From Aequorivita sp. CIP111184 (GTDB taxonomy: Bacteria > Bacteroidota > Bacteroidia > Flavobacteriales > Flavobacteriaceae), in NCBI RefSeq assembly GCF_900489465.1, contig NZ_UEFQ01000013.1, positions 558,001-622,000 of the forward strand: a stretch of 64,000 bases of DNA, written 5' to 3'. Made by a program: the position numbers and the translations under genes. The notes beneath the pieces were generated by a model, which was given only the letters and a program-made list of their open reading frames with translations, was not told where the DNA came from and did not search any database. Positions 1 to 64,000 of the stretch are shown in pieces (the stretch's first letter is position 1; each line of letters begins with the position of its first letter).

Positions 1-2
1 CC

Positions 3-269
3 TTCGCAAAAGCCTATTCAGGTTTGACCGACGCTGAATTTCGGCAAGTTGATGCGTGGATAAAACGAAATACATTGGAACGTTTTGGTCCAGTTAGAAG
101 TGTAACGCCAGAACACGTTTTTGAAATTGCTTTTGAAGGAATCGCTGAAAGTAGTCGCCACAAAAGTGGAATTGCAACACGTTTTCCAAGAATACTTCGT
201 TGGCGAAAAGACAAACCTATAGAAGAGGCAAATACACTTTCTGACCTAAAAGCGCTAATACCAAAATGA
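3..269 (+). CDS. ATP-dependent DNA ligase, C-terminal end (partial)
   Basis: Only the last 88 or so codons are present; the frame is open to the left edge, so the real start lies outside the window. The tail carries a RHKSGIATRFPRI segment followed by LRWRKDKP, which matches the end of the OB-fold domain of ATP-dependent DNA ligases of the bacterial LigB-like type. Such ligases seal nicks after forming a ligase-AMP intermediate. The stop codon overlaps the start of the next gene (ATGA), and that gene and the one after it are the known ligase-associated helicase and endonuclease, which makes the call strong despite the truncation. In related genomes an exonuclease gene usually precedes the ligase; it would lie to the left. 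Confidence 0.85.
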   Translation, partial: FAKAYSGLTDAEFRQVDAWIKRNTLERFGPVRSVTPEHVFEIAFEGIAESSRHKSGIATRFPRILRWRKDKPIEEANTLSDLKALIPK

Positions 270-2725
270 AACAAGCTGAACTCATTTCAATTGCGGAGGA
301 TTGGTTTCATTCAAAAGATTGGAAATCATTTCCATTTCAACAAAAAACGTGGAAAGCCTTTCTCGATGGCAAACACGGCTTGCTAAACGCGCCAACAGGA
401 AGCGGGAAAACGTATGCGCTATGGTTTCCAATTGTGTTGCAATATTTAAAGGAAAATCCTAATTACAAAACTAAACACACCAAAGGCATTAAAGCCATTT
501 GGATTACGCCTTTACGCGCACTTTCTGTAGAAATTCAGCAAGCAGCACAACGTGTTGCGGATGATTTGGAAACGGGATTGACAGTAGGAATTCGTACCGG
601 CGACACTTCACAAAGTGATCGCGCAAAACAAAAAAGGGAAATGCCCGATTTGTTAATCACCACGCCCGAAAGTTTGATGCTTTTACTGGCGTCAAAAGGG
701 TATGATAAAACCTTTAAAACGTTGACCGCTATTGTTGTGGACGAATGGCACGAACTTTTGGGGAGCAAACGAGGCGTTCAAATGGAATTGGCGCTTTCAC
801 GATTAAAAACTGTTTCACCACATTTAAGAATTTGGGGAATTTCGGCAACTATTGGAAATCTTGAAGAAGCGCAGGATGTGCTGTTGGGAATGGATCCAGA
901 ATTCAGAAAAAATTCAATTTTAATTAAAGCAAATCAAAAAAAGAAAATCGAGGTACGATCAATTATTCCAAAAAAAATGGAAACTTTTCCATGGCGTGGA
1001 CATTTGGGATTGCACCTTTTGGAAGAAATTATTCCTATTATAAAAGCTAGTAAAACCACTCTAATTTTTACAAATACACGAGGCCAATGCGAAATTTGGT
1101 TTCAAAAAATTCTTGAAAAACATCCAGAATTCGCGGGTGAAATCGCGATGCACCACGGAAGTATCGGTAAAGACACACGACTTTGGGTGGAGCAGGCAAT
1201 TAGAAACGAATCTTTAACCGCAGTGGTTGCAACTTCCAGTTTGGATTTGGGAGTCGATTTTGCGCCCGTGGAAACCGTAATCCAAATAGGTGGGCCGAAA
1301 GGAGTTGCTAAATTCCTGCAACGGGCCGGGCGAAGTAATCATAGACCAGGCGAGCCTTCGGTGATTTACTTTTTGCCCACTCACGCTTTGGAATTGTTGG
1401 AAGCTTCCGCTTTAAAAAGAGCTGTAAAAGATGAAGTGGTTGAAGATAGAATCCCGTATTTACTCAGTTTCGACGTATTGATTCAATATTTGGTAAGCCT
1501 CGCTGTAGGCAACGGATTTTTTCCGAAGGAAATTTTCCCCGAAATTAAAAACACCTTTTGTTTTCAGGGAATTACCGAGGAACAATGGAATTGGTGCCTA
1601 AATTTTATCACTTTGGGAAGCCAAAGTTTAAAGGCTTACGATGAATATAAAAAAGTGGAAGTCACGCCAGAAGGCCTTTTCAAAGTGGAGAGCAGACAAA
1701 TTGCAATGATGCATCGGCTTTCAATCGGTACAATTGTGAGCGATTCGATGATGCTTGTAAAATACGTTTCTGGCGGTTTTATAGGCACAATCGAAGAATG
1801 GTTTATAAGTAAATTAAAGATCGGTGATAGTTTTGTGTTTGCGGGACGGACTTTAGAATTGGTTCGACTTCGGCAAATGCAGGCGCAGGTGCGAAAATCT
1901 ACAAAGAAATCAGGAAAAATAGCTAGCTTTTTGGGCGGTCGTTTACCGCTGTCTTCTCAAATGAGTAAAATTCTTCGGGAAGAAATGCAAAGCGAAGCAG
2001 ACCATAAAAGAAACACGCCAGAATTAAAAGCACTGAGCGACATTTTTGACCGTCAGGAACGCGAAAGTATTGTTCCCGGAGAAAATGAATTTCTAATTGA
2101 AACCTTTAAAACCCGTGATGGATATCATTCCCTTTTCTATCCATTTGAAGGTCGGTTTGTGCACGAAGCAATGAGCAGTTTACTCGCTTACAGAATCAGT
2201 TTGCTGTCTCCCATTTCTTTTTCTTTGGCTTATAACGATTACGGTTTTGAACTGTTAAGCGATCAATGTTTAGATATTCAAACGGTCCTAGATAACAATC
2301 TTTTTTCTGCGGAATATTTATATCAGGATCTTCAAAAAAGTTTAAATTATACTGAATTGGCGCGTAGAAAATTTCGGGATATTGCAGTAATTAGTGGAAT
2401 GGTTTTTCAAGGGTATCCAAATAAAGTTATTAAAACGAAGCATCTTCAGAGCAATAGCCAATTACTTTTCGATGTATTTCGCGATTATGAGCCGGACAAT
2501 CTTTTGTATCTTCAGGCCTACCGTGAAACTTTTGAACATCAATTGGAAGAAGGGCGCTTGCGTCAAGTTTTGGAGCGTATTAGTTTCCAAAATATAATTT
2601 GGAAACAGTGCGAAAAAGCCACTCCGTTTAGTTTTCCCATAATTACAGATGGGCTACGGGCAAAACTTTCTTCTGAAAAATTGGCTGATAGAATTAAGAA
2701 AATGACATTGCTATTGGAAAAATGA
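266..2725 (+). CDS. Ligase-associated DNA damage response DEXH-box helicase (Lhr-like)
   Basis: An 819-residue superfamily 2 helicase. Visible motifs are Walker A (PTGSGKT, residues 43-49), the DEWH form of motif II (159-162), SAT (193-195) and motif VI (QRAGRSNHRPG, near residue 350). The long C-terminal region (about 400-819) has the winged-helix and Lhr-type extension and no nuclease motif. Family knowledge: this helicase is encoded with an ATP-dependent ligase, an exonuclease and a phosphoesterase in a DNA repair cassette found in many bacteria. The gene overlaps the ligase by ATGA at its start and overlaps the phosphoesterase by ATGA at its end, so the three are translationally coupled. 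Length and motif set are complete. Confidence 0.93.
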   Translation: MKQAELISIAEDWFHSKDWKSFPFQQKTWKAFLDGKHGLLNAPTGSGKTYALWFPIVLQYLKENPNYKTKHTKGIKAIWITPLRALSVEIQQAAQRVADDLETGLTVGIRTGDTSQSDRAKQKREMPDLLITTPESLMLLLASKGYDKTFKTLTAIVVDEWHELLGSKRGVQMELALSRLKTVSPHLRIWGISATIGNLEEAQDVLLGMDPEFRKNSILIKANQKKKIEVRSIIPKKMETFPWRGHLGLHLLEEIIPIIKASKTTLIFTNTRGQCEIWFQKILEKHPEFAGEIAMHHGSIGKDTRLWVEQAIRNESLTAVVATSSLDLGVDFAPVETVIQIGGPKGVAKFLQRAGRSNHRPGEPSVIYFLPTHALELLEASALKRAVKDEVVEDRIPYLLSFDVLIQYLVSLAVGNGFFPKEIFPEIKNTFCFQGITEEQWNWCLNFITLGSQSLKAYDEYKKVEVTPEGLFKVESRQIAMMHRLSIGTIVSDSMMLVKYVSGGFIGTIEEWFISKLKIGDSFVFAGRTLELVRLRQMQAQVRKSTKKSGKIASFLGGRLPLSSQMSKILREEMQSEADHKRNTPELKALSDIFDRQERESIVPGENEFLIETFKTRDGYHSLFYPFEGRFVHEAMSSLLAYRISLLSPISFSLAYNDYGFELLSDQCLDIQTVLDNNLFSAEYLYQDLQKSLNYTELARRKFRDIAVISGMVFQGYPNKVIKTKHLQSNSQLLFDVFRDYEPDNLLYLQAYRETFEHQLEEGRLRQVLERISFQNIIWKQCEKATPFSFPIITDGLRAKLSSEKLADRIKKMTLLLEK

Positions 2726-3360
2726 TTCAAAACATCAAAATACATAACAACAATTTTAATTTACACCCAAGCGGCGCCATCTTTTGGCAGAACAAAAAAA
2801 TGCTGCTTATTGCCGACGTGCATTTAGGAAAAGTGTCGCATTTCAGGAAACACGGCGCGCCAGTTCCTGCAAAAGCAGCTTTTGAAAATCTTGAAAAACT
2901 TACTGAAATCAGTAATTATTTTCAACCGGAAACCATCTGTTTTTTGGGCGATTTATTTCATAGTAAACTGAATGAGGAATGGCAGGATTTTGAAAAATGG
3001 GTGGAGTATATAAAAGCTGAAATTATTCTAATTTCAGGCAATCACGATATTATTCCGAAATATTTATATGAAGATTTGGGGATAAAAGTCTTTGATGAAT
3101 TGTTATTAGATGGTTTTCATTTAACCCACCATCCCACAGAAATAAAAGGAACTTTTAATTTTTCTGGACATATTCATCCGGGAGTACGAATGAGAGGTGT
3201 GGGCAGACAATATTTAAGATTTGCTTGTTTTTATAAATCTGAAAATCAACTTATTCTTCCCGCTTTTGGTAACTTTACGGGGAAACATATTTTAAAACCA
3301 TCGGAGAGTGATGAGGTTTTTGCCATTGTAGAGGGAGAAGTAATTTGTGTTTCAAAATAA
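2722..3360 (+). CDS. pdeM: Ligase-associated DNA damage response endonuclease PdeM
   Basis: A 212-residue calcineurin-like metallophosphoesterase. The metal-binding signatures appear in order: DVHLGK (residues 32-37), GDLFHS, GNHD and SGHIHPG. The family (PdeM, ligase-associated) is thought to act as a metal-dependent nuclease in the same repair pathway as the neighbouring helicase and ligase. The start codon overlaps the helicase stop (ATGA), showing co-translation. It is the last gene of the repair operon; the intergenic region after it carries a repeat element rather than a clear terminator. Normal length for the family. Confidence 0.92.
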   Translation: MIQNIKIHNNNFNLHPSGAIFWQNKKMLLIADVHLGKVSHFRKHGAPVPAKAAFENLEKLTEISNYFQPETICFLGDLFHSKLNEEWQDFEKWVEYIKAEIILISGNHDIIPKYLYEDLGIKVFDELLLDGFHLTHHPTEIKGTFNFSGHIHPGVRMRGVGRQYLRFACFYKSENQLILPAFGNFTGKHILKPSESDEVFAIVEGEVICVSK

Positions 3361-3366
3361 CGATAG

Positions 3367-3439
3367 TGTCAGGTCGAGCTCAGTCGGGACCTAATTTTAC
3401 GATAGAAATCCTAAGTTCTCGATTGCGATCGAATGGACA
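3367..3439. repeat. MITE-like inverted repeat element
   Basis: A left arm at 3367-3392 (starting TGTCAGGTCGAGC) and a right arm at 3413-3439 are imperfect inverted copies of each other: both have TGTC, then TCGA, then a CA(G/A)TCG block, then GA and CT in the same spacing. Each arm is itself close to palindromic (AGGTC...GACCT). No ORF is present. I infer a degenerate non-autonomous or REP-like element in the gap between pdeM and the next gene. No target-site duplication is obvious. Confidence 0.55.
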
Positions 3440-3455
3440 TTAATAAATTTTTTTT

Positions 3456-4256
3456 ATGAAAAAAACATTACAAATAGCCAACATCATTGCCTTCGTTGCA
3501 ACAGTTTTTGTAAACTATCTTTCAAACACAAGAGCTATAAATGGCACCACTATTGGAGAAATTTCAAATTCATCAAAAAATCTTTTTACTCCAGCCGGAT
3601 ATGCTTTTTCCATTTGGGGACTTATTTATTTGATGCTGTTGGGATTTGTAATATATCAAAGCCGAAGTCTGTTTACAAAAGTGCGCGATGATGCGTTTGT
3701 TCTTCAAACTGGTTGGTGGTTTGTGCTTTCCTGCTTCGCCAATATTATGTGGATTACTTTTTGGCTTTATGGTTATATGGAATTCTCCATCCTCGCCATT
3801 TTCGTCTTGCTTTACTCACTGCTTAAAATTGTAATGAACAACCGAATGGAACTTTGGGATGCACCAATTTCCGTAATTGCTTTTCTCTGGTGGCCTTTCG
3901 TGTTTTATAGCGGTTGGGTTACGGTTGCAAGTATTGCAAATGTTGCGGCCTATTTAACGAGTACTGAATGGAACGCTTGGGGTTATAGTGAAGCTTCCTG
4001 GGCAGTTACAATGATTATAATAGCAGGAATAATAAATCTATTTGTTACCTGGAAACGAAATATGCGCGAATTCGCATTGGTTGGTGTTTGGGCTTTGGCA
4101 GCTATTGCCGTTGCCAATTGGGAAGTGAGCCAAACAGTTGCCTATGCTGCAATTGCTGTAGCAGCGGTTCTTTTTGTAAGTAGCAGTTATCACGCATTTA
4201 AAAATCGCGATACCAGTCCTGTGAATAAATGCAAAGAATATTTAAAAAAGACATAA
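3456..4256 (+). CDS. TspO/MBR-like tryptophan-rich membrane protein
   Basis: A 266-residue integral membrane protein with about seven to eight hydrophobic segments and many tryptophans. The motif FTPAGYAFSIWGLIYL (about residues 45-60) and the following W-rich helices resemble the tryptophan-rich sensory protein family (TspO/MBR), which binds tetrapyrroles or related hydrophobic ligands. It is longer than canonical five-helix TspO (about 160 residues) because extra helices follow, including a repeated Ala/Val-rich helix near the C terminus. No partner gene is evident: it follows the repeat element at 3367-3439 and is convergent with the flavoprotein gene. The family call is good; the ligand is unknown. 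Confidence 0.7.
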   Translation: MKKTLQIANIIAFVATVFVNYLSNTRAINGTTIGEISNSSKNLFTPAGYAFSIWGLIYLMLLGFVIYQSRSLFTKVRDDAFVLQTGWWFVLSCFANIMWITFWLYGYMEFSILAIFVLLYSLLKIVMNNRMELWDAPISVIAFLWWPFVFYSGWVTVASIANVAAYLTSTEWNAWGYSEASWAVTMIIIAGIINLFVTWKRNMREFALVGVWALAAIAVANWEVSQTVAYAAIAVAAVLFVSSSYHAFKNRDTSPVNKCKEYLKKT

Positions 4257-4289
4257 GATTTAAGACCGCTTCGCTGAAAGATTTAAGAC
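4255..4289. repeat. Short direct repeat around a GCTTCGC core
   Basis: AAGATTTAAGAC occurs at 4255-4266 and again at 4278-4289, separated by the 11 bases CGCTTCGCTGA. The first copy begins at the stop codon of the TspO-like gene. It lies between convergent genes, so it may be a small repetitive intergenic element; it is not an obvious intrinsic terminator. Confidence 0.4.
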
Positions 4290-4319
4290 AAAAAATCAAA
4301 AATCTGCAATCGTTAATCA

Positions 4320-5672
4320 TTAAACCATTCCCTTGATATCATTTCCCCAAGTAGGGTAGGCGAAAATCATTGCTTTTATGTTTTCCGTAGTGAGTTTTCC
4401 GCACATTGCGAGAACAAATAAATTGATCATTTCTCCAGCTTCGGAAGCAATAATATGCGCACCCAAAATCAAATTCCTATCTTTATCGACTATAGTTTTA
4501 TATGCGTAAATCTCTTCGTTTACACGTTTTGCGTTGAACCACTTTGGAACGCTTTTATATTCCACAACAAAATCATAGCCCTTTTCCTTTGCTTCATCTT
4601 CTGTTAAGCCAATGGAAGCAACTTGTGGAATTGTAAAAACCACGGACGGAACAGGTGGAAAATCCAATTTCGTTTTGTTTTCTTTGCGAATATTTTCTGA
4701 CACAATACGCGCTTCCTGAGAAGATACAGGCGTCAACGGCAAAGATCCGCTTGCCGAAACGTCACCACAGGCATACACACTTTTGTTGGTGGTATTCTGA
4801 AGATAATCATTCACGGAAATGCCACCTTTTTCAAAAGCAACATTTCCTTTTTCCAAATCCAGTTCGTCAATGGAAGGCACGCGGCCGGCAGTATTAAAAA
4901 CCATTCGAGCATCAACAGATTCTGTTTTGCCGTTTTTTTGAAAGGAAACACGATAATTTTTTTGAAGTTTTTCCACTTTGGAAACCTGTGCATTGAAGAT
5001 AAATTCTATTCCAAGTTTTTCCGAAGCTGTTGTGAGGTGCGAAACAATATCGGCTTCAAAAGGTGCGAGCGGCCGTTCTCCAAATTCCACAACAGTAACC
5101 TTCGCTCCACAACGAGCCGCAATATGTGCAAACTCCATCCCGATATAACCCGCGCCAACAAATACAATACTTTCGGGCAGTTCTTCCAATTCTAGAAAGT
5201 CGTCACTTATAATTAAATGTTCCCTTCCCGGAATTTTCAATTCCATTGGTTTTTGTCCCGTTGCGATTACAATTTTCTTAGCCTTAATCGTTTTTCCTTC
5301 AACAGAAAGTGTATTCTCATCAAGAAATTTCGGGGATTGATGATACATTTCAATTCCTGCTTCTTTCAAATCCCTTTCAGTAGCAAACGGTATTGCATCT
5401 GTAAATGTTGACTTAAATTTCTGAAGTGCCACCCAATCAATCTTTGGGACGGAAACTATTCCTTTTCCTTTTAAATTTTCAGAAAGTTGCATTGCTTCGG
5501 TAATTCCCACCAAAACTTTTTTCGGGTCGCAACCTCTGTTTGGACAAGTTCCGCCATATTCGCGGTTGTCTGCAATTGCTACTTTCATACCTTCGGCAGC
5601 ACAATCATATGCCACGGTTTTACCGGCCGTTCCGGTTCCTATTACAAAAACATCGTATTCTTCTATTGCCAT
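4320..5672 (-). CDS. FAD/NAD(P)-dependent disulfide reductase-like protein
   Basis: A class I pyridine nucleotide-disulfide oxidoreductase of 450 residues from the ATG at 5672; a second ATG seven codons upstream is less likely because MAIEEYDVFVIG is a typical family start. The FAD site is GTGTAG (13-18), the redox disulfide is GGTCPNRGC (C43 and C48), the NAD(P) site is VGAGYIGMEFA, and the second FAD motif is YACGDV. Odd point: at the C terminus the usual HPT..E dyad of the interface base is replaced by FAYPTWGND, so the His and Glu that protonate the thiolate in glutathione or mercuric reductases are missing. It therefore probably acts on a different electron acceptor. It stands alone, convergent with the TspO-like gene and divergent from mfd. 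Confidence 0.85.
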   Translation of the reverse strand: MAIEEYDVFVIGTGTAGKTVAYDCAAEGMKVAIADNREYGGTCPNRGCDPKKVLVGITEAMQLSENLKGKGIVSVPKIDWVALQKFKSTFTDAIPFATERDLKEAGIEMYHQSPKFLDENTLSVEGKTIKAKKIVIATGQKPMELKIPGREHLIISDDFLELEELPESIVFVGAGYIGMEFAHIAARCGAKVTVVEFGERPLAPFEADIVSHLTTASEKLGIEFIFNAQVSKVEKLQKNYRVSFQKNGKTESVDARMVFNTAGRVPSIDELDLEKGNVAFEKGGISVNDYLQNTTNKSVYACGDVSASGSLPLTPVSSQEARIVSENIRKENKTKLDFPPVPSVVFTIPQVASIGLTEDEAKEKGYDFVVEYKSVPKWFNAKRVNEEIYAYKTIVDKDRNLILGAHIIASEAGEMINLFVLAMCGKLTTENIKAMIFAYPTWGNDIKGMV

Positions 5673-5737
5673 AGTCCGAAAATAGAGAAACACTTAAGTT
5701 ATTTATGTTATCAAAATGATAAAGTTGAATTTTGCGC

Positions 5738-5767
5738 TTTGTAAAATAAAGCTACGTACTATCTTTG
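5738..5767 (+). promoter_or_regulatory. Bacteroidota promoter of mfd
   Basis: TTTG at 5738-5741 and TATCTTTG at 5760-5767, spaced 18 bases, match the -33 and -7 elements of Bacteroidota sigma-A promoters. The start codon of mfd is at 5775, only seven bases after the -7 element, so the mRNA would begin at or next to the ATG. Confidence 0.65.
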
Positions 5768-5774
5768 CCGCTCA

Positions 5775-8700
5775 ATGAGCAAAACACTCGTTACTTCACT
5801 TTATTCAAAGTCTTCGCAAACCCGAAAACTGGGGGATACTATTGCCGAATCCCAATCAAACATTTCAGTTTCTGGCATTGTAGGCTCCTCGCTTTCACTG
5901 GTTTTAGCTGAGGTTTTTAAAACTTCGGAATTACCTTTTCTTTTTATTTTAAACGATAAAGAAGAAGCGGCCTATCATTTAAACGATTTGGAAAATCTTT
6001 TAGGCGACAAAAATGTGCTGTTCTACCCGGGAAGTTATAGGCGTCCGTACCAAATTGAAGAGACCGATAACGCCAATGTTTTGTTGCGAAGCGAGGTTTT
6101 AAACCGAATAAATTCCCGCAAAAAACCTGCCTTCATTGTTACGTATCCCGAAGCGCTTTTTGAAAAAGTAGTTACTCGAAAGGAACTGGAACGAAACACT
6201 TTAAAAATTGCAGTAAACGACCAACTTTCCATCGATTTTGTGAACGAGGTCTTGTTTGAATACAATTTCAAACGTACTGATTTTGTTACCGAACCGGGCG
6301 AATTTTCGGTTCGTGGGGGGATTTTGGATGTGTTCAGTTTCAGTAATGATGAACCGTACCGAATTGAATTTTTTGGTGATGATGTAGATAGCATTCGAAC
6401 CTTTGATGTGGAAACACAGCTTTCTTTGGAACAGGTTAAAAAGGTTTCCATCATTCCAAATGTGGAAAACAAAATGATAGATGAAAACCGCGAAAGTTTT
6501 CTGAAATACATTGCTTCTAAAACGGTTGTTTTTCTTAAAAATGAAGAGCTTTTCAGCAGCGCTATCGACAATCTTTTCAAAAAAGCAATTGATGCTTTTA
6601 ATGCAATTGATTCGGAAATAAAACGTGCAAAACCTTCGGAATTATTCTGTACTTCGGAATTGCTAAAAAAACAACTTGAAGATTTTACAGCAGTTCACAT
6701 AAAGAATGGATCAGTTTCAGATTCATCTTCAATTTCATTTCACACAAAACCACAACCTTCATTCAACAAACAGTTTAATCTGCTGATTGAAAACTTGAAT
6801 GAGAATACACAAAATGGTTTTAAAAACTATATTTTCTGTAGTAGCGAACAGCAGGCAAAACGCTTTCACGATATTTTTGAGGATGCTCAACAAAATGTAG
6901 AGCAGTTTGAAACTATTGTATTTCCGCTGTTTCAAGGTTTTATTGATGACGATTTAAAACTTGTTTGTTATACCGACCATCAAATATTTGAGCGTTATCA
7001 TAAGTTTCAACTAAAAAACGGTTACGCCAAAAAACAAGCGATTACTTTAAAGGAAATTACCAATCTTGAAGTGGGCGATTATGTGACGCACATTGACCAC
7101 GGAATTGGGAAATTTGGCGGTTTGCAAAAAATTGAAGTGGAAGGAAAAATGCAGGAAGCCATTAAACTTTTTTATGGCGAGCGCGATATCTTGTACCTCA
7201 GTATTCATTCGCTTCACAAGATTTCAAAATATAATGGTAAAGATGGACGAGAGCCCAAAATCTACAAATTAGGTAGTGATGCGTGGAAAAAACTCAAGCA
7301 AAAAACCAAAACCCGCGTAAAGGAAATCGCTTTTAATTTAATTGAATTATACGCCAAACGCCGAACCTTGAAAGGTTTCGCTTATGATCCAGATAGTTAT
7401 TTACAGGCCGAATTGGAATCTTCTTTTATTTATGAAGACACGCCAGATCAAAGCACCGCCACGGAAGACGTAAAAAGAGATATGGAAAACGAACGCCCAA
7501 TGGACCGTTTGGTTTGTGGCGATGTTGGTTTTGGAAAAACGGAAGTCGCCATTCGGGCAGCGTTCAAAGCGGTAGATAATGGCAAGCAAGTCGCTGTTTT
7601 AGTGCCGACGACTATTTTAGCGTTTCAGCATTTTAAAACATTTTCGGAACGCCTTTCTGAAATGCCCGTAAAAGTTGATTATCTAAACCGTTTTAGAACA
7701 CCCAAAGAACGCAAAATAGTTCTCGAAGGCCTGAAAGATGGAAGATTGGATATTGTAATTGGCACCCACCAATTGGTCAGCAAAGCGGTTGAATTTAAAG
7801 ATTTAGGGCTTTTAATTATTGATGAAGAACAGAAATTTGGCGTTGGTGTAAAAGATAAATTGAAAACCATTAAAGAAAATGTGGATACGCTCACGCTGAC
7901 TGCAACGCCCATTCCGCGTACGCTTCAGTTTAGTTTGATGGCTGCGCGCGATCTTTCGGTAATTACTACGCCGCCGCCCAACCGTTATCCCGTGGAAACG
8001 CACGTTATCCGTTTTGGGGAAGAAAGTATTCGCGATGCCGTTCGCTATGAAATCTCACGCGGCGGACAGGTTTTCTTTGTTCACAATAGAATTGAAAACA
8101 TAAAGGAAGTGGCTGGAATGATCCAACGTTTGGTTCCCGATGCGAAAATTGGCATCGGTCACGGGCAAATGGACGGGAAAAAACTAGAAGATTTGATGCT
8201 TCGTTTTATGAATAATGAATTTGACGTTTTAGTTTCCACAACCATTATTGAAAGTGGGTTGGACGTGCCGAATGCGAATACCATTTTCATCAATAACGCC
8301 AATAATTTCGGTCTTTCAGATTTGCACCAAATGCGTGGTCGTGTGGGTCGAAGTAATAAAAAAGCGTTCTGTTATTTCATCACTCCCGAATATTCTGCAA
8401 TGACGGACGAAGCCCGAAAACGTATCACAGCTTTGGAACAGTTTTCAGAATTGGGAAGCGGTATCAACATTGCAATGAAAGATTTGGAAATTCGCGGTGC
8501 GGGAGATTTATTGGGTGGTGAGCAAAGTGGATTTATAAACGAAATTGGATTTGAAACCTACCAAAAAATACTTGCTGAAGCGATTGATGAATTGAAAGAA
8601 AAAGAATTCAAAAATCTTTACGATGAAACCGAAGGCCCGAAGAAGAATTTCGTAAAAGAAATGACGATTGATACCGATTTCGAATTGCTGTTTCCGGATG

Positions 8701-9116
8701 ATTATGTAAACAACATTACCGAAAGACTCAATCTTTACACAAAATTGAATGAGCTGAAAAATGAAGCAGAACTTCAAAAATTCGAAAAAGAATTGTTGGA
8801 CCGTTTTGGAGAAATGCCAAAACAAGCCGAAGATTTGCTGAACAGTGTTCGCATAAAATGGATTGCAATTTCTATGGGCTTGGAGCGGGTTATTATGAAG
8901 CAGAAAAAACTGGTTGGTTATTTTGTGGCAGATCAACAGAGTGGATTTTATCAAAGTCCTTCTTTCACAAAAGTGCTTCAATATGTACAAAGCCATCCAC
9001 AAAAAGTAACAATGAAAGAAAAACAAACCCGTAACGGATTGCGATTGTTGTTGACTTTTGAAGGAATTTCTTCGGTAGATAAAGCACTTCGAGCTTTGGA
9101 GCCTTTTTCGGAATAA
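5775..9116 (+). CDS. mfd: Transcription-repair coupling factor Mfd
   Basis: An 1113-residue protein with the full Mfd layout. The N-terminal part resembles UvrB (GSSLSLVLAEVF, then a region ending EFSVRGGILDVFS). A CarD-like RNA polymerase-binding domain is at about 430-500 (LEVGDYVTHIDHGIGKFGG). The translocase core has Walker A GDVGFGKTEVA, a DEEQ box (IIDEEQKFGVG), TATPIPRT, and RGRVGRSNKKAF as motif VI. A TRCF C-terminal domain closes the protein. Mfd removes stalled RNA polymerase at DNA lesions and recruits UvrA. Length is normal. It is monocistronic by position, with its own near-leaderless promoter. Confidence 0.97.
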   Translation: MSKTLVTSLYSKSSQTRKLGDTIAESQSNISVSGIVGSSLSLVLAEVFKTSELPFLFILNDKEEAAYHLNDLENLLGDKNVLFYPGSYRRPYQIEETDNANVLLRSEVLNRINSRKKPAFIVTYPEALFEKVVTRKELERNTLKIAVNDQLSIDFVNEVLFEYNFKRTDFVTEPGEFSVRGGILDVFSFSNDEPYRIEFFGDDVDSIRTFDVETQLSLEQVKKVSIIPNVENKMIDENRESFLKYIASKTVVFLKNEELFSSAIDNLFKKAIDAFNAIDSEIKRAKPSELFCTSELLKKQLEDFTAVHIKNGSVSDSSSISFHTKPQPSFNKQFNLLIENLNENTQNGFKNYIFCSSEQQAKRFHDIFEDAQQNVEQFETIVFPLFQGFIDDDLKLVCYTDHQIFERYHKFQLKNGYAKKQAITLKEITNLEVGDYVTHIDHGIGKFGGLQKIEVEGKMQEAIKLFYGERDILYLSIHSLHKISKYNGKDGREPKIYKLGSDAWKKLKQKTKTRVKEIAFNLIELYAKRRTLKGFAYDPDSYLQAELESSFIYEDTPDQSTATEDVKRDMENERPMDRLVCGDVGFGKTEVAIRAAFKAVDNGKQVAVLVPTTILAFQHFKTFSERLSEMPVKVDYLNRFRTPKERKIVLEGLKDGRLDIVIGTHQLVSKAVEFKDLGLLIIDEEQKFGVGVKDKLKTIKENVDTLTLTATPIPRTLQFSLMAARDLSVITTPPPNRYPVETHVIRFGEESIRDAVRYEISRGGQVFFVHNRIENIKEVAGMIQRLVPDAKIGIGHGQMDGKKLEDLMLRFMNNEFDVLVSTTIIESGLDVPNANTIFINNANNFGLSDLHQMRGRVGRSNKKAFCYFITPEYSAMTDEARKRITALEQFSELGSGINIAMKDLEIRGAGDLLGGEQSGFINEIGFETYQKILAEAIDELKEKEFKNLYDETEGPKKNFVKEMTIDTDFELLFPDDYVNNITERLNLYTKLNELKNEAELQKFEKELLDRFGEMPKQAEDLLNSVRIKWIAISMGLERVIMKQKKLVGYFVADQQSGFYQSPSFTKVLQYVQSHPQKVTMKEKQTRNGLRLLLTFEGISSVDKALRALEPFSE

Positions 9117-9132
9117 AGCCTTTATATTCAGC

Positions 9133-9154
9133 AAATGTCGGGTAAATGTCGGGT
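9133..9154. promoter_or_regulatory. Perfect 11-bp tandem repeat, possible operator
   Basis: AAATGTCGGGT occurs twice without a gap (9133-9143 and 9144-9154), about 67 bases before the start of the HTH regulator. The repeat period is one helical turn, as expected for side-by-side binding of regulator subunits. A TATCTTTA sequence at 9179-9186 may be the -7 element just downstream. Autoregulation by the following gene is an inference. Confidence 0.5.
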
Positions 9155-9221
9155 GAAGTTCCCTTGAAAATATTGCACTATCTTTACTGGCATTGTACTA
9201 TTGCTTCATAAAATTTAAACA

Positions 9222-10025
9222 ATGAAACAACCCGAACTAGGCCGCAAACTTCTAGAGCTTCGAAAGCAAAAAGGCTTCACGCAGGAAGAACTTGTAGAGC
9301 GGTGCAATATAAATGTGCGAACTATCCAGCGTATTGAAGCGGGGGAAGTTACTCCGCGAAGTTTTACACTTAAAACCATTTTGAATGCTTTGGGTGAGGA
9401 TTTGGAAAATCTGCAAGAATCAAAAACTACCGATTCTGAAAATTTCAATTTAGAAGGAATTAAATTCTCAACATTTTATCTAAAACTTGCATGGATTTGT
9501 GGGATCATTTATTTTCTCTCTGGCTTTGTGGAATTCGCTGTTGATTATGCCAGATTTCAAGAAGATGAATTGATAATTCCGAAAGCCGCATACATCAGTA
9601 TGAAATTTATAGTAATGATTGCCTACATTTATTTTTTGTGGGGCTTTGTTTTGAGTGGTAAAATCTTTAATAATTATTTACTGAAAATAGGAGTCTTCTT
9701 TTTAATTGGCACAACCATTCTGTTTTATGGTTACGATATGATTTCGCTTTATTTTGAACCTTTCAATATTGAATATGTTGTTGTTACACAATCCATTTTT
9801 TCCGGTATTGGGAGTATAATTTTTGGTTTAGCAATAATGCGCTTGAAAGAACCATTAGGGAAAATTCCAGAAATAGCCGGTGGATTTGAAGTAGTTAGCG
9901 GAATATTGTTTGCAATGGTTTTTATGGCTTGGTTGGGAATTACTTTTTTAATTCCGGCTATTATTTTACAAATTATTTTACTTTATAAAATTGAGGAGTT
10001 TGTGAAAAAGGAATCGGATGAATAA
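9222..10025 (+). CDS. Membrane-anchored XRE-family HTH regulator
   Basis: A 267-residue protein with an N-terminal XRE/Cro-type helix-turn-helix (about residues 5-60: LGRKLLELRKQKGFTQEELV, then NVRTIQRIEAGEVTPRSFTL) followed by five hydrophobic segments between about residue 82 and 255. Proteins of this shape are common in Flavobacteriia and are presumed transcription regulators tethered to the inner membrane; the signal they sense is unknown. The gene sits alone between mfd and the convergent cysM. An 11-bp tandem repeat lies in its promoter region. Confidence 0.8.
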   Translation: MKQPELGRKLLELRKQKGFTQEELVERCNINVRTIQRIEAGEVTPRSFTLKTILNALGEDLENLQESKTTDSENFNLEGIKFSTFYLKLAWICGIIYFLSGFVEFAVDYARFQEDELIIPKAAYISMKFIVMIAYIYFLWGFVLSGKIFNNYLLKIGVFFLIGTTILFYGYDMISLYFEPFNIEYVVVTQSIFSGIGSIIFGLAIMRLKEPLGKIPEIAGGFEVVSGILFAMVFMAWLGITFLIPAIILQIILLYKIEEFVKKESDE

Positions 10026-10055
10026 TTAAACAGGCTTTTTTTTCTTAGTAAAAAA

Positions 10056-10940
10056 CTAATCGAATAAAGTCGATGATAAATAACGGTCACCTCGATCACA
10101 GATTATTGCTACAATTACTCCGCTCTCTAAAGTTTCAGCTAGTTTTAAAGCTGCAGTTACACTTCCGCCACTGCTCATTCCGGCGAAAACACCCTCTTCT
10201 TCAGCTAAGCGCTTTGTCATTTTTGTAGCTTCTTCTTCACTTACTTCTATTACTTGATCCACTTTTTTGGGATTAAATATTTTAGGCAAATAAGCTTCCG
10301 GCCATTTTCGAATTCCAGGTATTTTAGAATTATCTGTGGGTTGCGCCCCTACAATTTGAATATTTTTATTCTTTTCTTTTAAAAATGTCGAAGTTCCCAT
10401 AATAGTGCCTGTAGTTCCCATTGCGGAAACAAAATGGGTTATTTTTCCTTCGGTATCATTCCAAATTTCAGGTCCTGTGGTTTTGTAATGTGCCTTCCAA
10501 TTATCTTCATTAGCAAATTGGTTAAATGAATAATAACCTTCATTTAAAACTTTTTGTTCTGCATAATCTCGTGAACCTTCTATTCCAATTTCTGATGAGG
10601 TTAAAGTTACCTTTGCCCCATAGGCCCGCATAGTTTGTACGCGTTCTTTGGTCGAATTTTCTGGCATAACTAGTTCTATGTTTAGCTTAAAAATTCCTGC
10701 TATCATAGCTAATGCTATTCCCGTATTACCACTTGTAGCTTCAATTAGTTTAGAGTCTTTATCAATTTCACCCCGTTCCAATGCAGAGATAATCATATTA
10801 TATGCAGCCCGATCTTTTACACTACCACCTGGATTGTTGCCTTCCATTTTCAAAAGCAAGGTTATGTTTGGATTTTTCACTAAACTTTTGGCTTCTATTA
10901 AGGGAGTATTTCCTATAATATCTAGAATGGTTTTATACAT
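10056..10940 (-). CDS. cysM: Cysteine synthase CysM
   Basis: A 294-residue fold-type II PLP enzyme that makes cysteine from O-acetylserine and sulfide or thiosulfate. The PLP lysine is K42 in [12 protein letters not shown], the substrate-binding loop is TSGNTG (about 69-74), and the phosphate-binding loop is [26 protein letters not shown] is typical of the CysM branch rather than CysK. The start overlaps the end of the serine acetyltransferase gene by eight bases, so the two successive steps of cysteine biosynthesis are translationally coupled. Normal length. Confidence 0.93.
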
Positions 10941-11721
10941 TATCTGCTGTTTTAATTTTTACTTGATTGGTATTGGATACAATAGAATTTGGTGCAATTG
11001 AACTTGTTATCCACGTATTTCCGCCTATAACACTATTGGCTCCAATCGTTGTTTTTCCACCTAAAATAGTCGCATTCGCGTAAATAACTACGTTGTTTTC
11101 AACTGTTGGGTGGCGTTTTATATTGCGTAAATTTCTGGCTACTGAAAGCGCACCCAAGGTAACCCCCTGATAAATTTTTACATTATCTTTAATAATAGTA
11201 GTTTCTCCTATTACGGTACCTGTGGCATGATCTAGAAAAAAAGACTCTCCTATTTGTGCGCCGGGATTAATATCAGCTCCTGTAAAGCGGTGTGCATATT
11301 CGCTCATGAGTCTTGGCACTAAAGGCATTCCAAATTTATATAATTCGTGACTCAGTCTATAAATTACAATTGCGTAAAATCCTGGGTACGATAAATATAT
11401 TTCTTCAATTGAATTAGCTGCAGGATCGTTTTCTACAAATGCCTTTGCATCTTTATTCAGTTTTTCTAAAATTTCAGGAAGTTTTTTTAGGTAGAATTTC
11501 CACAGCTTTTTACATGGTTTTTCAGGCTTCCAACATGCAATTTCTACCAGTTCTTCAAAAAGTGTTTCTAGGACATCCAAATTTTTTGAAACAGAAGTTT
11601 CTGAATCAAATAGAGTATGAAATAAAATATTGGTAAACTCTTCAGTCCGTTCTTTTAAGCGATACTTTAAGTTAGGGTTTTCTTTTTGTTTTTGAATAGC
11701 TTGAATAATATCTTCTTTCAT
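10933..11721 (-). CDS. cysE: Serine O-acetyltransferase
   Basis: A 262-residue enzyme that transfers acetyl from acetyl-CoA to L-serine. The C-terminal half is a left-handed beta-helix of hexapeptide repeats, seen in [20 protein letters not shown], then [19 protein letters not shown], with catalytic Asp/His in the FLDHATG segment. The long alpha-helical N-terminal half matches the serine acetyltransferase form found in Bacteroidota. It is the first gene of a two-gene operon with cysM, with an eight-base overlap. O-acetylserine made here is the direct substrate of the next enzyme. Confidence 0.92.
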
Positions 11722-11802
11722 AATTGGGATTAATTATAACTGAATCTAGGGAGGTCGTTTATTCAACCCTAAAATTACAGAAATACTATAGAAGATTCTC
11801 TT

Positions 11803-12165
11803 TCAAAAATGATAAAAAGCGTTTTCAAAATGCTCTAATTTCTCAACTTTTTGATTTTTCAGAATCGCAATAATATCGAAGCGCACTTCAACATTAAGGT
11901 CATTTGAAATAATATATTCATTGGCTGCTTTTACCAGATTTTTAATTTTCCCGGGAGTTACAAAACTTTGTGGATCGCCGAAAAAATCACTGTTTCGGGT
12001 TTTTACTTCTACTATTACAACAGTTTCTTCTTCCTTTTGGGCAATTATATCAATCTCGGCTTTGTCAAAATAAAAATTACGGCGTAGTATTTTATAGCCG
12101 TTTTTCAATAAATATTGAGCGGCTAATTCTTCTCCTAATTTTCCGAGTTCGTTGTGACTGGCCAT
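11803..12165 (-). CDS. YraN family protein (UPF0102), endonuclease-like fold
   Basis: A 120-residue YraN/UPF0102 protein. The start LGKLGEELAAQYL, the middle AEIDIIAQKEEETVVIVEVKTR and FGDPQSFVTPGKIKNLVKAA are diagnostic. The D...E.K pattern is that of restriction-endonuclease-like folds, but a biochemical role is not established for the family. It is 22 bases downstream of the LD-carboxypeptidase gene on the same strand, so the two probably form an operon. Confidence 0.9.
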   Translation of the reverse strand: MASHNELGKLGEELAAQYLLKNGYKILRRNFYFDKAEIDIIAQKEEETVVIVEVKTRNSDFFGDPQSFVTPGKIKNLVKAANEYIISNDLNVEVRFDIIAILKNQKVEKLEHFENAFYHF

Positions 12166-12187
12166 TATTAAAGTTATAAGCTTACGG

Positions 12188-13084
12188 CTAAAAGCTTAAA
12201 GCAATTTTATTTTCTATTACATTTAATTCAACTTCTCTTCCTATAATCAATGCTTTGTTATCTTTAATATGTCCCGCGGGAAAATTTGAAATTACAGGGT
12301 ACTTATATTCTTTCACCAAATCAATAATTATTTCCTCAGCTGTTTTTCCGAAGTAAACTTTGTTGTCTTTCATCTCTGTCATTCCGCCAATTATTAAAGC
12401 GTTCAAATTTTTGAGATAACCACTTCGCTTTAAATTCACCATCATTCGGTCAATATGGTAGAGCATTTCGTCAAGATCTTCAATAAAAAGAATCTTCCCG
12501 TCCGTTTTCATTTCTGAAGCACTTCCGCAGAGCGAATAAAGCACCGAAAGATTTCCGCCAATAAGTTGTCCTCTTAGAACTCCCAGCGGAGCGAGGGAAT
12601 CTTTCCTTTCAAACTCAATATTATAATTTTTACCAAATAAAACTTTCCGAATAGATTCTACAGTTTCGGAGGTTTTATTTTCAATTTCCAAACACATTTG
12701 CGCGTGCAGCGTTTCAATTCCCAAATTATGGATGTGTGAGTGCAGCACAGTTACATCACTATAACCAACAATCCATTTTGGATTTTTTTTAAATGCTGAA
12801 AAATTAAGCTTGTCAATAATTCGAACTGTTCCGTAACCGCCGCGAGCGCACCAAATGGCTTTCACGTTAGGATCATCAAGCATTTGCTGAAAATCTGCTG
12901 CACGTAATTCATCGCTTCCAGCAAATTGGTTTTCTTCTGCGCCGATAGTTTTTCCTAAAACGGCTTTCAATCCCCAACTTTCAAGCAATTGAAGTGCAGC
13001 TTTTAATTCTTCTTTTGAAATTTTCCGTGCGGTGGAAACAATGGCCACCGTATCGCCCTTTTGAAGTGTGTTTGGAGTAATCAT
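12188..13084 (-). CDS. LD-carboxypeptidase (peptidase family S66)
   Basis: A 298-residue S66 serine peptidase, related to LdcA, that removes the terminal D-alanine from tetrapeptides during peptidoglycan recycling. Visible signatures are the start KGDTVAIVSTARKI, the nucleophile region WCARGGYGTVRI (Ser replaced by Gly-Gly-Tyr context typical of the family before IDKLNF), GGNLSVL, and IEDLDEMLYHIDRM. The ATG at 13084 is chosen; a GTG six codons upstream is weaker. No signal peptide, so a cytoplasmic role is likely. It is divergent from metG and probably co-transcribed with yraN. Confidence 0.88.
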   Translation of the reverse strand: MITPNTLQKGDTVAIVSTARKISKEELKAALQLLESWGLKAVLGKTIGAEENQFAGSDELRAADFQQMLDDPNVKAIWCARGGYGTVRIIDKLNFSAFKKNPKWIVGYSDVTVLHSHIHNLGIETLHAQMCLEIENKTSETVESIRKVLFGKNYNIEFERKDSLAPLGVLRGQLIGGNLSVLYSLCGSASEMKTDGKILFIEDLDEMLYHIDRMMVNLKRSGYLKNLNALIIGGMTEMKDNKVYFGKTAEEIIIDLVKEYKYPVISNFPAGHIKDNKALIIGREVELNVIENKIALSF

Positions 13085-13121
13085 GAATCTATTTAAACCC
13101 ACAAATTACTACATTTATATG

Positions 13122-13129
13122 TACTTTTG
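13122..13129 (+). promoter_or_regulatory. Bacteroidota -7 element of metG
   Basis: TACTTTTG fits the TAnnTTTG consensus and ends 17 bases before the metG start codon. A good -33 TTTG at the usual spacing is not visible, so confidence is moderate. Confidence 0.5.
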
Positions 13130-13146
13130 TCATCTCAAAAAAAATT

Positions 13147-15222
13147 ATGGATCAAAACCCAAACAGGTATACAATTACCGCCGCTTTGCCTTATACAAAT
13201 GGTCCCGTTCACATCGGGCATCTAGCAGGTGTTTATGTGCCAGCAGATATTTATGCACGTTACCAACGGCTTCAAAACAAAGATGTTGCCTTTATTTGCG
13301 GTAGTGATGAACACGGAGTGCCAATCACCATAAAAGCAAAAAAGGAAGGCATCACGCCACAGCAAGTGGTTGATAAATACCACGAAATCATCAAAAAAAG
13401 TTTTGCCGATTTTGGAATTTCCTTTGATAATTATTCACGCACTTCTGCGGAAATCCATCATAAAACTGCTTCTGAATTTTTCAAGAAACTCTATGAAGAC
13501 GGAAAATTTATTGAAGAAGTGACCGAACAATTATACGATGAAGAGGCAAACCAGTTTTTGGCAGATCGTTTTGTTGTGGGAACTTGTCCAAAATGTGGTT
13601 TTGAAGAAAGCTATGGCGACCAATGCGAAAACTGTGGCACCAGCCACAACGCAACAGATTTGATAAATCCACGAAGTGCAATTTCGGGAAATAAGCCTAT
13701 TCTGAAAGAAACGAAACATTGGTTTTTACCTTTGAATGAATACGAAGATTTTTTAAGAGAGTGGATTCTTATCGACCACAAAAAAGATTGGAAAACCAAC
13801 GTTCTCGGGCAATGCAAAAGCTGGATTGACGATGGTTTGCGTCCCCGCGCCGTTACTCGCGATTTGGATTGGGGAATTCCAGTACCCGTAAAAGGTGCCG
13901 AGGGAAAAGTACTTTATGTGTGGTTTGATGCACCGATTGGCTATATTTCTTCAACTAAAGAATGGGCGGAGCGAGAAGGCAAAAATTGGGAAGATTATTG
14001 GAAAGATGAAAATACAAAACTCCTCCATTTTATAGGGAAAGACAATATTGTTTTCCATTGTATTATTTTCCCGGCAATGTTGAAAGCAGAGGGAAGTTAC
14101 ATACTTCCTGAAAATGTTCCGGCAAACGAATTTTTGAATCTAGAAGGCAACAAAATTTCAACTAGTAAAAACTGGGCGGTTTGGCTGCACGAATATTTGG
14201 AGGATTTTCCAAACCAGCAGGATGTGTTGCGTTATACTTTAACTGCAAACGCTCCCGAGACAAAGGATAACGACTTTACTTGGGCCGATTTTCAAGCCCG
14301 AAATAATAATGAATTGGTTGCCATCTTCGGAAATTTCATAAACCGAGTCATGGTTTTAACTGATAAATATTACGAAGGAATTGTACCAAATGCAGGAGCG
14401 TTTTCAGAAGTTGATGAACAGACCTTAAGCGAATTGAAAGCCTATCCAACGGTGATTGCAAGTTCCTTGGAGCGTTATCGCTTTCGTGAAGCGCAGGGAG
14501 AATTAATGAATGTTGCCCGCCTCGGAAACAAATATCTAGCAGATGAAGAGCCATGGAAAACTATCAAAACTGATGAGGAGCGAACCAAAACCGTGATGTA
14601 TGTTGCATTGCAAATTGCTTCCGCGTTGGCAGTTTTGAGTGAACCATTTTTACCATTTACTTCAGATAAGTTGAAAAACATGCTCAATATCCGCTCGAAC
14701 GCGGTCGAGACCTCTTTGAAATGGGATGATGTTTCTACCGAATCAGAATTACTAAAACCCGGACATAAATTGGACAAAGCCGAATTGCTTTTCAGCAAAA
14801 TAGAAGACGAGCAAATTCAACAACAATTAGATAAACTACAAGCAAGCAAGAAAATGAACGAAGCAGCAAACAAAAAGGTAACTCCACAAAAAGAAACCAT
14901 TCAATACGATGATTTCGCAAAACTTGATATGCGGGTGGGAACAATCATTGAAGCGGAAAAAATGCCCAAAGCAGATAAACTTTTGGTTTTAAAAATTGAT
15001 ACAGGCATTGACGTTCGCACCATTGTTTCCGGTATCGCGCAAAGTTTTAAAGCTGAAGATATTATTGGCAAAAAAGTTACTGTTTTGGTAAATCTTGCGC
15101 CGCGGGCCCTTAGAGGTGTGGAAAGCCAAGGAATGATTTTAATGACCGAAAATGCGGAAGGAAAACTTGTTTTTGTAAATCCTGGAGAAGATGGGGTTGA
15201 GAATGGGGCGACGATTAATTAA
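13147..15222 (+). CDS. metG: Methionine-tRNA ligase
   Basis: A 691-residue class I synthetase that charges tRNA-Met. The HIGH motif is PVHIGHLAG (residues 20-28), a zinc knuckle is [18 protein letters not shown] (about 144-161), and the KMSKS equivalent is KISTSKN (about 338). The anticodon-binding domain follows, then a linker rich in Gln, Lys and Asn (about 555-590), and a C-terminal EMAP/Trbp111-like tRNA-binding domain ([12 protein letters not shown] to the end) that promotes dimerisation. A small palindrome at 14694-14709 encodes RSNAVETS in the anticodon domain and may be an in-frame insertion. Complete length. Confidence 0.97.
14694..14709. repeat. Palindrome inside metG
   Basis: CTCGA-ACGCGG-TCGAG, more GC-rich than its surroundings, within the metG reading frame. 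The sequence TCGAACGCGGTCGAGACC resembles the arms of the intergenic element at 3367-3439 (TCGAGCTCAGTCGGGACC). It may be an in-frame insertion of the same repeat family. Confidence 0.45.
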
Positions 15223-15228
15223 TTTTTT

Positions 15229-16695
15229 ATGAAGATAAAACTGCTGTTTTTTTCGTTTCTGGTTTCATTTCAAGTTTTCTCTCAAAAACCGTTTCTTTCT
15301 ATCCCCAATGATTTAAAAACACGGAGTAAATCACCTGGAGATGCTTTTGCTGTTGTAGAAAATGAAAATAACACCTTTGCTATTTTTCTTGACGATAATA
15401 AAACTCTTAACGGGTATTTATATTCCGAGAATTTGGAGCCGTTGGGAAAATTTTCTTCCGATGGTTTGCCCAAGTTTTATAATGAAATTATTGGAAGCAC
15501 ACATAGAAATGGACAAATTAGACTTTTTGTTAAAAATCAAAATAATAAAAACTTTGGAAGTGTTCTTTTTGACTTTAATAGAAAGGCCACATTGGAAACA
15601 GAGTATAATTTTAAACTTAAGAATGAAACATACTTACAGTCACACAGTTTCCGAGATAAATTCTACATTTTAACCGTTAGCAGAAATAGTTCATTATTAA
15701 ATATTTATGTCTTTGATCATGATGGTAAATTTGATAAAAAATCCTTCGATTTTAACGATAAATATTTTGGAGACAGAAAAAATAAGCAAGTAGACCTCGA
15801 TTTTCTTTTAACTAATAGGGAACAATTTAAAACAGAAGGTTCTGTCGTGAAAATTGAAGAATCAAATCCTAATAACATTTCAATAACAAGTAATCTCAAT
15901 AAAATTTACGATCGCAACAATTCATTCCTTCTAACAATTGATGGGGGATTGCTATACACTTATATTTTAGAATTTAATGTGCCCGAATTAACAGTAAATT
16001 TAAAAACGATTGAAAAGGAACAATTTCCATTTGAAGGTTTTTTGCCTGAAAGCAATTCCTATATTTTCAAGGATAACATTTATCAAATAAGTGCTTTGAG
16101 TGACACCTTGATATTTACAGTAAAAAATATTGACACAAAACAAGAAATAAAAAGAATTGAACTCTCAAAAGACGAAGAAATAACATTTAAAAATAGCCCA
16201 ATAATTCAAGAAGGAACTTCTTTTGGCGCCAAGAAACGACGGGAACTGGATAAAACATCTCAGTTTCTTCGTAAAATTACTACCGAAGATATTGGTTTGG
16301 CAGTAATTTCCACAAAAAATGGATATCAAATAACCATGGGCGGCAATATGGAAATATCAAATAGCGGTGGTGGGGGTGCAATGGTCATGACTGGTTTGAA
16401 TACAGGAATGGCTATCGCAACGGTTGGTGCGTTTACATTTTCTTTTAATCCAGTATTTTATTCTTTTTATTCCTATAAGTTTAATAAATCTACCCGGATT
16501 GAATGCTTGTTTGATAAAAATTTTGAACATATTCCTGGAGTTACACCTCATAATGTTTTTGACACAATAGAAGCATTTACTTTAAAAAATCCGAAAGCGA
16601 AGGCCGAGACTATTTTTAAGCTTCAGAATTCTTTTATTTATGGAAAATATAATGATGAAGCAGATATTTATGAGCTTTTTAAATTTTCAGATTAA
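15229..16695 (+). CDS. Secreted protein of unknown function
   Basis: A 488-residue protein I do not recognise. It starts with a clear signal peptide (MKIKLLFFSFLVSFQVFSQ, cleavage likely after FSQ), so it is exported to the periplasm or outer surface. The body is rich in beta-strand-like stretches, Asn, Lys and Phe, with no catalytic motif that I can see. Near residues 370-405 there is a glycine-rich, hydrophobic stretch (SNSGGGGAMVMTGLNTGMAI) that could be a membrane-inserting or loop segment. No sorting tail. It lies six bases after metG and ten before tex on the same strand. Confidence 0.7.
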   Translation: MKIKLLFFSFLVSFQVFSQKPFLSIPNDLKTRSKSPGDAFAVVENENNTFAIFLDDNKTLNGYLYSENLEPLGKFSSDGLPKFYNEIIGSTHRNGQIRLFVKNQNNKNFGSVLFDFNRKATLETEYNFKLKNETYLQSHSFRDKFYILTVSRNSSLLNIYVFDHDGKFDKKSFDFNDKYFGDRKNKQVDLDFLLTNREQFKTEGSVVKIEESNPNNISITSNLNKIYDRNNSFLLTIDGGLLYTYILEFNVPELTVNLKTIEKEQFPFEGFLPESNSYIFKDNIYQISALSDTLIFTVKNIDTKQEIKRIELSKDEEITFKNSPIIQEGTSFGAKKRRELDKTSQFLRKITTEDIGLAVISTKNGYQITMGGNMEISNSGGGGAMVMTGLNTGMAIATVGAFTFSFNPVFYSFYSYKFNKSTRIECLFDKNFEHIPGVTPHNVFDTIEAFTLKNPKAKAETIFKLQNSFIYGKYNDEADIYELFKFSD

Positions 16696-16704
16696 TTTTC
16701 TATT

Positions 16705-18846
16705 ATGAAAAGCCTCTTTCAATACATAACCTCCCAAACCCAACTTCCTGAAAAAAGCGTTCAAAACACTGTAAAGCTTTTAAACGAAGATTGCACCATT
16801 CCTTTTATTTCACGCTATAGAAAAGAATTAACGGGAAATCTGGATGAGGTTCAGATTGGCGATATCGTAAAATTCAAAGAGCAGTTTGAAGCGCTTGAAA
16901 AACGCAAAACAGCTATCCTTAAATCTTTGGAAGAACAGAAGGTTTTGACTTCTGAACTTCAGAAGAAAATTGAGGGAGCTACAGATTTAATCGCTTTGGA
17001 AGATTTGTATCTGCCGTACAAAAAAAAGCGAAAAACAAAGGCAGACACCGCCCGAGAAAATGGGTTGGAGCCGTTGGCGAAAATTTTAATGGCCCAGACC
17101 CGAAGTCTCGGGACTTCTGATATTTCTTCAATCGCATTAAAATATGTGAAAGGCGAAGTAAATTCTAAAGAAGAAGCTTTGGAAGGCGCACGCCACATTA
17201 TAGCTGAATGGATCAACGAACGCACCGATATTCGGAATATGCTGCGGCACCAATTGGAGCGTTTTGCAGCGATTTCAACCAAAGTTGTAAAGAAGCTTGA
17301 AGATGACGAAAAAGCGCAGAAATTCCGTGATTATTTTGATTGGAACGAAGCTTTAAATAGAATTCCCTCACACCGATTGCTGGCAATTCTGCGCGCAACT
17401 TCCGAAGGGTTCATTCGCCAAAAAATAGAAATTGATGATGAAAAAGCAATCTCAAAAATTGAAGATCGCGTTGTAAAACTGAACGATGCTGCTTCAAAAC
17501 AAATAAAACTTGCAATTGAAGATAGCTACAAACGGCTTTTGTTTCCAGCACTTTCAAATGAAGCATTATCTGCAGCCAAAGAGAAAGCAGATGAAACCGC
17601 AATTAATGTTTTCGCCAAAAACTTAAAACAACTTTTGCTAGGTTCGCCTTTGGGTGAAAAGCGGGTTTTGGCTATTGATCCTGGTTTTAAAAGTGGTTGT
17701 AAAGTTGTTTGTCTTGACGCTCAAGGCGGTTTACAGCACAATGAAACCATTTATCCACATGCGCCAAAAAACGACACCAAAGGCGCGATAAAAAAGATAA
17801 GCTCGCTAGCAGATGCTTATAAAATAGAAGCCATCGCTATAGGAAATGGAACTGCTTCGCGGGAAACAGAGCAATTTATAAAACGAATTCAGTTTAAAAA
17901 CCCGATGCAGGTTTTTGTGGTGAGCGAGGCTGGGGCATCTATCTACTCGGCTTCAAAAATTGCTCGGGATGAATTTCCGAATTATGATGTTACCGTTCGC
18001 GGTTCAGTTTCTATCGGCCGCCGTTTGCAGGATCCTTTGGCGGAACTGGTAAAAATTGACGCAAAATCCATCGGTGTTGGTCAATATCAGCACGATGTGG
18101 ATCAGTCAAAATTGAAAAGTTCGTTGGACACATCTGTAGAAATGTGTGTAAATTCTGTTGGGGTGAATATAAATACCGCAAGCATTCCTTTACTGAGTTA
18201 CGTATCGGGAATCGGCCCAAAACTGGCTGAAAATGTGGTAAATTATCGTGAAGAAAACGGTGCATTCTCTTCAAGAGAAGAAGTTAAAAAAGTTCCACGT
18301 TTAGGCGGAAAAGCGTTTGAGCAGGCAGCCGGATTTCTTCGAATAAAAAACGGTAAAAATCCATTAGACGATTCTTCCGTGCATCCCGAAAGTTATTCGG
18401 TGGTTTCAAAAATGGCGAAGGATGAAGGGGTAAAAATTTTTGAATTGATTGGAAATAAAGCGCTGCTTCAGAAAATAGATTTAGAAAAATACACTTCAGA
18501 AAAAATTGGACTTCCCACTTTGCAAGATATTATCAAGGAATTGGAAAAACCAGGACTTGACATTCGCGAAGAGGCGAAAGTTTTCACTTTCAACCAAAAT
18601 ATAAAAACCATTAAAGATTTGCAGGAAGGCCAATTGCTGCCTGGAATTGTGAATAACATTACTAATTTCGGCTGTTTTGTGGATATTGGAATAAAGGAAA
18701 GTGGCTTAATTCACGTTTCGAACCTTGCCGACAAATATGTTTCAGATGTTAGTGAGCACGTGCATTTGCACCAACAAATTGTGGTAAAAGTATTGGAGGT
18801 TGATGTGCCCAGAAAGCGAATTCAGCTGAAATTACACAAAAATTAA
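16705..18846 (+). CDS. tex: Tex family RNA-binding transcription accessory protein
   Basis: A 713-residue Tex protein. The domains are in the standard order: N-terminal Tex helical region (FISRYRKELTGNLDEVQ), a YqgF-like RNase H fold (RVLAIDPGFKSGCKVVCLD, about 313-331), two helix-hairpin-helix motifs (LLSYVSGIGPKLAENVVNYR and the following RLGGKAFEQAAGFL), and a C-terminal S1 RNA-binding domain (LLPGIVNNITNFGCFVDIG onwards). The family helps transcription and RNA handling, but its exact function is unsettled. A palindrome at 17099-17117 encodes RSLGTS in the N-terminal region and may be an in-frame insertion. Otherwise complete. Confidence 0.94.
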   Translation: MKSLFQYITSQTQLPEKSVQNTVKLLNEDCTIPFISRYRKELTGNLDEVQIGDIVKFKEQFEALEKRKTAILKSLEEQKVLTSELQKKIEGATDLIALEDLYLPYKKKRKTKADTARENGLEPLAKILMAQTRSLGTSDISSIALKYVKGEVNSKEEALEGARHIIAEWINERTDIRNMLRHQLERFAAISTKVVKKLEDDEKAQKFRDYFDWNEALNRIPSHRLLAILRATSEGFIRQKIEIDDEKAISKIEDRVVKLNDAASKQIKLAIEDSYKRLLFPALSNEALSAAKEKADETAINVFAKNLKQLLLGSPLGEKRVLAIDPGFKSGCKVVCLDAQGGLQHNETIYPHAPKNDTKGAIKKISSLADAYKIEAIAIGNGTASRETEQFIKRIQFKNPMQVFVVSEAGASIYSASKIARDEFPNYDVTVRGSVSIGRRLQDPLAELVKIDAKSIGVGQYQHDVDQSKLKSSLDTSVEMCVNSVGVNINTASIPLLSYVSGIGPKLAENVVNYREENGAFSSREEVKKVPRLGGKAFEQAAGFLRIKNGKNPLDDSSVHPESYSVVSKMAKDEGVKIFELIGNKALLQKIDLEKYTSEKIGLPTLQDIIKELEKPGLDIREEAKVFTFNQNIKTIKDLQEGQLLPGIVNNITNFGCFVDIGIKESGLIHVSNLADKYVSDVSEHVHLHQQIVVKVLEVDVPRKRIQLKLHKN
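17099..17117. repeat. Palindrome inside tex
   Basis: CCCGA-AGTC-TCGGG at 17099-17112 overlaps GAAGTC-TCGG-GACTTC at 17102-17117. The first hairpin has the same form as the hairpins of the tRNA-Arg locus (CCCCGAAGCGTCGGGG). It lies in frame within the tex gene. Confidence 0.5.
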
Positions 18847-18946
18847 ATTCTTCAAAATAGTTTTCAGCAATTGCTAAACATTTCCCAAACCATCTAAAAC
18901 AAAAGTGGTTGATCTGAATATTTCTTATCTTGAAAGGAAAATAATT

Positions 18947-19363
18947 ATGAGTAAAGAAAGGAACATTCAGGCACAGGAAACATTTGGCGATGCAGTAAAT
19001 TCAGGAAATTTGGAAAACATCCGTGGGGTTGTTTCAGAAAATGTAAAAGACCACGATCCAGCTGAAATACAGGGAAAAGGAGCGCAAGGATTTATTGATT
19101 TTTTTAGTATGATGCGAAAAGCTTTTCCAGACTTTAAAGTTGATGTGAAACACATGGTTACGGATGAGGAAAATGTAAGTTTTGCATATACTGCTTCTGG
19201 CACACATAAAGGAAATTTTATGGGAATTTCCCCTACTGGAAAAAGTTTTCAAGTCCGAGGCATGCAAATAAGTCGTTTTGAAGATGGTAAATTAATAGAA
19301 CGTTGGGGAAGTACCGATGAACTTGGAATTTTGAAACAATTGGGCTTTGATCCCACTTCATAA
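18947..19363 (+). CDS. SnoaL-like ester cyclase family protein
   Basis: A 138-residue NTF2-fold protein of the SnoaL-like/ester cyclase group. The pattern NIRGVVSENVKDHDP, then GFIDFFSMMRKAFPDFKVDV, then GTHKGNFMGISPTGKSFQVRGMQ, then GKLIERWGSTDELG is characteristic. Members range from polyketide cyclases to general hydrolase-like proteins; the substrate here cannot be told. The ATG at 18947 is chosen over an upstream GTG at 18905 because the family N terminus begins close to it. It stands alone between tex and the HDAC-like gene. Confidence 0.8.
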   Translation: MSKERNIQAQETFGDAVNSGNLENIRGVVSENVKDHDPAEIQGKGAQGFIDFFSMMRKAFPDFKVDVKHMVTDEENVSFAYTASGTHKGNFMGISPTGKSFQVRGMQISRFEDGKLIERWGSTDELGILKQLGFDPTS

Positions 19364-19390
19364 GGATTCAGTTCAAATTACATACGCTGA

Positions 19391-20341
19391 ATGCTTAAAA
19401 TTGCTTTCCACCCCATCTACAAACACCCTCTGCCCAAAGGACACCGTTTTCCTATGTCTAAATATGAGTTGCTTCCACAACAATTGTTGCACGAAGGAAC
19501 CTGCAAAGCCGAAAACTTTTTTGAACCAAAAATGCTTTCCGAAGAAAATATTCTCGCGGTGCACACAAAGGAATATTTTAATAGTTTACTGAATCTTACT
19601 TTAGATAAAAGTGCAGCACGAAAAATTGGGTTTCCACTTTCCGAGGCGCTTGTACAACGAGGAAGGATTATTTCCCAAGGGACGATTGATTGTTGTGAAT
19701 ATGCATTGAAATATGGCATTGCAATGAACATTGCCGGCGGCACACACCACGCCTATACCGATCACGGGGAAGGATTTTGTTTGTTGAATGATCAAGCGAT
19801 TGCGGCGAAATACCTTTTGATGAAATATGGAACAGTCGATAAAACGGTTCCGCAACAGGTGCGGAACGACAACGTCGTTGTCAACAAAATATTAATAGTG
19901 GATTTGGACGTTCACCAAGGTAACGGCACCGCCAAAATTTTTGAAAATGACGAAAGCGTTTTTACATTTTCTATGCACGGTGCAGGAAATTATCCTTTTG
20001 AAAAAGAAAAAAGTGATTTGGATATTGCCATTCCCGATGGAAGTGGCGATGCAATTTATCTTCAAAAATTAAAAGAAACTTTACCAAAGTTGATTGAAGA
20101 ACAGAAACCCGATTTCATATTTTATTTAAGTGGAGTAGATATTTTGGAAACCGACAAATTAGGTAGACTTAATTGTACTGTAGAAGGTTGCAAAGAACGG
20201 GATCGATTTGTTTTGCAACTATGCAAAGATTTGAAAATTCCGGTTGCAGTGAGTATGGGAGGTGGTTATTCGCCAGAAATAAAGATTATAATTGAGGCAC
20301 ACGCTAATACTTTTAGATTGGCAAAGGAGATTTATTTTTAA
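19391..20341 (+). CDS. Histone deacetylase-like amidohydrolase
   Basis: A 316-residue arginase/deacetylase-fold enzyme. The key elements are GGTHHAYTDHGEGFC (active-site His pair, about 117-131), VDLDVHQGNGTA with zinc ligands Asp and His, the third metal Asp in YLSGVDILETD, and VSMGGGYS near the end. Bacterial members deacetylate acetylpolyamines, acetoin-related or small acetyl substrates; the true substrate is not known. Just before the VDLDVHQ strand there is an extra loop (about residues 150-165) encoded by two adjacent palindromes, which looks like an in-frame insertion. Two bases separate its stop from the next small gene. Confidence 0.88.
   Translation: MLKIAFHPIYKHPLPKGHRFPMSKYELLPQQLLHEGTCKAENFFEPKMLSEENILAVHTKEYFNSLLNLTLDKSAARKIGFPLSEALVQRGRIISQGTIDCCEYALKYGIAMNIAGGTHHAYTDHGEGFCLLNDQAIAAKYLLMKYGTVDKTVPQQVRNDNVVVNKILIVDLDVHQGNGTAKIFENDESVFTFSMHGAGNYPFEKEKSDLDIAIPDGSGDAIYLQKLKETLPKLIEEQKPDFIFYLSGVDILETDKLGRLNCTVEGCKERDRFVLQLCKDLKIPVAVSMGGGYSPEIKIIIEAHANTFRLAKEIYF
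19847..19882. repeat. Double palindrome inside the HDAC-like gene
   Basis: GTTCCGCA-acagg-TGCGGAAC (19847-19867) is followed directly by GACAAC-gtc-GTTGTC (19868-19882). Both arms are perfect. The 36 bases are exactly twelve codons long (the reading frame is kept) and encode a Gln/Arg/Asn/Val loop before the metal-binding strand. Confidence 0.65.
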
Positions 20342-20343
20342 AA

Positions 20344-20538
20344 ATGTCAAAAAAGGAAAAATCTATCCTCTCTAAAGCTTCTCCAAGTAAGCTAAAAAAA
20401 GGGTTGAAGGAAGAATGCTGCAAAAAGTACCTCAAAAAGGGGGAACACAAACGATGTAAGCGTTGCCCTTGTTTTGATATGAGCAAAGCAAATCGATTAG
20501 AACGTTTTAATTTTTTAGAATTAAATTTAGAATTCTAA
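20344..20538 (+). CDS. Small Lys/Cys-rich protein, unknown
   Basis: A 64-residue basic protein with a cluster of four to five cysteines in the middle (EECCKKYLKKGEHKRCKRCPCFDM). The spacing CC-x11-C-x2-C-x-C could bind a metal ion such as zinc, but no known family is recognised from memory. It begins two bases after the stop of the HDAC-like gene, so it is probably co-translated with it. No signal peptide or membrane segment. Confidence 0.6.
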   Translation: MSKKEKSILSKASPSKLKKGLKEECCKKYLKKGEHKRCKRCPCFDMSKANRLERFNFLELNLEF

Positions 20539-20546
20539 ATTTGAAA

Positions 20547-22626
20547 TCACAAATACAGCCCAAGTTTTATCTTCCAATATGGAATTTTTTCTTCAAAATA
20601 TTCGAAGTACGGTTTTAATGCTTCTGGATCTGCAAGTGTCTTTTGAGCTTTTTTTATTTGTTGAATTTCTTCAGAAGTAATGAATTCTGAAAAGTTAAAT
20701 TCACTTCCTAATTGATGCATTTTTATGAAGTGCCCATAAACAGAATCTTCCGAAAGTCCGCGTTGCTCAGCGATTTCTAACGGAGAAAGATTATCTGCAG
20801 TAAACATTTTGTAACTGCGTTCGTGGGTTGGCAAATCACTTTCCGTACTGTCCAAATGCCGATTGATGACTTTTAGAAAATCATCTGCATACTTTTCTAG
20901 TTTTGCTTCTCCAACTCCGGAAATTTCTGCAAAATCTTCACGGTTGCGTGGCTTCTTGTATTCCATATCTTCTAACGCTGCGTCGCTGAACACGATATAA
21001 GCAGGCATACCAGCTTCCTGTGCTAATTTTATGCGAAGTGTTTTCAACTTTTCAAAAAGATCAGCGCGTTTTCGAGGCGTTTTTTCTGTTTTTACTTTTT
21101 CTACTTCTTGAATTACGTTTGCCAACCGAACTTTTTTACCCTCGTACAAAACTTTTTTTGCGAAAGGAGTAAGCAACAAGCGCCCGTTTTCGTGAAAATA
21201 GATTTGTAAAACTCCTTGATTTAGAAGCTGGATAATATATTGCTGCAAATCCCGCCACGAAATGTCTTTTGCAGCTCCGAAAGTTTTTATATTTTGATAA
21301 CCTTTGTCGTACACTTGAGCATTTTGTGATCCGCGAAGTACGTCCAAAACCATTCCTAATGCTTCTTGTTCCTGCAATCTCGCCACCGCGGAACATACTT
21401 TTTGGGCGATAAGCGTACCGTCAAAATATTTTGGTGGGGTTTTGCAGATATCGCAATTCCCGCAATCTTCTGTAATATGTTCTCCAAAATAGCCCAATAG
21501 GGCCTTTCTTCTGCAGCTTAAGGCTTCTGCAAATTGCTGTATTCTTTCAAGTTTCGCCAGCTGATAAGCTTCGGTTGCAGTTCCTTCAGCAAACTTCCGG
21601 AGCATAATAACATCTGCGAAACTGTAAAAAAGAATTGTATGAGAAGCCAAACCATCTCTTCCGCTACGACCAATCTCCTGATAATAACCTTCAATGTTTT
21701 TTGGCATATTATAATGAATTACCCAGCGCACGTTGCTTTTGTCGATCCCCATTCCAAAGGCTATTGTCGCAACAATAATTGGCGTTCGGTCATTCAAAAA
21801 GTTATCTTGTATAGTATTTCTCTCTTCAGCCGTAAGTCCGGCGTGGTAAGCTTCAGCCTCATGGCCTTTGGACTTGAGTGTTGCGGCTAGTTTTTCGGTG
21901 CTCTTTCTGCTTAAGCAATAAATAATACCACTTTGCCTGCCTCGTCTGGCAATGAAATTTAAAATCTGCTTATTGCGATTTTGTCCAGATCTAACATCTA
22001 AATATAGATTTGGTCTATCAAAGGAAGCTATAAATGTTTTTGCATTCGGAATTGCAAGCTGCGTTGCAATGTCTTCCCGCGTAGGTTTATCTGCAGTAGC
22101 GGTAAGCGCTATCAATGGAACGTGTGGAAATTGTTCTTTTAAACTTTTTAGTTGCGTATAAGCTGGGCGAAAATCGTGGCCCCAACTGGAAATACAATGA
22201 GCTTCGTCAACGGCGAATAGACTTATTTTTATTGAATTCAAAATAAAATTCAATAGAGGAAGGCTTTCGGGGGGCTACATATAATAATTTTAAATTTTCA
22301 TTTTGCAGATCTTTTAAAACTTGTTGCTGCTCTTCGTAAGGTTGTGAACTGTTGAAAAAGGTAGCTGAAATTCCATTGGCTTTTAATGCATCCACTTGAT
22401 CTTTCATCAAAGCAATTAGTGGAGAAACAATAATTGCAGTTCCTTCCATAGCCAATGCGGGCAATTGAAAGCACAACGATTTCCCGCCGCCTGTGGGCAT
22501 AATTGCGATGGTGTCTTTTTGATCTAATATATTATTTATGATTTCTTCCTGATTTGGTAGAAATTTCTCGTAACCGAAATGCGTTTTGAGCAAATCGAAT
22601 ATGTTTAATTGAGTAGTTGTATCCAT
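20547..22626 (-). pseudogene. recQ: ATP-dependent DNA helicase RecQ, frameshifted
   Basis: Two overlapping reading frames together make one RecQ. The first, from the ATG at 22626, holds FGYEKFLPNQEEII, Walker A (MPTGGGKS) and SPLIALMKDQ and then loses homology after LLYVAP. The second frame continues with [30 protein letters not shown], the DEAH box, motif VI ([10 protein letters not shown]), the zinc-binding RQC Cys cluster (CRRK...CGNCDIC), an HRDC domain (about residues 500-580) and a C-terminal helical domain. The shift happens at a run of six C (plus strand G, 22269-22274); removing one base restores [12 protein letters not shown] and gives a 692-residue protein of normal length. It is either a real mutation or a homopolymer sequencing error. 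Confidence 0.9.
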
Positions 22627-22656
22627 TGCTGTAAAAATAAAGATTTCAAATTTAAA

Positions 22657-22684
22657 AAGCCTCCCGAATTTAATCGGGAGGCTT
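22657..22684 (-). terminator. Intrinsic terminator of ssb
   Basis: AAGCCTCCCG at 22657-22666 pairs perfectly with CGGGAGGCTT at 22675-22684. On the minus strand the hairpin is followed by a T-rich run. It lies 16 bases after the ssb stop and before recQ. Confidence 0.8.
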
Positions 22685-22699
22685 GGTTGGCCAGTCGTT

Positions 22700-23035
22700 T
22701 TATTTACTCCCCAGCATGACTAGCTCGTTGCAAAATACTTCAGTAATATAATGTTTATTGCCCTCCTTATCATCCCACGACCTATTCGTAAGCTTTCCTT
22801 CTATTACGATCTCCTGACCTTTGGTCACATAATTTTCGACCACCTTAACGAGTCCACCTTTTACAACTACGTTGTGCCAATAGGTGCGTTCTACTTTTTG
22901 ACCCTCTTTGTCTTTGTAACTGTCATCTGTGGCCATTGAGAATTTGGCCATTTTATTGCCATCGGCAAAAGTTACGATTTCTGGGTCTTGGCCCAATCTT
23001 CCAATCAACTGTACTTTGTTTCTAAGTGCGTTCAT
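22700..23035 (-). CDS. ssb: Single-stranded DNA-binding protein
   Basis: A 111-residue OB-fold protein with the SSB signature (MNALRNKVQLIGRLGQDPEI, then EGKLTNRSWDDKEGNKHYITEV). It lacks the long acidic C-terminal tail of the main replication SSB (it ends FCNELVMLGSK), so it may be a secondary SSB. Binding of ssDNA and partner proteins is the expected role. It lies upstream of recQ on the same strand but is separated from it by a strong terminator. Confidence 0.93.
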   Translation of the reverse strand: MNALRNKVQLIGRLGQDPEIVTFADGNKMAKFSMATDDSYKDKEGQKVERTYWHNVVVKGGLVKVVENYVTKGQEIVIEGKLTNRSWDDKEGNKHYITEVFCNELVMLGSK

Positions 23036-23095
23036 GATTTCTAAATTTTAATGTTAAACAATTGATACTATCGAAGTTATTTTTATTCGACAGGA

Positions 23096-23103
23096 CAAAC
23101 TTA
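23096..23103 (-). promoter_or_regulatory. Candidate -7 element of ssb
   Basis: On the minus strand the sequence reads TAAGTTTG, matching TAnnTTTG, about 60 bases before the ssb start. No convincing -33 TTTG is visible. Confidence 0.35.
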
Positions 23104-23299
23104 CATTGGCTTCTAAATTTTAGTTGGTTGTTACGTATTTACTATCGTTTATAGTTGTTTGTAAGCGTTTGAAAACATATCTTATTTTAAGAAAATCCAA
23201 TGTTTATAGTATTCGGAGCTCTTTTCAGAATTTCGAAAAACATCAAAAAAAAATCCTGGAATGTCCAGAATTTATTCTTCAAATGTGTATTTATTTTGA

Positions 23300-24127
23300 T
23301 TAGGAAACGATAAAGATACCGCCAATAGCAAGAACTTCGTTCATAGTCAAAGGTTCATCGAAAGCCTCAGTAACGGCATCGTCGCCACCTACGGAACCGA
23401 ACAACCCGCTTAAGTTTACACCACCCTGAACGAGATTACTCTCCGGAGTTTCACCTCCATAAATGGGAGCAAAAGCTGATGGCAAAGTATTTTGAGATCT
23501 AGTAATCCAGCCCTTTTCTCCGCGCATTCTTCTTACCTGTGCCGCATGGCGCGCTTCAACAGAGTGAATCTGCAAAGCGTAGGTCAATAAGGTATCGTCA
23601 TTGGCCAATGCTCCAGCCTGCCCTTTATAAGCACGAACTCCCGTGTCTTCAAACCCTTGTGCAAGCGCCATAAAGGTTGGGTAATCATTAAAGGGGTCAA
23701 GGTTTAATCCACCAGGTGCTCCAGTGAAATCGAACTCTGGTTTTAGATCACCATCTTGTAAACCCAGTGCCGCAAGTAGAAAATCTACGTGTGCATCCTC
23801 ATGTCTGGAAATAGTAGAAAATACGGTTTCATCCTCTGATGGAATAACCCCACTATCTAAGCCCAATTGGTAAAATTCGCGTTCCAAATATTCTAAGGTT
23901 AGTGCAAATTTTAGTACATCCTCGTTGGAAGCCATTTTGTTTCCAAAACCCATAGCAAGAGTAGCAGCTTTAGTTTTGGAGCTCGTTGCGGCCAAAGCAA
24001 AAGGTATTGATGCCAAGGCAACATTTTTCCCTACATTTTTAAATTGTTGAAATGAATCCCTTCTAGAGCTCTTCTCTTTTAAAAGCTTATCGTCTGAAAG
24101 AATATCTAATATTTTTATAAAATTCAT
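23300..24127 (-). CDS. Ferritin-like domain protein (second of pair)
   Basis: A 275-residue ferritin-like protein. Iron-site type motifs are in order LEYLEREFYQLG, HEDAHVDFL, FEDTGVRAYKGQ and VEARHAAQVRRM, the same four as in the upstream neighbour. The N terminus (NFIKILDILSDDKLLKEK) has no classical signal peptide, though a hydrophobic stretch follows at about residues 34-50. The family covers desiccation-related and periplasmic ferritin-like proteins of unsettled function. It follows its paralogue with a 31-base gap, so they likely form an operon. Confidence 0.8.
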   Translation of the reverse strand: MNFIKILDILSDDKLLKEKSSRRDSFQQFKNVGKNVALASIPFALAATSSKTKAATLAMGFGNKMASNEDVLKFALTLEYLEREFYQLGLDSGVIPSEDETVFSTISRHEDAHVDFLLAALGLQDGDLKPEFDFTGAPGGLNLDPFNDYPTFMALAQGFEDTGVRAYKGQAGALANDDTLLTYALQIHSVEARHAAQVRRMRGEKGWITRSQNTLPSAFAPIYGGETPESNLVQGGVNLSGLFGSVGGDDAVTEAFDEPLTMNEVLAIGGIFIVS

Positions 24128-24158
24128 AATATTATGTTTTTAAGATTGATAGTTAATT

Positions 24159-24923
24159 TTAGAAATTCGGTAAGTTAAATGCTGTGAATTCAGTTTTCAA
24201 GAATCCGGTTGCTATAACCTCATTTAACACTGTCTTTGGAGCTGCTGCTTGATCAAAAGCAGGAGCGGTTCCGCCTAGACCTATTAAAATATCATCACCG
24301 GCAAAATCCATTGAACCTGGATTTATTAAATCTCTAATTGCGGACGCATGTCTTGCTTCCACAGAGACTATTTTTCCTGCTAATAATAAGTATGTCTGAC
24401 CTGCAGCATTACTAACATCAATTAACTGTCCTGCGCCATTATAGGCTCTAACACCAGTATCTTCCAATACCTGTGAGAGTCCGAGAACGGCATCCCTACT
24501 GCTGAAATCAACTGAAGAGAAATCAAATTCCAAATCTGGAAGAACCATACTTTGGTCCACAGCTGCACTAATGGCAGTTTTGAAGAAATCTCTATGGATT
24601 ACCTCGTGATTATAAATATCCTTGAATAAGGTTTTTTCTCTGGAAGGTGCACCAGCATAATAGCTACCTTGTATAACCTTTGTATAAAATGCTGCCTCTA
24701 ATTGTTCTAAGGCATATGCATAATTTAAGATTCCTAGATTTCCACCTCCTAAATCAAATTGATCTGGTGGGGTTTCGAGCGTCATAACTTCATCATCGTC
24801 GCTACACCCAGTCATAAAAAATAAGCCGGTACCTACTAAGGCTGCTCCGCTAAGCTTCAAAAATCTCCTGCGATCATTTTGGGTTGTTGGGAACTCTTTT
24901 TCAATTTTGTTTTTCATAATCAT
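24159..24923 (-). CDS. Tat-exported ferritin-like lipoprotein (first of pair)
   Basis: A 254-residue protein. The N terminus holds a Tat-like twin-arginine stretch (NDRRRFLKLSGAALVG) and a lipobox (FFMTGC), so it is likely exported folded and anchored as a lipoprotein. The ferritin-like body has LEQLEAAFYTKV, HEVIHRDFF, LEDTGVRAYNGA and VEARHASAIRDL. Tat export would suit a protein that picks up metal in the cytoplasm, but this is inference. It is the first gene of a two-gene operon with its cytoplasmic-start paralogue. Confidence 0.82.
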   Translation of the reverse strand: MIMKNKIEKEFPTTQNDRRRFLKLSGAALVGTGLFFMTGCSDDDEVMTLETPPDQFDLGGGNLGILNYAYALEQLEAAFYTKVIQGSYYAGAPSREKTLFKDIYNHEVIHRDFFKTAISAAVDQSMVLPDLEFDFSSVDFSSRDAVLGLSQVLEDTGVRAYNGAGQLIDVSNAAGQTYLLLAGKIVSVEARHASAIRDLINPGSMDFAGDDILIGLGGTAPAFDQAAAPKTVLNEVIATGFLKTEFTAFNLPNF

Positions 24924-24991
24924 GTTTGTTTTGGTTAATGTTTTAAATTTACGTAGTAATCACACCTTTGGTTTTAATATTAAGGTTAAAT

Positions 24992-25011
24992 GTTTACCAA
25001 CGGTTTACCAA
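24992..25011. promoter_or_regulatory. Direct repeat upstream of the ferritin-like operon
   Basis: GTTTACCAA occurs at 24992-25000 and 25003-25011, an 11-base step, about 70-90 bases upstream of the ferritin-like operon start at 24923 and also upstream of the divergent TMEM175-like gene. It may be a shared operator; no factor is assigned. Confidence 0.4.
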
Positions 25012-25093
25012 AAAGAGTTAAATAACGCAAAAATGGTAGGTTATAGTGGCTGGAAGTATGAATTCAATAATGTAAGAGAGCTAAGTTATCAGT

Positions 25094-25675
25094 ATGAACA
25101 GCAACAGACTTGAAGCATTCAGCGATGGTGTTCTCGCCATAATAATCACTATAATGGTCTTAGAACTAAAGGTGCCGGAAGGAACAGATTTAGCCGCACT
25201 AAAATCCGTGTTGCCTGTATTCTTGAGTTATATACTTAGTTTTATTTATGTAGGTATTTACTGGAACAACCACCACCATATGATGCATGCCGTACAAAAA
25301 ATTAATGGTGGAATTCTATGGGCCAATCTTCATTTGTTGTTTTGGCTTTCCTTAATCCCTTTTGTTACGGGCTGGATTGGTGAAAATCATTTTTCCGAAT
25401 TGCCAATGGCTCTTTACGGAGCTGTGCTATTGATGGCCGCAATTGCCTTTTTTATTCTTCAGAATAGAATTTTGGCGGTGCAGGGAAAAGATTCTCTATT
25501 GGCGAAGGCATTGGGAAATGATTTGAAAGGAAAAGCATCTCCAATAATTTATGTCGTTGCTATTATTGCCTCTTTTTATAGTCCGTGGATTGCCGGAGCA
25601 CTATATATTTGTGTAGCTTTAATATGGTTGATTCCCGATAGACGGATTGAGATTATTTTTAGGGAAAAAGTATAA
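25094..25675 (+). CDS. TMEM175-like potassium channel protein
   Basis: A 193-residue membrane protein of the TMEM175 (DUF1211) family. The diagnostic start RLEAFSDGVLAIIITIMVLEL contains the FSDG motif whose isoleucines form the selectivity filter in characterised bacterial members. About six hydrophobic helices are seen in total. Family members conduct potassium. Its stop codon lies directly against the end of the convergent CBS gene with no gap. It is divergent from the ferritin-like operon. Confidence 0.85.
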   Translation: MNSNRLEAFSDGVLAIIITIMVLELKVPEGTDLAALKSVLPVFLSYILSFIYVGIYWNNHHHMMHAVQKINGGILWANLHLLFWLSLIPFVTGWIGENHFSELPMALYGAVLLMAAIAFFILQNRILAVQGKDSLLAKALGNDLKGKASPIIYVVAIIASFYSPWIAGALYICVALIWLIPDRRIEIIFREKV

Positions 25676-26137
25676 CTACCAAGATTGTCCTTTTAATTCC
25701 ATAGCTGCCCTTAGCACATCACGCTGGCTTATCTGGCCAACTAGCTTTCCATTTTCTATTATCGGAAAACGTCGGTGCTTTGATTCCAAAAATTTACTGG
25801 CTGCATCCAGTACGTTCATTTCACCATCAATGGTATCAACGTTTTTAATCATATGTAGTTCAACTTTCACGTCTTCCATTGGGTGGTTGTGGTAGCGACA
25901 GTCACTCAGTTGTTTCATACAATCGCCTTCGGAAATGATACCGACCAATTCATTTTTATCGTTAACAACTGGGCCGCCAGAAATTCTTTTCTTTAAAAGA
26001 ATTTCTATTACTTCTAGCACAGATTGGTCTGGTTTGAAGGTCGTGAGATTTCGAGTCATATAATCGGAAACCTTTATTTTTTCCGAAGAACCTTTTTGGG
26101 GCTTAGCCCTTCTGCCAATAAAACTTTTAATTCCCAT
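25676..26137 (-). CDS. CBS domain pair protein
   Basis: A 153-residue protein consisting of two CBS domains (about residues 26-80 and 95-150: VSDYMTRNLTTFKPDQSVLE, then HMIKNVDTIDGEMNVLDAAS). Each ends with the typical IISEGDCM and QISQRDVL pattern. Such pairs (Bateman modules) bind adenosine nucleotides and usually act as regulators of a partner. No partner is fused. It is convergent with the TMEM175-like gene, with abutting stop codons and no terminator room between them. Confidence 0.85.
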   Translation of the reverse strand: MGIKSFIGRRAKPQKGSSEKIKVSDYMTRNLTTFKPDQSVLEVIEILLKKRISGGPVVNDKNELVGIISEGDCMKQLSDCRYHNHPMEDVKVELHMIKNVDTIDGEMNVLDAASKFLESKHRRFPIIENGKLVGQISQRDVLRAAMELKGQSW

Positions 26138-26259
26138 AGTATCAAATTTTTGCGAACTTCTAATATAGTCAATTTTATCAAACTGCAGAAATGAATATAT
26201 ATGGATGAAAAAACGCTTCAGATTAAAATTGTATTTTTAACAACCTAAACTTCCCAACC

Positions 26260-28629
26260 ATGAAAAAACTTGGTGCCATCCTTTCACTACTGCTCATTAT
26301 TGCATTGGTCTTTTACAGTTTTTATGGATTGACACCACATTACGATGTAGACGAGCCTGTTTCGGCAACTGAATTTTCTGTAGATAAAGCTTTGCAGCCA
26401 TTGAGCGAAATTTCAAAAAAACCACATTATTTAGGTTCTAAAGGCCACGAAGAAGTTCGTGAATTTTTAATTTCTGAATTGCAAAAACTTGGTCTCGATC
26501 CGCACATTCAAGAAGGGTTTAGCCTCAACCCAGAATCAAAAACACTTGATAAACCCATAAATATTGTTGCACGAATAAAAGGTTCAGAAGATGGAAAAGC
26601 ACTGTTGCTACTTACGCATTACGATAGTGCTCTTGTTCCTTCTTTTGGAGCTAGCGATGCTGGAAGTGGCTTGGTTACTATTTTGGAAAGCGTTCGTGCC
26701 TATCTCGCTTCGGGTGAAAAACCGAAAAACGACATTATAATTCTTTTTTCAGATGCTGAAGAAATTGGGCTGGACGGAGCCAAACTTTTCGTAAACGAAC
26801 ATCCTTGGTCAAAAAACGTAGGTTTAGTGCTCAATTTTGAAGCACGAGGTAGTAGCGGCCCAAGCAATATGATTTTGGAAACCAACGGCGGTAATTCAAA
26901 CTTGGTTAAGGAATTTATACAAGCAAATCCCGATTATCCCGTCGCATCTTCTTTAATGTACAGTGTTTACAAAATGCTCCCGAATGATACCGATTCTACT
27001 ATTTTTAGGGAAGACGGCGATATTGATAGTTTTTTCTTCGCTTTTATTGATAGTCATTTTAATTATCATACCGCTAATGATACTTTTCAGAATTTAAGTA
27101 GAAATAGCCTTGCTCACCAAGGTAGTTATCTGCTTCCGCTTATTCATTATTTTGCCAATGCTGATCTTTCAAAGATGAAGTCGGAAACGGATGATGTATA
27201 CGTAAATCTTCCTTTGGTAAAAATGATAAGCTATCCTTTTTCGTGGATTTTACCAATGCTTATTTTAGCAACTTTACTGTTTTTGTTTCTAATTTTTTAC
27301 GGACTTTACAGAAGAAAACTTAACGGAAAAGCAATGGCTCTTGGCTTTGTTCCTTTTTTGCTTTCTCTAATTTTTTGCGGACTTATTGGTTTATTTGGTT
27401 GGAAATTAATCTTGTCGCTTTACCCACAATACTCCGAAATCCAGCAAGGTTTTACCTATAATGGACATTGGTACATTGCGTTTTTTGTCTTTCTTTCATT
27501 AGCAATTACGTTTGCCATTTATAAAAGATTCACCAAAAAATTCAACGAGCCTTCATTTTATATTGCTCCGCTATTGTTTTGGTTATTTATAAACGTAGCA
27601 GTATTTATTATTCTTAAAGGTGCCGCCTTCTTTATTATTCCTGTGTTTTTTGGATTGTTGTCTTTTTTTGTAATGCTTCGGCAGGAACGTGCCAGTCTTT
27701 TGGCAATGGCGCTTTTGGCAGCTCCCGCACTGTTTATTTTTGCGCCACTCATTCAATTTTTCCCAGTTGGTTTGGGCTTAAAAATGCTTGTGATTAGTTG
27801 TGTGTTCACTGTTTTGCTTTTTTCGCTCCTTTGGCCAGTTTTTGGGTATTATAAATGGAAAGGAATACTTTCAGTTCTGTGCTTTCTACTTGCGGTATTT
27901 TTCTTTATAAAAGCACATACAAAAAGTGATTTTTCCGAAGAAAGGAAAAAACCAAACAGCCTCGTTTATTATAAAGATACAGATACTAACAAAACCTATT
28001 GGCTCACTTATGACAAAGAAATTGACGAATGGACAAAGCAATATTTTGGTGAAAAACCTGAAAATGCGTCCAAAGTTTTAGGTGAAGCTTCTTATAATAA
28101 ATACGGAACCAATTTCATTTATGCTGCCAAAGCTCCCGAGAAAAATATTCCAGATTTTGAAGTGATTTTGAATGAAGATACTTTGGTTGAAAACCTTCGG
28201 AATGTAAAATTTACAATTGTTCCGAAGCGGAGCGTGAACAAAATAGATTTGTATAGTATTGAAGATACTCGTTTTAAATTTTTGGAATTCAACGGGAAAA
28301 AAGCAAATGGTTTAGATTCTATAAATGATTATCGTGGCACCAAAAATAGTGCGCTCATCAATTATTACGTTTCCGAAAATGATTCCTTGAAAGTTAAATT
28401 TTCAGTAGAAAAAGATGCATCTGTTTCGTTTAAAGTGATGGAATATTCTTTCGATTTAATGGCAAATTCGCAATTCGAAATTGCAAAAAGACCAGATTAT
28501 ACGATGCCAAAACCTTTTGTGGTTACTGATGCAGTAGCAGTTAAGCGCACATTTTCCATTAATTCTTTAAAAAGAAAAGTTATAGATACCTTGCAGCTCA
28601 ATTCCGAAATAATTTTAAACAATGAATAA
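26260..28629 (+). CDS. M28 family membrane metallopeptidase
   Basis: A 789-residue protein: a signal anchor, then a M28-type peptidase domain (about 90-300) and about nine transmembrane helices (about 330-560) before a C-terminal soluble domain. Zinc ligands are visible as LLTHYDSALV (His), GASDAGSG (Asp), FSDAEEIGLDG (Glu-Glu), FEARGS, and HTANDTFQN near 285 (His). The layout resembles ERMP1/Pff1-type membrane aminopeptidases. Its substrate is unknown. It overlaps the following reductase by eight bases, so they are co-translated. Confidence 0.88.
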   Translation: MKKLGAILSLLLIIALVFYSFYGLTPHYDVDEPVSATEFSVDKALQPLSEISKKPHYLGSKGHEEVREFLISELQKLGLDPHIQEGFSLNPESKTLDKPINIVARIKGSEDGKALLLLTHYDSALVPSFGASDAGSGLVTILESVRAYLASGEKPKNDIIILFSDAEEIGLDGAKLFVNEHPWSKNVGLVLNFEARGSSGPSNMILETNGGNSNLVKEFIQANPDYPVASSLMYSVYKMLPNDTDSTIFREDGDIDSFFFAFIDSHFNYHTANDTFQNLSRNSLAHQGSYLLPLIHYFANADLSKMKSETDDVYVNLPLVKMISYPFSWILPMLILATLLFLFLIFYGLYRRKLNGKAMALGFVPFLLSLIFCGLIGLFGWKLILSLYPQYSEIQQGFTYNGHWYIAFFVFLSLAITFAIYKRFTKKFNEPSFYIAPLLFWLFINVAVFIILKGAAFFIIPVFFGLLSFFVMLRQERASLLAMALLAAPALFIFAPLIQFFPVGLGLKMLVISCVFTVLLFSLLWPVFGYYKWKGILSVLCFLLAVFFFIKAHTKSDFSEERKKPNSLVYYKDTDTNKTYWLTYDKEIDEWTKQYFGEKPENASKVLGEASYNKYGTNFIYAAKAPEKNIPDFEVILNEDTLVENLRNVKFTIVPKRSVNKIDLYSIEDTRFKFLEFNGKKANGLDSINDYRGTKNSALINYYVSENDSLKVKFSVEKDASVSFKVMEYSFDLMANSQFEIAKRPDYTMPKPFVVTDAVAVKRTFSINSLKRKVIDTLQLNSEIILNNE

Positions 28630-29428
28630 AACAATTGCCATTGCAGGATTAGGATGGCTTGGGCAACCTTTAGCGTATCGATTGAATATGCTTGGATATA
28701 TGGTAAAGGGTTCTGTAACAACCATTGAAAAAGCCACGATGCTCCAGAAGAATGGTTTTGATGCCTATCCCTTGGAGATATCTGAGATCGGAGTTATAGG
28801 GGAAGTAAAAACACTGCTGAAGAATGCCGATTGTTTGATGATCATGATTCCGCCTGGACTCCGAAAAAATACTGGGGCAGATTATGTTTTGAAAATGACC
28901 CATTTGCTTGAAGCCATAAAGGAATCTTCTGTTGAAAAAATAATTTTGATTAGCAGCACTTCAGTTTATGATGATTCACAGGGAAATGTAACTGAAAATA
29001 ACGAACCACAACCCGATACCATTGCTGGAAAACAATTGCGACAAGTGGAAGAATTATTTATTAATTCAGAAGAATTGCAAACTACCGTTGTGCGTTTTGG
29101 AGGATTAATTGGCGGTAGTCGTCAGCCCGCAAAATACTTAGCTGGGCGAAAAGATTTAAGCGATGGTAATGCGCCGGTAAATTTAATTCACCGTGATGAT
29201 TGTATTACTATTTTAATTGAAATTTTAAAACAGGACGCTTTCGGTAATGTTTTTAATGCTGTAAACCCAGACCATCCCAAAAAATCAGACTATTATATTC
29301 AAAAAACAAAAGAGCTTGGTTTGGAACCGCCAACTTTTGCTGAAGGAGATACCAATGAAATTTTTAAACAGGTGGATTCTGAAAATTTGGAAAAGATTTT
29401 AAATTATTCATTTAAAACTTCTCTATAA
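28622..29428 (+). CDS. NAD(P)-dependent epimerase/reductase family protein
   Basis: A 268-residue Rossmann-fold protein of the extended SDR type, close to the YeeZ group. The nucleotide-binding motif is IAGLGWLGQPLA (residues 6-17); LISSTSVYDD carries the Ser/Tyr pattern. The sequence lacks a clear YxxxK motif in the usual place, so the activity may be atypical. It starts eight bases before the stop of the M28 peptidase gene and ends at a strong bidirectional terminator. Function not assignable beyond the fold. Confidence 0.78.
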   Translation: MNKTIAIAGLGWLGQPLAYRLNMLGYMVKGSVTTIEKATMLQKNGFDAYPLEISEIGVIGEVKTLLKNADCLMIMIPPGLRKNTGADYVLKMTHLLEAIKESSVEKIILISSTSVYDDSQGNVTENNEPQPDTIAGKQLRQVEELFINSEELQTTVVRFGGLIGGSRQPAKYLAGRKDLSDGNAPVNLIHRDDCITILIEILKQDAFGNVFNAVNPDHPKKSDYYIQKTKELGLEPPTFAEGDTNEIFKQVDSENLEKILNYSFKTSL

Positions 29429-29432
29429 TAAA

Positions 29433-29458
29433 AAAAGGAGCCTTTTACAGCTCCTTTT
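29433..29458. terminator. Bidirectional intrinsic terminator
   Basis: AAAAGGAGC (29433-29441) pairs with GCTCCTTTT (29450-29458) around an eight-base loop. A and T runs on both sides serve both the epimerase-like gene (plus) and the M13 peptidase gene (minus), whose ends face each other here. Confidence 0.85.
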
Positions 29459-29482
29459 CATTTCAATAAAATACTTTAAAAA

Positions 29483-31549
29483 CTACCAAATACGAACTCT
29501 GTCTTCCGGAGCAAGGTACATTGGGTCGCCTTCTTTAATATCAAAAGCTTCATAAAAAGAGTCAACATTTAGCAAGGGTTGTGTAGCACGAACCATTCCT
29601 GGAGAATGTGGGTCTGTTTTCACTTGGTTGCGAAGTGCCTCTTCACGAGATTTGGTGCGCCATACTGTGGCCCAGCTCATAAAGAAACGTTGTTCTGGCG
29701 TAAAACCATCAATGTTATCAGGACGTCCATTTTCTTTGTAAAAACGTTGTAAACCATCATAAGCAGCAAGTACACCGCCAAGATCGCCAATGTTTTCGCC
29801 TAAAGTAAATTTCCCGTTGATGTAAACGCTGTCTAAAACCTCAACACTACTGTATTGCTCCGCAAGTTTATCACCGCGTTGGGTAAAGTTTTCAAGATCT
29901 TTATCTGTCCACCAGTTTACCAAGTTTCCGTTAGCGTCAAAACGTGAACCGCTATCATCAAAAGCATGCGAAATCTCATGACCAATTACGGCGCCAATTC
30001 CACCATAATTTACAGCTTCATCTGCCTTGTAATCGTAGAAAGGTGGTTGAAGAATTGCTGCTGGGAAAACGATTTCGTTATTGAATGGGTTAAAATAAGC
30101 ATTCACTGTTTGTGGGCTCATTCCCCATTCAGTGCGGTCTACGGGCTCATCTATTTTTTCAAGATTGTCTTTCATGTTCCAAGTTTGAACGGCTACCATA
30201 TTGTCATAATATGTATTTCCAGTTTTCACTTCCATAGATGAATAATCTTTCCATTTATCTGGGTATCCAATCTTTACAGTAAACTTGTCTAGTTTTTCAA
30301 TGGCTTTTACTTTTGTGCTATCGCTCATCCAATCTAAAGCGTTGATTCGGTCTTTATAAGCTGCAATGACGTTAGTAATCATTGTTTCTGCTTTTTCTTT
30401 TGCTTCTGGCGGAAACATCTCATCCACATATAATTTACCCAAAGCTTCACCTACACTTCCATTAACAGTTGCTAATGCACGTTCGGTCGCAGGTTTTTGT
30501 TTTTTGGTGCCTTTTAGAGTCGTTTCATAAAAATCAAAATTAGCTTTATCAATTTCTGTTGTCAACATACCAGCAGAACTGTTTAAAGTTGACCAACGCA
30601 TCACAGTTTTCCAAGTATCAAAATCTGGCTTCGCGAACATTTGCTTCAATGTTTCCATGTATTTTGGTTGCATCACGATAACAGTATCCATTTTTTTGGT
30701 AACACCCATACCTTTAAATGCCTCTTCCCACTGAAGTTGTGGAAGCATTTTTTGAAGTTCATCAATACTTCTTGGATTGTTGAAGTTCCTGAAATCACGA
30801 CTCGCCACTTTGTCCAATCTTGGAGTAGCAAGTTTTGTTTCAAAAGCAAGAATGATTTCTGCTTGCTTACGGGCAGATTCTTCAGAATCGCCTAAAAACT
30901 GAAGCATTCTTGTAATATGATCTACATATTGCTCACGTATTTTTACCGAAGCAGGATCTGTATTGGTATAAAAATCACGGTCCGGAAGGCCTAAACCACC
31001 TGGTGTAATATATGCAGAGTTTATTGAACTATTGCTTGGGTTAGAAAATGCGGCAAGACCCAAAAATGGTTGTGAAACTGCAACTGCATCTTCACTCATT
31101 AATTTTTGAAAATCTTCCATGGTTTTCATGGCTGCTATTTTTTCAAGCGTTGGTTTAATTGGTTCAATACCGGCTTTATTTCTTGAAACAGAATCCAACT
31201 TAGATTCATATATCATCAAAGCTTTGGCTTGGTCTGTTTTTTCAGCATATTTTCCGCTTTCTTTTGCTCTTGCCAAAATGTCCAGCATATCGGCATCAGT
31301 CTTTTTTCTTAGAATAGTGAATCCAGCCCAACTGGTTTGATCATCTGGAATCTCGTTATTTTTCATCCAGTTTCCATTCACATAATTGTAAAAATCTGCT
31401 TTAGGACTTACAGTGGTGTCCATGTTTGCAAGAATAATTCCGTGTGGCTCAGTGTCTGCCTGCGCAACTTCGGTCTTCTCTTTACAAGCGGTTGCGGCTA
31501 CTGCAATAACTGCAAAAGCAACAACGGGTTTTAAAAAATTAGTCTTCAT
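29483..31549 (-). CDS. M13 family metallopeptidase (PepO/neprilysin-like) lipoprotein
   Basis: A 688-residue M13 endopeptidase. It begins with a lipoprotein signal (KPVVAFAVIAVAATAC, lipobox ATAC), so it should be anchored in a membrane facing the periplasm. The zinc motif is GHEISHAFDDSG with the third ligand in ENIGDLGG, and NAYYNP-like (NAYFNPFNNEIVFPA) and RVN-type C-terminal motifs are present. The family cleaves peptides up to about 30-40 residues. Length is normal. It is transcribed alone and ends at the shared terminator. Confidence 0.93.
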   Translation of the reverse strand: MKTNFLKPVVAFAVIAVAATACKEKTEVAQADTEPHGIILANMDTTVSPKADFYNYVNGNWMKNNEIPDDQTSWAGFTILRKKTDADMLDILARAKESGKYAEKTDQAKALMIYESKLDSVSRNKAGIEPIKPTLEKIAAMKTMEDFQKLMSEDAVAVSQPFLGLAAFSNPSNSSINSAYITPGGLGLPDRDFYTNTDPASVKIREQYVDHITRMLQFLGDSEESARKQAEIILAFETKLATPRLDKVASRDFRNFNNPRSIDELQKMLPQLQWEEAFKGMGVTKKMDTVIVMQPKYMETLKQMFAKPDFDTWKTVMRWSTLNSSAGMLTTEIDKANFDFYETTLKGTKKQKPATERALATVNGSVGEALGKLYVDEMFPPEAKEKAETMITNVIAAYKDRINALDWMSDSTKVKAIEKLDKFTVKIGYPDKWKDYSSMEVKTGNTYYDNMVAVQTWNMKDNLEKIDEPVDRTEWGMSPQTVNAYFNPFNNEIVFPAAILQPPFYDYKADEAVNYGGIGAVIGHEISHAFDDSGSRFDANGNLVNWWTDKDLENFTQRGDKLAEQYSSVEVLDSVYINGKFTLGENIGDLGGVLAAYDGLQRFYKENGRPDNIDGFTPEQRFFMSWATVWRTKSREEALRNQVKTDPHSPGMVRATQPLLNVDSFYEAFDIKEGDPMYLAPEDRVRIW

Positions 31550-31622
31550 TTTATGATTTTTGATTAAAGTATTTATTGTTTGAATTTATATAATATGATA
31601 AGTTGTCTTTTCCTTGTTTTTG

Positions 31623-32213
31623 TTACACTTTTTTGTTCTTTTTGTCTTGAATTTCCAAATTCATGATGGAATCTTTATAGCGCTTTTGTTTTTTCAATTC
31701 GGTTTCTTCGTCTTCTTTCCTTTGAAAATCTATATTGTCTTTCTGAAATTTTTCGTTTAGTTGCACTATTAAGTTATTTACAGCAACGTTCATCTCTTTA
31801 ACGGAATTTTGAATTTTGGCAGAATCCAATAAAGATTGATGTGATGTTTGATAGAGTAACTCAGAACGTGTTTTTAAAACTAACAATCTACTGTTTATGG
31901 GCTTAGTGTTAAGTGTATCTGGAATGTTTTTAAAAATAGAATCTGAGTATTCTTTTAAGCGTTCAGAATGGGTTCTTAAACCTTCATAATTGCTACCGTT
32001 AATTTTTTTTGCTTCCAAAAATAAATCTTCCAAAACTCCCCAATGTACTGCTTGCTCTTTTGCAGGGGCAGAAAGCTCCGGGAAACTATACTCTTTGTAG
32101 CCAAAAATAATGGAAGCGTCATTTGTAGGCTCTTGGTTTTGATTCTCTTCAGAAGAATTTCCGCATGAAAAAATAAAGCCAAGAATTATTAAAAGGAAAA
32201 CTGTAAATCTCAT
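31623..32213 (-). CDS. Putative lipoprotein, unknown function
   Basis: A 196-residue protein with a lipoprotein signal (FTVFLLIILGFIFSCGNSSEEN, lipobox FSC) and an otherwise helical, Lys/Glu-rich body. The C-terminal 50 residues look like a coiled coil (EKFQKDNIDFQRKEDEETEL). No family is recognised. It lies upstream of the M13 peptidase gene on the same strand with a 73-base gap; it may be a separate transcript. Confidence 0.7.
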   Translation of the reverse strand: MRFTVFLLIILGFIFSCGNSSEENQNQEPTNDASIIFGYKEYSFPELSAPAKEQAVHWGVLEDLFLEAKKINGSNYEGLRTHSERLKEYSDSIFKNIPDTLNTKPINSRLLVLKTRSELLYQTSHQSLLDSAKIQNSVKEMNVAVNNLIVQLNEKFQKDNIDFQRKEDEETELKKQKRYKDSIMNLEIQDKKNKKV

Positions 32214-32275
32214 AAAAAATAAAAGAGGAACAAAGATACTGGTTATTAACTACATGAAGCATAATTTTTTTTGGC

Positions 32276-32304
32276 TTTGAAAGAAGTGATAATATGTATA
32301 TTTA
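32276..32304 (+). promoter_or_regulatory. Candidate promoter of the epimerase gene
   Basis: TTTG at 32276-32279 and TATATTTA at 32297-32304 (one mismatch to TAnnTTTG) are spaced 17 bases. Transcription would start near 32310, after an upstream in-frame ATG at 32294, which supports the start at 32330. Confidence 0.5.
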
Positions 32305-32329
32305 CACTTCATTTTTGAAAAAGAAAAAT

Positions 32330-33277
32330 ATGAAGAAACGAATTCTAATCATTGGTGCTTGCGGACAAATAGGAACGGAATTAACAGTTTATTTGCGGGA
32401 TAAATTTGGCAAGCATAAAGTAATAGCAAGCGACATTCGTGAAGGAGATGATGAACTGATGAAAGGTGGTCCGTTTGAAATTTTGGACGCCATGGATTAC
32501 AATGCGATTGAAGAAATTGTGATACGCCATGAAATTACAGATGTTTATTTAATGGCGGCTATGCTTTCGGCCACAGCAGAAAAGTTTCCTATGAAAGGAT
32601 GGAATTTGAATATGAATTCACTTTTTCACGTCTTGAATTTAGCAAAAGACAAAAAAATTGAAAAAATATTCTGGCCTTCTAGTATTGCAGTTTTTGGCCC
32701 TACAACCCCCAAGACCAATACCCCTCAACGGACCGTTATGGAGCCAAGCACCGTTTACGGAATAAGCAAGCAAACTGGCGAGCGTTGGTGTGAATATTAT
32801 TTTAACCGTTACGGAGTAGATGTTCGCAGCATCCGCTATCCTGGATTAATAAGCTATAAAACACTTCCGGGTGGTGGAACTACGGACTATGCGGTGGATA
32901 TATATCACAAAGCTATAAAACACAAAAAATACATTTGTTTTTTAAATGCTGAAACTACACTACCCATGATGTTTATGGACGATGCAATAAAAGCAACTGT
33001 AAATATTATGGAAACAGAACCTGAAAAGGTTAAAATTAGAAGCTCCTATAATCTTGCCGCAATGAGTTTTAATCCAGAAGAAATAACCGCGAGTATTCAG
33101 AAACATATTCCAGAATTTAAGATTGGATATGAGCCCGATTTTAGACAGGCTATTGCCGATAGCTGGCCGCAAAGCATTGACGATACTAAAGCTAAGGAAG
33201 ATTGGAATTGGAAAAGTGAAATTTCTTTAGATGAAATGACAACTATTATGCTTGAAAACTTGAAAGGAAAGTATTGA
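32330..33277 (+). CDS. NAD-dependent epimerase/dehydratase, L-threonine dehydrogenase-like
   Basis: A 315-residue extended SDR enzyme. The Rossmann motif is GACGQIGTEL (residues 8-17), followed by the SSIAVFG strand, the catalytic YGISKQTGE (Tyr-x3-Lys) and RYPGLISYKTLPGGGTTDYA. The last of these is the typical signature of SDR-type L-threonine 3-dehydrogenases, which convert threonine to 2-amino-3-oxobutyrate. I choose the ATG at 32330; the first in-frame ATG (32294) lies inside the predicted promoter. It stands alone. Confidence 0.8.
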   Translation: MKKRILIIGACGQIGTELTVYLRDKFGKHKVIASDIREGDDELMKGGPFEILDAMDYNAIEEIVIRHEITDVYLMAAMLSATAEKFPMKGWNLNMNSLFHVLNLAKDKKIEKIFWPSSIAVFGPTTPKTNTPQRTVMEPSTVYGISKQTGERWCEYYFNRYGVDVRSIRYPGLISYKTLPGGGTTDYAVDIYHKAIKHKKYICFLNAETTLPMMFMDDAIKATVNIMETEPEKVKIRSSYNLAAMSFNPEEITASIQKHIPEFKIGYEPDFRQAIADSWPQSIDDTKAKEDWNWKSEISLDEMTTIMLENLKGKY

Positions 33278-33292
33278 TATTGACCAACAATA

Positions 33293-34162
33293 TTACTTTT
33301 TAAACTCTACCTCAAGAATATTTGCAGTGCCATTTTTTCCTTCATTAGATATATAGAGCGTTCCTTCTGGAGAGAATGTAATTCCTTCGGGTTGGGGAAA
33401 AATATCACTGTGGAAGTAATGTATAATTTTCGGCTTGCTCAAGGAATCCATAATTAATACTTGGGGTGGATTGCTCTGTAAAACATAGATATTTCCATCA
33501 GCGGGGTTTATATCCATATCTGATGGTGAAAAAGAAGGGGTTTTATCAACATCGTCATCAGTATCTTTAATTTGGAAAACAGGATCTTTAAGTGAAATTT
33601 TAGCTATAGGGTTATTTGAAATTGTTTTGGTAGCGAGATCAAATGCATAAATACTTTTATAATCTTTCCCTTGTGGATCTTTGTTTTTTGCAGTCATTAA
33701 AAGCCTGTTGTTCTTGAGATCAACCCCTAAAGATTCCATATTGTTTTTCCCTGTAAAAGGAGTTTTATAGCTTTTTACTGTGAAATCGGTTTTCAAAAAA
33801 TTCGCAACCTCAAATATCTCACCATTACTTTCCAAAACATATGCGGTGCTGTCAACTATTACGAGTCCTTCATAATCTCCAGCTTTAGAAAAATTGATTT
33901 GGTAATCTACCAATGAAGTGGAAAGATTATACACAAAAATAATACCTTCCTCATCCTGCACACAGGCAATTTTGTCTTCAGAAATCCAACCAATACCTGA
34001 AATTTCATTGAGTTCAACGGGCATATCCCATTTGCGGATTATTGTATAGGTTTCTTCTTCTAAACGCGGATTGAGAGCTGGATTTTCAAAGGCATACCAT
34101 AAAATACCGACAAAGGCTAATACGCCAAATATTATCCAAAAAGCTATTTTGTTTTCGTTCAT
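33293..34162 (-). CDS. SdiA-regulated-like beta-propeller protein
   Basis: A 289-residue protein with one N-terminal transmembrane anchor (KIAFWIIFGVLAFVGILWYAF) and a beta-propeller-like body with repeats of the type EISGIGWISEDKIACVQDEEG, DYEGLVIVDSTAYVLES, and FPQPEGITFSPEGTLYISNEG. This is the SdiA-regulated / phytase-esterase-like family, often found exported or membrane-anchored. No catalytic site can be assigned. It is convergent with the epimerase gene, 15 bases apart. Confidence 0.75.
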   Translation of the reverse strand: MNENKIAFWIIFGVLAFVGILWYAFENPALNPRLEEETYTIIRKWDMPVELNEISGIGWISEDKIACVQDEEGIIFVYNLSTSLVDYQINFSKAGDYEGLVIVDSTAYVLESNGEIFEVANFLKTDFTVKSYKTPFTGKNNMESLGVDLKNNRLLMTAKNKDPQGKDYKSIYAFDLATKTISNNPIAKISLKDPVFQIKDTDDDVDKTPSFSPSDMDINPADGNIYVLQSNPPQVLIMDSLSKPKIIHYFHSDIFPQPEGITFSPEGTLYISNEGKNGTANILEVEFKK

Positions 34163-34380
34163 AAAGTTTTAGTAGTGTTAGATTTTTAATTTTTCAATTG
34201 GTTGAAATGAAATAGGCGATAATTTAAGCTAAATATTAATTTGGTTGGCATAAAATTATTATAAAAAAATGAAACTATTATTTATTTGCAACCATCAAAT
34301 GCTAGTTCTCAATTCGGTTTCATAAAATATCAAACTATTCATCAAAAGCTTAAAAAGCGATTGTTCTAGATTTTTCCTTG
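34163..34380. other. Non-coding stretch before the tRNA-Arg repeat array
   Basis: AT-rich sequence without a plausible reading frame longer than about 20 codons. I see no hairpin followed by a T run that would end the tRNA-Arg transcript here, and no known RNA. It separates the SdiA-regulated-like gene from the repeat array. Confidence 0.6.
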
Positions 34381-34567
34381 GCCTCACAAGCCCTAAAGTT
34401 TGGGGAAGTATGGATCTAATTTAGTAGCCTCACCAACCCCGAAGCGTCGGGGGAACTTGGATCTAATTTTGTAGCCTCACCAACCCCGAAGCGTCGGGGG
34501 AACTTAGATCTAATTTTGTAGCCTCACCAACCCCGAAGCGTCGGGGGAACTTAGATCTAATTTTGTA
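34381..34567 (-). repeat. Four tandem copies of a tRNA-Arg 3' fragment carrying a hairpin
   Basis: Four units begin with GCCTCAC at 34381, 34427, 34474 and 34521; the tRNA-Arg gene's own 3' end starts the same way at 34568. Steps are 46, 47, 47 and 47 bases. Each unit keeps the tRNA acceptor 3' strand, part of the T stem and the GATCTAA segment, but the T loop is replaced: units 2-4 have CCCCGAAGCGTCGGGG, unit 1 has CCCTAAAGTTTGGG. Units 3 and 4 are identical; unit 2 differs from them by one base (CTTGG versus CTTAG). In the direction of the tRNA transcript these follow immediately after the tRNA. Confidence 0.9.
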
Positions 34568-34637
34568 GCCTCACCAAGAATCGAACTTGGATCTAAAGTT
34601 TAGGAAACTTCTATTCTATCCATTGAACTATGAGGCC
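34566..34637 (-). tRNA. tRNA-Arg (anticodon CCU)
   Basis: A complete cloverleaf on the minus strand. Acceptor GGCCTCA pairs with TGAGGCT (one G-T), D stem GTTC/GAAT, anticodon stem GAAGT/ACTTT with the loop TTCCTAA giving anticodon CCT (codon AGG), and T stem CCAAG/CTTGG with the loop TTCGATT. Discriminator A. CCA is not encoded. It sits between a truncated copy (34661-34719) and the four repeat units, and has no clear promoter of its own between it and the truncated copy. Confidence 0.93.
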
Positions 34638-34660
34638 AATTTTTTTGCTCCAATAATTAG

Positions 34661-34719
34661 TACCTAAAGTTTAGGACCCCGAGGCTTCGGGGCTATTCTT
34701 TCCATTGAACTATGAGGCC
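34661..34719 (-). pseudogene. Truncated tRNA-Arg copy with hairpin insertion
   Basis: On the minus strand it starts GGCCTCATAGTTCAATGG, as the intact tRNA-Arg does, and then AAAGAATAG, with one difference from the D stem-loop of the gene. Next the first half of the anticodon stem is replaced by the hairpin CCCCGAAGCCTCGGGG, followed by TCCTAAACTTTAGG, which holds the anticodon region. The T arm and acceptor 3' strand are missing, so it cannot form a cloverleaf. It lies 23 bases upstream of the intact gene. Confidence 0.85.
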
Positions 34720-34733
34720 TTCATTATGGAAGG

Positions 34734-34741
34734 CAAATTTA
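34734..34741 (-). promoter_or_regulatory. Candidate -7 element of the tRNA-Arg locus
   Basis: On the minus strand TAAATTTG fits TAnnTTTG and ends 14 bases before the truncated tRNA copy. It is the only such element seen upstream of either copy, so the intact tRNA may be read from it through the pseudogene. The -33 element is not clear. Confidence 0.45.
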
Positions 34742-34791
34742 GTTATTTTAGAACGATTGCTATTAGTAAACTTCAAGCCAATGAAATGTTC

Positions 34792-35781
34792 TTATTTCTT
34801 TTTTAAACGATTGCGAAGCATGCACAAAACACCAATTTCTTCTTTTGATAAATTTTCTGCCTTTTTAAGCAATTGATTTATTTCCTTTTCAAAATATTGT
34901 AGTGTACGTCCTTTTGTATAATCATCAATAACACGTGGATCAATATAACTACTTCTTGCTACAGAAGGTGTGTTGCCCAACCTTTCAGAAACCATATTTA
35001 CGGCTTCTTTTATATTTTGGTCCAATAGTTTTTGATCTTTTTTATCAACAACCCCAAGTTCGTCCAACGCTATTGCGGCAATCATTGTTCCCGCCCAAGT
35101 TCTGAAATCCTTAGCTGAAAATTCTTCACCCATTACTTCGTGGATATAGGCATTCAAATCGTCACTCCTAACGTCAACAATATTGTTGTCTTCGTCTAGA
35201 TATTTGAAAATTTCATAGCCGGGCATATCATCAATTTCTTTTACAATTTTGGCCAATTTTTTATCCACTATATGTTTTTCCTGATCTTGACCAGATTTCC
35301 CGTTATAAGTAAAGATCATTTCATCACCCTCAATTTTAAGGTGTTTATGTCTTAAAGTAGTTAAGCCATACGTCTCATTTTCTTTAGAATATGTTTCGCT
35401 GCCGGGACGAAAAAATGCAGATTCCAATAAACGCAACATAGTGGCCATAACCTTTTCCCGATTCAATTTTCGCTTACGCAGATGCTGCCCGGTTACCCGC
35501 CGCATATGCTCTAGCTGATCGGCAAAATGTATAATGCGATCAAATTTTTTAGAATTTTGGCGCTTTGTATGTTTAGCATGATAGATGTACTGCTTACGGT
35601 CTTTGTCATCTCTTCCTGTAACCAATAATTTTACATTTCTGTTTTCACTTATTTCAACATTTGTCCAAGCGGGCGGAATTATTAGTGATTTTATCCAGTC
35701 TAGTGTTTCCTTTTCTTTTATGGTTTTCCCATCATTATCTTGATAGGTAAAGCCTTTACCGTGCTTCTTTCTGTAATACAT
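34792..35781 (-). CDS. DNA topoisomerase IB (poxvirus-type)
   Basis: A 329-residue type IB topoisomerase, which relaxes supercoils through a 3'-phosphotyrosine link. Recognisable parts are KFDRIIHFADQLEHMRR, the catalytic region with LESAFFRPGSETY and YGLTTLRHKHL (Arg and Lys), KDFRTWAGT (catalytic Arg of the C-terminal domain) and the active-site Tyr in RSSYIDPRVIDDY near residue 285. The size matches bacterial poxvirus-like enzymes. It stands alone, between the tRNA-Arg locus and tRNA-Asn. Confidence 0.93.
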   Translation of the reverse strand: MYYRKKHGKGFTYQDNDGKTIKEKETLDWIKSLIIPPAWTNVEISENRNVKLLVTGRDDKDRKQYIYHAKHTKRQNSKKFDRIIHFADQLEHMRRVTGQHLRKRKLNREKVMATMLRLLESAFFRPGSETYSKENETYGLTTLRHKHLKIEGDEMIFTYNGKSGQDQEKHIVDKKLAKIVKEIDDMPGYEIFKYLDEDNNIVDVRSDDLNAYIHEVMGEEFSAKDFRTWAGTMIAAIALDELGVVDKKDQKLLDQNIKEAVNMVSERLGNTPSVARSSYIDPRVIDDYTKGRTLQYFEKEINQLLKKAENLSKEEIGVLCMLRNRLKKK

Positions 35782-35904
35782 AGCTTTTTTAAAATAAAAT
35801 TAAAACAAAATTTTATTCTTACAGAAAAATTGTGCGATTTTGGAAGATTATAAATGCTAAATAAAAGAGAATGTTTAATTTATGTTTTACCTATCTAAAA
35901 CACA

Positions 35905-35932
35905 AAAGCCTCTACATTTCTGTAAAGGCTTT
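35905..35932 (-). terminator. Intrinsic terminator of tRNA-Asn
   Basis: AAAGCCT-c-TACA-tttc-TGTA-a-AGGCTTT forms a hairpin with one internal mismatch, 12 bases after the tRNA-Asn 3' end on the minus strand, followed by TTTTAG. Confidence 0.65.
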
Positions 35933-35943
35933 CTCTAACTAAG

Positions 35944-36017
35944 CTCCTCCTCTTGGGCTCGAACCAAGGACCCTCTGATTAACAGTCAGATGCTCTAACC
36001 AACTGAGCTAAGGAGGA
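35944..36017 (-). tRNA. tRNA-Asn (anticodon GUU)
   Basis: A 74-base cloverleaf on the minus strand: acceptor TCCTCCT/AGGAGGA, D arm GCTC...GAGC, anticodon stem TCTGA/TCAGA with the loop CTGTTAA giving GTT (Asn), and T stem CTTGG/CCAAG with the loop TTCGAGC. Discriminator G. CCA is not encoded. Confidence 0.96.
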
Positions 36018-36122
36018 ATTTTGCGTTAGCGGTTGCAAATATACCTATTTTTTAATTCCATCAAAATAAAAACCAAAAACTTTGTGATTTTTCTGTTTTT
36101 TAATATTTCAAAATATAAAAAA

Positions 36123-36857
36123 TTATAGGTCTTTAATTTGTTGGAGTAGCGATATATTTGCGGAAGAGCTACTGTTTGTAAGCGTTTCTATAGCTTCTTG
36201 TATTTTGTTTTCTTTCAAAAGTGACAAAGCCAAATAATATTTTGTGTCTTCATAAAAAACACTCTTAGTTTTTTTATTTGCTTTTTGGAGATATTTTTCA
36301 GCTTGTCGGGCATTTCCGTTTGCCAAATTTGCCACTCCTAAAAAATACACCAAGGTATCATTTTCTGGATGAGCCCCATAAATAGGCTCCCAACGTGATA
36401 TGGCATCAGCATATTCCTTTCGTTTATAATTAACCATTCCATAATAAAATTCATATTCTGAAGAAGTTCCCATAGTGGTGGGAAGGCCGGGGTCAGGTTT
36501 AAAATTTTCAGCAAAGACTTTTTCAGGAGAATTTCCACTAGTAAAAATTGCCCAAGAAGTAACACCAATTAATATTAAAAAAGAGGCCGCTAAAGCAAGC
36601 CAACCTATATTTTTCCATTTTTTTTCGGGCTCTTCTGCAATGTCTTCATGAAAGTTATCTAAGGCATTTTTTAAGTTGTATTCCTCTACGCTATTAAAAA
36701 GTAGGCGTTGCTCTTCAACCAGCGTTTTAAAATCTGTATAAATTTTCATGCGCTCATTAAAATCGGCCAATTCAGCTGTATCTAGTTTGCCCAAAAGATA
36801 GGCATCAATAAGCTCTTGATTTTCTTGATTGTTTTCTATTTTTTTATTTGGATCCAT
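36123..36857 (-). CDS. Membrane TPR protein, probable partner of the ECF sigma factor
   Basis: A 244-residue protein: a cytoplasmic part (1-80) with the pattern IDAYLLGKLDTAELADFNERM seen in anti-sigma proteins, one transmembrane helix (WLALAASFLILIGVTSWAIF, about 88-107) and a periplasmic part with TPR-like repeats (KEYADAISRWEPIYGAHPEN, then YFLGVANLANGNARQAEKYL). Its start overlaps the end of the sigma factor gene by 14 bases, which is the usual layout for sigma/anti-sigma pairs. Anti-sigma activity is inferred; no zinc-binding motif (HxxxCxxC) is present. Confidence 0.75.
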   Translation of the reverse strand: MDPNKKIENNQENQELIDAYLLGKLDTAELADFNERMKIYTDFKTLVEEQRLLFNSVEEYNLKNALDNFHEDIAEEPEKKWKNIGWLALAASFLILIGVTSWAIFTSGNSPEKVFAENFKPDPGLPTTMGTSSEYEFYYGMVNYKRKEYADAISRWEPIYGAHPENDTLVYFLGVANLANGNARQAEKYLQKANKKTKSVFYEDTKYYLALSLLKENKIQEAIETLTNSSSSANISLLQQIKDL

Positions 36858-37431
36858 TGGGGATAATTTGGGTCATTTTTTTTAATTGTTCTTGGCATCT
36901 ATATTTTGCATTTCGCGCAGAGGCCTCGTCCATGGCCATTATTTTGGCTATTTCTTTAAAGGGTTTCTGTTCAAAGTAGAAAAGTTTCATAAGCAATTGG
37001 CAGCGTTTTTCAAGTTTGCTTATGGAGTCCATAATAATTTTAATTTTTCTATTCTGCATTTCATTTTCCTCTATTTCTGGCTCCTTATATTCAATTTCAC
37101 GATTTATAAATGTGGTGTTTTTATATCTTACCGACCGCACGTGGTCCAACCATTTATATTTTGCAATCTGAAAAAGATACCCATTGATGGCTGTTTCACT
37201 TTGAGCAGAAAATTTATCGTCTTTAATATTTCGCCACATCGCAATGAATGCTTCTTGGTATAAATCTTTTGCCTGTTGCTCATCGCCACTGTTTTTATAA
37301 ACATAGCGTTTCACTTTAGGAAAATTTGTTTTATATAATTGTTTTAGGGCAGTCGCATCATTTTTTTTTATGAGCGCTACCATTTCATTTAATGGCAAAT
37401 CCGTACTATTTTGGTTGCTTATTTTCTGCAT
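36844..37431 (-). CDS. ECF-type RNA polymerase sigma factor
   Basis: A 195-residue sigma-70 family factor. Region 2 is seen in LYKTNFPKVKRYVYKNSGDE, QAKDLYQEAFIAMWRNIKD and QIAKYKWLDHVRS; region 4 in LEKRCQLLMKLFYFEQKPFKEIA and SARNAKYRCQEQLKKM. The 14-base overlap with the membrane TPR gene suggests that the pair forms a signal-responsive unit. Its targets cannot be told from the window. It is separated from rseP by a hairpin and is transcribed away from it. Confidence 0.88.
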   Translation of the reverse strand: MQKISNQNSTDLPLNEMVALIKKNDATALKQLYKTNFPKVKRYVYKNSGDEQQAKDLYQEAFIAMWRNIKDDKFSAQSETAINGYLFQIAKYKWLDHVRSVRYKNTTFINREIEYKEPEIEENEMQNRKIKIIMDSISKLEKRCQLLMKLFYFEQKPFKEIAKIMAMDEASARNAKYRCQEQLKKMTQIIPNGSK

Positions 37432-37620
37432 TTTGATTGAAACAATACAGAAAGATACAATTTATACGCAATCGTTTAAAAAAAATTGTGCAACTTAAGT
37501 TATATGGATATTTTTTTTCGTTGAAATGAGCCATAAATTCCTTTTACATGTATTCAAAATATTCCATTCAGCTGTTTTAACTACATCGAAGAAGCGCCTA
37601 AAATGTCATCACAATACTTC

Positions 37621-37659
37621 AAAAAAAATACTTCGAAGTAGTTCCGAAGTATTTTTTTT
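37621..37659 (-). terminator. Intrinsic terminator of rseP
   Basis: AAAAAAAATACTTCG at 37621-37635 can pair with CGAAGTATTTTTTTT at 37645-37659. The A/T runs make it function on the minus strand for rseP, which ends at 37677. Confidence 0.75.
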
Positions 37660-37676
37660 AAGCGTTTTATATTCGT

Positions 37677-39008
37677 TTATTCAAACAACCAACGATAGAT
37701 GTCGTTTCCGTTAGCAAAAAGCACTAAAGCTATCAAAATGAAGAAACCGACCATTTGTGCGTATTCCATAAACTTGTCGTTTGGTTTACGGCCGGTGACT
37801 ATTTCGTATAAAAGAAACATTACGTGGCCACCATCCAAAGCAGGAATAGGTAGAATGTTCATAAATGCGAGTATTATTGAGATTAAAGCCGTAGTTGCCC
37901 AAAAGCTTTGCCAGTCCCAAACATCAGGGAAAAGATTCCCTATGGCACCAAAACCACCTACTTGGGTCGCACCTTTTTTAGTGAAAACATATTTGAATTG
38001 CTTTACGTAATCTTTCAATGTATTAAAGCCATAACCAAAACCGCCAACGATGCTTTCGCCAATAGAGTATTCAAGCTTCGTTTTACCAACTTGTGATCGT
38101 AACTCTTTTCCAAATGCATTTATGCCAATTTTTCCTTCATTATTGGCCGTAACTTTAATGGTATCTATTTGGTTTTCTCTTGAGACCACAAATAGATTTT
38201 CGTTTTGACCATTTTCTTTTATTACTGAACCAAATTCATCAAAATATTTAATAGGCTTACCATTAACAGATAAAATTTTATCCCCTATTTCAAAACCAGA
38301 ATTATTAGCTGGATAATCAGGGTATATGGTATCTATTACTGCTATTCGCATTGGAGTAAAAGGGAAATGAGTATCATTTTTGAACATTTTAGTCCCTGCA
38401 TCTTCTGGCACCGAAATGCTTTCAGAAGTGCCATCAGCATGTTTTACTTCTACTTTTGAAACATCGCGCAGAAAGAGATATCTGTTTATGTCCATAACAT
38501 CTTCTAAGGGCTCTTCATTTACAGTCAGAACATGATCGCCATCCCGAAAACCGTAATCCTTAAATTGTTCAGTAACTGCAAAACCTTGTGGAATGTCTTC
38601 ATTGGTGGTAATATTTCTTCCATAGAAATAAAGGATTCCCATATAGATAACAAATCCCAGAATAATGTTCACTGTTACACCACCCAGCATAATAATGAGC
38701 CGTTGCCAAGCTGGTTTGCTTCGGAATTCCCAAGGCTGTGGCGGTTGTGCCATTTGCTCTTTGTCCATGCTCTCGTCTATCATCCCGGCAATCTTAATAT
38801 AGCCACCCAATGGCAACCAGCCAATACCATATACGGTGTCGCCAATTTTCTTTTTGAAAAGTGAAAACTTCACATCAAAGAAAAGATAGAATTTTTCAAC
38901 TCTTGTCTTGAAAATTTTTGCAGGAATAAAGTGTCCCAATTCGTGGAGTACGATTAAAAGGGATAAACTTAAAAGAAGCTGAATAGTTTTTATAAAAAAT
39001 GGACTCAT
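37677..39008 (-). CDS. rseP: RIP metalloprotease RseP (site-2 protease)
   Basis: A 443-residue intramembrane zinc protease. The HEXXH site is LIVLHELGHFIPAK near residue 22, and the second zinc motif is PIPALDGGHV in the C-terminal helices (around 385). PDZ-like domains lie between the first two membrane segments and the rest (GDHVLTVNEEPLEDV, and EIGDKILSVNGKPIKYF). The enzyme cleaves membrane-spanning anti-sigma factors and signal-peptide remnants. The neighbouring ECF sigma and its membrane partner make an interesting but unproven functional link. Length is typical of Bacteroidota. Confidence 0.93.
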   Translation of the reverse strand: MSPFFIKTIQLLLSLSLLIVLHELGHFIPAKIFKTRVEKFYLFFDVKFSLFKKKIGDTVYGIGWLPLGGYIKIAGMIDESMDKEQMAQPPQPWEFRSKPAWQRLIIMLGGVTVNIILGFVIYMGILYFYGRNITTNEDIPQGFAVTEQFKDYGFRDGDHVLTVNEEPLEDVMDINRYLFLRDVSKVEVKHADGTSESISVPEDAGTKMFKNDTHFPFTPMRIAVIDTIYPDYPANNSGFEIGDKILSVNGKPIKYFDEFGSVIKENGQNENLFVVSRENQIDTIKVTANNEGKIGINAFGKELRSQVGKTKLEYSIGESIVGGFGYGFNTLKDYVKQFKYVFTKKGATQVGGFGAIGNLFPDVWDWQSFWATTALISIILAFMNILPIPALDGGHVMFLLYEIVTGRKPNDKFMEYAQMVGFFILIALVLFANGNDIYRWLFE

Positions 39009-39137
39009 AGTGTCTTAAATATATTTTTAAATGGTCTCGATTAATAAATATCTTATTACCAAAATCGAGCCTAAAATGATTTTGCTTGCTATATCTTGGT
39101 TCCGCTTAATATCTAGCGGTTTTAGGCAAAAATCGCA

Positions 39138-39145
39138 CAAAAGTA
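39138..39145 (-). promoter_or_regulatory. Candidate -7 element of rseP
   Basis: On the minus strand TACTTTTG matches TAnnTTTG. The T run of the M1 peptidase terminator just upstream ends in TTTG and could supply the -33 element, but the spacing is short (15). The predicted 5' leader is about 120 bases. Confidence 0.4.
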
Positions 39146-39166
39146 AGCTTTTAGACCTTGCAAAAA

Positions 39167-39194
39167 AAATAAGCGGGTTTGTTCCCGCTTATTT
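39167..39194 (-). terminator. Intrinsic terminator of the M1 peptidase gene
   Basis: AAATAAGCGGG (39167-39177) pairs perfectly with CCCGCTTATTT (39184-39194) and on the minus strand is followed by a run of eight T. Confidence 0.88.
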
Positions 39195-39295
39195 ATTATA
39201 TATTTTGAAATCGTTTTATTGTATTACTCAAAAATTTATAGCTGTGAATCTTGAAATAATTGTATAAATTTATGAATCTATCGTAACGAACAAAC

Positions 39296-41230
39296 TTATT
39301 CTTTCACAATTGTTTTATTTATAATTCCTTGTTCGGTTTCAATTTGGAAAAACAGAATGCCCTTTGAAAATCTGGAAACATCAATATTTTCAGAATAATT
39401 TTCTTTGTAAAGTAATTGTCCCAAAGCATTGTAAATTCTCACTTGGTTTATTTGCAAAGCTTCAGATTTTTGAAGGGTTATAGCTGCAGACGTTGGATTT
39501 GGGTATAAAATTAGTTGCTGGTCCAAAGCAAAATCTCCAGCACCCAAAACAACATTATTGTTTCTTGAAATAATATCTTTTTCTGGATCAAACAGTACGT
39601 TTTGAACCGTAAAGCCTATTGCTGGCTGGAACGTTTGATCGTTTGTTGTATTGTCTAAAACGATATCCAGTGTTTCCCCCTGAGTACCAATAATTCTTAA
39701 AGGCACTGGCACTTCAAAAAATGAAACCGAAGAATTGCTTTGGGTCTGTGAAATTTTCACGTTCAAATTTGTCGACCCATTAGCTTGATTCCATTGAATA
39801 GTATACCTTGGATAACCTTGGCCGTAAATCCAATCATCAAAAAATTCTGTAAGATCTTCGCCGCTCGCATTCTCCAGATTACGAATTAGATCTCCTGTTT
39901 TAGCATATCCGTACGCAAGCGCAGGATCTGCCAAATAATCTTTTAAACCTTGAAAGAAAACGGCATCGCCTAATTTTTTGCGAAGCATATGTAACACCAT
40001 TGAGCCTTTATTGTAGGTAAGTCTGCTGCTAAAAATTCGGTTAACAGAAGTGGTATCTTGAGCTGGAATATATACAGATCCATCGGTTTCTTGTGTTATC
40101 GAAGAGATTTGATCTGCTTTCCAGCTTCTAAAACCTGTATTACCATCAAGATTTTCAATCACCATTCCAGCTAAATAGGTTGCAAAACCTTCATTTAGCC
40201 AAATATCCTGCCAGCTACCACAGGTTACTTTATCTCCAAACCATTGGTGACCAAGTTCGTGAGCAATCAATCCACGGCTTAGTCCGCCCATAAAGGAAAC
40301 AGTTGTATGCTCCATTCCACCGCCCCAGCCAAATTCTGCATGGCCGTATTTTTCATCAGCAAACGGATAGGGCTCAAAAAGATCTGCGTAAAGATTCATA
40401 ATATCAACCGTAACGGGAGTTCGGGCTTGTGCATAAGCAAGATCTTCGGGATAAATATAGTTTACAATCTCAAAAGGGTTTCCGTTATTATCCACTGTAT
40501 GCGAATAAACCGTGTAGTTAGTTACTGCAATGGCCACTAGATAAGCAGGAATAGGATATTGATGTCTAAAATGTGTGGTTTTGTTGCTACCGTTAATGGT
40601 TTGGCTTAGCTCCAATCCGTTTGAAACTGCCACATATTCTTCATTTGAAGGATTAAAACGCGGCGTAGTAATGTAAACATCAATTAATTCTATTTTATCA
40701 ATCAAATCCTGTTTGCAGGGCCACCAGGCTTTTGCGCCAAAAGGCTCGGAAAGTGTCCACATAACAGGATCTCCGTTGTGAGTAGATACTTCAAAGGAAC
40801 CAAAACCAGAACTTATTGGGTTTCCAGAATAGCTAACGGAAAGAGAATCCAAAACCCCTAGATTTTGAATCTGGGGTAGTGTTATTACAACTTCGTCATT
40901 ATTGTTTTGTGTGAATGTAAGCGGAGTGCCTCGTTGGGTAACCTGTGAAACTGTCATATTATCAACAAGTTCAAAGGTTACGGCATTCATGTTTTCCTTC
41001 GCTTCAAAATGTGAAGTGATTTTTCCACTGATAAAAGGTTGCGATGGATCTACTGTCAATTCCAAACGGGCATACTTAATATCATAATTGTTGGTATTCA
41101 AGTTTCGCTCTCCAGCAAACATACCAGTTGCAGCTTTGGCTTCAGCTTCACTTATGTTTTGTTCTTGAAAATTTTGCGAAAAGGAAAAAAAGGAAATTAA
41201 AAATAAAAAGGGGAGTACTAATTTTTTCAT
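39296..41230 (-). CDS. Secreted M1 aminopeptidase with T9SS sorting domain
   Basis: A 644-residue protein: signal peptide (MKKLVLPFLFLISFFSFSQ), M1 peptidase beta-sandwich and catalytic domain with GGMEHTT (substrate Gly-x-Met-Glu-Asn equivalent, here GGGMEHTTV), zinc motif HELGHQWFGDKV and downstream NEGFATY, and a C-terminal type-A T9SS sorting tail (LYPNPTSAAITLQ...VRIYNALGQLLYKE, ending IVKE). The enzyme removes N-terminal residues from peptides, and the tail would carry it across the outer membrane by the type IX secretion system. Monocistronic, with a strong terminator. Confidence 0.94.
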   Translation of the reverse strand: MKKLVLPFLFLISFFSFSQNFQEQNISEAEAKAATGMFAGERNLNTNNYDIKYARLELTVDPSQPFISGKITSHFEAKENMNAVTFELVDNMTVSQVTQRGTPLTFTQNNNDEVVITLPQIQNLGVLDSLSVSYSGNPISSGFGSFEVSTHNGDPVMWTLSEPFGAKAWWPCKQDLIDKIELIDVYITTPRFNPSNEEYVAVSNGLELSQTINGSNKTTHFRHQYPIPAYLVAIAVTNYTVYSHTVDNNGNPFEIVNYIYPEDLAYAQARTPVTVDIMNLYADLFEPYPFADEKYGHAEFGWGGGMEHTTVSFMGGLSRGLIAHELGHQWFGDKVTCGSWQDIWLNEGFATYLAGMVIENLDGNTGFRSWKADQISSITQETDGSVYIPAQDTTSVNRIFSSRLTYNKGSMVLHMLRKKLGDAVFFQGLKDYLADPALAYGYAKTGDLIRNLENASGEDLTEFFDDWIYGQGYPRYTIQWNQANGSTNLNVKISQTQSNSSVSFFEVPVPLRIIGTQGETLDIVLDNTTNDQTFQPAIGFTVQNVLFDPEKDIISRNNNVVLGAGDFALDQQLILYPNPTSAAITLQKSEALQINQVRIYNALGQLLYKENYSENIDVSRFSKGILFFQIETEQGIINKTIVKE

Positions 41231-41365
41231 TGGTTCATATTTATATAATTATAGTTTTGTTGAAATACATCGTTTCATTTCCAAGATTGAATAAAATAAA
41301 TAAGAAGATACATTTCACTGTGAAATTAGGATGTTAAATGTATTCATTTTGTTAGTATTAGGAGT

Positions 41366-41373
41366 TATTTTTG
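41366..41373 (+). promoter_or_regulatory. Candidate -7 element of the SCO gene
   Basis: TATTTTTG matches TAnnTTTG, 37 bases before the start codon at 41411. The nearest TTTG upstream (41348-41351) is spaced 14 bases, shorter than usual. Confidence 0.4.
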
Positions 41374-41410
41374 CTCCCAATTATATACTTTAAGTCTAAA
41401 ATTTAACGCA

Positions 41411-42076
41411 ATGCTTACTTTTTTTAGCAAATATAAATTCTTCGCAATTTTTTTTCTTGTTCTTTCAATTATCATTATCGCAATTATTTACCAGATAATG
41501 AAACCGAAAGAGGTGCTGAAAATCTATCAGCCAGCAGATGTTTCCACAGAACTTGTAGACACCACACTTCAATATGTGAAAAAGTATCACACTATTGCAG
41601 ATTTTAGTTTGATCAACCAAAATGGAGAGACCATTACTCAAGACGATTACAAAGACAAAATATATATTGCGGATTTTTTCTTCACCACTTGCCAGACAAT
41701 TTGCCCAATAATGACGGGTAATATGGCGGAAATACAAGAAAAATTGAAGAATGATGATGAGGTAATGTTGCTTTCCCATACCGTAACTCCGGAAATTGAT
41801 ACAGTTGCACAACTTAAAAGATATGCCCTGGAAAAAGGAGTTAACGATGCCAAATGGAATTTGGTAACCGGCGATAAAAAGGAAATCTATGACCTAGCCC
41901 GAAAATCTTACCTAGCTGCTAAAGATGTCCCTTTCTCAGAAAATGATCTCGTACACACCGAAAATTTCGTATTGGTAGATAAAAAGAAACGTATTCGCGG
42001 TTTTTATGACGGAACAGATCCTGAATCTATTGACAAGCTTTTACACGATATTAAAATTCTAGAAAAGGAAGATTAA
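41411..42076 (+). CDS. SCO1/SenC family copper-handling protein
   Basis: A 221-residue thioredoxin-fold protein anchored by one N-terminal helix (FFAIFFLVLSIIIIAIIYQI). The copper/thiol motif is FFTTCQTICPIM (Cys-x3-Cys), and the third ligand His is expected in the later LVHTENFVLVD. SCO proteins deliver copper to, or reduce, the CuA site of cytochrome c oxidase. No oxidase gene is nearby. It opens a set of metal-related genes, 110 bases before feoA, but the two are probably separate transcripts because feoA has its own promoter. Confidence 0.9.
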   Translation: MLTFFSKYKFFAIFFLVLSIIIIAIIYQIMKPKEVLKIYQPADVSTELVDTTLQYVKKYHTIADFSLINQNGETITQDDYKDKIYIADFFFTTCQTICPIMTGNMAEIQEKLKNDDEVMLLSHTVTPEIDTVAQLKRYALEKGVNDAKWNLVTGDKKEIYDLARKSYLAAKDVPFSENDLVHTENFVLVDKKKRIRGFYDGTDPESIDKLLHDIKILEKED

Positions 42077-42150
42077 TTACTTCTTAAATAATTAAAATCG
42101 GGTTTCATCCAAAAAAAGGGAAAGTCTTTTCCCACGTCCATTTTTTACTT

Positions 42151-42170
42151 TACTTTTGCCTTGTTTAAAA
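42151..42170 (+). promoter_or_regulatory. feoA promoter overlapped by a possible DtxR/MntR-type operator
   Basis: TACTTTTG at 42151-42158 is a perfect -7 element. Directly overlapping its end, TTTTGCCTTGTTTAAAA (42154-42170) shares the core GCCTTGTYTAAAA with the dyad upstream of mntR. Binding there would block transcription of feoAB. The factor is inferred. Confidence 0.5.
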
Positions 42171-42186
42171 TCAATCTAAATAAAAG

Positions 42187-42411
42187 ATGATTACAATAGC
42201 TTCATTAAAAAAAGGGCAGCGCGGTATTATTAAGGAATTTTCTGTTGATGTTGTTCCCCTAAAACTATTGGAGATGGGATGTCTTCCAGGTAACGAAGTT
42301 TGTTTGGTACAGGTAGCTCCTTTTAATGATCCACTGTATTTAAACATTAATGGCAGCCATCTCGCCATTCGGAAAGAAACCGCCAGCAAGATTGAAATTG
42401 AACTGATATAA
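42187..42411 (+). CDS. feoA: Ferrous iron transport protein FeoA
   Basis: A 74-residue SH3-like FeoA protein (LKKGQRGIIKEFSVD, then LLEMGCLPGNEVCLVQVAPFNDP, ending AIRKETASKIEIEL). FeoA is a small cytoplasmic partner required for FeoB-driven Fe(II) uptake. It precedes feoB by 37 bases on the same strand and shares a promoter with a putative metal-responsive operator. Confidence 0.93.
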   Translation: MITIASLKKGQRGIIKEFSVDVVPLKLLEMGCLPGNEVCLVQVAPFNDPLYLNINGSHLAIRKETASKIEIELI

Positions 42412-42448
42412 TTAAATTAAAACTCGCCTTTTTAAGCGAAGCCGAAAT

Positions 42449-44548
42449 ATGGCAAAACACATAAACGTCTCACTTATTGGAAACCCGAACACGGGAAAAA
42501 CTTCTGTGTTCAACAGGCTTACGGGACTGAACCAAAAAGTGGGGAACTATCCTGGAATCACTGTAGAAAAGAAACAAGGCACATGCAAATTTGGTCGTGC
42601 TTGCAAGGTTCACGTGTTGGATTTACCGGGAACTTACAGTTTGAATGCTTCCTCAGTTGACGAAAATGTGGTTATTGAATTACTACTTAATAAAAACGAC
42701 AAAGACTTTCCAGATGTTGCCGTAGTGGTTGCAGATATAGAAAACCTTAAGAGGAATCTGCTGCTTTTCACACAAATAAAAGATTTAGGAATTCCCGCTA
42801 TCCTGGCAATTAATATGTCTGATAGGATGAAGCGGAAAGCAATTTCACTGGATGTTGCGTTGCTTGAAGAAAAATTAAATACCAAAATTGCGCTTATCAG
42901 CTCGCGCAAAAATCTTGGTTTTGATTATTTGAAGGAATTGATTGAAAACTACAATCAACTTTCCACAAGACCAAGTCTAAATGCTTCAAGCATATCTCCC
43001 GAGTATTTTGACCGTTTAAGAAAAGCTTTCCCAAACCAAGATCTTTATAAACTTTGGTTGGTTATTACACAGGATGTTAATTTCGGCACATTGAGTAGAA
43101 ATGATCTGAAAGGTGTGGCTTCGTTTCAAACAGAATCTGTAAGCAACCTGAAAAGGCTTCAGCAAAAAGAAACTGTTGCACGCTACCAGTTTATAAACGA
43201 AATTTTAAAAGAAACACTTCATATAGACACAGCAAACGCGAAAGATTTAAGAAGTCGCTTGGACCGAATTTTGACCCATAAAATTTGGGGCTATGTTATT
43301 TTCTTCGGAATACTGCTGCTAATTTTTCAAGCTATTTTTGATTGGAGCTCATATCCCATGGATTTTATAGATAGCACCTTTGCATCTTTGAGCGAATGGG
43401 CTAAAACTACTTTGCCTCCTGGAGATTTTACTAGTTTGATTGCTGAGGGAATTATTCCCGGACTGGGAGGAATTGTGATTTTTATCCCTCAGATTGCGTT
43501 TCTTTTTCTGTTTATTTCAATTTTGGAAGAAACTGGATATATGAGCCGTGTTGTTTTTTTAATGGATAGAGTAATGCGGCGTTTTGGTCTCAGCGGGAAA
43601 AGTGTTGTGCCCTTAGTTGCCGGAACCGCTTGTGCTATTCCCGCAATTATGGCCACTCGAAATATTGAAAACTGGAAGGAACGCCTGATTACTATTTTGG
43701 TTACGCCTTTTACAACATGTTCGGCGCGTTTACCTGTTTATTTAATCATAATTTCATTGGTTATTCCAGATGATCGGGTTTTGGGAATCTTCAGTTTACA
43801 AGGGCTTACGTTAATGTTTATGTACGTTTTAGGTTTTGGGGCGGCAATTTTTTCAGCATATCTGTTGGATAAAATTCTTAAAATAAAAACCAAAAGCTTC
43901 TTTGTTGTGGAAATGCCAAATTATAAACTTCCACTTCCGAAGAATGTATTAATTACCGTAGTTGAAAAAACAAAGGCTTTCGTTTTTGGTGCGGGAAAAA
44001 TAATACTTGCAATTTCAATTATCCTTTGGGTTTTGGCTTCTTATGGTCCTGGGGATTTTAATAATGCGGAGGAAATTATTCAAAAACAATACGCTTCACA
44101 AAATCTTTCAGAAGATGATATCGCGATGCATGTTGATTCCTATAAATTGGAACATTCCTATATTGGGCATGTGGGCCATGCCATTGAACCAGTTGTTAGA
44201 CCTTTGGGTTACGATTGGAAAATTGGAATTGCCATTGTAAGTTCTTTCGCGGCACGCGAAGTGTTTGTAGGAACGCTCGCAACAATTTACAGCGTTGGAA
44301 GCGAGCAGGAAGAAACCATTAAAAATAGAATGGCAGCAGAAATAAACCCTGTTTTGGGAGGCCCTCTTTTCAATTTTGCGAGTGGCGTATCATTATTGTT
44401 GTTTTATGCTTTTGCAATGCAGTGTATGAGCACGTTAGCAATCGTGAAAAAGGAAACAAATAGCTGGAAGTGGCCAATGTGGCAATTATTTGTAATGACA
44501 GCAATTGCATATATTGTGGCGCTGGCAGCCTATCAATTTTTGAAATAA
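42449..44548 (+). CDS. feoB: Ferrous iron transporter FeoB
   Basis: A 699-residue membrane GTPase. G1 is GNPNTGKTS (about 10-18), G3 DLPGTYS, G4 NMSD; then a GDI-like helical region and about ten membrane helices with the two Gate/nucleoside-recognition halves (the CAIPAIMATR motif and the later FAAREVFVGTLATIY). It moves Fe(II) into the cell. Its stop is 12 bases before a tiny membrane Cys protein, which is typical of flavobacterial feo operons. Confidence 0.95.
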   Translation: MAKHINVSLIGNPNTGKTSVFNRLTGLNQKVGNYPGITVEKKQGTCKFGRACKVHVLDLPGTYSLNASSVDENVVIELLLNKNDKDFPDVAVVVADIENLKRNLLLFTQIKDLGIPAILAINMSDRMKRKAISLDVALLEEKLNTKIALISSRKNLGFDYLKELIENYNQLSTRPSLNASSISPEYFDRLRKAFPNQDLYKLWLVITQDVNFGTLSRNDLKGVASFQTESVSNLKRLQQKETVARYQFINEILKETLHIDTANAKDLRSRLDRILTHKIWGYVIFFGILLLIFQAIFDWSSYPMDFIDSTFASLSEWAKTTLPPGDFTSLIAEGIIPGLGGIVIFIPQIAFLFLFISILEETGYMSRVVFLMDRVMRRFGLSGKSVVPLVAGTACAIPAIMATRNIENWKERLITILVTPFTTCSARLPVYLIIISLVIPDDRVLGIFSLQGLTLMFMYVLGFGAAIFSAYLLDKILKIKTKSFFVVEMPNYKLPLPKNVLITVVEKTKAFVFGAGKIILAISIILWVLASYGPGDFNNAEEIIQKQYASQNLSEDDIAMHVDSYKLEHSYIGHVGHAIEPVVRPLGYDWKIGIAIVSSFAAREVFVGTLATIYSVGSEQEETIKNRMAAEINPVLGGPLFNFASGVSLLLFYAFAMQCMSTLAIVKKETNSWKWPMWQLFVMTAIAYIVALAAYQFLK

Positions 44549-44560
44549 AATATCTTTATT

Positions 44561-44710
44561 ATGCAGATAATATTAGTTTTAGTAACATTTGTATTCGCCT
44601 TGGGATTTCTTGTAAAAAGGTTTGTTTGGAATCCTTTTGAAAACAATAAGAATTCTGCGGGCAATAAGCCGGGAGATCATTCAGATTGCGGGAGTTGTAC
44701 TTTCCATTAA
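44561..44710 (+). CDS. FeoB-associated Cys-rich membrane protein, copy 1
   Basis: A 49-residue protein too small for routine gene calling. It has one N-terminal helix (MQIILVLVTFVFALGFLVKR), a conserved FVWNPFE hinge and a C-terminal Cys pair in SDCGSCTFH. It starts 12 bases after the feoB stop. Family knowledge: small Cys-tailed proteins next to FeoB are thought to be accessory to iron uptake. Paralogue of the next ORF. Confidence 0.82.
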   Translation: MQIILVLVTFVFALGFLVKRFVWNPFENNKNSAGNKPGDHSDCGSCTFH

Positions 44711-44745
44711 TCTTAAACAGTTCAAATTTTCGGAACCTTCTTATA

Positions 44746-44776
44746 TTTGCGCCTTAGGCGTTTTTAAGTATCTTTG
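44746..44776 (+). promoter_or_regulatory. Promoter of the second small Cys protein
   Basis: TTTG at 44746-44749 (part of TATATTTG, 44742-44749) and TATCTTTG at 44769-44776 have the ideal 19-base spacing. The start codon at 44780 is only three bases after the -7 element, so the transcript would be leaderless or start within the codon. A GCGCCTTAGGCG dyad lies between the two elements. Confidence 0.6.
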
Positions 44777-44779
44777 AAT

Positions 44780-44938
44780 ATGCAAACTATTCTAGTTTTA
44801 ATAATTTTTTCTATTGCTGCAGGCTTTTTGCTAAAAAAGTTTGTGTGGAATCCTATTTTTGAAGCACGCCAAAATTCAAGCGGTACTTTAGATGGTGGGA
44901 AAACCAAATGTGGCAAGAAAGATTGTGGTTGTCATTAA
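44780..44938 (+). CDS. FeoB-associated Cys-rich membrane protein, copy 2
   Basis: A 52-residue paralogue of the previous ORF: one membrane helix (MQTILVLIIFSIAAGFLLKK), the FVWNPIFE hinge and a richer Cys/His tail (TKCGKKDCGCH). The shared start and hinge (MQ.ILVL, G.L.K.FVWNP) show a tandem duplication. It has its own promoter, so it may be expressed apart from feoAB. Confidence 0.82.
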   Translation: MQTILVLIIFSIAAGFLLKKFVWNPIFEARQNSSGTLDGGKTKCGKKDCGCH

Positions 44939-44939
44939 A

Positions 44940-45356
44940 TTATTCATTTTTTTCTTCACAAATCAACAATACGTAGCCTTTATCTTTACCTGTACTTTCT
45001 GAAGTTGGATAGGGGTTAAGCGTAAGACCGTTAATTGAAAACTTACTGGAGCTATAAATATTTGTGTTTTTTTCTTCACCGGGTCTTACTTCTCCAAAAG
45101 TCAACATCTTTTCTTCCTTAGTTCCGTTAGAAGTCACTTCAACCTTTACAATTGCACGACCAGCCCAGATGCATGTAACGCCCGTTGGACAACGTGAGTC
45201 TTCCACAACGTCTAAAAATTTTATAGAGACACCTTTCAAAATTACGGTTTCCCCTTTTGGAACTTTCACGGCAATTTTAGGAGTTTCTGCAGACTCCTCT
45301 TGCCCAAAAGCGAATGAAGAAAAAAGAATTAGTACTGCTAAAAGTGAGTTTTTCAT
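44940..45356 (-). CDS. Exported protein with a conserved two-Cys motif, unknown function
   Basis: A 138-residue protein with a signal peptide (NSLLAVLILFSSFAFGQ). The start at 45356 is preferred over an upstream in-frame ATG at 45404 because the signal peptide begins there. The motif DSRCPTGVTCIWAGRAIVKV is distinctive and recurs in small exported flavobacterial proteins, but I cannot name a function. The two cysteines may form a disulfide or bind metal. It lies convergent to the small Feo proteins, only one base from the end of copy 2. Confidence 0.7.
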   Translation of the reverse strand: MKNSLLAVLILFSSFAFGQEESAETPKIAVKVPKGETVILKGVSIKFLDVVEDSRCPTGVTCIWAGRAIVKVEVTSNGTKEEKMLTFGEVRPGEEKNTNIYSSSKFSINGLTLNPYPTSESTGKDKGYVLLICEEKNE

Positions 45357-45456
45357 TGTAGTAAATTTTTTCAATTTTAAAGATACATTAAAAATTAGTG
45401 CCATAATATTAAGGAAATTAGAAATCCTGAATCTAAAGTTGCCTTAAAAATTATTT

Positions 45457-47337
45457 TTAAACAATAAACACAGGGATATTTACTTTGTGGCGAACACTAT
45501 CAACAGTGGTTCCGAAAAGTAAATCTTTAAACCCGCTGTGACCGTGACCGCCTAAAACTAACAAATCAAATTCTGCTGCATTCACAATTTTAGGAATATG
45601 CTTTTTCGGAGAACCAAACCCAAGTTTAACAGAAACGTTGAATCCTTTTTCTGTCAATTTTTCTTTATAGGTATTTAAAAAAGCTTCATCACTTTCGGTT
45701 TCATAATCATCTATTTCATCTCCATAAATCATAGCTCCTGGTGTTTCTACAATGTGAATGAGCGTATATTCCGCATCTTTTCCACCCAATTGCAGAGCCG
45801 CGGAAATACTTTTTTCGTCAGAAGTTGAAAAATCCACTGGAATCGCAATTTTTTTATAGGAAAGCGGGCGGGCCAGTTCGTCCACTTTCGCATCGAGTAT
45901 GTGTGGAACCATTTTTCTTTTTTCCGATTTAATATCTTTAATAGTAGTTTTAAAAGTTATATAAATCAACAACACTGCTGCACCAATAGCTGCGGGAATT
46001 ACCAAAGTCCAAATATATATTGGGTTTTCAGAAGTTGTGAGCCAACCTGAAATTTCATCATAAACCAGTTTTGCATTCAATCCAACAATTATAATGGTTA
46101 TGAGCCAAGAGCCAATGCGCAACGGCCATTTTATATGAAATCCGTTCATTAGCTTTTTGTTGCTTACAAAATGGATTAAAGGAATTATTGCAAATCCAAG
46201 TTGAAGGCTTAATACCACCTGGCTTAATACAAGCAGCTTTCCAGTACCGCTTTCTCCGAAATAAATTACGGTGAAAAGAGCAGGAATAATAGCAAGCATA
46301 CGTGTAATTAATCTGCGAACCCACGGTTGGATGCGCAAATTTAAATGCCCTTCCATTACAATTTGTCCTGCAAGAGTTCCGGTTAATGTACTACTCTGTC
46401 CCGCTGCAATCAGGGCGATGGCAAAAAACGCAGGGGCCACGTTTGAACCTAAAAGTGGTGCTAATAATTCGTGCGCATCTTGTATTTCTGCAACTTCAAA
46501 CATTCCGTTTTTGTGGAAAACTGCTGCTGCAAGTATTAAAATTGCTGCATTCACAAAAAAGGCCAAGTTTAGTGCAATTGCCGAATCAATAAAATTAAAT
46601 TTCAATGCTTGTTTAATCCCCTTTTTTGTTCTTTCTATTTTTCGGGATTGTACGAGGGAAGAATGTAGGTAAAGGTTATGCGGCATAACGGTTGCACCAA
46701 TAATACCAATAGCAATATAAAGAGCTGCACTATTGGGAAGGGAGGGAATAAAACCAGCCATAAGATCCCCCATATCTGGCTTCGCAAAAAACATTTCGAC
46801 AACAAAAGAACCTCCAATAATAAAAATTAAGCCAATAATGAAAACTTCCATCTTTCGCATCCCTTTGTTTAAAAGAAAAAGCAGCAAAAAAGTATCAAGC
46901 GCAGTAATTGTTACACCCCATACCATTGGTAATCCAAAAAGAAGGTTTAAACCAATGGCCATACCGATAACTTCGGCTAAATCGCAGGCTACAATGGCGA
47001 TTTCAGCTAATATATAGAGAACAAAATTCACAAATGGATTATAGGCTTCTCGGGATGCTTGGGCCAAATCTCTTCCGCGAACAACACCCAAACGCGCACA
47101 AAGGCTTTGAAGTAGCAACGCCATAATATTGCTCATTAGCAATACCCAAATTAATTTATAACCAAACTGGCTTCCTCCGGCAATATCTGTTGCCCAATTT
47201 CCGGGATCCATATAACCAACACTCACAAGATATGCTGGTCCCAAAAAGGCTAGCAATTTTTTCCAGGATGATTTTTTTCCAGCTGTTTCAATCGTTCCGT
47301 GAACTTCCTCGAGTGATTTATGGCTTCTTCTGTCCAT
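45457..47337 (-). CDS. Nramp divalent metal transporter fused to a universal stress protein domain
   Basis: A 626-residue fusion. Residues about 25-460 form an Nramp transporter of about eleven helices, with the metal-site motif GYMDPGNWATD in helix 1 and TVMPHNLYLHSS in helix 6. Residues about 475-626 form a UspA domain, starting KKIAIPVDFSTSDEKS and ending with the ATP-binding pattern GGHGHSGFKDLLFGTTVDSV. The transporter moves Mn(II) or Fe(II) with protons; the C-terminal nucleotide-binding domain suggests regulation. It begins two bases after the mntR stop and so is co-transcribed with it. Confidence 0.93.
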   Translation of the reverse strand: MDRRSHKSLEEVHGTIETAGKKSSWKKLLAFLGPAYLVSVGYMDPGNWATDIAGGSQFGYKLIWVLLMSNIMALLLQSLCARLGVVRGRDLAQASREAYNPFVNFVLYILAEIAIVACDLAEVIGMAIGLNLLFGLPMVWGVTITALDTFLLLFLLNKGMRKMEVFIIGLIFIIGGSFVVEMFFAKPDMGDLMAGFIPSLPNSAALYIAIGIIGATVMPHNLYLHSSLVQSRKIERTKKGIKQALKFNFIDSAIALNLAFFVNAAILILAAAVFHKNGMFEVAEIQDAHELLAPLLGSNVAPAFFAIALIAAGQSSTLTGTLAGQIVMEGHLNLRIQPWVRRLITRMLAIIPALFTVIYFGESGTGKLLVLSQVVLSLQLGFAIIPLIHFVSNKKLMNGFHIKWPLRIGSWLITIIIVGLNAKLVYDEISGWLTTSENPIYIWTLVIPAAIGAAVLLIYITFKTTIKDIKSEKRKMVPHILDAKVDELARPLSYKKIAIPVDFSTSDEKSISAALQLGGKDAEYTLIHIVETPGAMIYGDEIDDYETESDEAFLNTYKEKLTEKGFNVSVKLGFGSPKKHIPKIVNAAEFDLLVLGGHGHSGFKDLLFGTTVDSVRHKVNIPVFIV

Positions 47338-47339
47338 CG

Positions 47340-47999
47340 CTATTCTTGGGTTTGAACGTAAAGGTTCTCTGCAATTTTATGTGAGATAAAAAATTGTTCG
47401 CTTCCTACTTGAATTATCATAGACCCGTCAAAAAATTCTTTCCCCAAAACATAGATTTTGGTGCCGATACTGATTTTCTTTTTGTCTAAATATTGAAGAA
47501 ACTCTGGGCTAGATTCTTTCACTCCCACACAAACTCCTTTCTGGTTTTTGTCAATTTCTGAAAGTATTTTTTTCTCTGTGCGTTTTAAAACGCCATGTTT
47601 ATCCGGAATTGGATCACCGTGTGGATCAAAATCTGGACTGCCCAAAAATTTATCGAGGCGTATTATGAGCTCTTCAGATTGAATATGCTCTAATTGTTCG
47701 GCAATTTCGTGAACTTCATCCCAATGAAAACTCAATTTCTCAACTAAAAAAACTTCCCATAATCTGTGTTTTCTTATAACACCTGCTGCTACTTTTTTCC
47801 CACTCCCTGTCAATTGCACCCCTTTATAACGCTTATAGGTGAGCAATTTTTTCTCTGCGAGTTTTTGAATCATATCTGTTACAGATGATGGCTTAGTTTC
47901 CATACTTTCTGCAATTGCATTTGTGCTAATCTCACCCTGAAATTCGTTTTCCAGGTGAAAAATGGCTTTAAGATAATTTTCTTCGGCTAATGTAAACAT
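47340..47999 (-). CDS. DtxR/MntR-family metal-dependent regulator
   Basis: A 219-residue regulator: N-terminal winged helix (LAEENYLKAIFHLE, STNAIAESMETKPSSVTDM), a metal-binding dimerisation domain (HRLWEVFLVEKL and HEIAEQLEHIQSEELI, with the HxxxExxxH-like pattern) and a C-terminal SH3-like FeoA domain. Iron or manganese bound to it would turn on DNA binding. I choose the ATG at 47999; the upstream GTG overlaps the -7 element. Its stop is followed two bases later by the Nramp-Usp gene. Probable regulator of that gene and of feoAB. Confidence 0.9.
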   Translation of the reverse strand: MFTLAEENYLKAIFHLENEFQGEISTNAIAESMETKPSSVTDMIQKLAEKKLLTYKRYKGVQLTGSGKKVAAGVIRKHRLWEVFLVEKLSFHWDEVHEIAEQLEHIQSEELIIRLDKFLGSPDFDPHGDPIPDKHGVLKRTEKKILSEIDKNQKGVCVGVKESSPEFLQYLDKKKISIGTKIYVLGKEFFDGSMIIQVGSEQFFISHKIAENLYVQTQE

Positions 48000-48004
48000 A
48001 GGCA

Positions 48005-48012
48005 CAAAAGTA
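48005..48012 (-). promoter_or_regulatory. -7 element of mntR
   Basis: On the minus strand TACTTTTG, followed by five bases and the ATG at 47999, so the transcript is likely leaderless. A -33 TTTG is not seen. Confidence 0.5.
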
Positions 48013-48041
48013 AATATATTTTTCTATTAATGCATATTATA

Positions 48042-48061
48042 TTTTTAGCCTTGTCTAAAAA
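48042..48061. promoter_or_regulatory. Dyad upstream of mntR, possible operator
   Basis: TTTTTAG-CCTTGT-CTAAAAA is a perfect 7-bp inverted repeat around a six-base centre, the form of DtxR/MntR-family operators. A second TTAGCTAA dyad lies at 48084-48091. It shares GCCTTGTYTAAAA with the site in the feoA promoter. Confidence 0.5.
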
Positions 48062-48136
48062 AATTAAAATATATAGTTTCAAATTAGCTAAAAAGCCAAA
48101 GTTAATATTCTTGAAGAAAATAATTATTTGTGAAAA

Positions 48137-48868
48137 CTAAAACCCGCGCTCTTTTTGAAGCTGCTCATATGCTTCCTGCACCTTTTTGAACTTTTCCTCG
48201 CCACCTTTTTGGTGGGCTTCGTCCATATGCTGTAGTTTGTCGGGATGGTATTTTTTTACCATTGTGCGGTAAGCGGTTTTTATTTCTGAGGTTGTGGCGG
48301 TCCTTTCAATCTCCAAAATCTTGTAAGCGCTGTCGGGATTTTTGAAAAACATTGCTTTTATGCTTTCAAAATCGCGCGCATATATACCTAGAAATCCAGC
48401 AATTCTATTTATTTCGTTTACTTCGGAAGTTGAAACGTTGCCATCTGCGTTTGCAATGCTGAACAAAAAGTGAAGAATTTGAAGACGGCTTTCATAACGA
48501 GTTCGTTGTTGTAAAAGGCTACAAATGTTTTGTGCCGAAATTTCACGATTCTTTATTACTTCATTAAAAACTTTAAATGTAGCGTTGGCACGCTCCCGTC
48601 CGTAAGCCTGCACAAAATACTGGCGTACATAATCCAGTTCTGTCTGGCTTACTTGGCCGTCCGCTTTTATGACCAATGAGGCCAAGGAAAGCAAATTGAG
48701 TTCAAAATCTGCAGGAGTAACTTGCTGTTGTGATGTGCCGAAAGACGTTTGAAAAGTTTTACCCTTCACACTTAGATTGTCTAAAAGACTTCCTATAAGA
48801 AAACCCGCGATAGCACCCGGAAATCTATAAACAAAGTAACCAAGAACGGCCAATAACCAACGAAGCAT
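48137..48868 (-). CDS. TerB-DnaJ domain protein (DjlA-like)
   Basis: A 243-residue protein: an N-terminal hydrophobic helix (MLRWLLAVLGYFVYRFPGAI), a TerB-type helical domain (about 55-165; LLSLASLVIKADGQVSQTELDYV and FSIANADGNVSTSEVNEINR) and a C-terminal J domain with the HPD motif (MVKKYHPDKL). DjlA-like proteins recruit DnaK at the membrane. I choose the ATG at 48868: the longer frame starts with TTG at 48901, which lies inside the -7 promoter element. Standing alone between mntR and the bacilliredoxin gene. Confidence 0.85.
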   Translation of the reverse strand: MLRWLLAVLGYFVYRFPGAIAGFLIGSLLDNLSVKGKTFQTSFGTSQQQVTPADFELNLLSLASLVIKADGQVSQTELDYVRQYFVQAYGRERANATFKVFNEVIKNREISAQNICSLLQQRTRYESRLQILHFLFSIANADGNVSTSEVNEINRIAGFLGIYARDFESIKAMFFKNPDSAYKILEIERTATTSEIKTAYRTMVKKYHPDKLQHMDEAHQKGGEEKFKKVQEAYEQLQKERGF

Positions 48869-48898
48869 AGAATTGTAATTTTTCTTTTTTTGAGCCGA

Positions 48899-48906
48899 CA
48901 AAGGTA
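48899..48906 (-). promoter_or_regulatory. -7 element of the TerB-DnaJ gene
   Basis: On the minus strand TACCTTTG matches TAnnTTTG, 30 bases before the chosen ATG. It shows that the longer frame would start before transcription does. Confidence 0.5.
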
Positions 48907-49031
48907 CTCAATTAAACAAACAAATTTAAAACACTAAATACGAAACATTCATTATGCGGTTTAATTTAAATTTTATGATTTCCTTGGCATACTGAACAGA
49001 GAATTTGGAATTTTCTGAACATCATAATTTG

Positions 49032-49039
49032 TATCTTTG
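49032..49039 (+). promoter_or_regulatory. -7 element of the bacilliredoxin gene
   Basis: TATCTTTG, with TTTG at 49004-49007 (24-base spacing, slightly long), 35 bases before the start codon at 49075. Confidence 0.5.
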
Positions 49040-49074
49040 CAATCACATTTCAATAATCATTAAAAGAAATATTT

Positions 49075-49485
49075 ATGTACCCACCCGAACTAGTAAAACC
49101 GATGCGTGAAGATCTAACTAAAGTAGGTTTTTCCGAATTATATACAGCAAGCGATGTTGAAGAGGCATTAAAACAAGAAGGAACAACTTTAGTAGTTGTA
49201 AATTCTGTTTGTGGTTGTGCAGCTGCAAACGCACGGCCTGGCGCAGCAATGTCACTTGATAACAGTAAAAAGCCAGATCATTTAGTGACAGTTTTTGCAG
49301 GCGTTGACCGCGAAGCTGTAGATACTGCTCGAGCTAATATGGTTCCCTTTCCGCCAAGTTCACCTTCTATGGCATTGTTTAAAAATGGCGAATTGGTTCA
49401 TATGCTGGAACGCCACCATATTGAAGGCCGTCCCGCACAAATGATTGCTGAAAACCTGAAAGGCGCTTATAACGAATACTGCTAA
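49075..49485 (+). CDS. Bacilliredoxin (BrxA/BrxB, YphP-like)
   Basis: A 136-residue thioredoxin-like protein with the CGC motif of bacilliredoxins (NSVCGCAAANARPG, C46 and C48). In Firmicutes these remove bacillithiol from oxidised proteins; in Bacteroidota, several of which make bacillithiol, the same role is plausible. It is followed closely by a small membrane protein gene, and the pair ends at an intrinsic terminator. Confidence 0.92.
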   Translation: MYPPELVKPMREDLTKVGFSELYTASDVEEALKQEGTTLVVVNSVCGCAAANARPGAAMSLDNSKKPDHLVTVFAGVDREAVDTARANMVPFPPSSPSMALFKNGELVHMLERHHIEGRPAQMIAENLKGAYNEYC

Positions 49486-49503
49486 ATTTGAGAATCTGGC
49501 ATT

Positions 49504-49725
49504 ATGAAAATTACTAAGCCATTTACAATTGTGATAGGTATTTTAGCGCTCGGAGCTCTTATTTTTAACATTTATCAAAATCCGACGGTTTCACATTTAT
49601 TCGGAAAAGAAATAAATGATTGGTTATACCGAGCATTTTGGTTATTAATTGTTGCTCTTTGTGTTTACAACTATATTTATATAGACCGAAACACCTTAAA
49701 AAATAAGTCAAAATCCAAACGTTGA
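49504..49725 (+). CDS. Small membrane protein, unknown
   Basis: A 73-residue protein with two membrane segments (FTIVIGILALGALIFNIY and AFWLLIVALCVYNYIYI). It starts 18 bases after the bacilliredoxin stop, so it is likely co-transcribed. No family is recognised; the C terminus is basic. Confidence 0.65.
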   Translation: MKITKPFTIVIGILALGALIFNIYQNPTVSHLFGKEINDWLYRAFWLLIVALCVYNYIYIDRNTLKNKSKSKR

Positions 49726-49760
49726 ATATTCAATTTTGAAAATATAAATAAGTAAAAAGT

Positions 49761-49786
49761 AAAACCGTCTTTTTTAAGGCGGTTTT
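49761..49786 (+). terminator. Intrinsic terminator after the bacilliredoxin pair
   Basis: AAAACCGTCTT (49761-49771) pairs with AAGGCGGTTTT (49776-49786), one G-T, around a four-T loop, then CTTATTTTTG. Confidence 0.8.
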
Positions 49787-49788
49787 CT

Positions 49789-49796
49789 TATTTTTG
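49789..49796 (+). promoter_or_regulatory. -7 element of the plsC gene
   Basis: TATTTTTG immediately after the terminator hairpin and seven bases before the start codon at 49804. The transcript would begin at or near the ATG. Confidence 0.5.
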
Positions 49797-49803
49797 AACC
49801 GTA

Positions 49804-50547
49804 ATGAATGCACTATTAAAAATTATCAGTTATCCATTTACGGTATTGTTTTACCTGCTCTTCGGTATTACAATTTTATTTTTTCATCCAGTTCAGTGGG
49901 TTTGCTTTAACTGGTTTGGATACAATGCACACAAAAAAAGTGTTGATTGTTTCAATTGGACCTTATTGCGGTGTTTAAATGTTTTAGGAACCACTTTTCA
50001 CGTTGATATAAACACGAGCATTCCCAACAATGTGCCAATAATAATTGTTTCAAACCATCAAAGCATGTGGGATATTTCACCCTTAAGCTGGTATTTGCGG
50101 AAATATCATCCCAAATTTATTTCCAAGGTAGAATTAGGAAAAGGAATCCCTTCTGTTTCCTATAATCTACGTCACGGCGGTTCCATTTTAATAGACAGAA
50201 AAAACCCAAGGCAGGCGATAGTAGAATTGGTGAAGTTTTCAAAATACCTTCAAAAATTTAAAAGAAGTGGAGTAATTTTCCCTGAAGGAACCCGAAGCAA
50301 AACTGGTGTTCCCAAACCCTTCCGAAGAAGCGGATTGCAAACGCTTTTCAAAAAAATTCCTGATGGATATGTTGTTCCAGTTACAATTAACAATTCCTGG
50401 AAACTACAACGTCGGGGCATGTTCCCTATACAATTAGGTGTTTGCCTAGAAATAATTGCCCACCCCGCAATCAAAATATCAGATTATGATGTTGAAATGC
50501 TGATTGACAAAGTGGAAGAAACAGTCACTTCAAAAATCCACAAATAA
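49804..50547 (+). CDS. plsC: 1-acyl-sn-glycerol-3-phosphate acyltransferase
   Basis: A 247-residue membrane acyltransferase. The catalytic NHQSMWDISP (His-x4-Asp) is near residue 80 and the phosphate-binding FPEGTRSKTG near 160; the N-terminal hydrophobic hairpin anchors it. It adds the second acyl chain in phospholipid synthesis. Its stop shares the A with the start of the next gene (TAATG), so the two are co-translated. Confidence 0.93.
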   Translation: MNALLKIISYPFTVLFYLLFGITILFFHPVQWVCFNWFGYNAHKKSVDCFNWTLLRCLNVLGTTFHVDINTSIPNNVPIIIVSNHQSMWDISPLSWYLRKYHPKFISKVELGKGIPSVSYNLRHGGSILIDRKNPRQAIVELVKFSKYLQKFKRSGVIFPEGTRSKTGVPKPFRRSGLQTLFKKIPDGYVVPVTINNSWKLQRRGMFPIQLGVCLEIIAHPAIKISDYDVEMLIDKVEETVTSKIHK

Positions 50548-51215
50548 TGGTTTCATTTTTTTCTACCGAAGAAATAATCCAAAACACAATCAGCTTCGTT
50601 AAGAATAAATTACAAAATGCCGAAGGTGGCCACGATTGGTTTCACATTGAACGTGTTTACAAAAATTCATTGTTGATTTCCGAAAGTGAAACAGTGGACA
50701 AAACTGTAGTCGTACTCGGTGCATTGCTTCACGATATAGCCGATTCAAAATTCCACGATGGCGATGAAACCTTGGGGCCAAAAATGGCACGTCAATTCTT
50801 AAAATCACAAAATCTTTCAGAAGAAATAATTGAGCACGTTGTAAAAATAATTGAAAATATTTCTTTTAAAGGTGGCAATAAAAACCAAGAATTTCATTCA
50901 AAGGAATTGGATGTTGTTCAAGATGCAGATAGGTTGGATGCGTTGGGGGCAATAGGAATTGCTAGAACTTTTAATTATGGAGGTTTTAAAAACCGAAAAC
51001 TTTACGACCCGGAAATAAAACCGAATTTGAATATGACTCCTTCAGAATACAAAGCTTCGGATGCACCAACAATCAATCATTTCTACGAAAAACTGTTTCT
51101 GTTAAAAGACCGAATGAATACTGAAACTGGACGGCGAATCGCTGCAGACAGACATTTATTTATGGAAGAATTTCTTAAACAATTCTATGCGGAATGGGCA
51201 GGTAAAAAAATATAA
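50547..51215 (+). CDS. HD domain phosphohydrolase
   Basis: A 222-residue HD-domain hydrolase. Metal ligands are seen as GGHDWFHIERVY (His, about 28-32), LLHDIADSKFHDG (His-Asp, about 68-76) and QDADRLDALGAIG (Asp). This is the YedJ-like group of small HD hydrolases, substrates unknown. It overlaps the stop of plsC by one base. A lipid-related or nucleotide role cannot be decided from context. Confidence 0.88.
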   Translation: MVSFFSTEEIIQNTISFVKNKLQNAEGGHDWFHIERVYKNSLLISESETVDKTVVVLGALLHDIADSKFHDGDETLGPKMARQFLKSQNLSEEIIEHVVKIIENISFKGGNKNQEFHSKELDVVQDADRLDALGAIGIARTFNYGGFKNRKLYDPEIKPNLNMTPSEYKASDAPTINHFYEKLFLLKDRMNTETGRRIAADRHLFMEEFLKQFYAEWAGKKI

Positions 51216-51432
51216 CGGATTTAGTTTTCCTTATTTATTGTGTGAAATTACAGTCCTATTATCTTAAGAGTCGCTACAAATCATTCTTGCCAAATGACTT
51301 AAAAGAAACATTTGTGAAGCCTATTTCCGATAAATTACTTAAATTTAGTCCTTTAATAACATATTTTAAAAAAGTAATATCCTCACATTACAATTTTAAT
51401 ACTCCAATATTTCTGGAGGCTAATTATAAAAT

Positions 51433-51440
51433 TAATTTTG
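51433..51440 (+). promoter_or_regulatory. -7 element of the TIR gene
   Basis: TAATTTTG ends six bases before the ATG at 51447 and contains the TTG that would be an alternative start. It implies a leaderless transcript. The -33 element is weak. Confidence 0.45.
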
Positions 51441-51446
51441 GATATT

Positions 51447-51914
51447 ATGTCAGATTCTTCAACAAAAAAAGTTCAAATCTTTACCTCCTACGCCCACGAA
51501 GATGAGGAACTCAAAAACGAAATGGACAAATACCTAAAGGTATTAAAACGATCCGGAAAAATTGATACTTGGAATGATAGAGCTCTAATTGCTGGGCAGG
51601 AATGGAATGATTCTATAATGGATGAATTGCGAAAGGCCAATGTAATTTTGCTCTTAATTAGTGTTGATTTTAATGCTTCAGATTTTATTTGGGATAAAGA
51701 GTTGGCAGAATCCATGCGTCGTCATGAAGAAGGTAGTGCTTACGTAGTGCCCATTATTCTTAGAAACTGCAAATGGACCTCATTGCCCTATGCAAAATTG
51801 CAGGCTCTGCCCCGAAACGCCCGTCCAATTTTAGACTATCCAGATCGAGATGCTGCTTTTACAGAAGTGGCAGACGGTATTGAACGACTCGTTGACCACA
51901 TTTTAGCAAAATAG
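51447..51914 (+). CDS. Soluble TIR domain protein
   Basis: A 155-residue protein consisting almost entirely of one TIR domain: KVQIFTSYAHEDEELKNEM (first strand and BB start), DTWNDRALIAGQEWNDSI, VILLLISVDFNASDFIW, then DKELAESM with the expected catalytic glutamate (E85), and VVPIILRNCKWTSLPYAKLQ. This type of TIR is common in bacterial signalling and conflict proteins, where TIR domains cleave NAD. No fused sensor or effector. 60 bases separate it from a TIR-like/RDD membrane protein on the same strand with no promoter between, so they form an operon. NADase activity is inferred. Confidence 0.85.
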   Translation: MSDSSTKKVQIFTSYAHEDEELKNEMDKYLKVLKRSGKIDTWNDRALIAGQEWNDSIMDELRKANVILLLISVDFNASDFIWDKELAESMRRHEEGSAYVVPIILRNCKWTSLPYAKLQALPRNARPILDYPDRDAAFTEVADGIERLVDHILAK

Positions 51915-51974
51915 TTTACTGGCTAGGCCCAGTTATAATATTAACTAATTACTAACCAATAAAAGATTTTCAAA

Positions 51975-53141
51975 ATGGCAATTGATCAATCAGAAGTATC
52001 CACAGCTACAATAAACATCTATTTTTTAGCGGCACCAGAGGATGAACAACAGTGTATAGCTGTAAAAAAATATCTTGCCCCAGTCATAAGAAGCTCAAAA
52101 AGACCCATTGAAATTGAAAGTGACTTTGAAATTCCACCCGGTCAGGATGTAAAACAATACAAAGAGAAATTGTATAAAGCAGATATTGTCCTTGCTTTTA
52201 TAAGTTCCGATTTCATTAACGATGATGAAACGTATCTGCGCACCCAGAAAGTCATAGAAAGATATAATAGAAATGAAACCGTAATGCTTCCTATTTTGGT
52301 GCGTAACTGTATGTGGAAATCGACTCCGTTTGTAAATTTGCCACTCTTACCAAAAAATATCCAACCGCTAAATAACAAGCAATTTTGGAATAGTGAAGAC
52401 GATGCCTTAACTGCAGTAGTTACAGATATCTATGAGTCTATCGAGAATTTTAGTTATGAAAATGCAGAGGAAGATGAGCTAGTTGATGAAAAGGTTTCTG
52501 AACTATTGACCGAAACACATATAGATAGAACCCCACCAGAAAATGAAACGTTTGAGGTAGAAACTGATAAAGAAGCACCCAGTGTTGAAAAAATACAAGA
52601 AAAAGTAGAGCCCAAAAAAGTGGAACCGCAACCGCTTAAAGCAAAACCCAAAAACATCAACAATGTAGCCATGGATGTTGATTGGCGAAAAAGTTACTAT
52701 AAAAATGTATTTTGGAAACGTGCTATAGCCTTTTTTCTAGACAATATAATCACCGCGATTCCTTCAGTGCTAATAGCTTTTCTTTTTTGGACTATTATTT
52801 CGGTAATTGTTTCAGACACTCAAGAAATATCGGAAACCGAGACACTCTTTATGATTTTATTCAGCTTTTTTTTCTATTTTGTTATCTGCGCCATTTTCGA
52901 GTCCTCAAAGCATCGGGGTACTTTTGGCAAACAAATTATGAAACTGGAGATTACCGATAGAAATGGACATCGGGTTTCTTTTTTTAAAGCCTTTTGGCGA
53001 AATATTCTCCGTTTTATTGTTGCCTATTCCTATGTTTTGATAATTCCTTTTATCATACAGATTTTCACATTTATTAAAACCAAAAAATTCTTTCACGATC
53101 AGCTTTCCTATACCGTTGTGGGTGAAAAGATGAAGCATTAA
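51975..53141 (+). CDS. TIR-like domain fused to an RDD membrane domain
   Basis: A 388-residue protein in three parts. Residues 12-155 form a TIR-like domain paralogous to the upstream protein (INIYFLAAPEDEQ, KADIVLAFISSDF, LPILVRNCMWKSTPFVNL), but where the upstream protein has DKE the sequence reads RTQKV, so the catalytic Glu appears lost. Residues about 156-235 are an acidic then Lys/Pro-rich linker with no predicted structure. Residues 240-385 are an RDD domain (FWKRAIAFFLDN, about 247-257; two further helices; FHDQLSYTVV near the end) with the Arg-Asp-Asp pattern. The TIR-like domain would face the cytoplasm. A membrane-bound regulator or scaffold for the soluble TIR is a plausible inference. 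Confidence 0.85.
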   Translation: MAIDQSEVSTATINIYFLAAPEDEQQCIAVKKYLAPVIRSSKRPIEIESDFEIPPGQDVKQYKEKLYKADIVLAFISSDFINDDETYLRTQKVIERYNRNETVMLPILVRNCMWKSTPFVNLPLLPKNIQPLNNKQFWNSEDDALTAVVTDIYESIENFSYENAEEDELVDEKVSELLTETHIDRTPPENETFEVETDKEAPSVEKIQEKVEPKKVEPQPLKAKPKNINNVAMDVDWRKSYYKNVFWKRAIAFFLDNIITAIPSVLIAFLFWTIISVIVSDTQEISETETLFMILFSFFFYFVICAIFESSKHRGTFGKQIMKLEITDRNGHRVSFFKAFWRNILRFIVAYSYVLIIPFIIQIFTFIKTKKFFHDQLSYTVVGEKMKH

Positions 53142-53167
53142 TTGCTTTCTGAAATATAGTGGTAAAT

Positions 53168-53200
53168 AATAATGCCGATGCTTTTTGCATCGGCATTATT
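53168..53200. terminator. Bidirectional intrinsic terminator
   Basis: A perfect 14-bp stem: AATAATGCCGATGC (53168-53181), loop TTTTT, GCATCGGCATTATT (53187-53200). It separates the TIR operon (plus) from the convergent S9 peptidase (minus). Confidence 0.9.
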
Positions 53201-53225
53201 TGGTTTGATAAATATTTTGATGTGT

Positions 53226-55523
53226 TTACTCTTTTACAGGATTTACTTTATCAGCCTTAAGATTTTCTGCAAAAAAGCCCATCATTGCTTCATACAAGGA
53301 CAATCTATTTTCTTCTTTTCCAAAGCCATGGCCTTCGTCATATTTTACCATATAAGGTACTTCTACCCCTCTTTTTCTTAGGCTTTCAACAATTTGATCT
53401 GCTTCGTCAATATTTACACGTGGATCATTAGCACCTTGAACAACGAATAGTGGTTTCTGGATTTTATTAACGTGTAGCGCAGGCGAAATCTCATCCATAA
53501 TAGCTTTCTCTTCTGGAATATTCGGGTTGTACCAAATTTTATAAAGTAAGTCCCGGTATTTTTCCCAATAAGGAGGAATAGTTTTCATAAACGTATGCAA
53601 ATTGCTTACGCCTACATAATCTACACCACAAGCATATTTATCTGGGGTTTTGGTCATTCCGCGTAATACGGCATAACCACCGTGACTTCCACCGTAAATT
53701 GCAACTTTGTTTTTATCTGCCCAGCCTTGATTTACTATGTAATCAATACCATCTTCCACATCGTCCATGGCTTTACGCCCTATTTGTCCATAACCCGCTT
53801 TTAAAAATTCTTTGCCATAACCACCGGAAACTCTAAAATTGACGTGCAAAGTTGCATAACCGCGACTAGCAAAAAGTTGTGCCTCTGGATTGAACCCCCA
53901 ATTATCCCTGATTCCTTGTGGCCCGCCATGAGGATTTACAATTACAGGCAGCATCTCACCTTTTTTGTAACTGTTTGGAAGCGTGATATAACCGTGAATG
54001 GTAAGTCCATCGCGACTTTTATAAGAAATGGGCTTCATAGTAGCCATATCTTCGGACTTTAACTGTGGCAATAATTTGTACAGAAGGGTTACGGTATCTT
54101 TTTCAACATCGTACAGATAATATTCGCCTACAATTTTGTCGCTGGTAACCGCCACCATATACTGCGATTCGTCATCGGTTCTATCTACGGTGAAAAACTG
54201 CTTCTCTCCAAATTCTTTTTGCAAACGCTTATATATTTTCTTGTAAGTGCTGCTAACTGGAACAATCACTGCCTTTTCGCCCGTGTATGAGAAGTAATCT
54301 ATTTCATAATTGCGTTTTCGGGATAGAGATAATCCGGAAACATCAAAAGTATCATTGCTAAAAATGGTTTTTATCTTTTCATTTTTCTTCAAATCAAAAA
54401 GCTGAATCTCCATTTTGTCTTTTCCCAAATTGGAAATTACATAAGCATCGTCTGGATTGTCAGTATTAGGATTGAAGGAAGAGATACCAAAAACATCTCC
54501 AAAATCTGTAACTCTTAACTGCTTAAATTCACCATCAATGTTATACAAAATTTCAGCATTGATTCCATCAACAATTCGGTTAATAGCACGTAGATTTCCG
54601 TTGCGGTCAAAATCGTAACCAGCTACGGGCGGATCGCCTGCGTTTACTGTATATAACTTTATAGCTTCTCCGGTATTTATATTGAGTTTATAGGGTTCTT
54701 CCTGTTGCAAGTTGTCTTTGTTCATTTGAACAATTACGTGATCCTCGTCTTCTTTCAAAGATTCAATAATGTTTACTTTTACGCCTTCATAAGGAGTAAG
54801 TTCTTTTTTGCTCTCGCCTGTAACATCTACGCCAAAAACGTGATGGTTTTCATTTCCGCCTTTGTCCTGTAGGTAAAGAATACGATTGTTGTTGGCCCAA
54901 AAATAGCCGCGAATTAAATCTTCTTCCTGCTTAATCAATAACGTTTCCTTTTGTGTTGCCGTTTCTTTTAAATATAAATCGCGCTCTCCTGTTTCCCTTC
55001 TTTTCATATAGCTTATAAACCTGCCATTTGGCGAAAGTTTAAACGAATAGGCTTCGGGGGTTTTAAAATAATCTGCAACGGAATATTTATAATTTCCAGT
55101 TTCTTTTGAAGCGAGTTTTGTTAATTCAGCATCTGTTGATGGCAGCGAAGTGTTTCCTGGTTTTGTTTTCAAAGTCTTTTTTAGGGTTAGTGGGTATTCT
55201 TGGCCCATTTGTTCGTAAGTTCCCTCAATGTTGTTCCCAGATAATGTCCCCGTAAAGGTCATTTTCATTTTGGCAGATTTGATGGTAACTTCTTTGTCCT
55301 GTAAAATTACCGAATCCAGTTCAATTCCTGAGGCTCCTTGCACAGGAACATCAAGTGTCGCCGTTAATCCGTCTGCCGTTTGGGTTATGTTGTAGATTAG
55401 TTCCATTTGCATTCCCTGCACATCCAGAGTGCCGCTGTAAGAGCCGTTCAGCTCTTGTGCATTTACTTTTGCTCCTAAAAACAGTAATGTTATTGCGATT
55501 GTAAATTTTATAAGTGTTGTCAT
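53226..55523 (-). CDS. S9 family prolyl oligopeptidase-like peptidase
   Basis: A 765-residue exported serine peptidase with a signal peptide (TLIKFTIAITLLFLGAKVNAQ). A beta-sandwich extension (about 25-115, GSYSGTLDVQGMQMELIYN) precedes the beta-propeller, a feature beyond the basic S9 plan. The catalytic domain has YGGSHGGYAVL (Ser), VQGANDPRVN (Asp) and YDEGHGFGKEENR (His). It cleaves short peptides, likely in the periplasm. Its start is 10 bases from a micro-ORF stop upstream. Confidence 0.92.
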   Translation of the reverse strand: MTTLIKFTIAITLLFLGAKVNAQELNGSYSGTLDVQGMQMELIYNITQTADGLTATLDVPVQGASGIELDSVILQDKEVTIKSAKMKMTFTGTLSGNNIEGTYEQMGQEYPLTLKKTLKTKPGNTSLPSTDAELTKLASKETGNYKYSVADYFKTPEAYSFKLSPNGRFISYMKRRETGERDLYLKETATQKETLLIKQEEDLIRGYFWANNNRILYLQDKGGNENHHVFGVDVTGESKKELTPYEGVKVNIIESLKEDEDHVIVQMNKDNLQQEEPYKLNINTGEAIKLYTVNAGDPPVAGYDFDRNGNLRAINRIVDGINAEILYNIDGEFKQLRVTDFGDVFGISSFNPNTDNPDDAYVISNLGKDKMEIQLFDLKKNEKIKTIFSNDTFDVSGLSLSRKRNYEIDYFSYTGEKAVIVPVSSTYKKIYKRLQKEFGEKQFFTVDRTDDESQYMVAVTSDKIVGEYYLYDVEKDTVTLLYKLLPQLKSEDMATMKPISYKSRDGLTIHGYITLPNSYKKGEMLPVIVNPHGGPQGIRDNWGFNPEAQLFASRGYATLHVNFRVSGGYGKEFLKAGYGQIGRKAMDDVEDGIDYIVNQGWADKNKVAIYGGSHGGYAVLRGMTKTPDKYACGVDYVGVSNLHTFMKTIPPYWEKYRDLLYKIWYNPNIPEEKAIMDEISPALHVNKIQKPLFVVQGANDPRVNIDEADQIVESLRKRGVEVPYMVKYDEGHGFGKEENRLSLYEAMMGFFAENLKADKVNPVKE

Positions 55524-55533
55524 AATGTTTTAT

Positions 55534-55632
55534 TTAGAATATTAGTTTTACGATTAAATAGATTGAAATTCCTATTATAATTCCAATTCCAAATTTGATA
55601 GCTTGAATACGTTTTGTGGTTTTGCTTTTCAT
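55534..55632 (-). CDS. 32-residue membrane micro-protein
   Basis: A 32-codon ORF missed by usual length limits. The peptide MKSKTTKRIQAIKFGIGIII followed by GISIYLIVKLIF has a short basic N terminus and one membrane helix. It resembles the first 35 residues of the gene directly upstream (MKSQKNQKRNHKLIVKIILG, then FIIGISFG): both start MKS, have a basic stretch and share the GIS helix. It lies 18 bases after that gene's stop and 10 before the S9 peptidase start. Real translation is not proven. Confidence 0.5.
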   Translation of the reverse strand: MKSKTTKRIQAIKFGIGIIIGISIYLIVKLIF

Positions 55633-55650
55633 ACTTGTATATTTAAATTA

Positions 55651-56073
55651 TTATTGATTTAAAATACTCCCGTTCTTGATTTTTACAATTTCATTTTTCT
55701 CTTCTGATTTAAATTGAAAGGAGATAAAATCTACCGAAGCATAATTTTCAACCTCTTGTTTTAAAATTTCGTTCAACCGTGTGGCTTCCTCTTTTTCCGA
55801 AGAATAATAATCGCAATTTATTAGCGTGAAGCTTAATTTCTTATTGCTGAAACCGTCTTCTTTGCTGAACTGAATTCCAACTGCTCCGAAATTTGAAGTG
55901 ATACTTTCGCACTGACAGTTTTGTTGAATGGTTTTTTCAATGGAAGAAGTAAGTTTTTTTTCAGATTTGAAGAATTTACCTACACCGAAACCAAATGAAA
56001 TCCCGATTATAAAACCGAGGATTATTTTTACAATAAGTTTGTGATTGCGTTTTTGATTTTTTTGTGATTTCAT
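55651..56073 (-). CDS. Membrane-anchored protein of unknown function
   Basis: A 140-residue protein from the ATG at 56073; an upstream ATG at 56124 is rejected because the anchored MKSQ start is the natural one. A basic N terminus is followed by one membrane helix (LIVKIILGFIIGISFGFGVG) and a soluble domain with a CQCES motif (two cysteines) near residue 60. No family recognised. Same strand as the micro-protein, which looks like a truncated paralogue of its start. Confidence 0.65.
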   Translation of the reverse strand: MKSQKNQKRNHKLIVKIILGFIIGISFGFGVGKFFKSEKKLTSSIEKTIQQNCQCESITSNFGAVGIQFSKEDGFSNKKLSFTLINCDYYSSEKEEATRLNEILKQEVENYASVDFISFQFKSEEKNEIVKIKNGSILNQ

Positions 56074-56283
56074 ATAAATTGTTTTAGTGGTTAATTTCTG
56101 AAACAAACTTGCAACACAAAACACATTAATAAAAGAGAAGCTTCCCTAGATTTAGGAAATTGGGGAATATAAATAACGATGAAATATACTGTGTTTAAAG
56201 AGCTTAAGGGAATTTTATAAAAATAGAAAAGACGACGAATTCGCTAACCCTATATTTATAAATCTAGGGTTCAAAAGAGTTTT

Positions 56284-58005
56284 TTAGGCGATATTCTTAA
56301 TTTCTTTAATGTAGAAAGAAGGGTTCAGTCCTGTATCTTTTTTGAAGTATTTTGTAAAGGAATCTGCCGATTTATATCCCACTTCCTCGGCGATAGATTG
56401 AATGGAGTAGGACCTAAAAATCACATCGTTTTTAAGGCGGACAATGGTGTAATTAATACGAAGATCGTTTATGTACGTATTGAAGTTTTTACCGTAATGG
56501 GAGTTAATTACTTTTGACAGATAAGAGGTGTTTGTATTTATCTTTTTTGCAACATTGTATGAGTTACATTCCTGTTTTAGAAAATATTCCTGTTTCTCTA
56601 ACTTTTTAAGCCCTGCTAAAATTTGTTGTTTTGTTTCTTCGGATACATCAGTGGTGTTTTTTTCTTCCAGCACCTCATCTTTCGTATCAATAATAGAAAG
56701 TTCATTTTCTGAAGAATGCTTCATTTTGTTAAGTAAAGCTTCAAATTTGGCTTCGTTTTTCTTTTTGTTTCTGTAAAAGTGAAGTAAGACAAAAAGCAAT
56801 GCTAAAATTATCAGCGAAGCTCCTAAAAATAAATAATTCAGGTAGGTTTGCTTTTTGTTTTTTTCTGTTTCCAGCGTTTTCAGTTCGGTTCTGAATCTTT
56901 CTATTTCCTGTGCTTTAGTGGAAGCTTTTAGATCACTTTTTATTTTATCGAATTCTGAGGTGGAATTAATATACTTTTCAAAATAATAATTCGCCTTTTC
57001 AAAATTGCCTGTTTCTTTAAAGCTGTCTGCCAAAAGCTTGTAGTAATTGTCCATATACCCTTCCTCCGAAGGTTTTACGTCATACTTTTCCAAGCCTTTT
57101 AACAACGTAGTTTTTGCCTCCTCAAAATTGCCTTCCCCGTGCGCCGCTTTTCCCAAATCATAATTCATTCTCAAATCCATCAATGGTGAATTTGGATCAC
57201 ACAGTTGTGAAGCGAAAGCAAAATTTTTCTTGGCAGCACTATATTTTTTCTCGAAGAAATCAATTTCGCCTCTTGTTATATAAAGGATTCTTTGACCGCA
57301 ACTATCTTCGGGAGTTATCAATTTTGAAATTTGCTTGGCGTAGTGCTTAGCGGAATCCGCCTGCTTTATTTTAAGAAAGGATTCGGAAAGTAAATAATAG
57401 CAATTTACGAGAACCTGCTTTTTCTCAACAGAAGTATACACAGAATCAAGCGGCTTATTTTTATAAATTGAGATGGTTTTTTTACGAATATCAATTGCTT
57501 GTTGGGTATCTCCAGATAGTTGTAATATATAAGCTATATTTATTAAAATAGCTTCCCTATAATCATCATTATCTAATTTTTGGGCAAGCTCGAGTGCCTT
57601 ATTTAGTTCATCCAATGCCAAGGATGCGTCCGGAACAAGCATTTTGCTTTTCGCTCCCAAAATATGCGCTGTAATAATTTGCTCCTCCAATTGGTTTTTT
57701 TCGGCAAATTCTAGCGTTTTTTTAAAATACTCCTGTCCTTTCTGGAGTTGGCGGTGACTTAGATAAGTTGAAGTAAGAGCTTCCAAGCCTAAATACTGTT
57801 GTTTTTTATCTTTTTCTCTTATGGCTTTTTGTATGTAAGCGTTGCATAAAATAACAGATTTTGATAGATCTGTGTTAATGTATTTCTGAATAGAGTCACT
57901 AAGTGATTCAAAAGACAATTGCGAAAGCTCTGTTTTTTCCTGCCCAAAAAACATCGAACAATTTAAAAGAAAACAAAAAAGAAGAAATTTTTTAAATAGG
58001 GACAT
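56284..58005 (-). CDS. AraC-type regulator with periplasmic TPR region
   Basis: A 573-residue membrane regulator. Layout: signal anchor (KKFLLFCFLLNCSMFFGQ), TPR-rich region facing the periplasm (about 30-390, repeats like YREAILINIAYILQLSGDTQQAIDIRKK), one membrane helix (TYLNYLFLGASLIILALLFV), a cytoplasmic linker, and two AraC helix-turn-helices at the end (NTSYLSKVINSHYG, then IAEEVGYKSADSFTKYFKK). Such TPR-AraC proteins sense unknown signals and regulate nearby genes. ATG at 58005 is chosen over an upstream ATG at 58047 because it starts the signal peptide. Divergent target not evident. Confidence 0.85.
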   Translation of the reverse strand: MSLFKKFLLFCFLLNCSMFFGQEKTELSQLSFESLSDSIQKYINTDLSKSVILCNAYIQKAIREKDKKQQYLGLEALTSTYLSHRQLQKGQEYFKKTLEFAEKNQLEEQIITAHILGAKSKMLVPDASLALDELNKALELAQKLDNDDYREAILINIAYILQLSGDTQQAIDIRKKTISIYKNKPLDSVYTSVEKKQVLVNCYYLLSESFLKIKQADSAKHYAKQISKLITPEDSCGQRILYITRGEIDFFEKKYSAAKKNFAFASQLCDPNSPLMDLRMNYDLGKAAHGEGNFEEAKTTLLKGLEKYDVKPSEEGYMDNYYKLLADSFKETGNFEKANYYFEKYINSTSEFDKIKSDLKASTKAQEIERFRTELKTLETEKNKKQTYLNYLFLGASLIILALLFVLLHFYRNKKKNEAKFEALLNKMKHSSENELSIIDTKDEVLEEKNTTDVSEETKQQILAGLKKLEKQEYFLKQECNSYNVAKKINTNTSYLSKVINSHYGKNFNTYINDLRINYTIVRLKNDVIFRSYSIQSIAEEVGYKSADSFTKYFKKDTGLNPSFYIKEIKNIA

Positions 58006-58056
58006 AAATATTCTGGTATGGCTTTCATTTAACTTGCTATGCGCCAAAGATACTAT

Positions 58057-59127
58057 TTAAAATAAACGCATCTGCGGGTTTTTAAGCTGCAGAAAATGCG
58101 ATACATCCAAAGGCTCAGTTTTTCGGTCTTTTAAAAACTTATTTTTGGCAAGATTCATTGTGTTTTTTACTTGTTCGCTAATGGTTCCTTCACCTTTCAT
58201 TCGCCTTCCCCAATTGCTATCGTTGAGGTTTCCGCCGTGGCATTCGGCAATTTGGTTTAGAATTCTCTCAGCTTTATCTGGTATGGTTTTGTGCGCCCAA
58301 TCCTTAAAAATTTCGGCAATTTGGCCGTTTAATCTAACAATGGTGTAACTCACATCGTTCGCTCCAAGTTCGGCAACTTTTTTTACCAAAGGAAGAATTT
58401 CGTGACTGTTCAGCGAAGGAATAATTGGTGCCATCATTACCCGAACGGGAATTCCATTTTCTGAAAGGGTTTCCACAGTTTTTAACCGTTGTTTTATAGT
58501 CGCCGTTCTTGGTTCCAACAAGCGTCTCGTATCTTCTGAAAGGGAAGTGATGGAAATGTTTACTGAAATAATATTCAGTTTTGCCATTTCTTTCAAAATA
58601 TCAAGATCGCGGAGAATCAATGAATTTTTGGTGATAATGCCAGTTGGGTGTTTCCACTTCAGCATTACCTCCAAACATTTTCGTGTGATTTCAAGTTTTC
58701 GTTCCAATGGCTGGTAACAATCTGTGTTACCCGAAAAAACGATGGGGTTTCCCTGCCAATTTTTTGAAGTTATTTTTTCCTCTAAAAGCTGGGGCGCATT
58801 TTTTTTGAAAAGGATATTTCGTTCAAAATCCAATCCCGCGCCATAACCCCAATATTCGTGACTATTGCGTGCGTAACAATATACGCAACCGTGCTCGCAA
58901 CCTTGGTAAGGATTGGCTGAAAAACCCATCCCCACATCGGGGCTATCAACTTTATTTACAAACGTTTTCGGAAAAACTTCAATATAGTTTGTTTTGTTCT
59001 TGTCTGCTTCTTCACCTTCCGCTTCACAAAAATTGAGGTACTCATCCAGCACTTCGTGACTGTTTTCGAAAAAACGGTTATTTATATTTTTTTGTGCACC
59101 ACGGCCCTTTAGAACATTATCAGCCAT
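58057..59127 (-). CDS. PA0069-family radical SAM protein
   Basis: A 356-residue radical SAM enzyme. The iron-sulfur motif is GCEHGCVYCYARNSHEY (Cys-x3-Cys-x2-Cys), followed by the SPL-like VFSGNTDCYQPLE. It belongs to the group annotated as PA0069 or spore photoproduct lyase-like; it lacks full SplB function evidence. The target is unknown. It lies upstream of the AraC-type regulator gene, 52 bases before it on the same strand, so co-transcription is possible. Confidence 0.9.
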   Translation of the reverse strand: MADNVLKGRGAQKNINNRFFENSHEVLDEYLNFCEAEGEEADKNKTNYIEVFPKTFVNKVDSPDVGMGFSANPYQGCEHGCVYCYARNSHEYWGYGAGLDFERNILFKKNAPQLLEEKITSKNWQGNPIVFSGNTDCYQPLERKLEITRKCLEVMLKWKHPTGIITKNSLILRDLDILKEMAKLNIISVNISITSLSEDTRRLLEPRTATIKQRLKTVETLSENGIPVRVMMAPIIPSLNSHEILPLVKKVAELGANDVSYTIVRLNGQIAEIFKDWAHKTIPDKAERILNQIAECHGGNLNDSNWGRRMKGEGTISEQVKNTMNLAKNKFLKDRKTEPLDVSHFLQLKNPQMRLF

Positions 59128-59202
59128 AAAAAAACTTTGAAAATTTTACTCTTCAAAGTTAATTATTATTTGGATTATTTCCTTTTATATTTGGAAATAT
59201 TC

Positions 59203-61020
59203 CTATTTAATTGCCTTTTCGAATTTTTCTTTTCCACCAACAACTGGAATTTCAATTGTTGTTTCATCAAGATTAACAGTTAATATAGTTCCCGGTTCGG
59301 GCAAAAGTGTAAATTGACTATCACTTGAAAAAATCATCAAGCCAATTTGTTGCCCAGCGGGAATTACTTGATCGTCTGGTATAAGATTAAAAGACATTTC
59401 GTAGAACTTTCCAGGTTTTAAAGGCTCACTTTCTGAAATGGATTTGTAGTTCTGCGGATCTGCCCACCCTCGCGTAATAATATTGTCGGTTATTTTTGCA
59501 TTCTTGTCTTTATTCCAAGGCAAAGAAACCATCCAAACAGAAAGATTGGCTGCGGGTTTACTGCTGGCTAATTTGATGTTCAATTTTGAAAGACCAGATA
59601 TATGCAGGTCTTTCTTTAAAATAGGTGTTACAAAAAGTAGTCTGTGGTCTGAAATTGGAAGTTGAGCAAGTTCTTCGCCAGAAAAATTATAATCGTCCGT
59701 CAAGATTTTGGTGCCTTGTTTCTTGTTTTTTCCAACAGTTAAAACTCCTTCATTTGGGGAGGTGGAATTTAAATGAAGCGTAACTTTTTTAGCCTCCGGA
59801 TTTGGATAATCTGCGTAGGGAGTAGGGTTGTCATTTTTATCATCTTCGCGAACAATCCAAGCTTTCGGCTCTTTTTCAATCCCATTATCAATTCCGAAAA
59901 GGTAACGTGTAAACCAACGGTTCATCATAGAAAACGGTGGTGGTCCTCCGTGACCGTTTTGATGGTAATAGATTTTTACAGGCAAGCCCATTTCCTCTGC
60001 AGCTTTGTAAATTCTGTAGCTGTGTTCAGGCATTACGTTCCAATCGTTAAAACCGTGCGACATAAATAGCGCGGCTTTCATTGGCTTCATATCGTTCAAA
60101 TAATCGCGACCCGCCCAAAACTCATTGTAATCACCAGTTTTGCGGTCTATTCCATTTTTAATTTCGTCATCGCGATACGTTGCATTATTATAAGCACGTT
60201 TCGATTCATCACCACTGTTTATGAAATCATAAAGTACATCCACATCTTCGCCCAAATATCCACCCGGCGAACGCACCAATCCGTTGCTTCGGTAATAATG
60301 GTAATAGGAAGTATTTGGCGCGATGGGAATTATAGCCTCAAGCCCTTCAACACCAGTGGTTGCAGCTGCCAGCGGAATTGTTCCATTATAAGAAGTACCT
60401 GTCATGCCAACTTTACCAGTGGTCCAATAAGCTTTTACTTCTTCGTTTCCGTCTGGAGTTGTGTAGGCTTTTGCACGACCGTTTAACCAATCGATAACTG
60501 CTTTAGGAGCTAAGGATTCATTATCACCGCCTACGGTTGGCGAACCTTGCGAAAGTCCCGTTCCCGGCGAAGAGGAATGAATAACAATGTAACCTCGCGG
60601 AACCCAGGTTTTAATTTGTGAATTTGAAATTATAGGCCGTTCTCCAAGTCTTTTTACTGAAGGATGTACAATTTCCTTTTCGGGAGCACCCAATTCGTGA
60701 TGCACATCGTGAAAAGCTCCTTCAACTTCTGGCGCAACGCCTGCAAAATATGGGCTTGATTCATAAACCACGGGAAGTTTCAAGCCATCTTCGGTTTGTT
60801 TGGGCCGCGTAACATCTACGTGCATTCTGTCTAGTTTGCCATCGCCGTCAGTGTTAAAAGTGGTTTCAACCCAAAGATCTGTTCTTATCCAATCTTTTTG
60901 ATTTTCAAAAGCGGGAACAATTTGTGCTTCACCGTTTTTAAACCAAGGTTCGGCTTTTTCTTGGGCAGTTACAGAAAAGGTAAAAGCTAGAGCTAAAAAA
61001 AGTAAGATGTAATTTTTCAT
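59203..61020 (-). CDS. X-Pro dipeptidyl-peptidase (S15, CocE/NonD)
   Basis: A 605-residue exported hydrolase with a signal peptide (NYILLFLALAFTFSVTAQ). The catalytic Ser is in VGMTGTSYNGTIPLAAA, the Asp in SHGFNDWNV, and His in YYHQNGHGG. A C-terminal jelly-roll domain (from about 440) completes the CocE/NonD plan. It removes X-Pro dipeptides from peptide N termini or hydrolyses esters. Its stop is 77 bases from the radical SAM gene start, and the enoyl-CoA hydratase gene ends just upstream (17 bases), so the three may be one transcript. Confidence 0.9.
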   Translation of the reverse strand: MKNYILLFLALAFTFSVTAQEKAEPWFKNGEAQIVPAFENQKDWIRTDLWVETTFNTDGDGKLDRMHVDVTRPKQTEDGLKLPVVYESSPYFAGVAPEVEGAFHDVHHELGAPEKEIVHPSVKRLGERPIISNSQIKTWVPRGYIVIHSSSPGTGLSQGSPTVGGDNESLAPKAVIDWLNGRAKAYTTPDGNEEVKAYWTTGKVGMTGTSYNGTIPLAAATTGVEGLEAIIPIAPNTSYYHYYRSNGLVRSPGGYLGEDVDVLYDFINSGDESKRAYNNATYRDDEIKNGIDRKTGDYNEFWAGRDYLNDMKPMKAALFMSHGFNDWNVMPEHSYRIYKAAEEMGLPVKIYYHQNGHGGPPPFSMMNRWFTRYLFGIDNGIEKEPKAWIVREDDKNDNPTPYADYPNPEAKKVTLHLNSTSPNEGVLTVGKNKKQGTKILTDDYNFSGEELAQLPISDHRLLFVTPILKKDLHISGLSKLNIKLASSKPAANLSVWMVSLPWNKDKNAKITDNIITRGWADPQNYKSISESEPLKPGKFYEMSFNLIPDDQVIPAGQQIGLMIFSSDSQFTLLPEPGTILTVNLDETTIEIPVVGGKEKFEKAIK

Positions 61021-61036
61021 ACTATTCTTTAATTAA

Positions 61037-61819
61037 TTATTTCCCAGGAAAATCAGCTTTTCTCTTTTGAAGAAATGCCTGTGTGCCTTCTTTAAAATCT
61101 TCGGTGCCAAAACAATTACCGAACTCTTCAATTTCAACTTCAAAACCGTTTTCGCCATCTTCATAATTTGCATTGATTGCACGAATTGCTGACGTTATTG
61201 CAACCGAAGAATTTTTCATAATTTTTCCAGCAATTTTTCCAGCAAATTCTAACAATTCTTCCGGAGTTGTTACGTGGTTTACCAAGCCGTATTGCAGCGC
61301 TTGAGTAGCATCAATCATCCCGGCGGTCATAATCATTTCCATCGCGCGGCCTTTGCCCACCAATTGTGGTAAACGCTGTGTGCCGCCATAGCCAGGAATT
61401 ACGCCCAATGAAACTTCGGGAAGCCCCATTTTTGCATTATCGGAAGCAATACGGAAATGTGACGCCATCGCCAATTCTAATCCCCCGCCCAAAGCGAAAC
61501 CGTTTACGGCTGCAATTACTGGTTTTGAAAAGTTTGCAACAAAATCAAACAATAATTCTTGTCCTTTTGCAGCTAACTTTCCACCTTCTTCAATTGAAAA
61601 ATCGGCAAATTCACTAATGTCTGCTCCTGCAATAAACGCTTTTTCGCCACTTCCAGTTACAATTACCACTTTCGTTTTGGAAGAATTTTCAGCTTTCTCA
61701 AAAGCATCGTGCAACTCTTGGATGGTTTCACGATTCAAGGCGTTCAATTTTGAAGGGCGATTGATAGTGATGGTTGTGATGCCGTTTTTAGTGTCTGAAA
61801 GGATGTTTTGGTAACTCAT
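61037..61819 (-). CDS. Enoyl-CoA hydratase/isomerase
   Basis: A 260-residue crotonase-fold enzyme. AGADISEFADF (about 65-75) and AVNGFALGGGLELAMASHFR (about 105-124) form the CoA pocket and oxyanion hole; LPEVSLGVIPGYGGTQRLP holds the catalytic Glu. The sequence suggests an ordinary short-chain enoyl-CoA hydratase of beta-oxidation. It lies 17 bases before the X-Pro peptidase start. Confidence 0.92.
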   Translation of the reverse strand: MSYQNILSDTKNGITTITINRPSKLNALNRETIQELHDAFEKAENSSKTKVVIVTGSGEKAFIAGADISEFADFSIEEGGKLAAKGQELLFDFVANFSKPVIAAVNGFALGGGLELAMASHFRIASDNAKMGLPEVSLGVIPGYGGTQRLPQLVGKGRAMEMIMTAGMIDATQALQYGLVNHVTTPEELLEFAGKIAGKIMKNSSVAITSAIRAINANYEDGENGFEVEIEEFGNCFGTEDFKEGTQAFLQKRKADFPGK

Positions 61820-61865
61820 TTTAAATATTTTTAAATGTGAGTGATGTGTACTACATCACGAAAAA

Positions 61866-63137
61866 TTATTTTATAAAATCAAATCCGCAATATGGAACTA
61901 AAACTTCGGGGATTTTTATTCCATCTTCCGTTTGATAGTTTTCAAGAATTCCTGCTAAAACTCTTGGCAATGCCAATGAGCTTCCGTTTAAAGTGTGTGC
62001 AAGTTTATTCTTTCCGTCAGAATCTTTAAAGCGAAGTTTTAAACGGTTCGCTTGAAAAGTTTCAAAATTTGAAACTGAAGAAATTTCCAACCAACGATCT
62101 TGCGCAGTTGAAAATACTTCAAAATCGTATGTTAAAGCTGAAGTAAAACCTAAATCGCCGCCACAAAGACGAAGAATTCTGTACGGCAATTTCAACTCAC
62201 GAAGAATGTCTTTAACGTGCTCAACCATTCCATCCAAAGCAGCATATGAATTATCGGGATGCTCAATGCGAACTATTTCAACTTTATCAAATTGGTGCAG
62301 ACGGTTTAAACCGCGAACGTGTGCGCCGTAACTTCCAGCTTCGCGACGGAAACAAGGTGTATAAGCGGTACATGTTATAGGTAAATCTGAATTATTCAGC
62401 AAATCGCCCCGGAACATATTTGTTACTGGCACCTCAGCTGTTGGAATTAAATAAAGATCGTCAATGCCCACATGATACATTTGTCCTTCTTTATCTGGTA
62501 ATTGCCCAGTTCCATAACCGGATGCTTCATTAACCAAATGGGGCACTTGATATTCTGTATAGCCAGCGGAAGTATTTTTGTCTAAAAAGTAAGCAATCAA
62601 TGCGCGCTGTAAACGGGCTCCTTTTCCTTTATAAACTGGAAAACCTGCGCCTGTAATTTTCACACCGAGTTCAAAATCGATTAAATCATATTTTTTGGCA
62701 AGCTCCCAATGCGGCAATGCTCCTTCAACAAGTTTTGGAATGTCGCCTTCCTTGTAAACTTCTTCGTTATCATTCTCGTCGGTTCCGGCCGGTACCAAAT
62801 CATTTGGGATATTTGGAAGCGTGTAAAGTAGCTGTTGTAACTTTTCAGCAGCAGCCAACATTTGGTCGTTTAGTTGCTTTGAAGATTCCTTCAACTCAAC
62901 CGTTTTTTCCTTTAGTTCGTTTGCTTTTTGTGTTTCACCGCTTTGAAAAAGCTTCCCAATTTCTTTTGAGTAGGAATTGCTTTGCGCTAAAACTTCATCT
63001 AACTGCGCTTGCGAACTGCGGCGTTCTTCATCAAGGTTTAAAATTTCTTCCATAGTGGAAGCTGCGTCAATACCACGTTTGGCAAGGGCTTTTATATATT
63101 TTTCTTTGTTTTCGCGAATGTTGGTTACTTCTAGCAT
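61866..63137 (-). CDS. serS: Serine-tRNA ligase
   Basis: A 423-residue class II synthetase. The N-terminal coiled-coil arm (about 25-110: LDEERRSSQAQLDEVLAQSN, ELKESSKQLNDQML) grips the long variable arm of tRNA-Ser. Motif 2 is CFRREAGSYGAHVRGLNRLH (about 265-284), and motif 3 is in the NGSSLALPRVLAGILEN segment. Full length for the family. It precedes the enoyl-CoA hydratase gene by 46 bases on the same strand. Confidence 0.97.
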   Translation of the reverse strand: MLEVTNIRENKEKYIKALAKRGIDAASTMEEILNLDEERRSSQAQLDEVLAQSNSYSKEIGKLFQSGETQKANELKEKTVELKESSKQLNDQMLAAAEKLQQLLYTLPNIPNDLVPAGTDENDNEEVYKEGDIPKLVEGALPHWELAKKYDLIDFELGVKITGAGFPVYKGKGARLQRALIAYFLDKNTSAGYTEYQVPHLVNEASGYGTGQLPDKEGQMYHVGIDDLYLIPTAEVPVTNMFRGDLLNNSDLPITCTAYTPCFRREAGSYGAHVRGLNRLHQFDKVEIVRIEHPDNSYAALDGMVEHVKDILRELKLPYRILRLCGGDLGFTSALTYDFEVFSTAQDRWLEISSVSNFETFQANRLKLRFKDSDGKNKLAHTLNGSSLALPRVLAGILENYQTEDGIKIPEVLVPYCGFDFIK

Positions 63138-63178
63138 TTTCCTAAATTAATTTGAAAAGCAAAGTTAGGAAAATCACC

Positions 63179-64000
63179 TTATTCTTTATCAGGCTTTTCG
63201 TTATAATCCTCTGGAGATGGCAAAATCCATTCACTGTGTTTAAAAGGATGCCATATTTGTGAAGCAAGATCAACATTGGCATCAATAAAGGGATGGTAAG
63301 GGCCATCGTTCACACTAATTTTTGATTCCATATAAACAGCTACATCATTACCTTTTTCGGCTTCAACAGTTTTTATTTTTTGTGCGAGTTGCCACATTAA
63401 ATCTGGTTTGGTTGTTACTGCTGCTTTTTGCTTGCGCCCAAGCATGGTACCGTAATTGTAATATGATTTTTTACCCGTTTTCTTATCCTTTACCCAAACC
63501 ACAAGGCTTCCACTCTTGGCCCGAAGCATCATTCGCCAGCTAAGGCGGTGGCCTTCTTCAGTCCATAGAACATCATCTTTTAAAAACCAGTGTCGAAGCG
63601 GGAGGCCAATCTGAAACAGAAAGTAAACTGAAAATACACCGATAATTAGGTTTTTATGTTTCGGAATAATTACATCATTTCCTGTATATAATTTTTTCTT
63701 AGGAAGAAATCGTTTTTGAAGTATTTCCGGAGAAAAGAAAAACAAGGCAAACGCAATGGACATATACGGAAAAATGCCAATGTGAAAAATGAAGGAATTA
63801 AAAAGATGAAAAAATATAGAAATAATAAAACCAAGAAGCCGTGTACGTTTCCAAAGCATTAAAGGAACAATAAGTAAGTCGAAGAAAATACCTGTATAAG
63901 CAATTGTCCAATGGACCCAGGTTTTTTGCAATATGCTTCCAATGATCCAATAATCACTTTTTCCTTCCATAAGTAATGCAGTCATAGAGCCATTGAGCCA
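63179..64000 (-). CDS. HTTM-domain membrane protein (partial)
   Basis: The last 273 or so codons of a longer gene; the reading frame is open to the right edge (WLNGS precedes the first internal ATG at 63985), so the N terminus lies outside. The visible part has membrane helices (TIAYTGIFFDLLIVPLMLW, LLGFIISIFFHLFNSFIFHI, NLIIGVFSVYFLFQIGLPLR) and a C-terminal soluble region. FFDLLIVPLMLW and FFHLFNSFIFHIGIFPYM with the His residues are typical of the HTTM / vitamin K-dependent gamma-carboxylase-like family. The function in bacteria is uncertain. It stands just upstream of serS on the same strand. Confidence 0.8.
   Translation of the reverse strand, partial: WLNGSMTALLMEGKSDYWIIGSILQKTWVHWTIAYTGIFFDLLIVPLMLWKRTRLLGFIISIFFHLFNSFIFHIGIFPYMSIAFALFFFSPEILQKRFLPKKKLYTGNDVIIPKHKNLIIGVFSVYFLFQIGLPLRHWFLKDDVLWTEEGHRLSWRMMLRAKSGSLVVWVKDKKTGKKSYYNYGTMLGRKQKAAVTTKPDLMWQLAQKIKTVEAEKGNDVAVYMESKISVNDGPYHPFIDANVDLASQIWHPFKHSEWILPSPEDYNEKPDKE

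Follow-up and report, generated by a model that had tools for sequence, protein, structure and literature searches.

Hairpin-bearing tRNA fragments at a tRNA-Arg locus of Aequorivita sp. CIP111184 as probable ORF-less derivatives of a tRNA-targeting GIY-YIG element

Introduction

How does a single tRNA gene come to be surrounded by pieces of itself in which a few nucleotides have been exchanged for a GC-rich hairpin? The question is raised by the tRNA-Arg(CCU) locus of Aequorivita sp. CIP111184, a member of the Flavobacteriaceae, which lies in a stretch of 64,000 nucleotides that we analysed as a whole (hereafter the window; contig NZ_UEFQ01000013.1, positions 558,001 to 622,000). A first-pass annotation of this DNA described four hairpin-bearing copies of the tRNA 3′ end and one hairpin-bearing 5′ copy at 34381-34719, and attributed them to short palindromic cassettes that move into tRNA stem-loops, with the tandem copies growing by slippage or by recombination at the tRNA 3′ end.

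Several known systems share parts of this arrangement. Integrative elements that use tRNA 3′ ends as att sites restore the tRNA through the insert and leave a displaced 3′ fragment behind. In E. coli tyrT/rtT, each tandem repeat begins with the unaltered 3′ end of the tRNA that precedes it, and no nuclease is known to take part. In REP/RAYT systems and REPINs, short palindromes scattered over the genome go together with a small nuclease gene, that of a Y1/HUH transposase. The literature includes a survey of REP sequences (PMC12306157) and a study of SegB, a free-standing GIY-YIG homing endonuclease of T-even phages that cuts within tRNA genes and drives tandem amplification of tRNA-segB units (PMC13096335).

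Here, we propose that the window holds ORF-less (non-autonomous) derivatives of small tRNA-targeting GIY-YIG elements of Bacteroidota, a reading to which, mechanism included, we give a probability of roughly two in three. It draws on the observed architecture of the loci, the exact replacement of a tRNA segment, an empty site, variation within the genus, conservation of the nuclease and agreement between nuclease clade and replaced segment.

Results

Structure of the tRNA-Arg(CCU) locus

All features of the locus are read on the minus strand. The intact tRNA-Arg(CCU) gene occupies 34565..34637 (ARAGORN; Rfam RF00005, 65.2 bits), and at the Rfam gathering score the window yields two tRNAs only and no other known RNA family. 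Downstream of the gene follow tandem units that each consist of trailer and displaced T arm and 3′ end: unit 1 at 34518..34564, unit 2 at 34471..34517 and unit 3 at 34424..34470. In these three units GATTC of the T loop is replaced by CCCCGACGCTTCGGGG, a 16-nt hairpin of the form CCCCGA-N4-TCGGGG that reads CCCCGAAGCGTCGGGG on the plus strand, at 34531-34546, 34484-34499 and 34437-34452, respectively. When the copies were mapped onto the tRNA by script, GTTC|GATTC|TTGG became GTTC|hairpin|TTGG in all three, so that exactly 5 nt are swapped. The array has a period of 47 with 98% matches and a score of 316, compared with scores of 50-61 for the four other arrays in the window. Of the four hairpin-bearing 3′ copies that had been annotated, these three are perfect, whereas the fourth (34380..34423) is decayed: its imperfect palindrome at about 34391-34405, CCCTAAAGTTTGGG, has a mismatch within the stem, and as DNA the unit folds no better than shuffled sequence (z −0.05).

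On the other side of the gene, a 5′ copy at 34664..34719 holds a displaced 27-nt 5′ fragment of tRNA-Arg (34693-34719), the hairpin CCCCGAAGCCTCGGGG (34677-34692; CCCCGAGGCTTCGGGG on the plus strand) and a right arm with 13 nt of tRNA past the replaced segment (34664-34676). Script mapping bears out the annotated loss of the first half of the anticodon stem, in that GAATAG|AAGTT|TCCTAAAC became GAATAG|hairpin|TCCTAAAC, again with exactly 5 nt swapped. An ORF-less spacer of 26 nt (34638..34663) separates this piece from the intact tRNA. The feature reaches beyond the annotated extent, to a promoter-like TAAATTTG at 34734..34741 upstream of the displaced 5′ fragment. This sequence matches TAnnTTTG, which we take to be the Bacteroidota promoter motif, and no TAnnTTTG motif was found between the 5′ copy and the intact tRNA-Arg; the upstream motif would once have been the promoter of the original tRNA gene.

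A loose hairpin consensus, allowing for up to 2 mismatches, has 13 matches in the window where 1.0 is expected, 9 of them at the tRNA-Arg locus, palindromes being counted on both strands. Chance palindromes are ruled out by this excess and by reversed-pattern controls of 0 in two pattern scans, while a looser hairpin pattern gave 41 matches against 13 in its control. Elsewhere in the window, at 22662-22679, TCCCGAATTTAATCGGGA within AAAGCCTCCCGAATTTAATCGGGAGGCTT resembles an ordinary intrinsic terminator. Altogether, the tRNA gene call, the period-47 array and the script mapping establish that a tRNA-Arg(CCU) locus with hairpin-bearing partial copies is real.

Hairpin copies at other tRNAs of the genome

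The stretches around all 37 tRNA places of the genome (Rfam tRNA model) were scripted for hairpins flanked by two pieces of the neighbouring tRNA; ARAGORN calls cover 36 of the 37 places, and the weakest, at 31 bits, was left out of the script test. Hairpin copies occur at no fewer than five of the 37: the script picked up Arg, Leu, Gly and Phe, and reading by eye added Cys. In all five clear cases the replaced segment is the 5-nt GANTC of the T loop (GAGTC in Leu). The Leu-UAG tRNA is followed by 3 units of ∼97 bp, each of which, by eye, repeats a terminator-like stretch too. At Gly-GCC there are two 60-bp units, one found by script and the second, CCCCGAAACGTCGGGG, by eye, and the Cys copy reads CAGCGGGTC, hairpin, CGCTCG. 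At Phe, a 93-codon GIY-YIG ORF lies between the intact tRNA and the hairpin copy. Simple slippage, one of two routes offered in the first-pass annotation, would not account for the same 5-nt swap at Arg, Leu, Gly, Phe and Cys of one genome; the other, which ties the repeats to recombination at the ends of tRNAs, was right in spirit.

In a further stretch (L171), AATGGGTAT-TCCCGAAAAGTCGGGG-CCTTCATGACTC lies 117 nt away from where tRNA-Thr(GGU) starts and is probably a sixth, decayed copy. A script match at tRNA-Ile proved false, being the anticodon arm of the adjacent tRNA-Ala. The genome also has a second GIY-YIG ORF (G000:C35:398508-398744, locus L142) that is accompanied by no tRNA and lies among CTGAGCTTGTCGAAG / CTTCGACAAGCTCAG repeats.

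Comparison of the locus across the genus

A tRNA-Arg query matched in 24 of 28 genomes of the genus. In the genus-mate G219 the order is 5′ tRNA-Arg fragment, hairpin CCCCGAAGCCTCGGGG, GIY-YIG ORF, promoter-like motif, intact tRNA-Arg and three hairpin units, such that the counterpart of the 26-nt spacer in the window is a GIY-YIG ORF with a second promoter-like motif. This ORF is 67% identical to the Phe ORF of Aequorivita sp. CIP111184. Since the identical hairpin stands beside an ORF in G219, what had been taken for a hairpin-invaded pseudogene in the window is the ORF-less version of the same element edge.

The genus-mate G216, on the other hand, represents the empty site, with a single tRNA-Arg and flanks that match the window outside the displaced fragments. 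Its upstream flank aligns to the window directly before the 5′ fragment with 100 of 112 positions identical (score 170; 30 shuffles reach no more than 62), and on the downstream side the alignment begins directly after the last displaced unit, with 84 of 116 identical (score 104; 30 shuffles reach no more than 69). From this alignment we infer that the original tRNA gene survives at its two ends as the displaced hairpin-bearing pieces, whereas the intact tRNA would have arrived as part of the insert.

By eye, T-loop hairpin copies are found at tRNA-Arg in six genomes of the genus: that of Aequorivita sp. CIP111184, G218, G219, G208, G213 and, in decayed form, G203. Since loops and unit numbers differ among these genomes, hairpin copies at tRNA-Arg come and go. 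An assembly artefact is unlikely, because G218 has 1 unit and G219 has 3 units, on a single contig, at the same tRNA. Among the 24 genus loci, no intact tRNA-Arg carries a hairpin, and at the tRNA loci that were read the hairpin sits in partial copies. A moving palindromic cassette captures the recurrent replacement by a hairpin, yet a free 16-nt cassette is not supported as the whole story: the partial copy that bears the hairpin marks one side of a larger unit, which in its complete form carries a GIY-YIG nuclease gene.

An RNA-level device (a decoy for tRNA processing, a 5′/3′ stabiliser of the nuclease mRNA, or an antidote to a tRNA-cutting toxin) might also be imagined here, as the displaced 5′ fragment lies downstream of the original promoter-like motif, a 3′-type hairpin copy follows close after the stop codon, and a transcript of the 339 nt would fold more stably than its shuffled versions (100 shuffles, z −4.1, a value that comes in part from the tRNA and the repeats within it). 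We consider such a device improbable, as ORF-less arrays and the empty site favour events at the DNA level and the stem lacks the variation expected of a purely structural helix.

Two further arrangements were seen in this comparison. In G213 (L227, contig C7 at about 198026-198245) three breaks interrupt an old tRNA-Arg, one after GGATA, one with CCCCGAAGTTTCGGGG at the anticodon stem and one with CCCCGACACTTCGGGG at the T loop. Inside it, two GC-rich ends that are in part complementary enclose a different tRNA-Arg(CCU) gene; this arrangement suggests that such events can lead to replacement of the tRNA gene. In four other loci (L209, L213, L225 and L018, the last at about 1580-1612), copies of tRNA-Arg or tRNA-Leu ends are joined, by eye, at another repeat, CCCTGAGCGAAGCCGAAGGG and variants, of which L225 has three tandem units. 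Repeats of the CCCTGAGCGAAGCCGAAGGG type appear to be a second family that acts likewise at tRNA ends.

The GIY-YIG nuclease

The Phe ORF of Aequorivita sp. CIP111184 matches Pfam PF01541 with an E-value of 1.6e-12, and Y5, Y16, R26 and E64, which we take to be the catalytic residues, are invariant in 19 of 19 aligned proteins. Across 28 pairs of eight genus ORFs, pN/pS is 0.20-0.37, with most pairs near synonymous saturation; by this measure, the GIY-YIG ORFs are evidently under purifying selection. Apart from PF01541, the family libraries consulted (NCBIfam, PHROGs and PADLOC) yielded no more than weak matches. The PADLOC family PDC-S14 matched 13 of 19 members (best 2e-6), which we read as the shared GIY-YIG domain. 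In the PDB, the matches are 1zg2 (E 2.1e-5) and 1ywl (E 4.9e-5), of the UPF0213 / small single-domain GIY-YIG group, which are of the same domain family and size as our proteins; the entries are named as hypothetical proteins, and the entry information describes no tRNA-linked element.

In every element that was read the ORF is GIY-YIG, with no Y1/HUH transposase there. It can be multiplied: genome G157 has seven ORF copies ∼380 bp apart (L147, C1 541800-544334), and in G123 four of five ORF matches fall within 1.8 kb with one ∼7.5 kb off (L153, L159, L162), and in both arrays hairpin-bearing tRNA ends lie between the copies. A full element is made up of a GIY-YIG gene of ∼80-100 codons, a copy of the cut-off part of the tRNA, a short arm (∼8-35 nt) from the remaining part, and a hairpin whose stem reads [C/T]CCCGA..TCGGG[G/A]. 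Units are about 350-390 bp with the GIY-YIG ORF and about 43-150 bp without it, and their arrangement has the pattern of tandem segmental amplification, with seven ORF copies in G157, three ORF-less units in G219 and three to four in the window. Carriage by phage gained no support from a scan of viral sequences: of 88 stretches with a peptide-pattern match, none proved to hold a nuclease relative. A GTTC-hairpin pattern matched 4 viral stretches.

Replaced segments and nuclease relationships

Among 72 script matches, which include noise and many loci picked by the T-loop hairpin pattern, the number of nucleotides lost is 5 in 54, 6 in 9 and 3 in 3; some of the tRNA names given by script are false, Gln above all, where a tRNA's own arm or a chimeric tRNA was matched. 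The segment that is lost depends on the tRNA and the element. It is the T-loop GANTC or alike at Phe and Pro and, in ORF-less form, at Arg, Leu, Gly, Cys, Ala, Val and Thr. At Met it is ATAAT of the anticodon loop, at Asn it is GGTCC of the variable region (with the D-loop in a 5′ Asn element), at Val and Ala it is the whole 17-nt anticodon arm, and at Asp it is an 8-nt piece of the T arm.

Which segment is replaced can be predicted from the clade of the nuclease. The segment label changes 16 times on a tree of 88 nucleases, compared with 33.7 ± 1.4 in 300 shuffles (minimum 29; 64 labelled), and the tRNA type changes 19 times, compared with 41.5 when shuffled (minimum 37; 67 labelled), in a test to which host kinship may still contribute and in which many forks are unsupported. 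Proteins shorter than 76 or longer than 125 aa and those more than 90% alike had been dropped, the 24 of 88 without a segment label were left out, and 8 loci were labelled by hand. That related nucleases are found at the same segment is as expected if the nuclease picks the segment.

These results bear on an ordinary tandem duplication of the tRNA 3′ end, whether slippage or an integrase specific for tRNAs produced it, in which the hairpin would be a chance passenger. Tandem units are indeed present, and tRNA 3′ ends are att sites. We nevertheless give this account almost no weight: the like replacement recurs across tRNAs and genera, as the 5-nt and 6-nt losses counted above illustrate; copies are of the 5′ as well as the 3′ end, with targets in the D-loop, anticodon and variable region; and an integrase gene would not fit into units of this length, the ORF that separates tRNA and copy being GIY-YIG.

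Distribution of nuclease and hairpin

By hairpin-blind protein searches, with Aequorivita sp. CIP111184 included in every count, 15 of 28 genomes of the genus have the nuclease (alignment A1, E ≤ 1e-12), as do 14 of 199 in the family (E ≤ 1e-15) and 32 of 395 in the phylum (alignment A1, E ≤ 1e-20). Of 59 loci found in this way in the genus and phylum, 45 have a same-strand tRNA within 700 bp, 45 have a [TC]CCCGA..TCGGG[AG] hairpin and 36 have both (14 lack the tRNA and 14 lack such a hairpin); these are raw counts from 81 matches listed, with some overlap and up to four loci at contig ends mis-scored. Four Arg-UCG loci lack the [TC]CCCGA..TCGGG[AG] hairpin, and one of them has a different palindrome.

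Searching instead for the hairpin, we scanned one genome per species across 84,980 species with GTTCCCCCGANNNNTCGGGG and obtained at least 141 matches in at least 120 stretches. Among the matches listed, 59 of 141, in 42 loci, adjoin a tRNA of the same strand and have 12 or more flank nucleotides that match it, and of the first 80 loci listed 34 are tRNA-linked by eye (33 in Bacteroidota and 1 in Calditrichota). The other 46 (28 in Bacteroidota, 14 in other phyla and 4 unplaced) are partly chance, partly dispersed repeats and partly cases where the tRNA lies outside the stretch. Within the genus, the hairpin occurs in 13 of 28 genomes (reversed control 0), and 27 of 30 hairpin loci have a script match beside a Thr, Cys, Phe, Leu, Arg, Gly or Val tRNA, several of these loci overlapping. 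The first-pass annotation had staked its idea on hairpins at tRNA loops in relatives, and these do recur: hairpins of one stem family repeatedly take the place of tRNA pieces, in numerous relatives and at a range of tRNAs.

Hairpins of the same stem are also found far from tRNAs. The sequence CCCGATAGCTATCGGG is dispersed in 30 of 120 family genomes, with up to 53 copies each (reversed control 0), and of 20 such loci read (L236-L255) one (L236) lies in frame within a 623-codon open frame. These dispersed copies are what one would expect if the hairpin itself were mobile in a REP-like manner, with the GIY-YIG protein acting on hairpin DNA and moving it into tRNA loops and elsewhere. The same can be said of the stem, which is CCCCGA..TCGGGG or TCCCGA..TCGGGA in 122 of 166 ORF-linked matches (noise included) with a free loop; such a near-constant stem with varying loops points to sequence-specific recognition or, as may equally be read from it, to common descent. 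A REP-like hairpin is unlikely all the same, given the exact 5-nt loss in most tRNA cases, the position of the hairpin in the displaced copies that flank the duplication and not in the intact tRNA, and the fact that the GTTC ahead of the hairpin is the T loop itself, the flanks being different at other sites.

Three side observations concern such hairpins. CCCGATAGCTATCGGG occurs once inside a cluster of 11 tRNAs (L250). Two Prolixibacteraceae MAGs (L034, L037, L071, L079, L090, L099) have a dispersed GCGAGTTC-CCCCGA(A/T)AAATCGGGG repeat, mostly in stretches without a tRNA. At L275, L281 and L283, displaced copies that have a TCCCGA..TCGGGA hairpin for an anticodon arm are called as tRNA-Arg(UCU) or tRNA-Gln(UUG) by ARAGORN; these calls are probably false tRNA genes, and public annotations may contain the same error.

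Discussion

Returning to the tRNA-targeting GIY-YIG element as the preferred reading, we can outline how it may work. The element would sit within one particular tRNA segment, with the insert supplying the missing part such that the tRNA stays functional, and the displaced end of the original gene would be left outside with its target segment, mostly 5 nt, swapped for the hairpin. The nuclease would cut a tRNA gene at the target segment (for the Phe type, GTTC/GANTC of the T loop), and repair by recombination with an element-bearing or neighbouring copy would insert or multiply the unit, which could then repeat in tandem or become ORF-less. The hairpin would serve to erase the site in the displaced copy. 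It does not alone explain self-protection, because the intact tRNA retains the presumed site.

The ORF-less units of the window could have arisen through a Phe-type nuclease acting in trans on Arg, Leu, Gly and Cys, as the T loops of these tRNAs are nearly the same as that of Phe. T-loop hairpin copies at Arg are present in 5 of 9 genus genomes with a Phe-type nuclease compared with 1 of 15 without (p 0.015, kinship ignored; one of the nine is a partial match, and that of G219 was counted by tree position). In a wider count of any GTTC-hairpin except one behind a Phe ORF, the figures are 6 of 9 compared with 5 of 19 (p 0.09). Against action in trans, G206 has ORF-less units at Phe and Leu and G208 has one at Arg, without a Phe-type nuclease. 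We take these counts as a hint, and no more, that units may be mobilised in trans.

The closest parallel is SegB. Its preferred motif RAWTSGAAC, present at 23 of 83 sites, has the reverse complement GTTCSAWTY, which corresponds to the T loop; the motif helps, although cutting in vitro does not strictly depend on it, and enzymes of this kind are said to be typically inefficient at cutting the donor allele (PMC13096335). In the genome of Aequorivita sp. CIP111184, GTTCGATTC (Arg, Phe) and GTTCGAATC (Gly, Cys) fit this motif and GTTCGAGTC of Leu has one mismatch, and the hairpin removes exactly the GANTC half of it. The two systems share a GIY-YIG domain with its catalytic residues kept, a gene that adjoins a tRNA, tandem arrays and the T-loop motif. 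They differ in that our elements are in Bacteroidota chromosomes, encode a single-domain protein of ∼93 aa, carry hairpin-substituted partial tRNA copies, have ORF-less derivatives and use several tRNA segments; the terms ‘hairpin’ and ‘palindrom’ are absent from the main text of the SegB paper (PMC13096335).

The other systems differ in more basic ways. Dispersed palindromes in 30 of 120 family genomes are reminiscent of REP/RAYT, from which the elements are set apart by GIY-YIG in place of Y1/HUH, the tRNA target, the exact loss of target nucleotides and the restoration of the tRNA by the insert. Unlike in the tyrT/rtT repeats, GATTC of the T loop is replaced in the three clear units of the window. 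Compared with integrative elements at tRNA att sites, the units measure tens to hundreds of base pairs instead of kilobases, have no integrase gene and use both ends of the tRNA, and the displaced 3′ fragment, unlike an att repeat, is not identical to the tRNA end, its target segment being a hairpin.

Among the matches listed in open-licence literature, searched by titles and the starts of abstracts, there is no description of bacterial tRNA-linked GIY-YIG elements with hairpin-substituted tRNA copies, and the family is apparently undescribed. The elements may be grouped with the free-standing GIY-YIG homing endonucleases, a new element class being possible as well. More tentatively, and at clearly less than even odds, they could form a phylum-wide class of chromosomal mobile elements inside tRNA genes that is distinct from introns, integrases, REP/RAYT and SegB, in which a sequence-specific hairpin locks the displaced half and is the end of the element, a minimal GIY-YIG protein reads the segment, ORF-less units are mobilised in trans and hairpins scatter.

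If the proposed reading is true, a common and overlooked selfish element shapes the tRNA loci of Bacteroidota. It would account for displaced tRNA pieces, tandem repeats of tRNA ends, probable false tRNA calls and many small GIY-YIG genes. The minimal nuclease, whose target shifts by clade between T loop, anticodon loop or arm, D-loop and variable region, would then offer a model for the evolution of GIY-YIG specificity.
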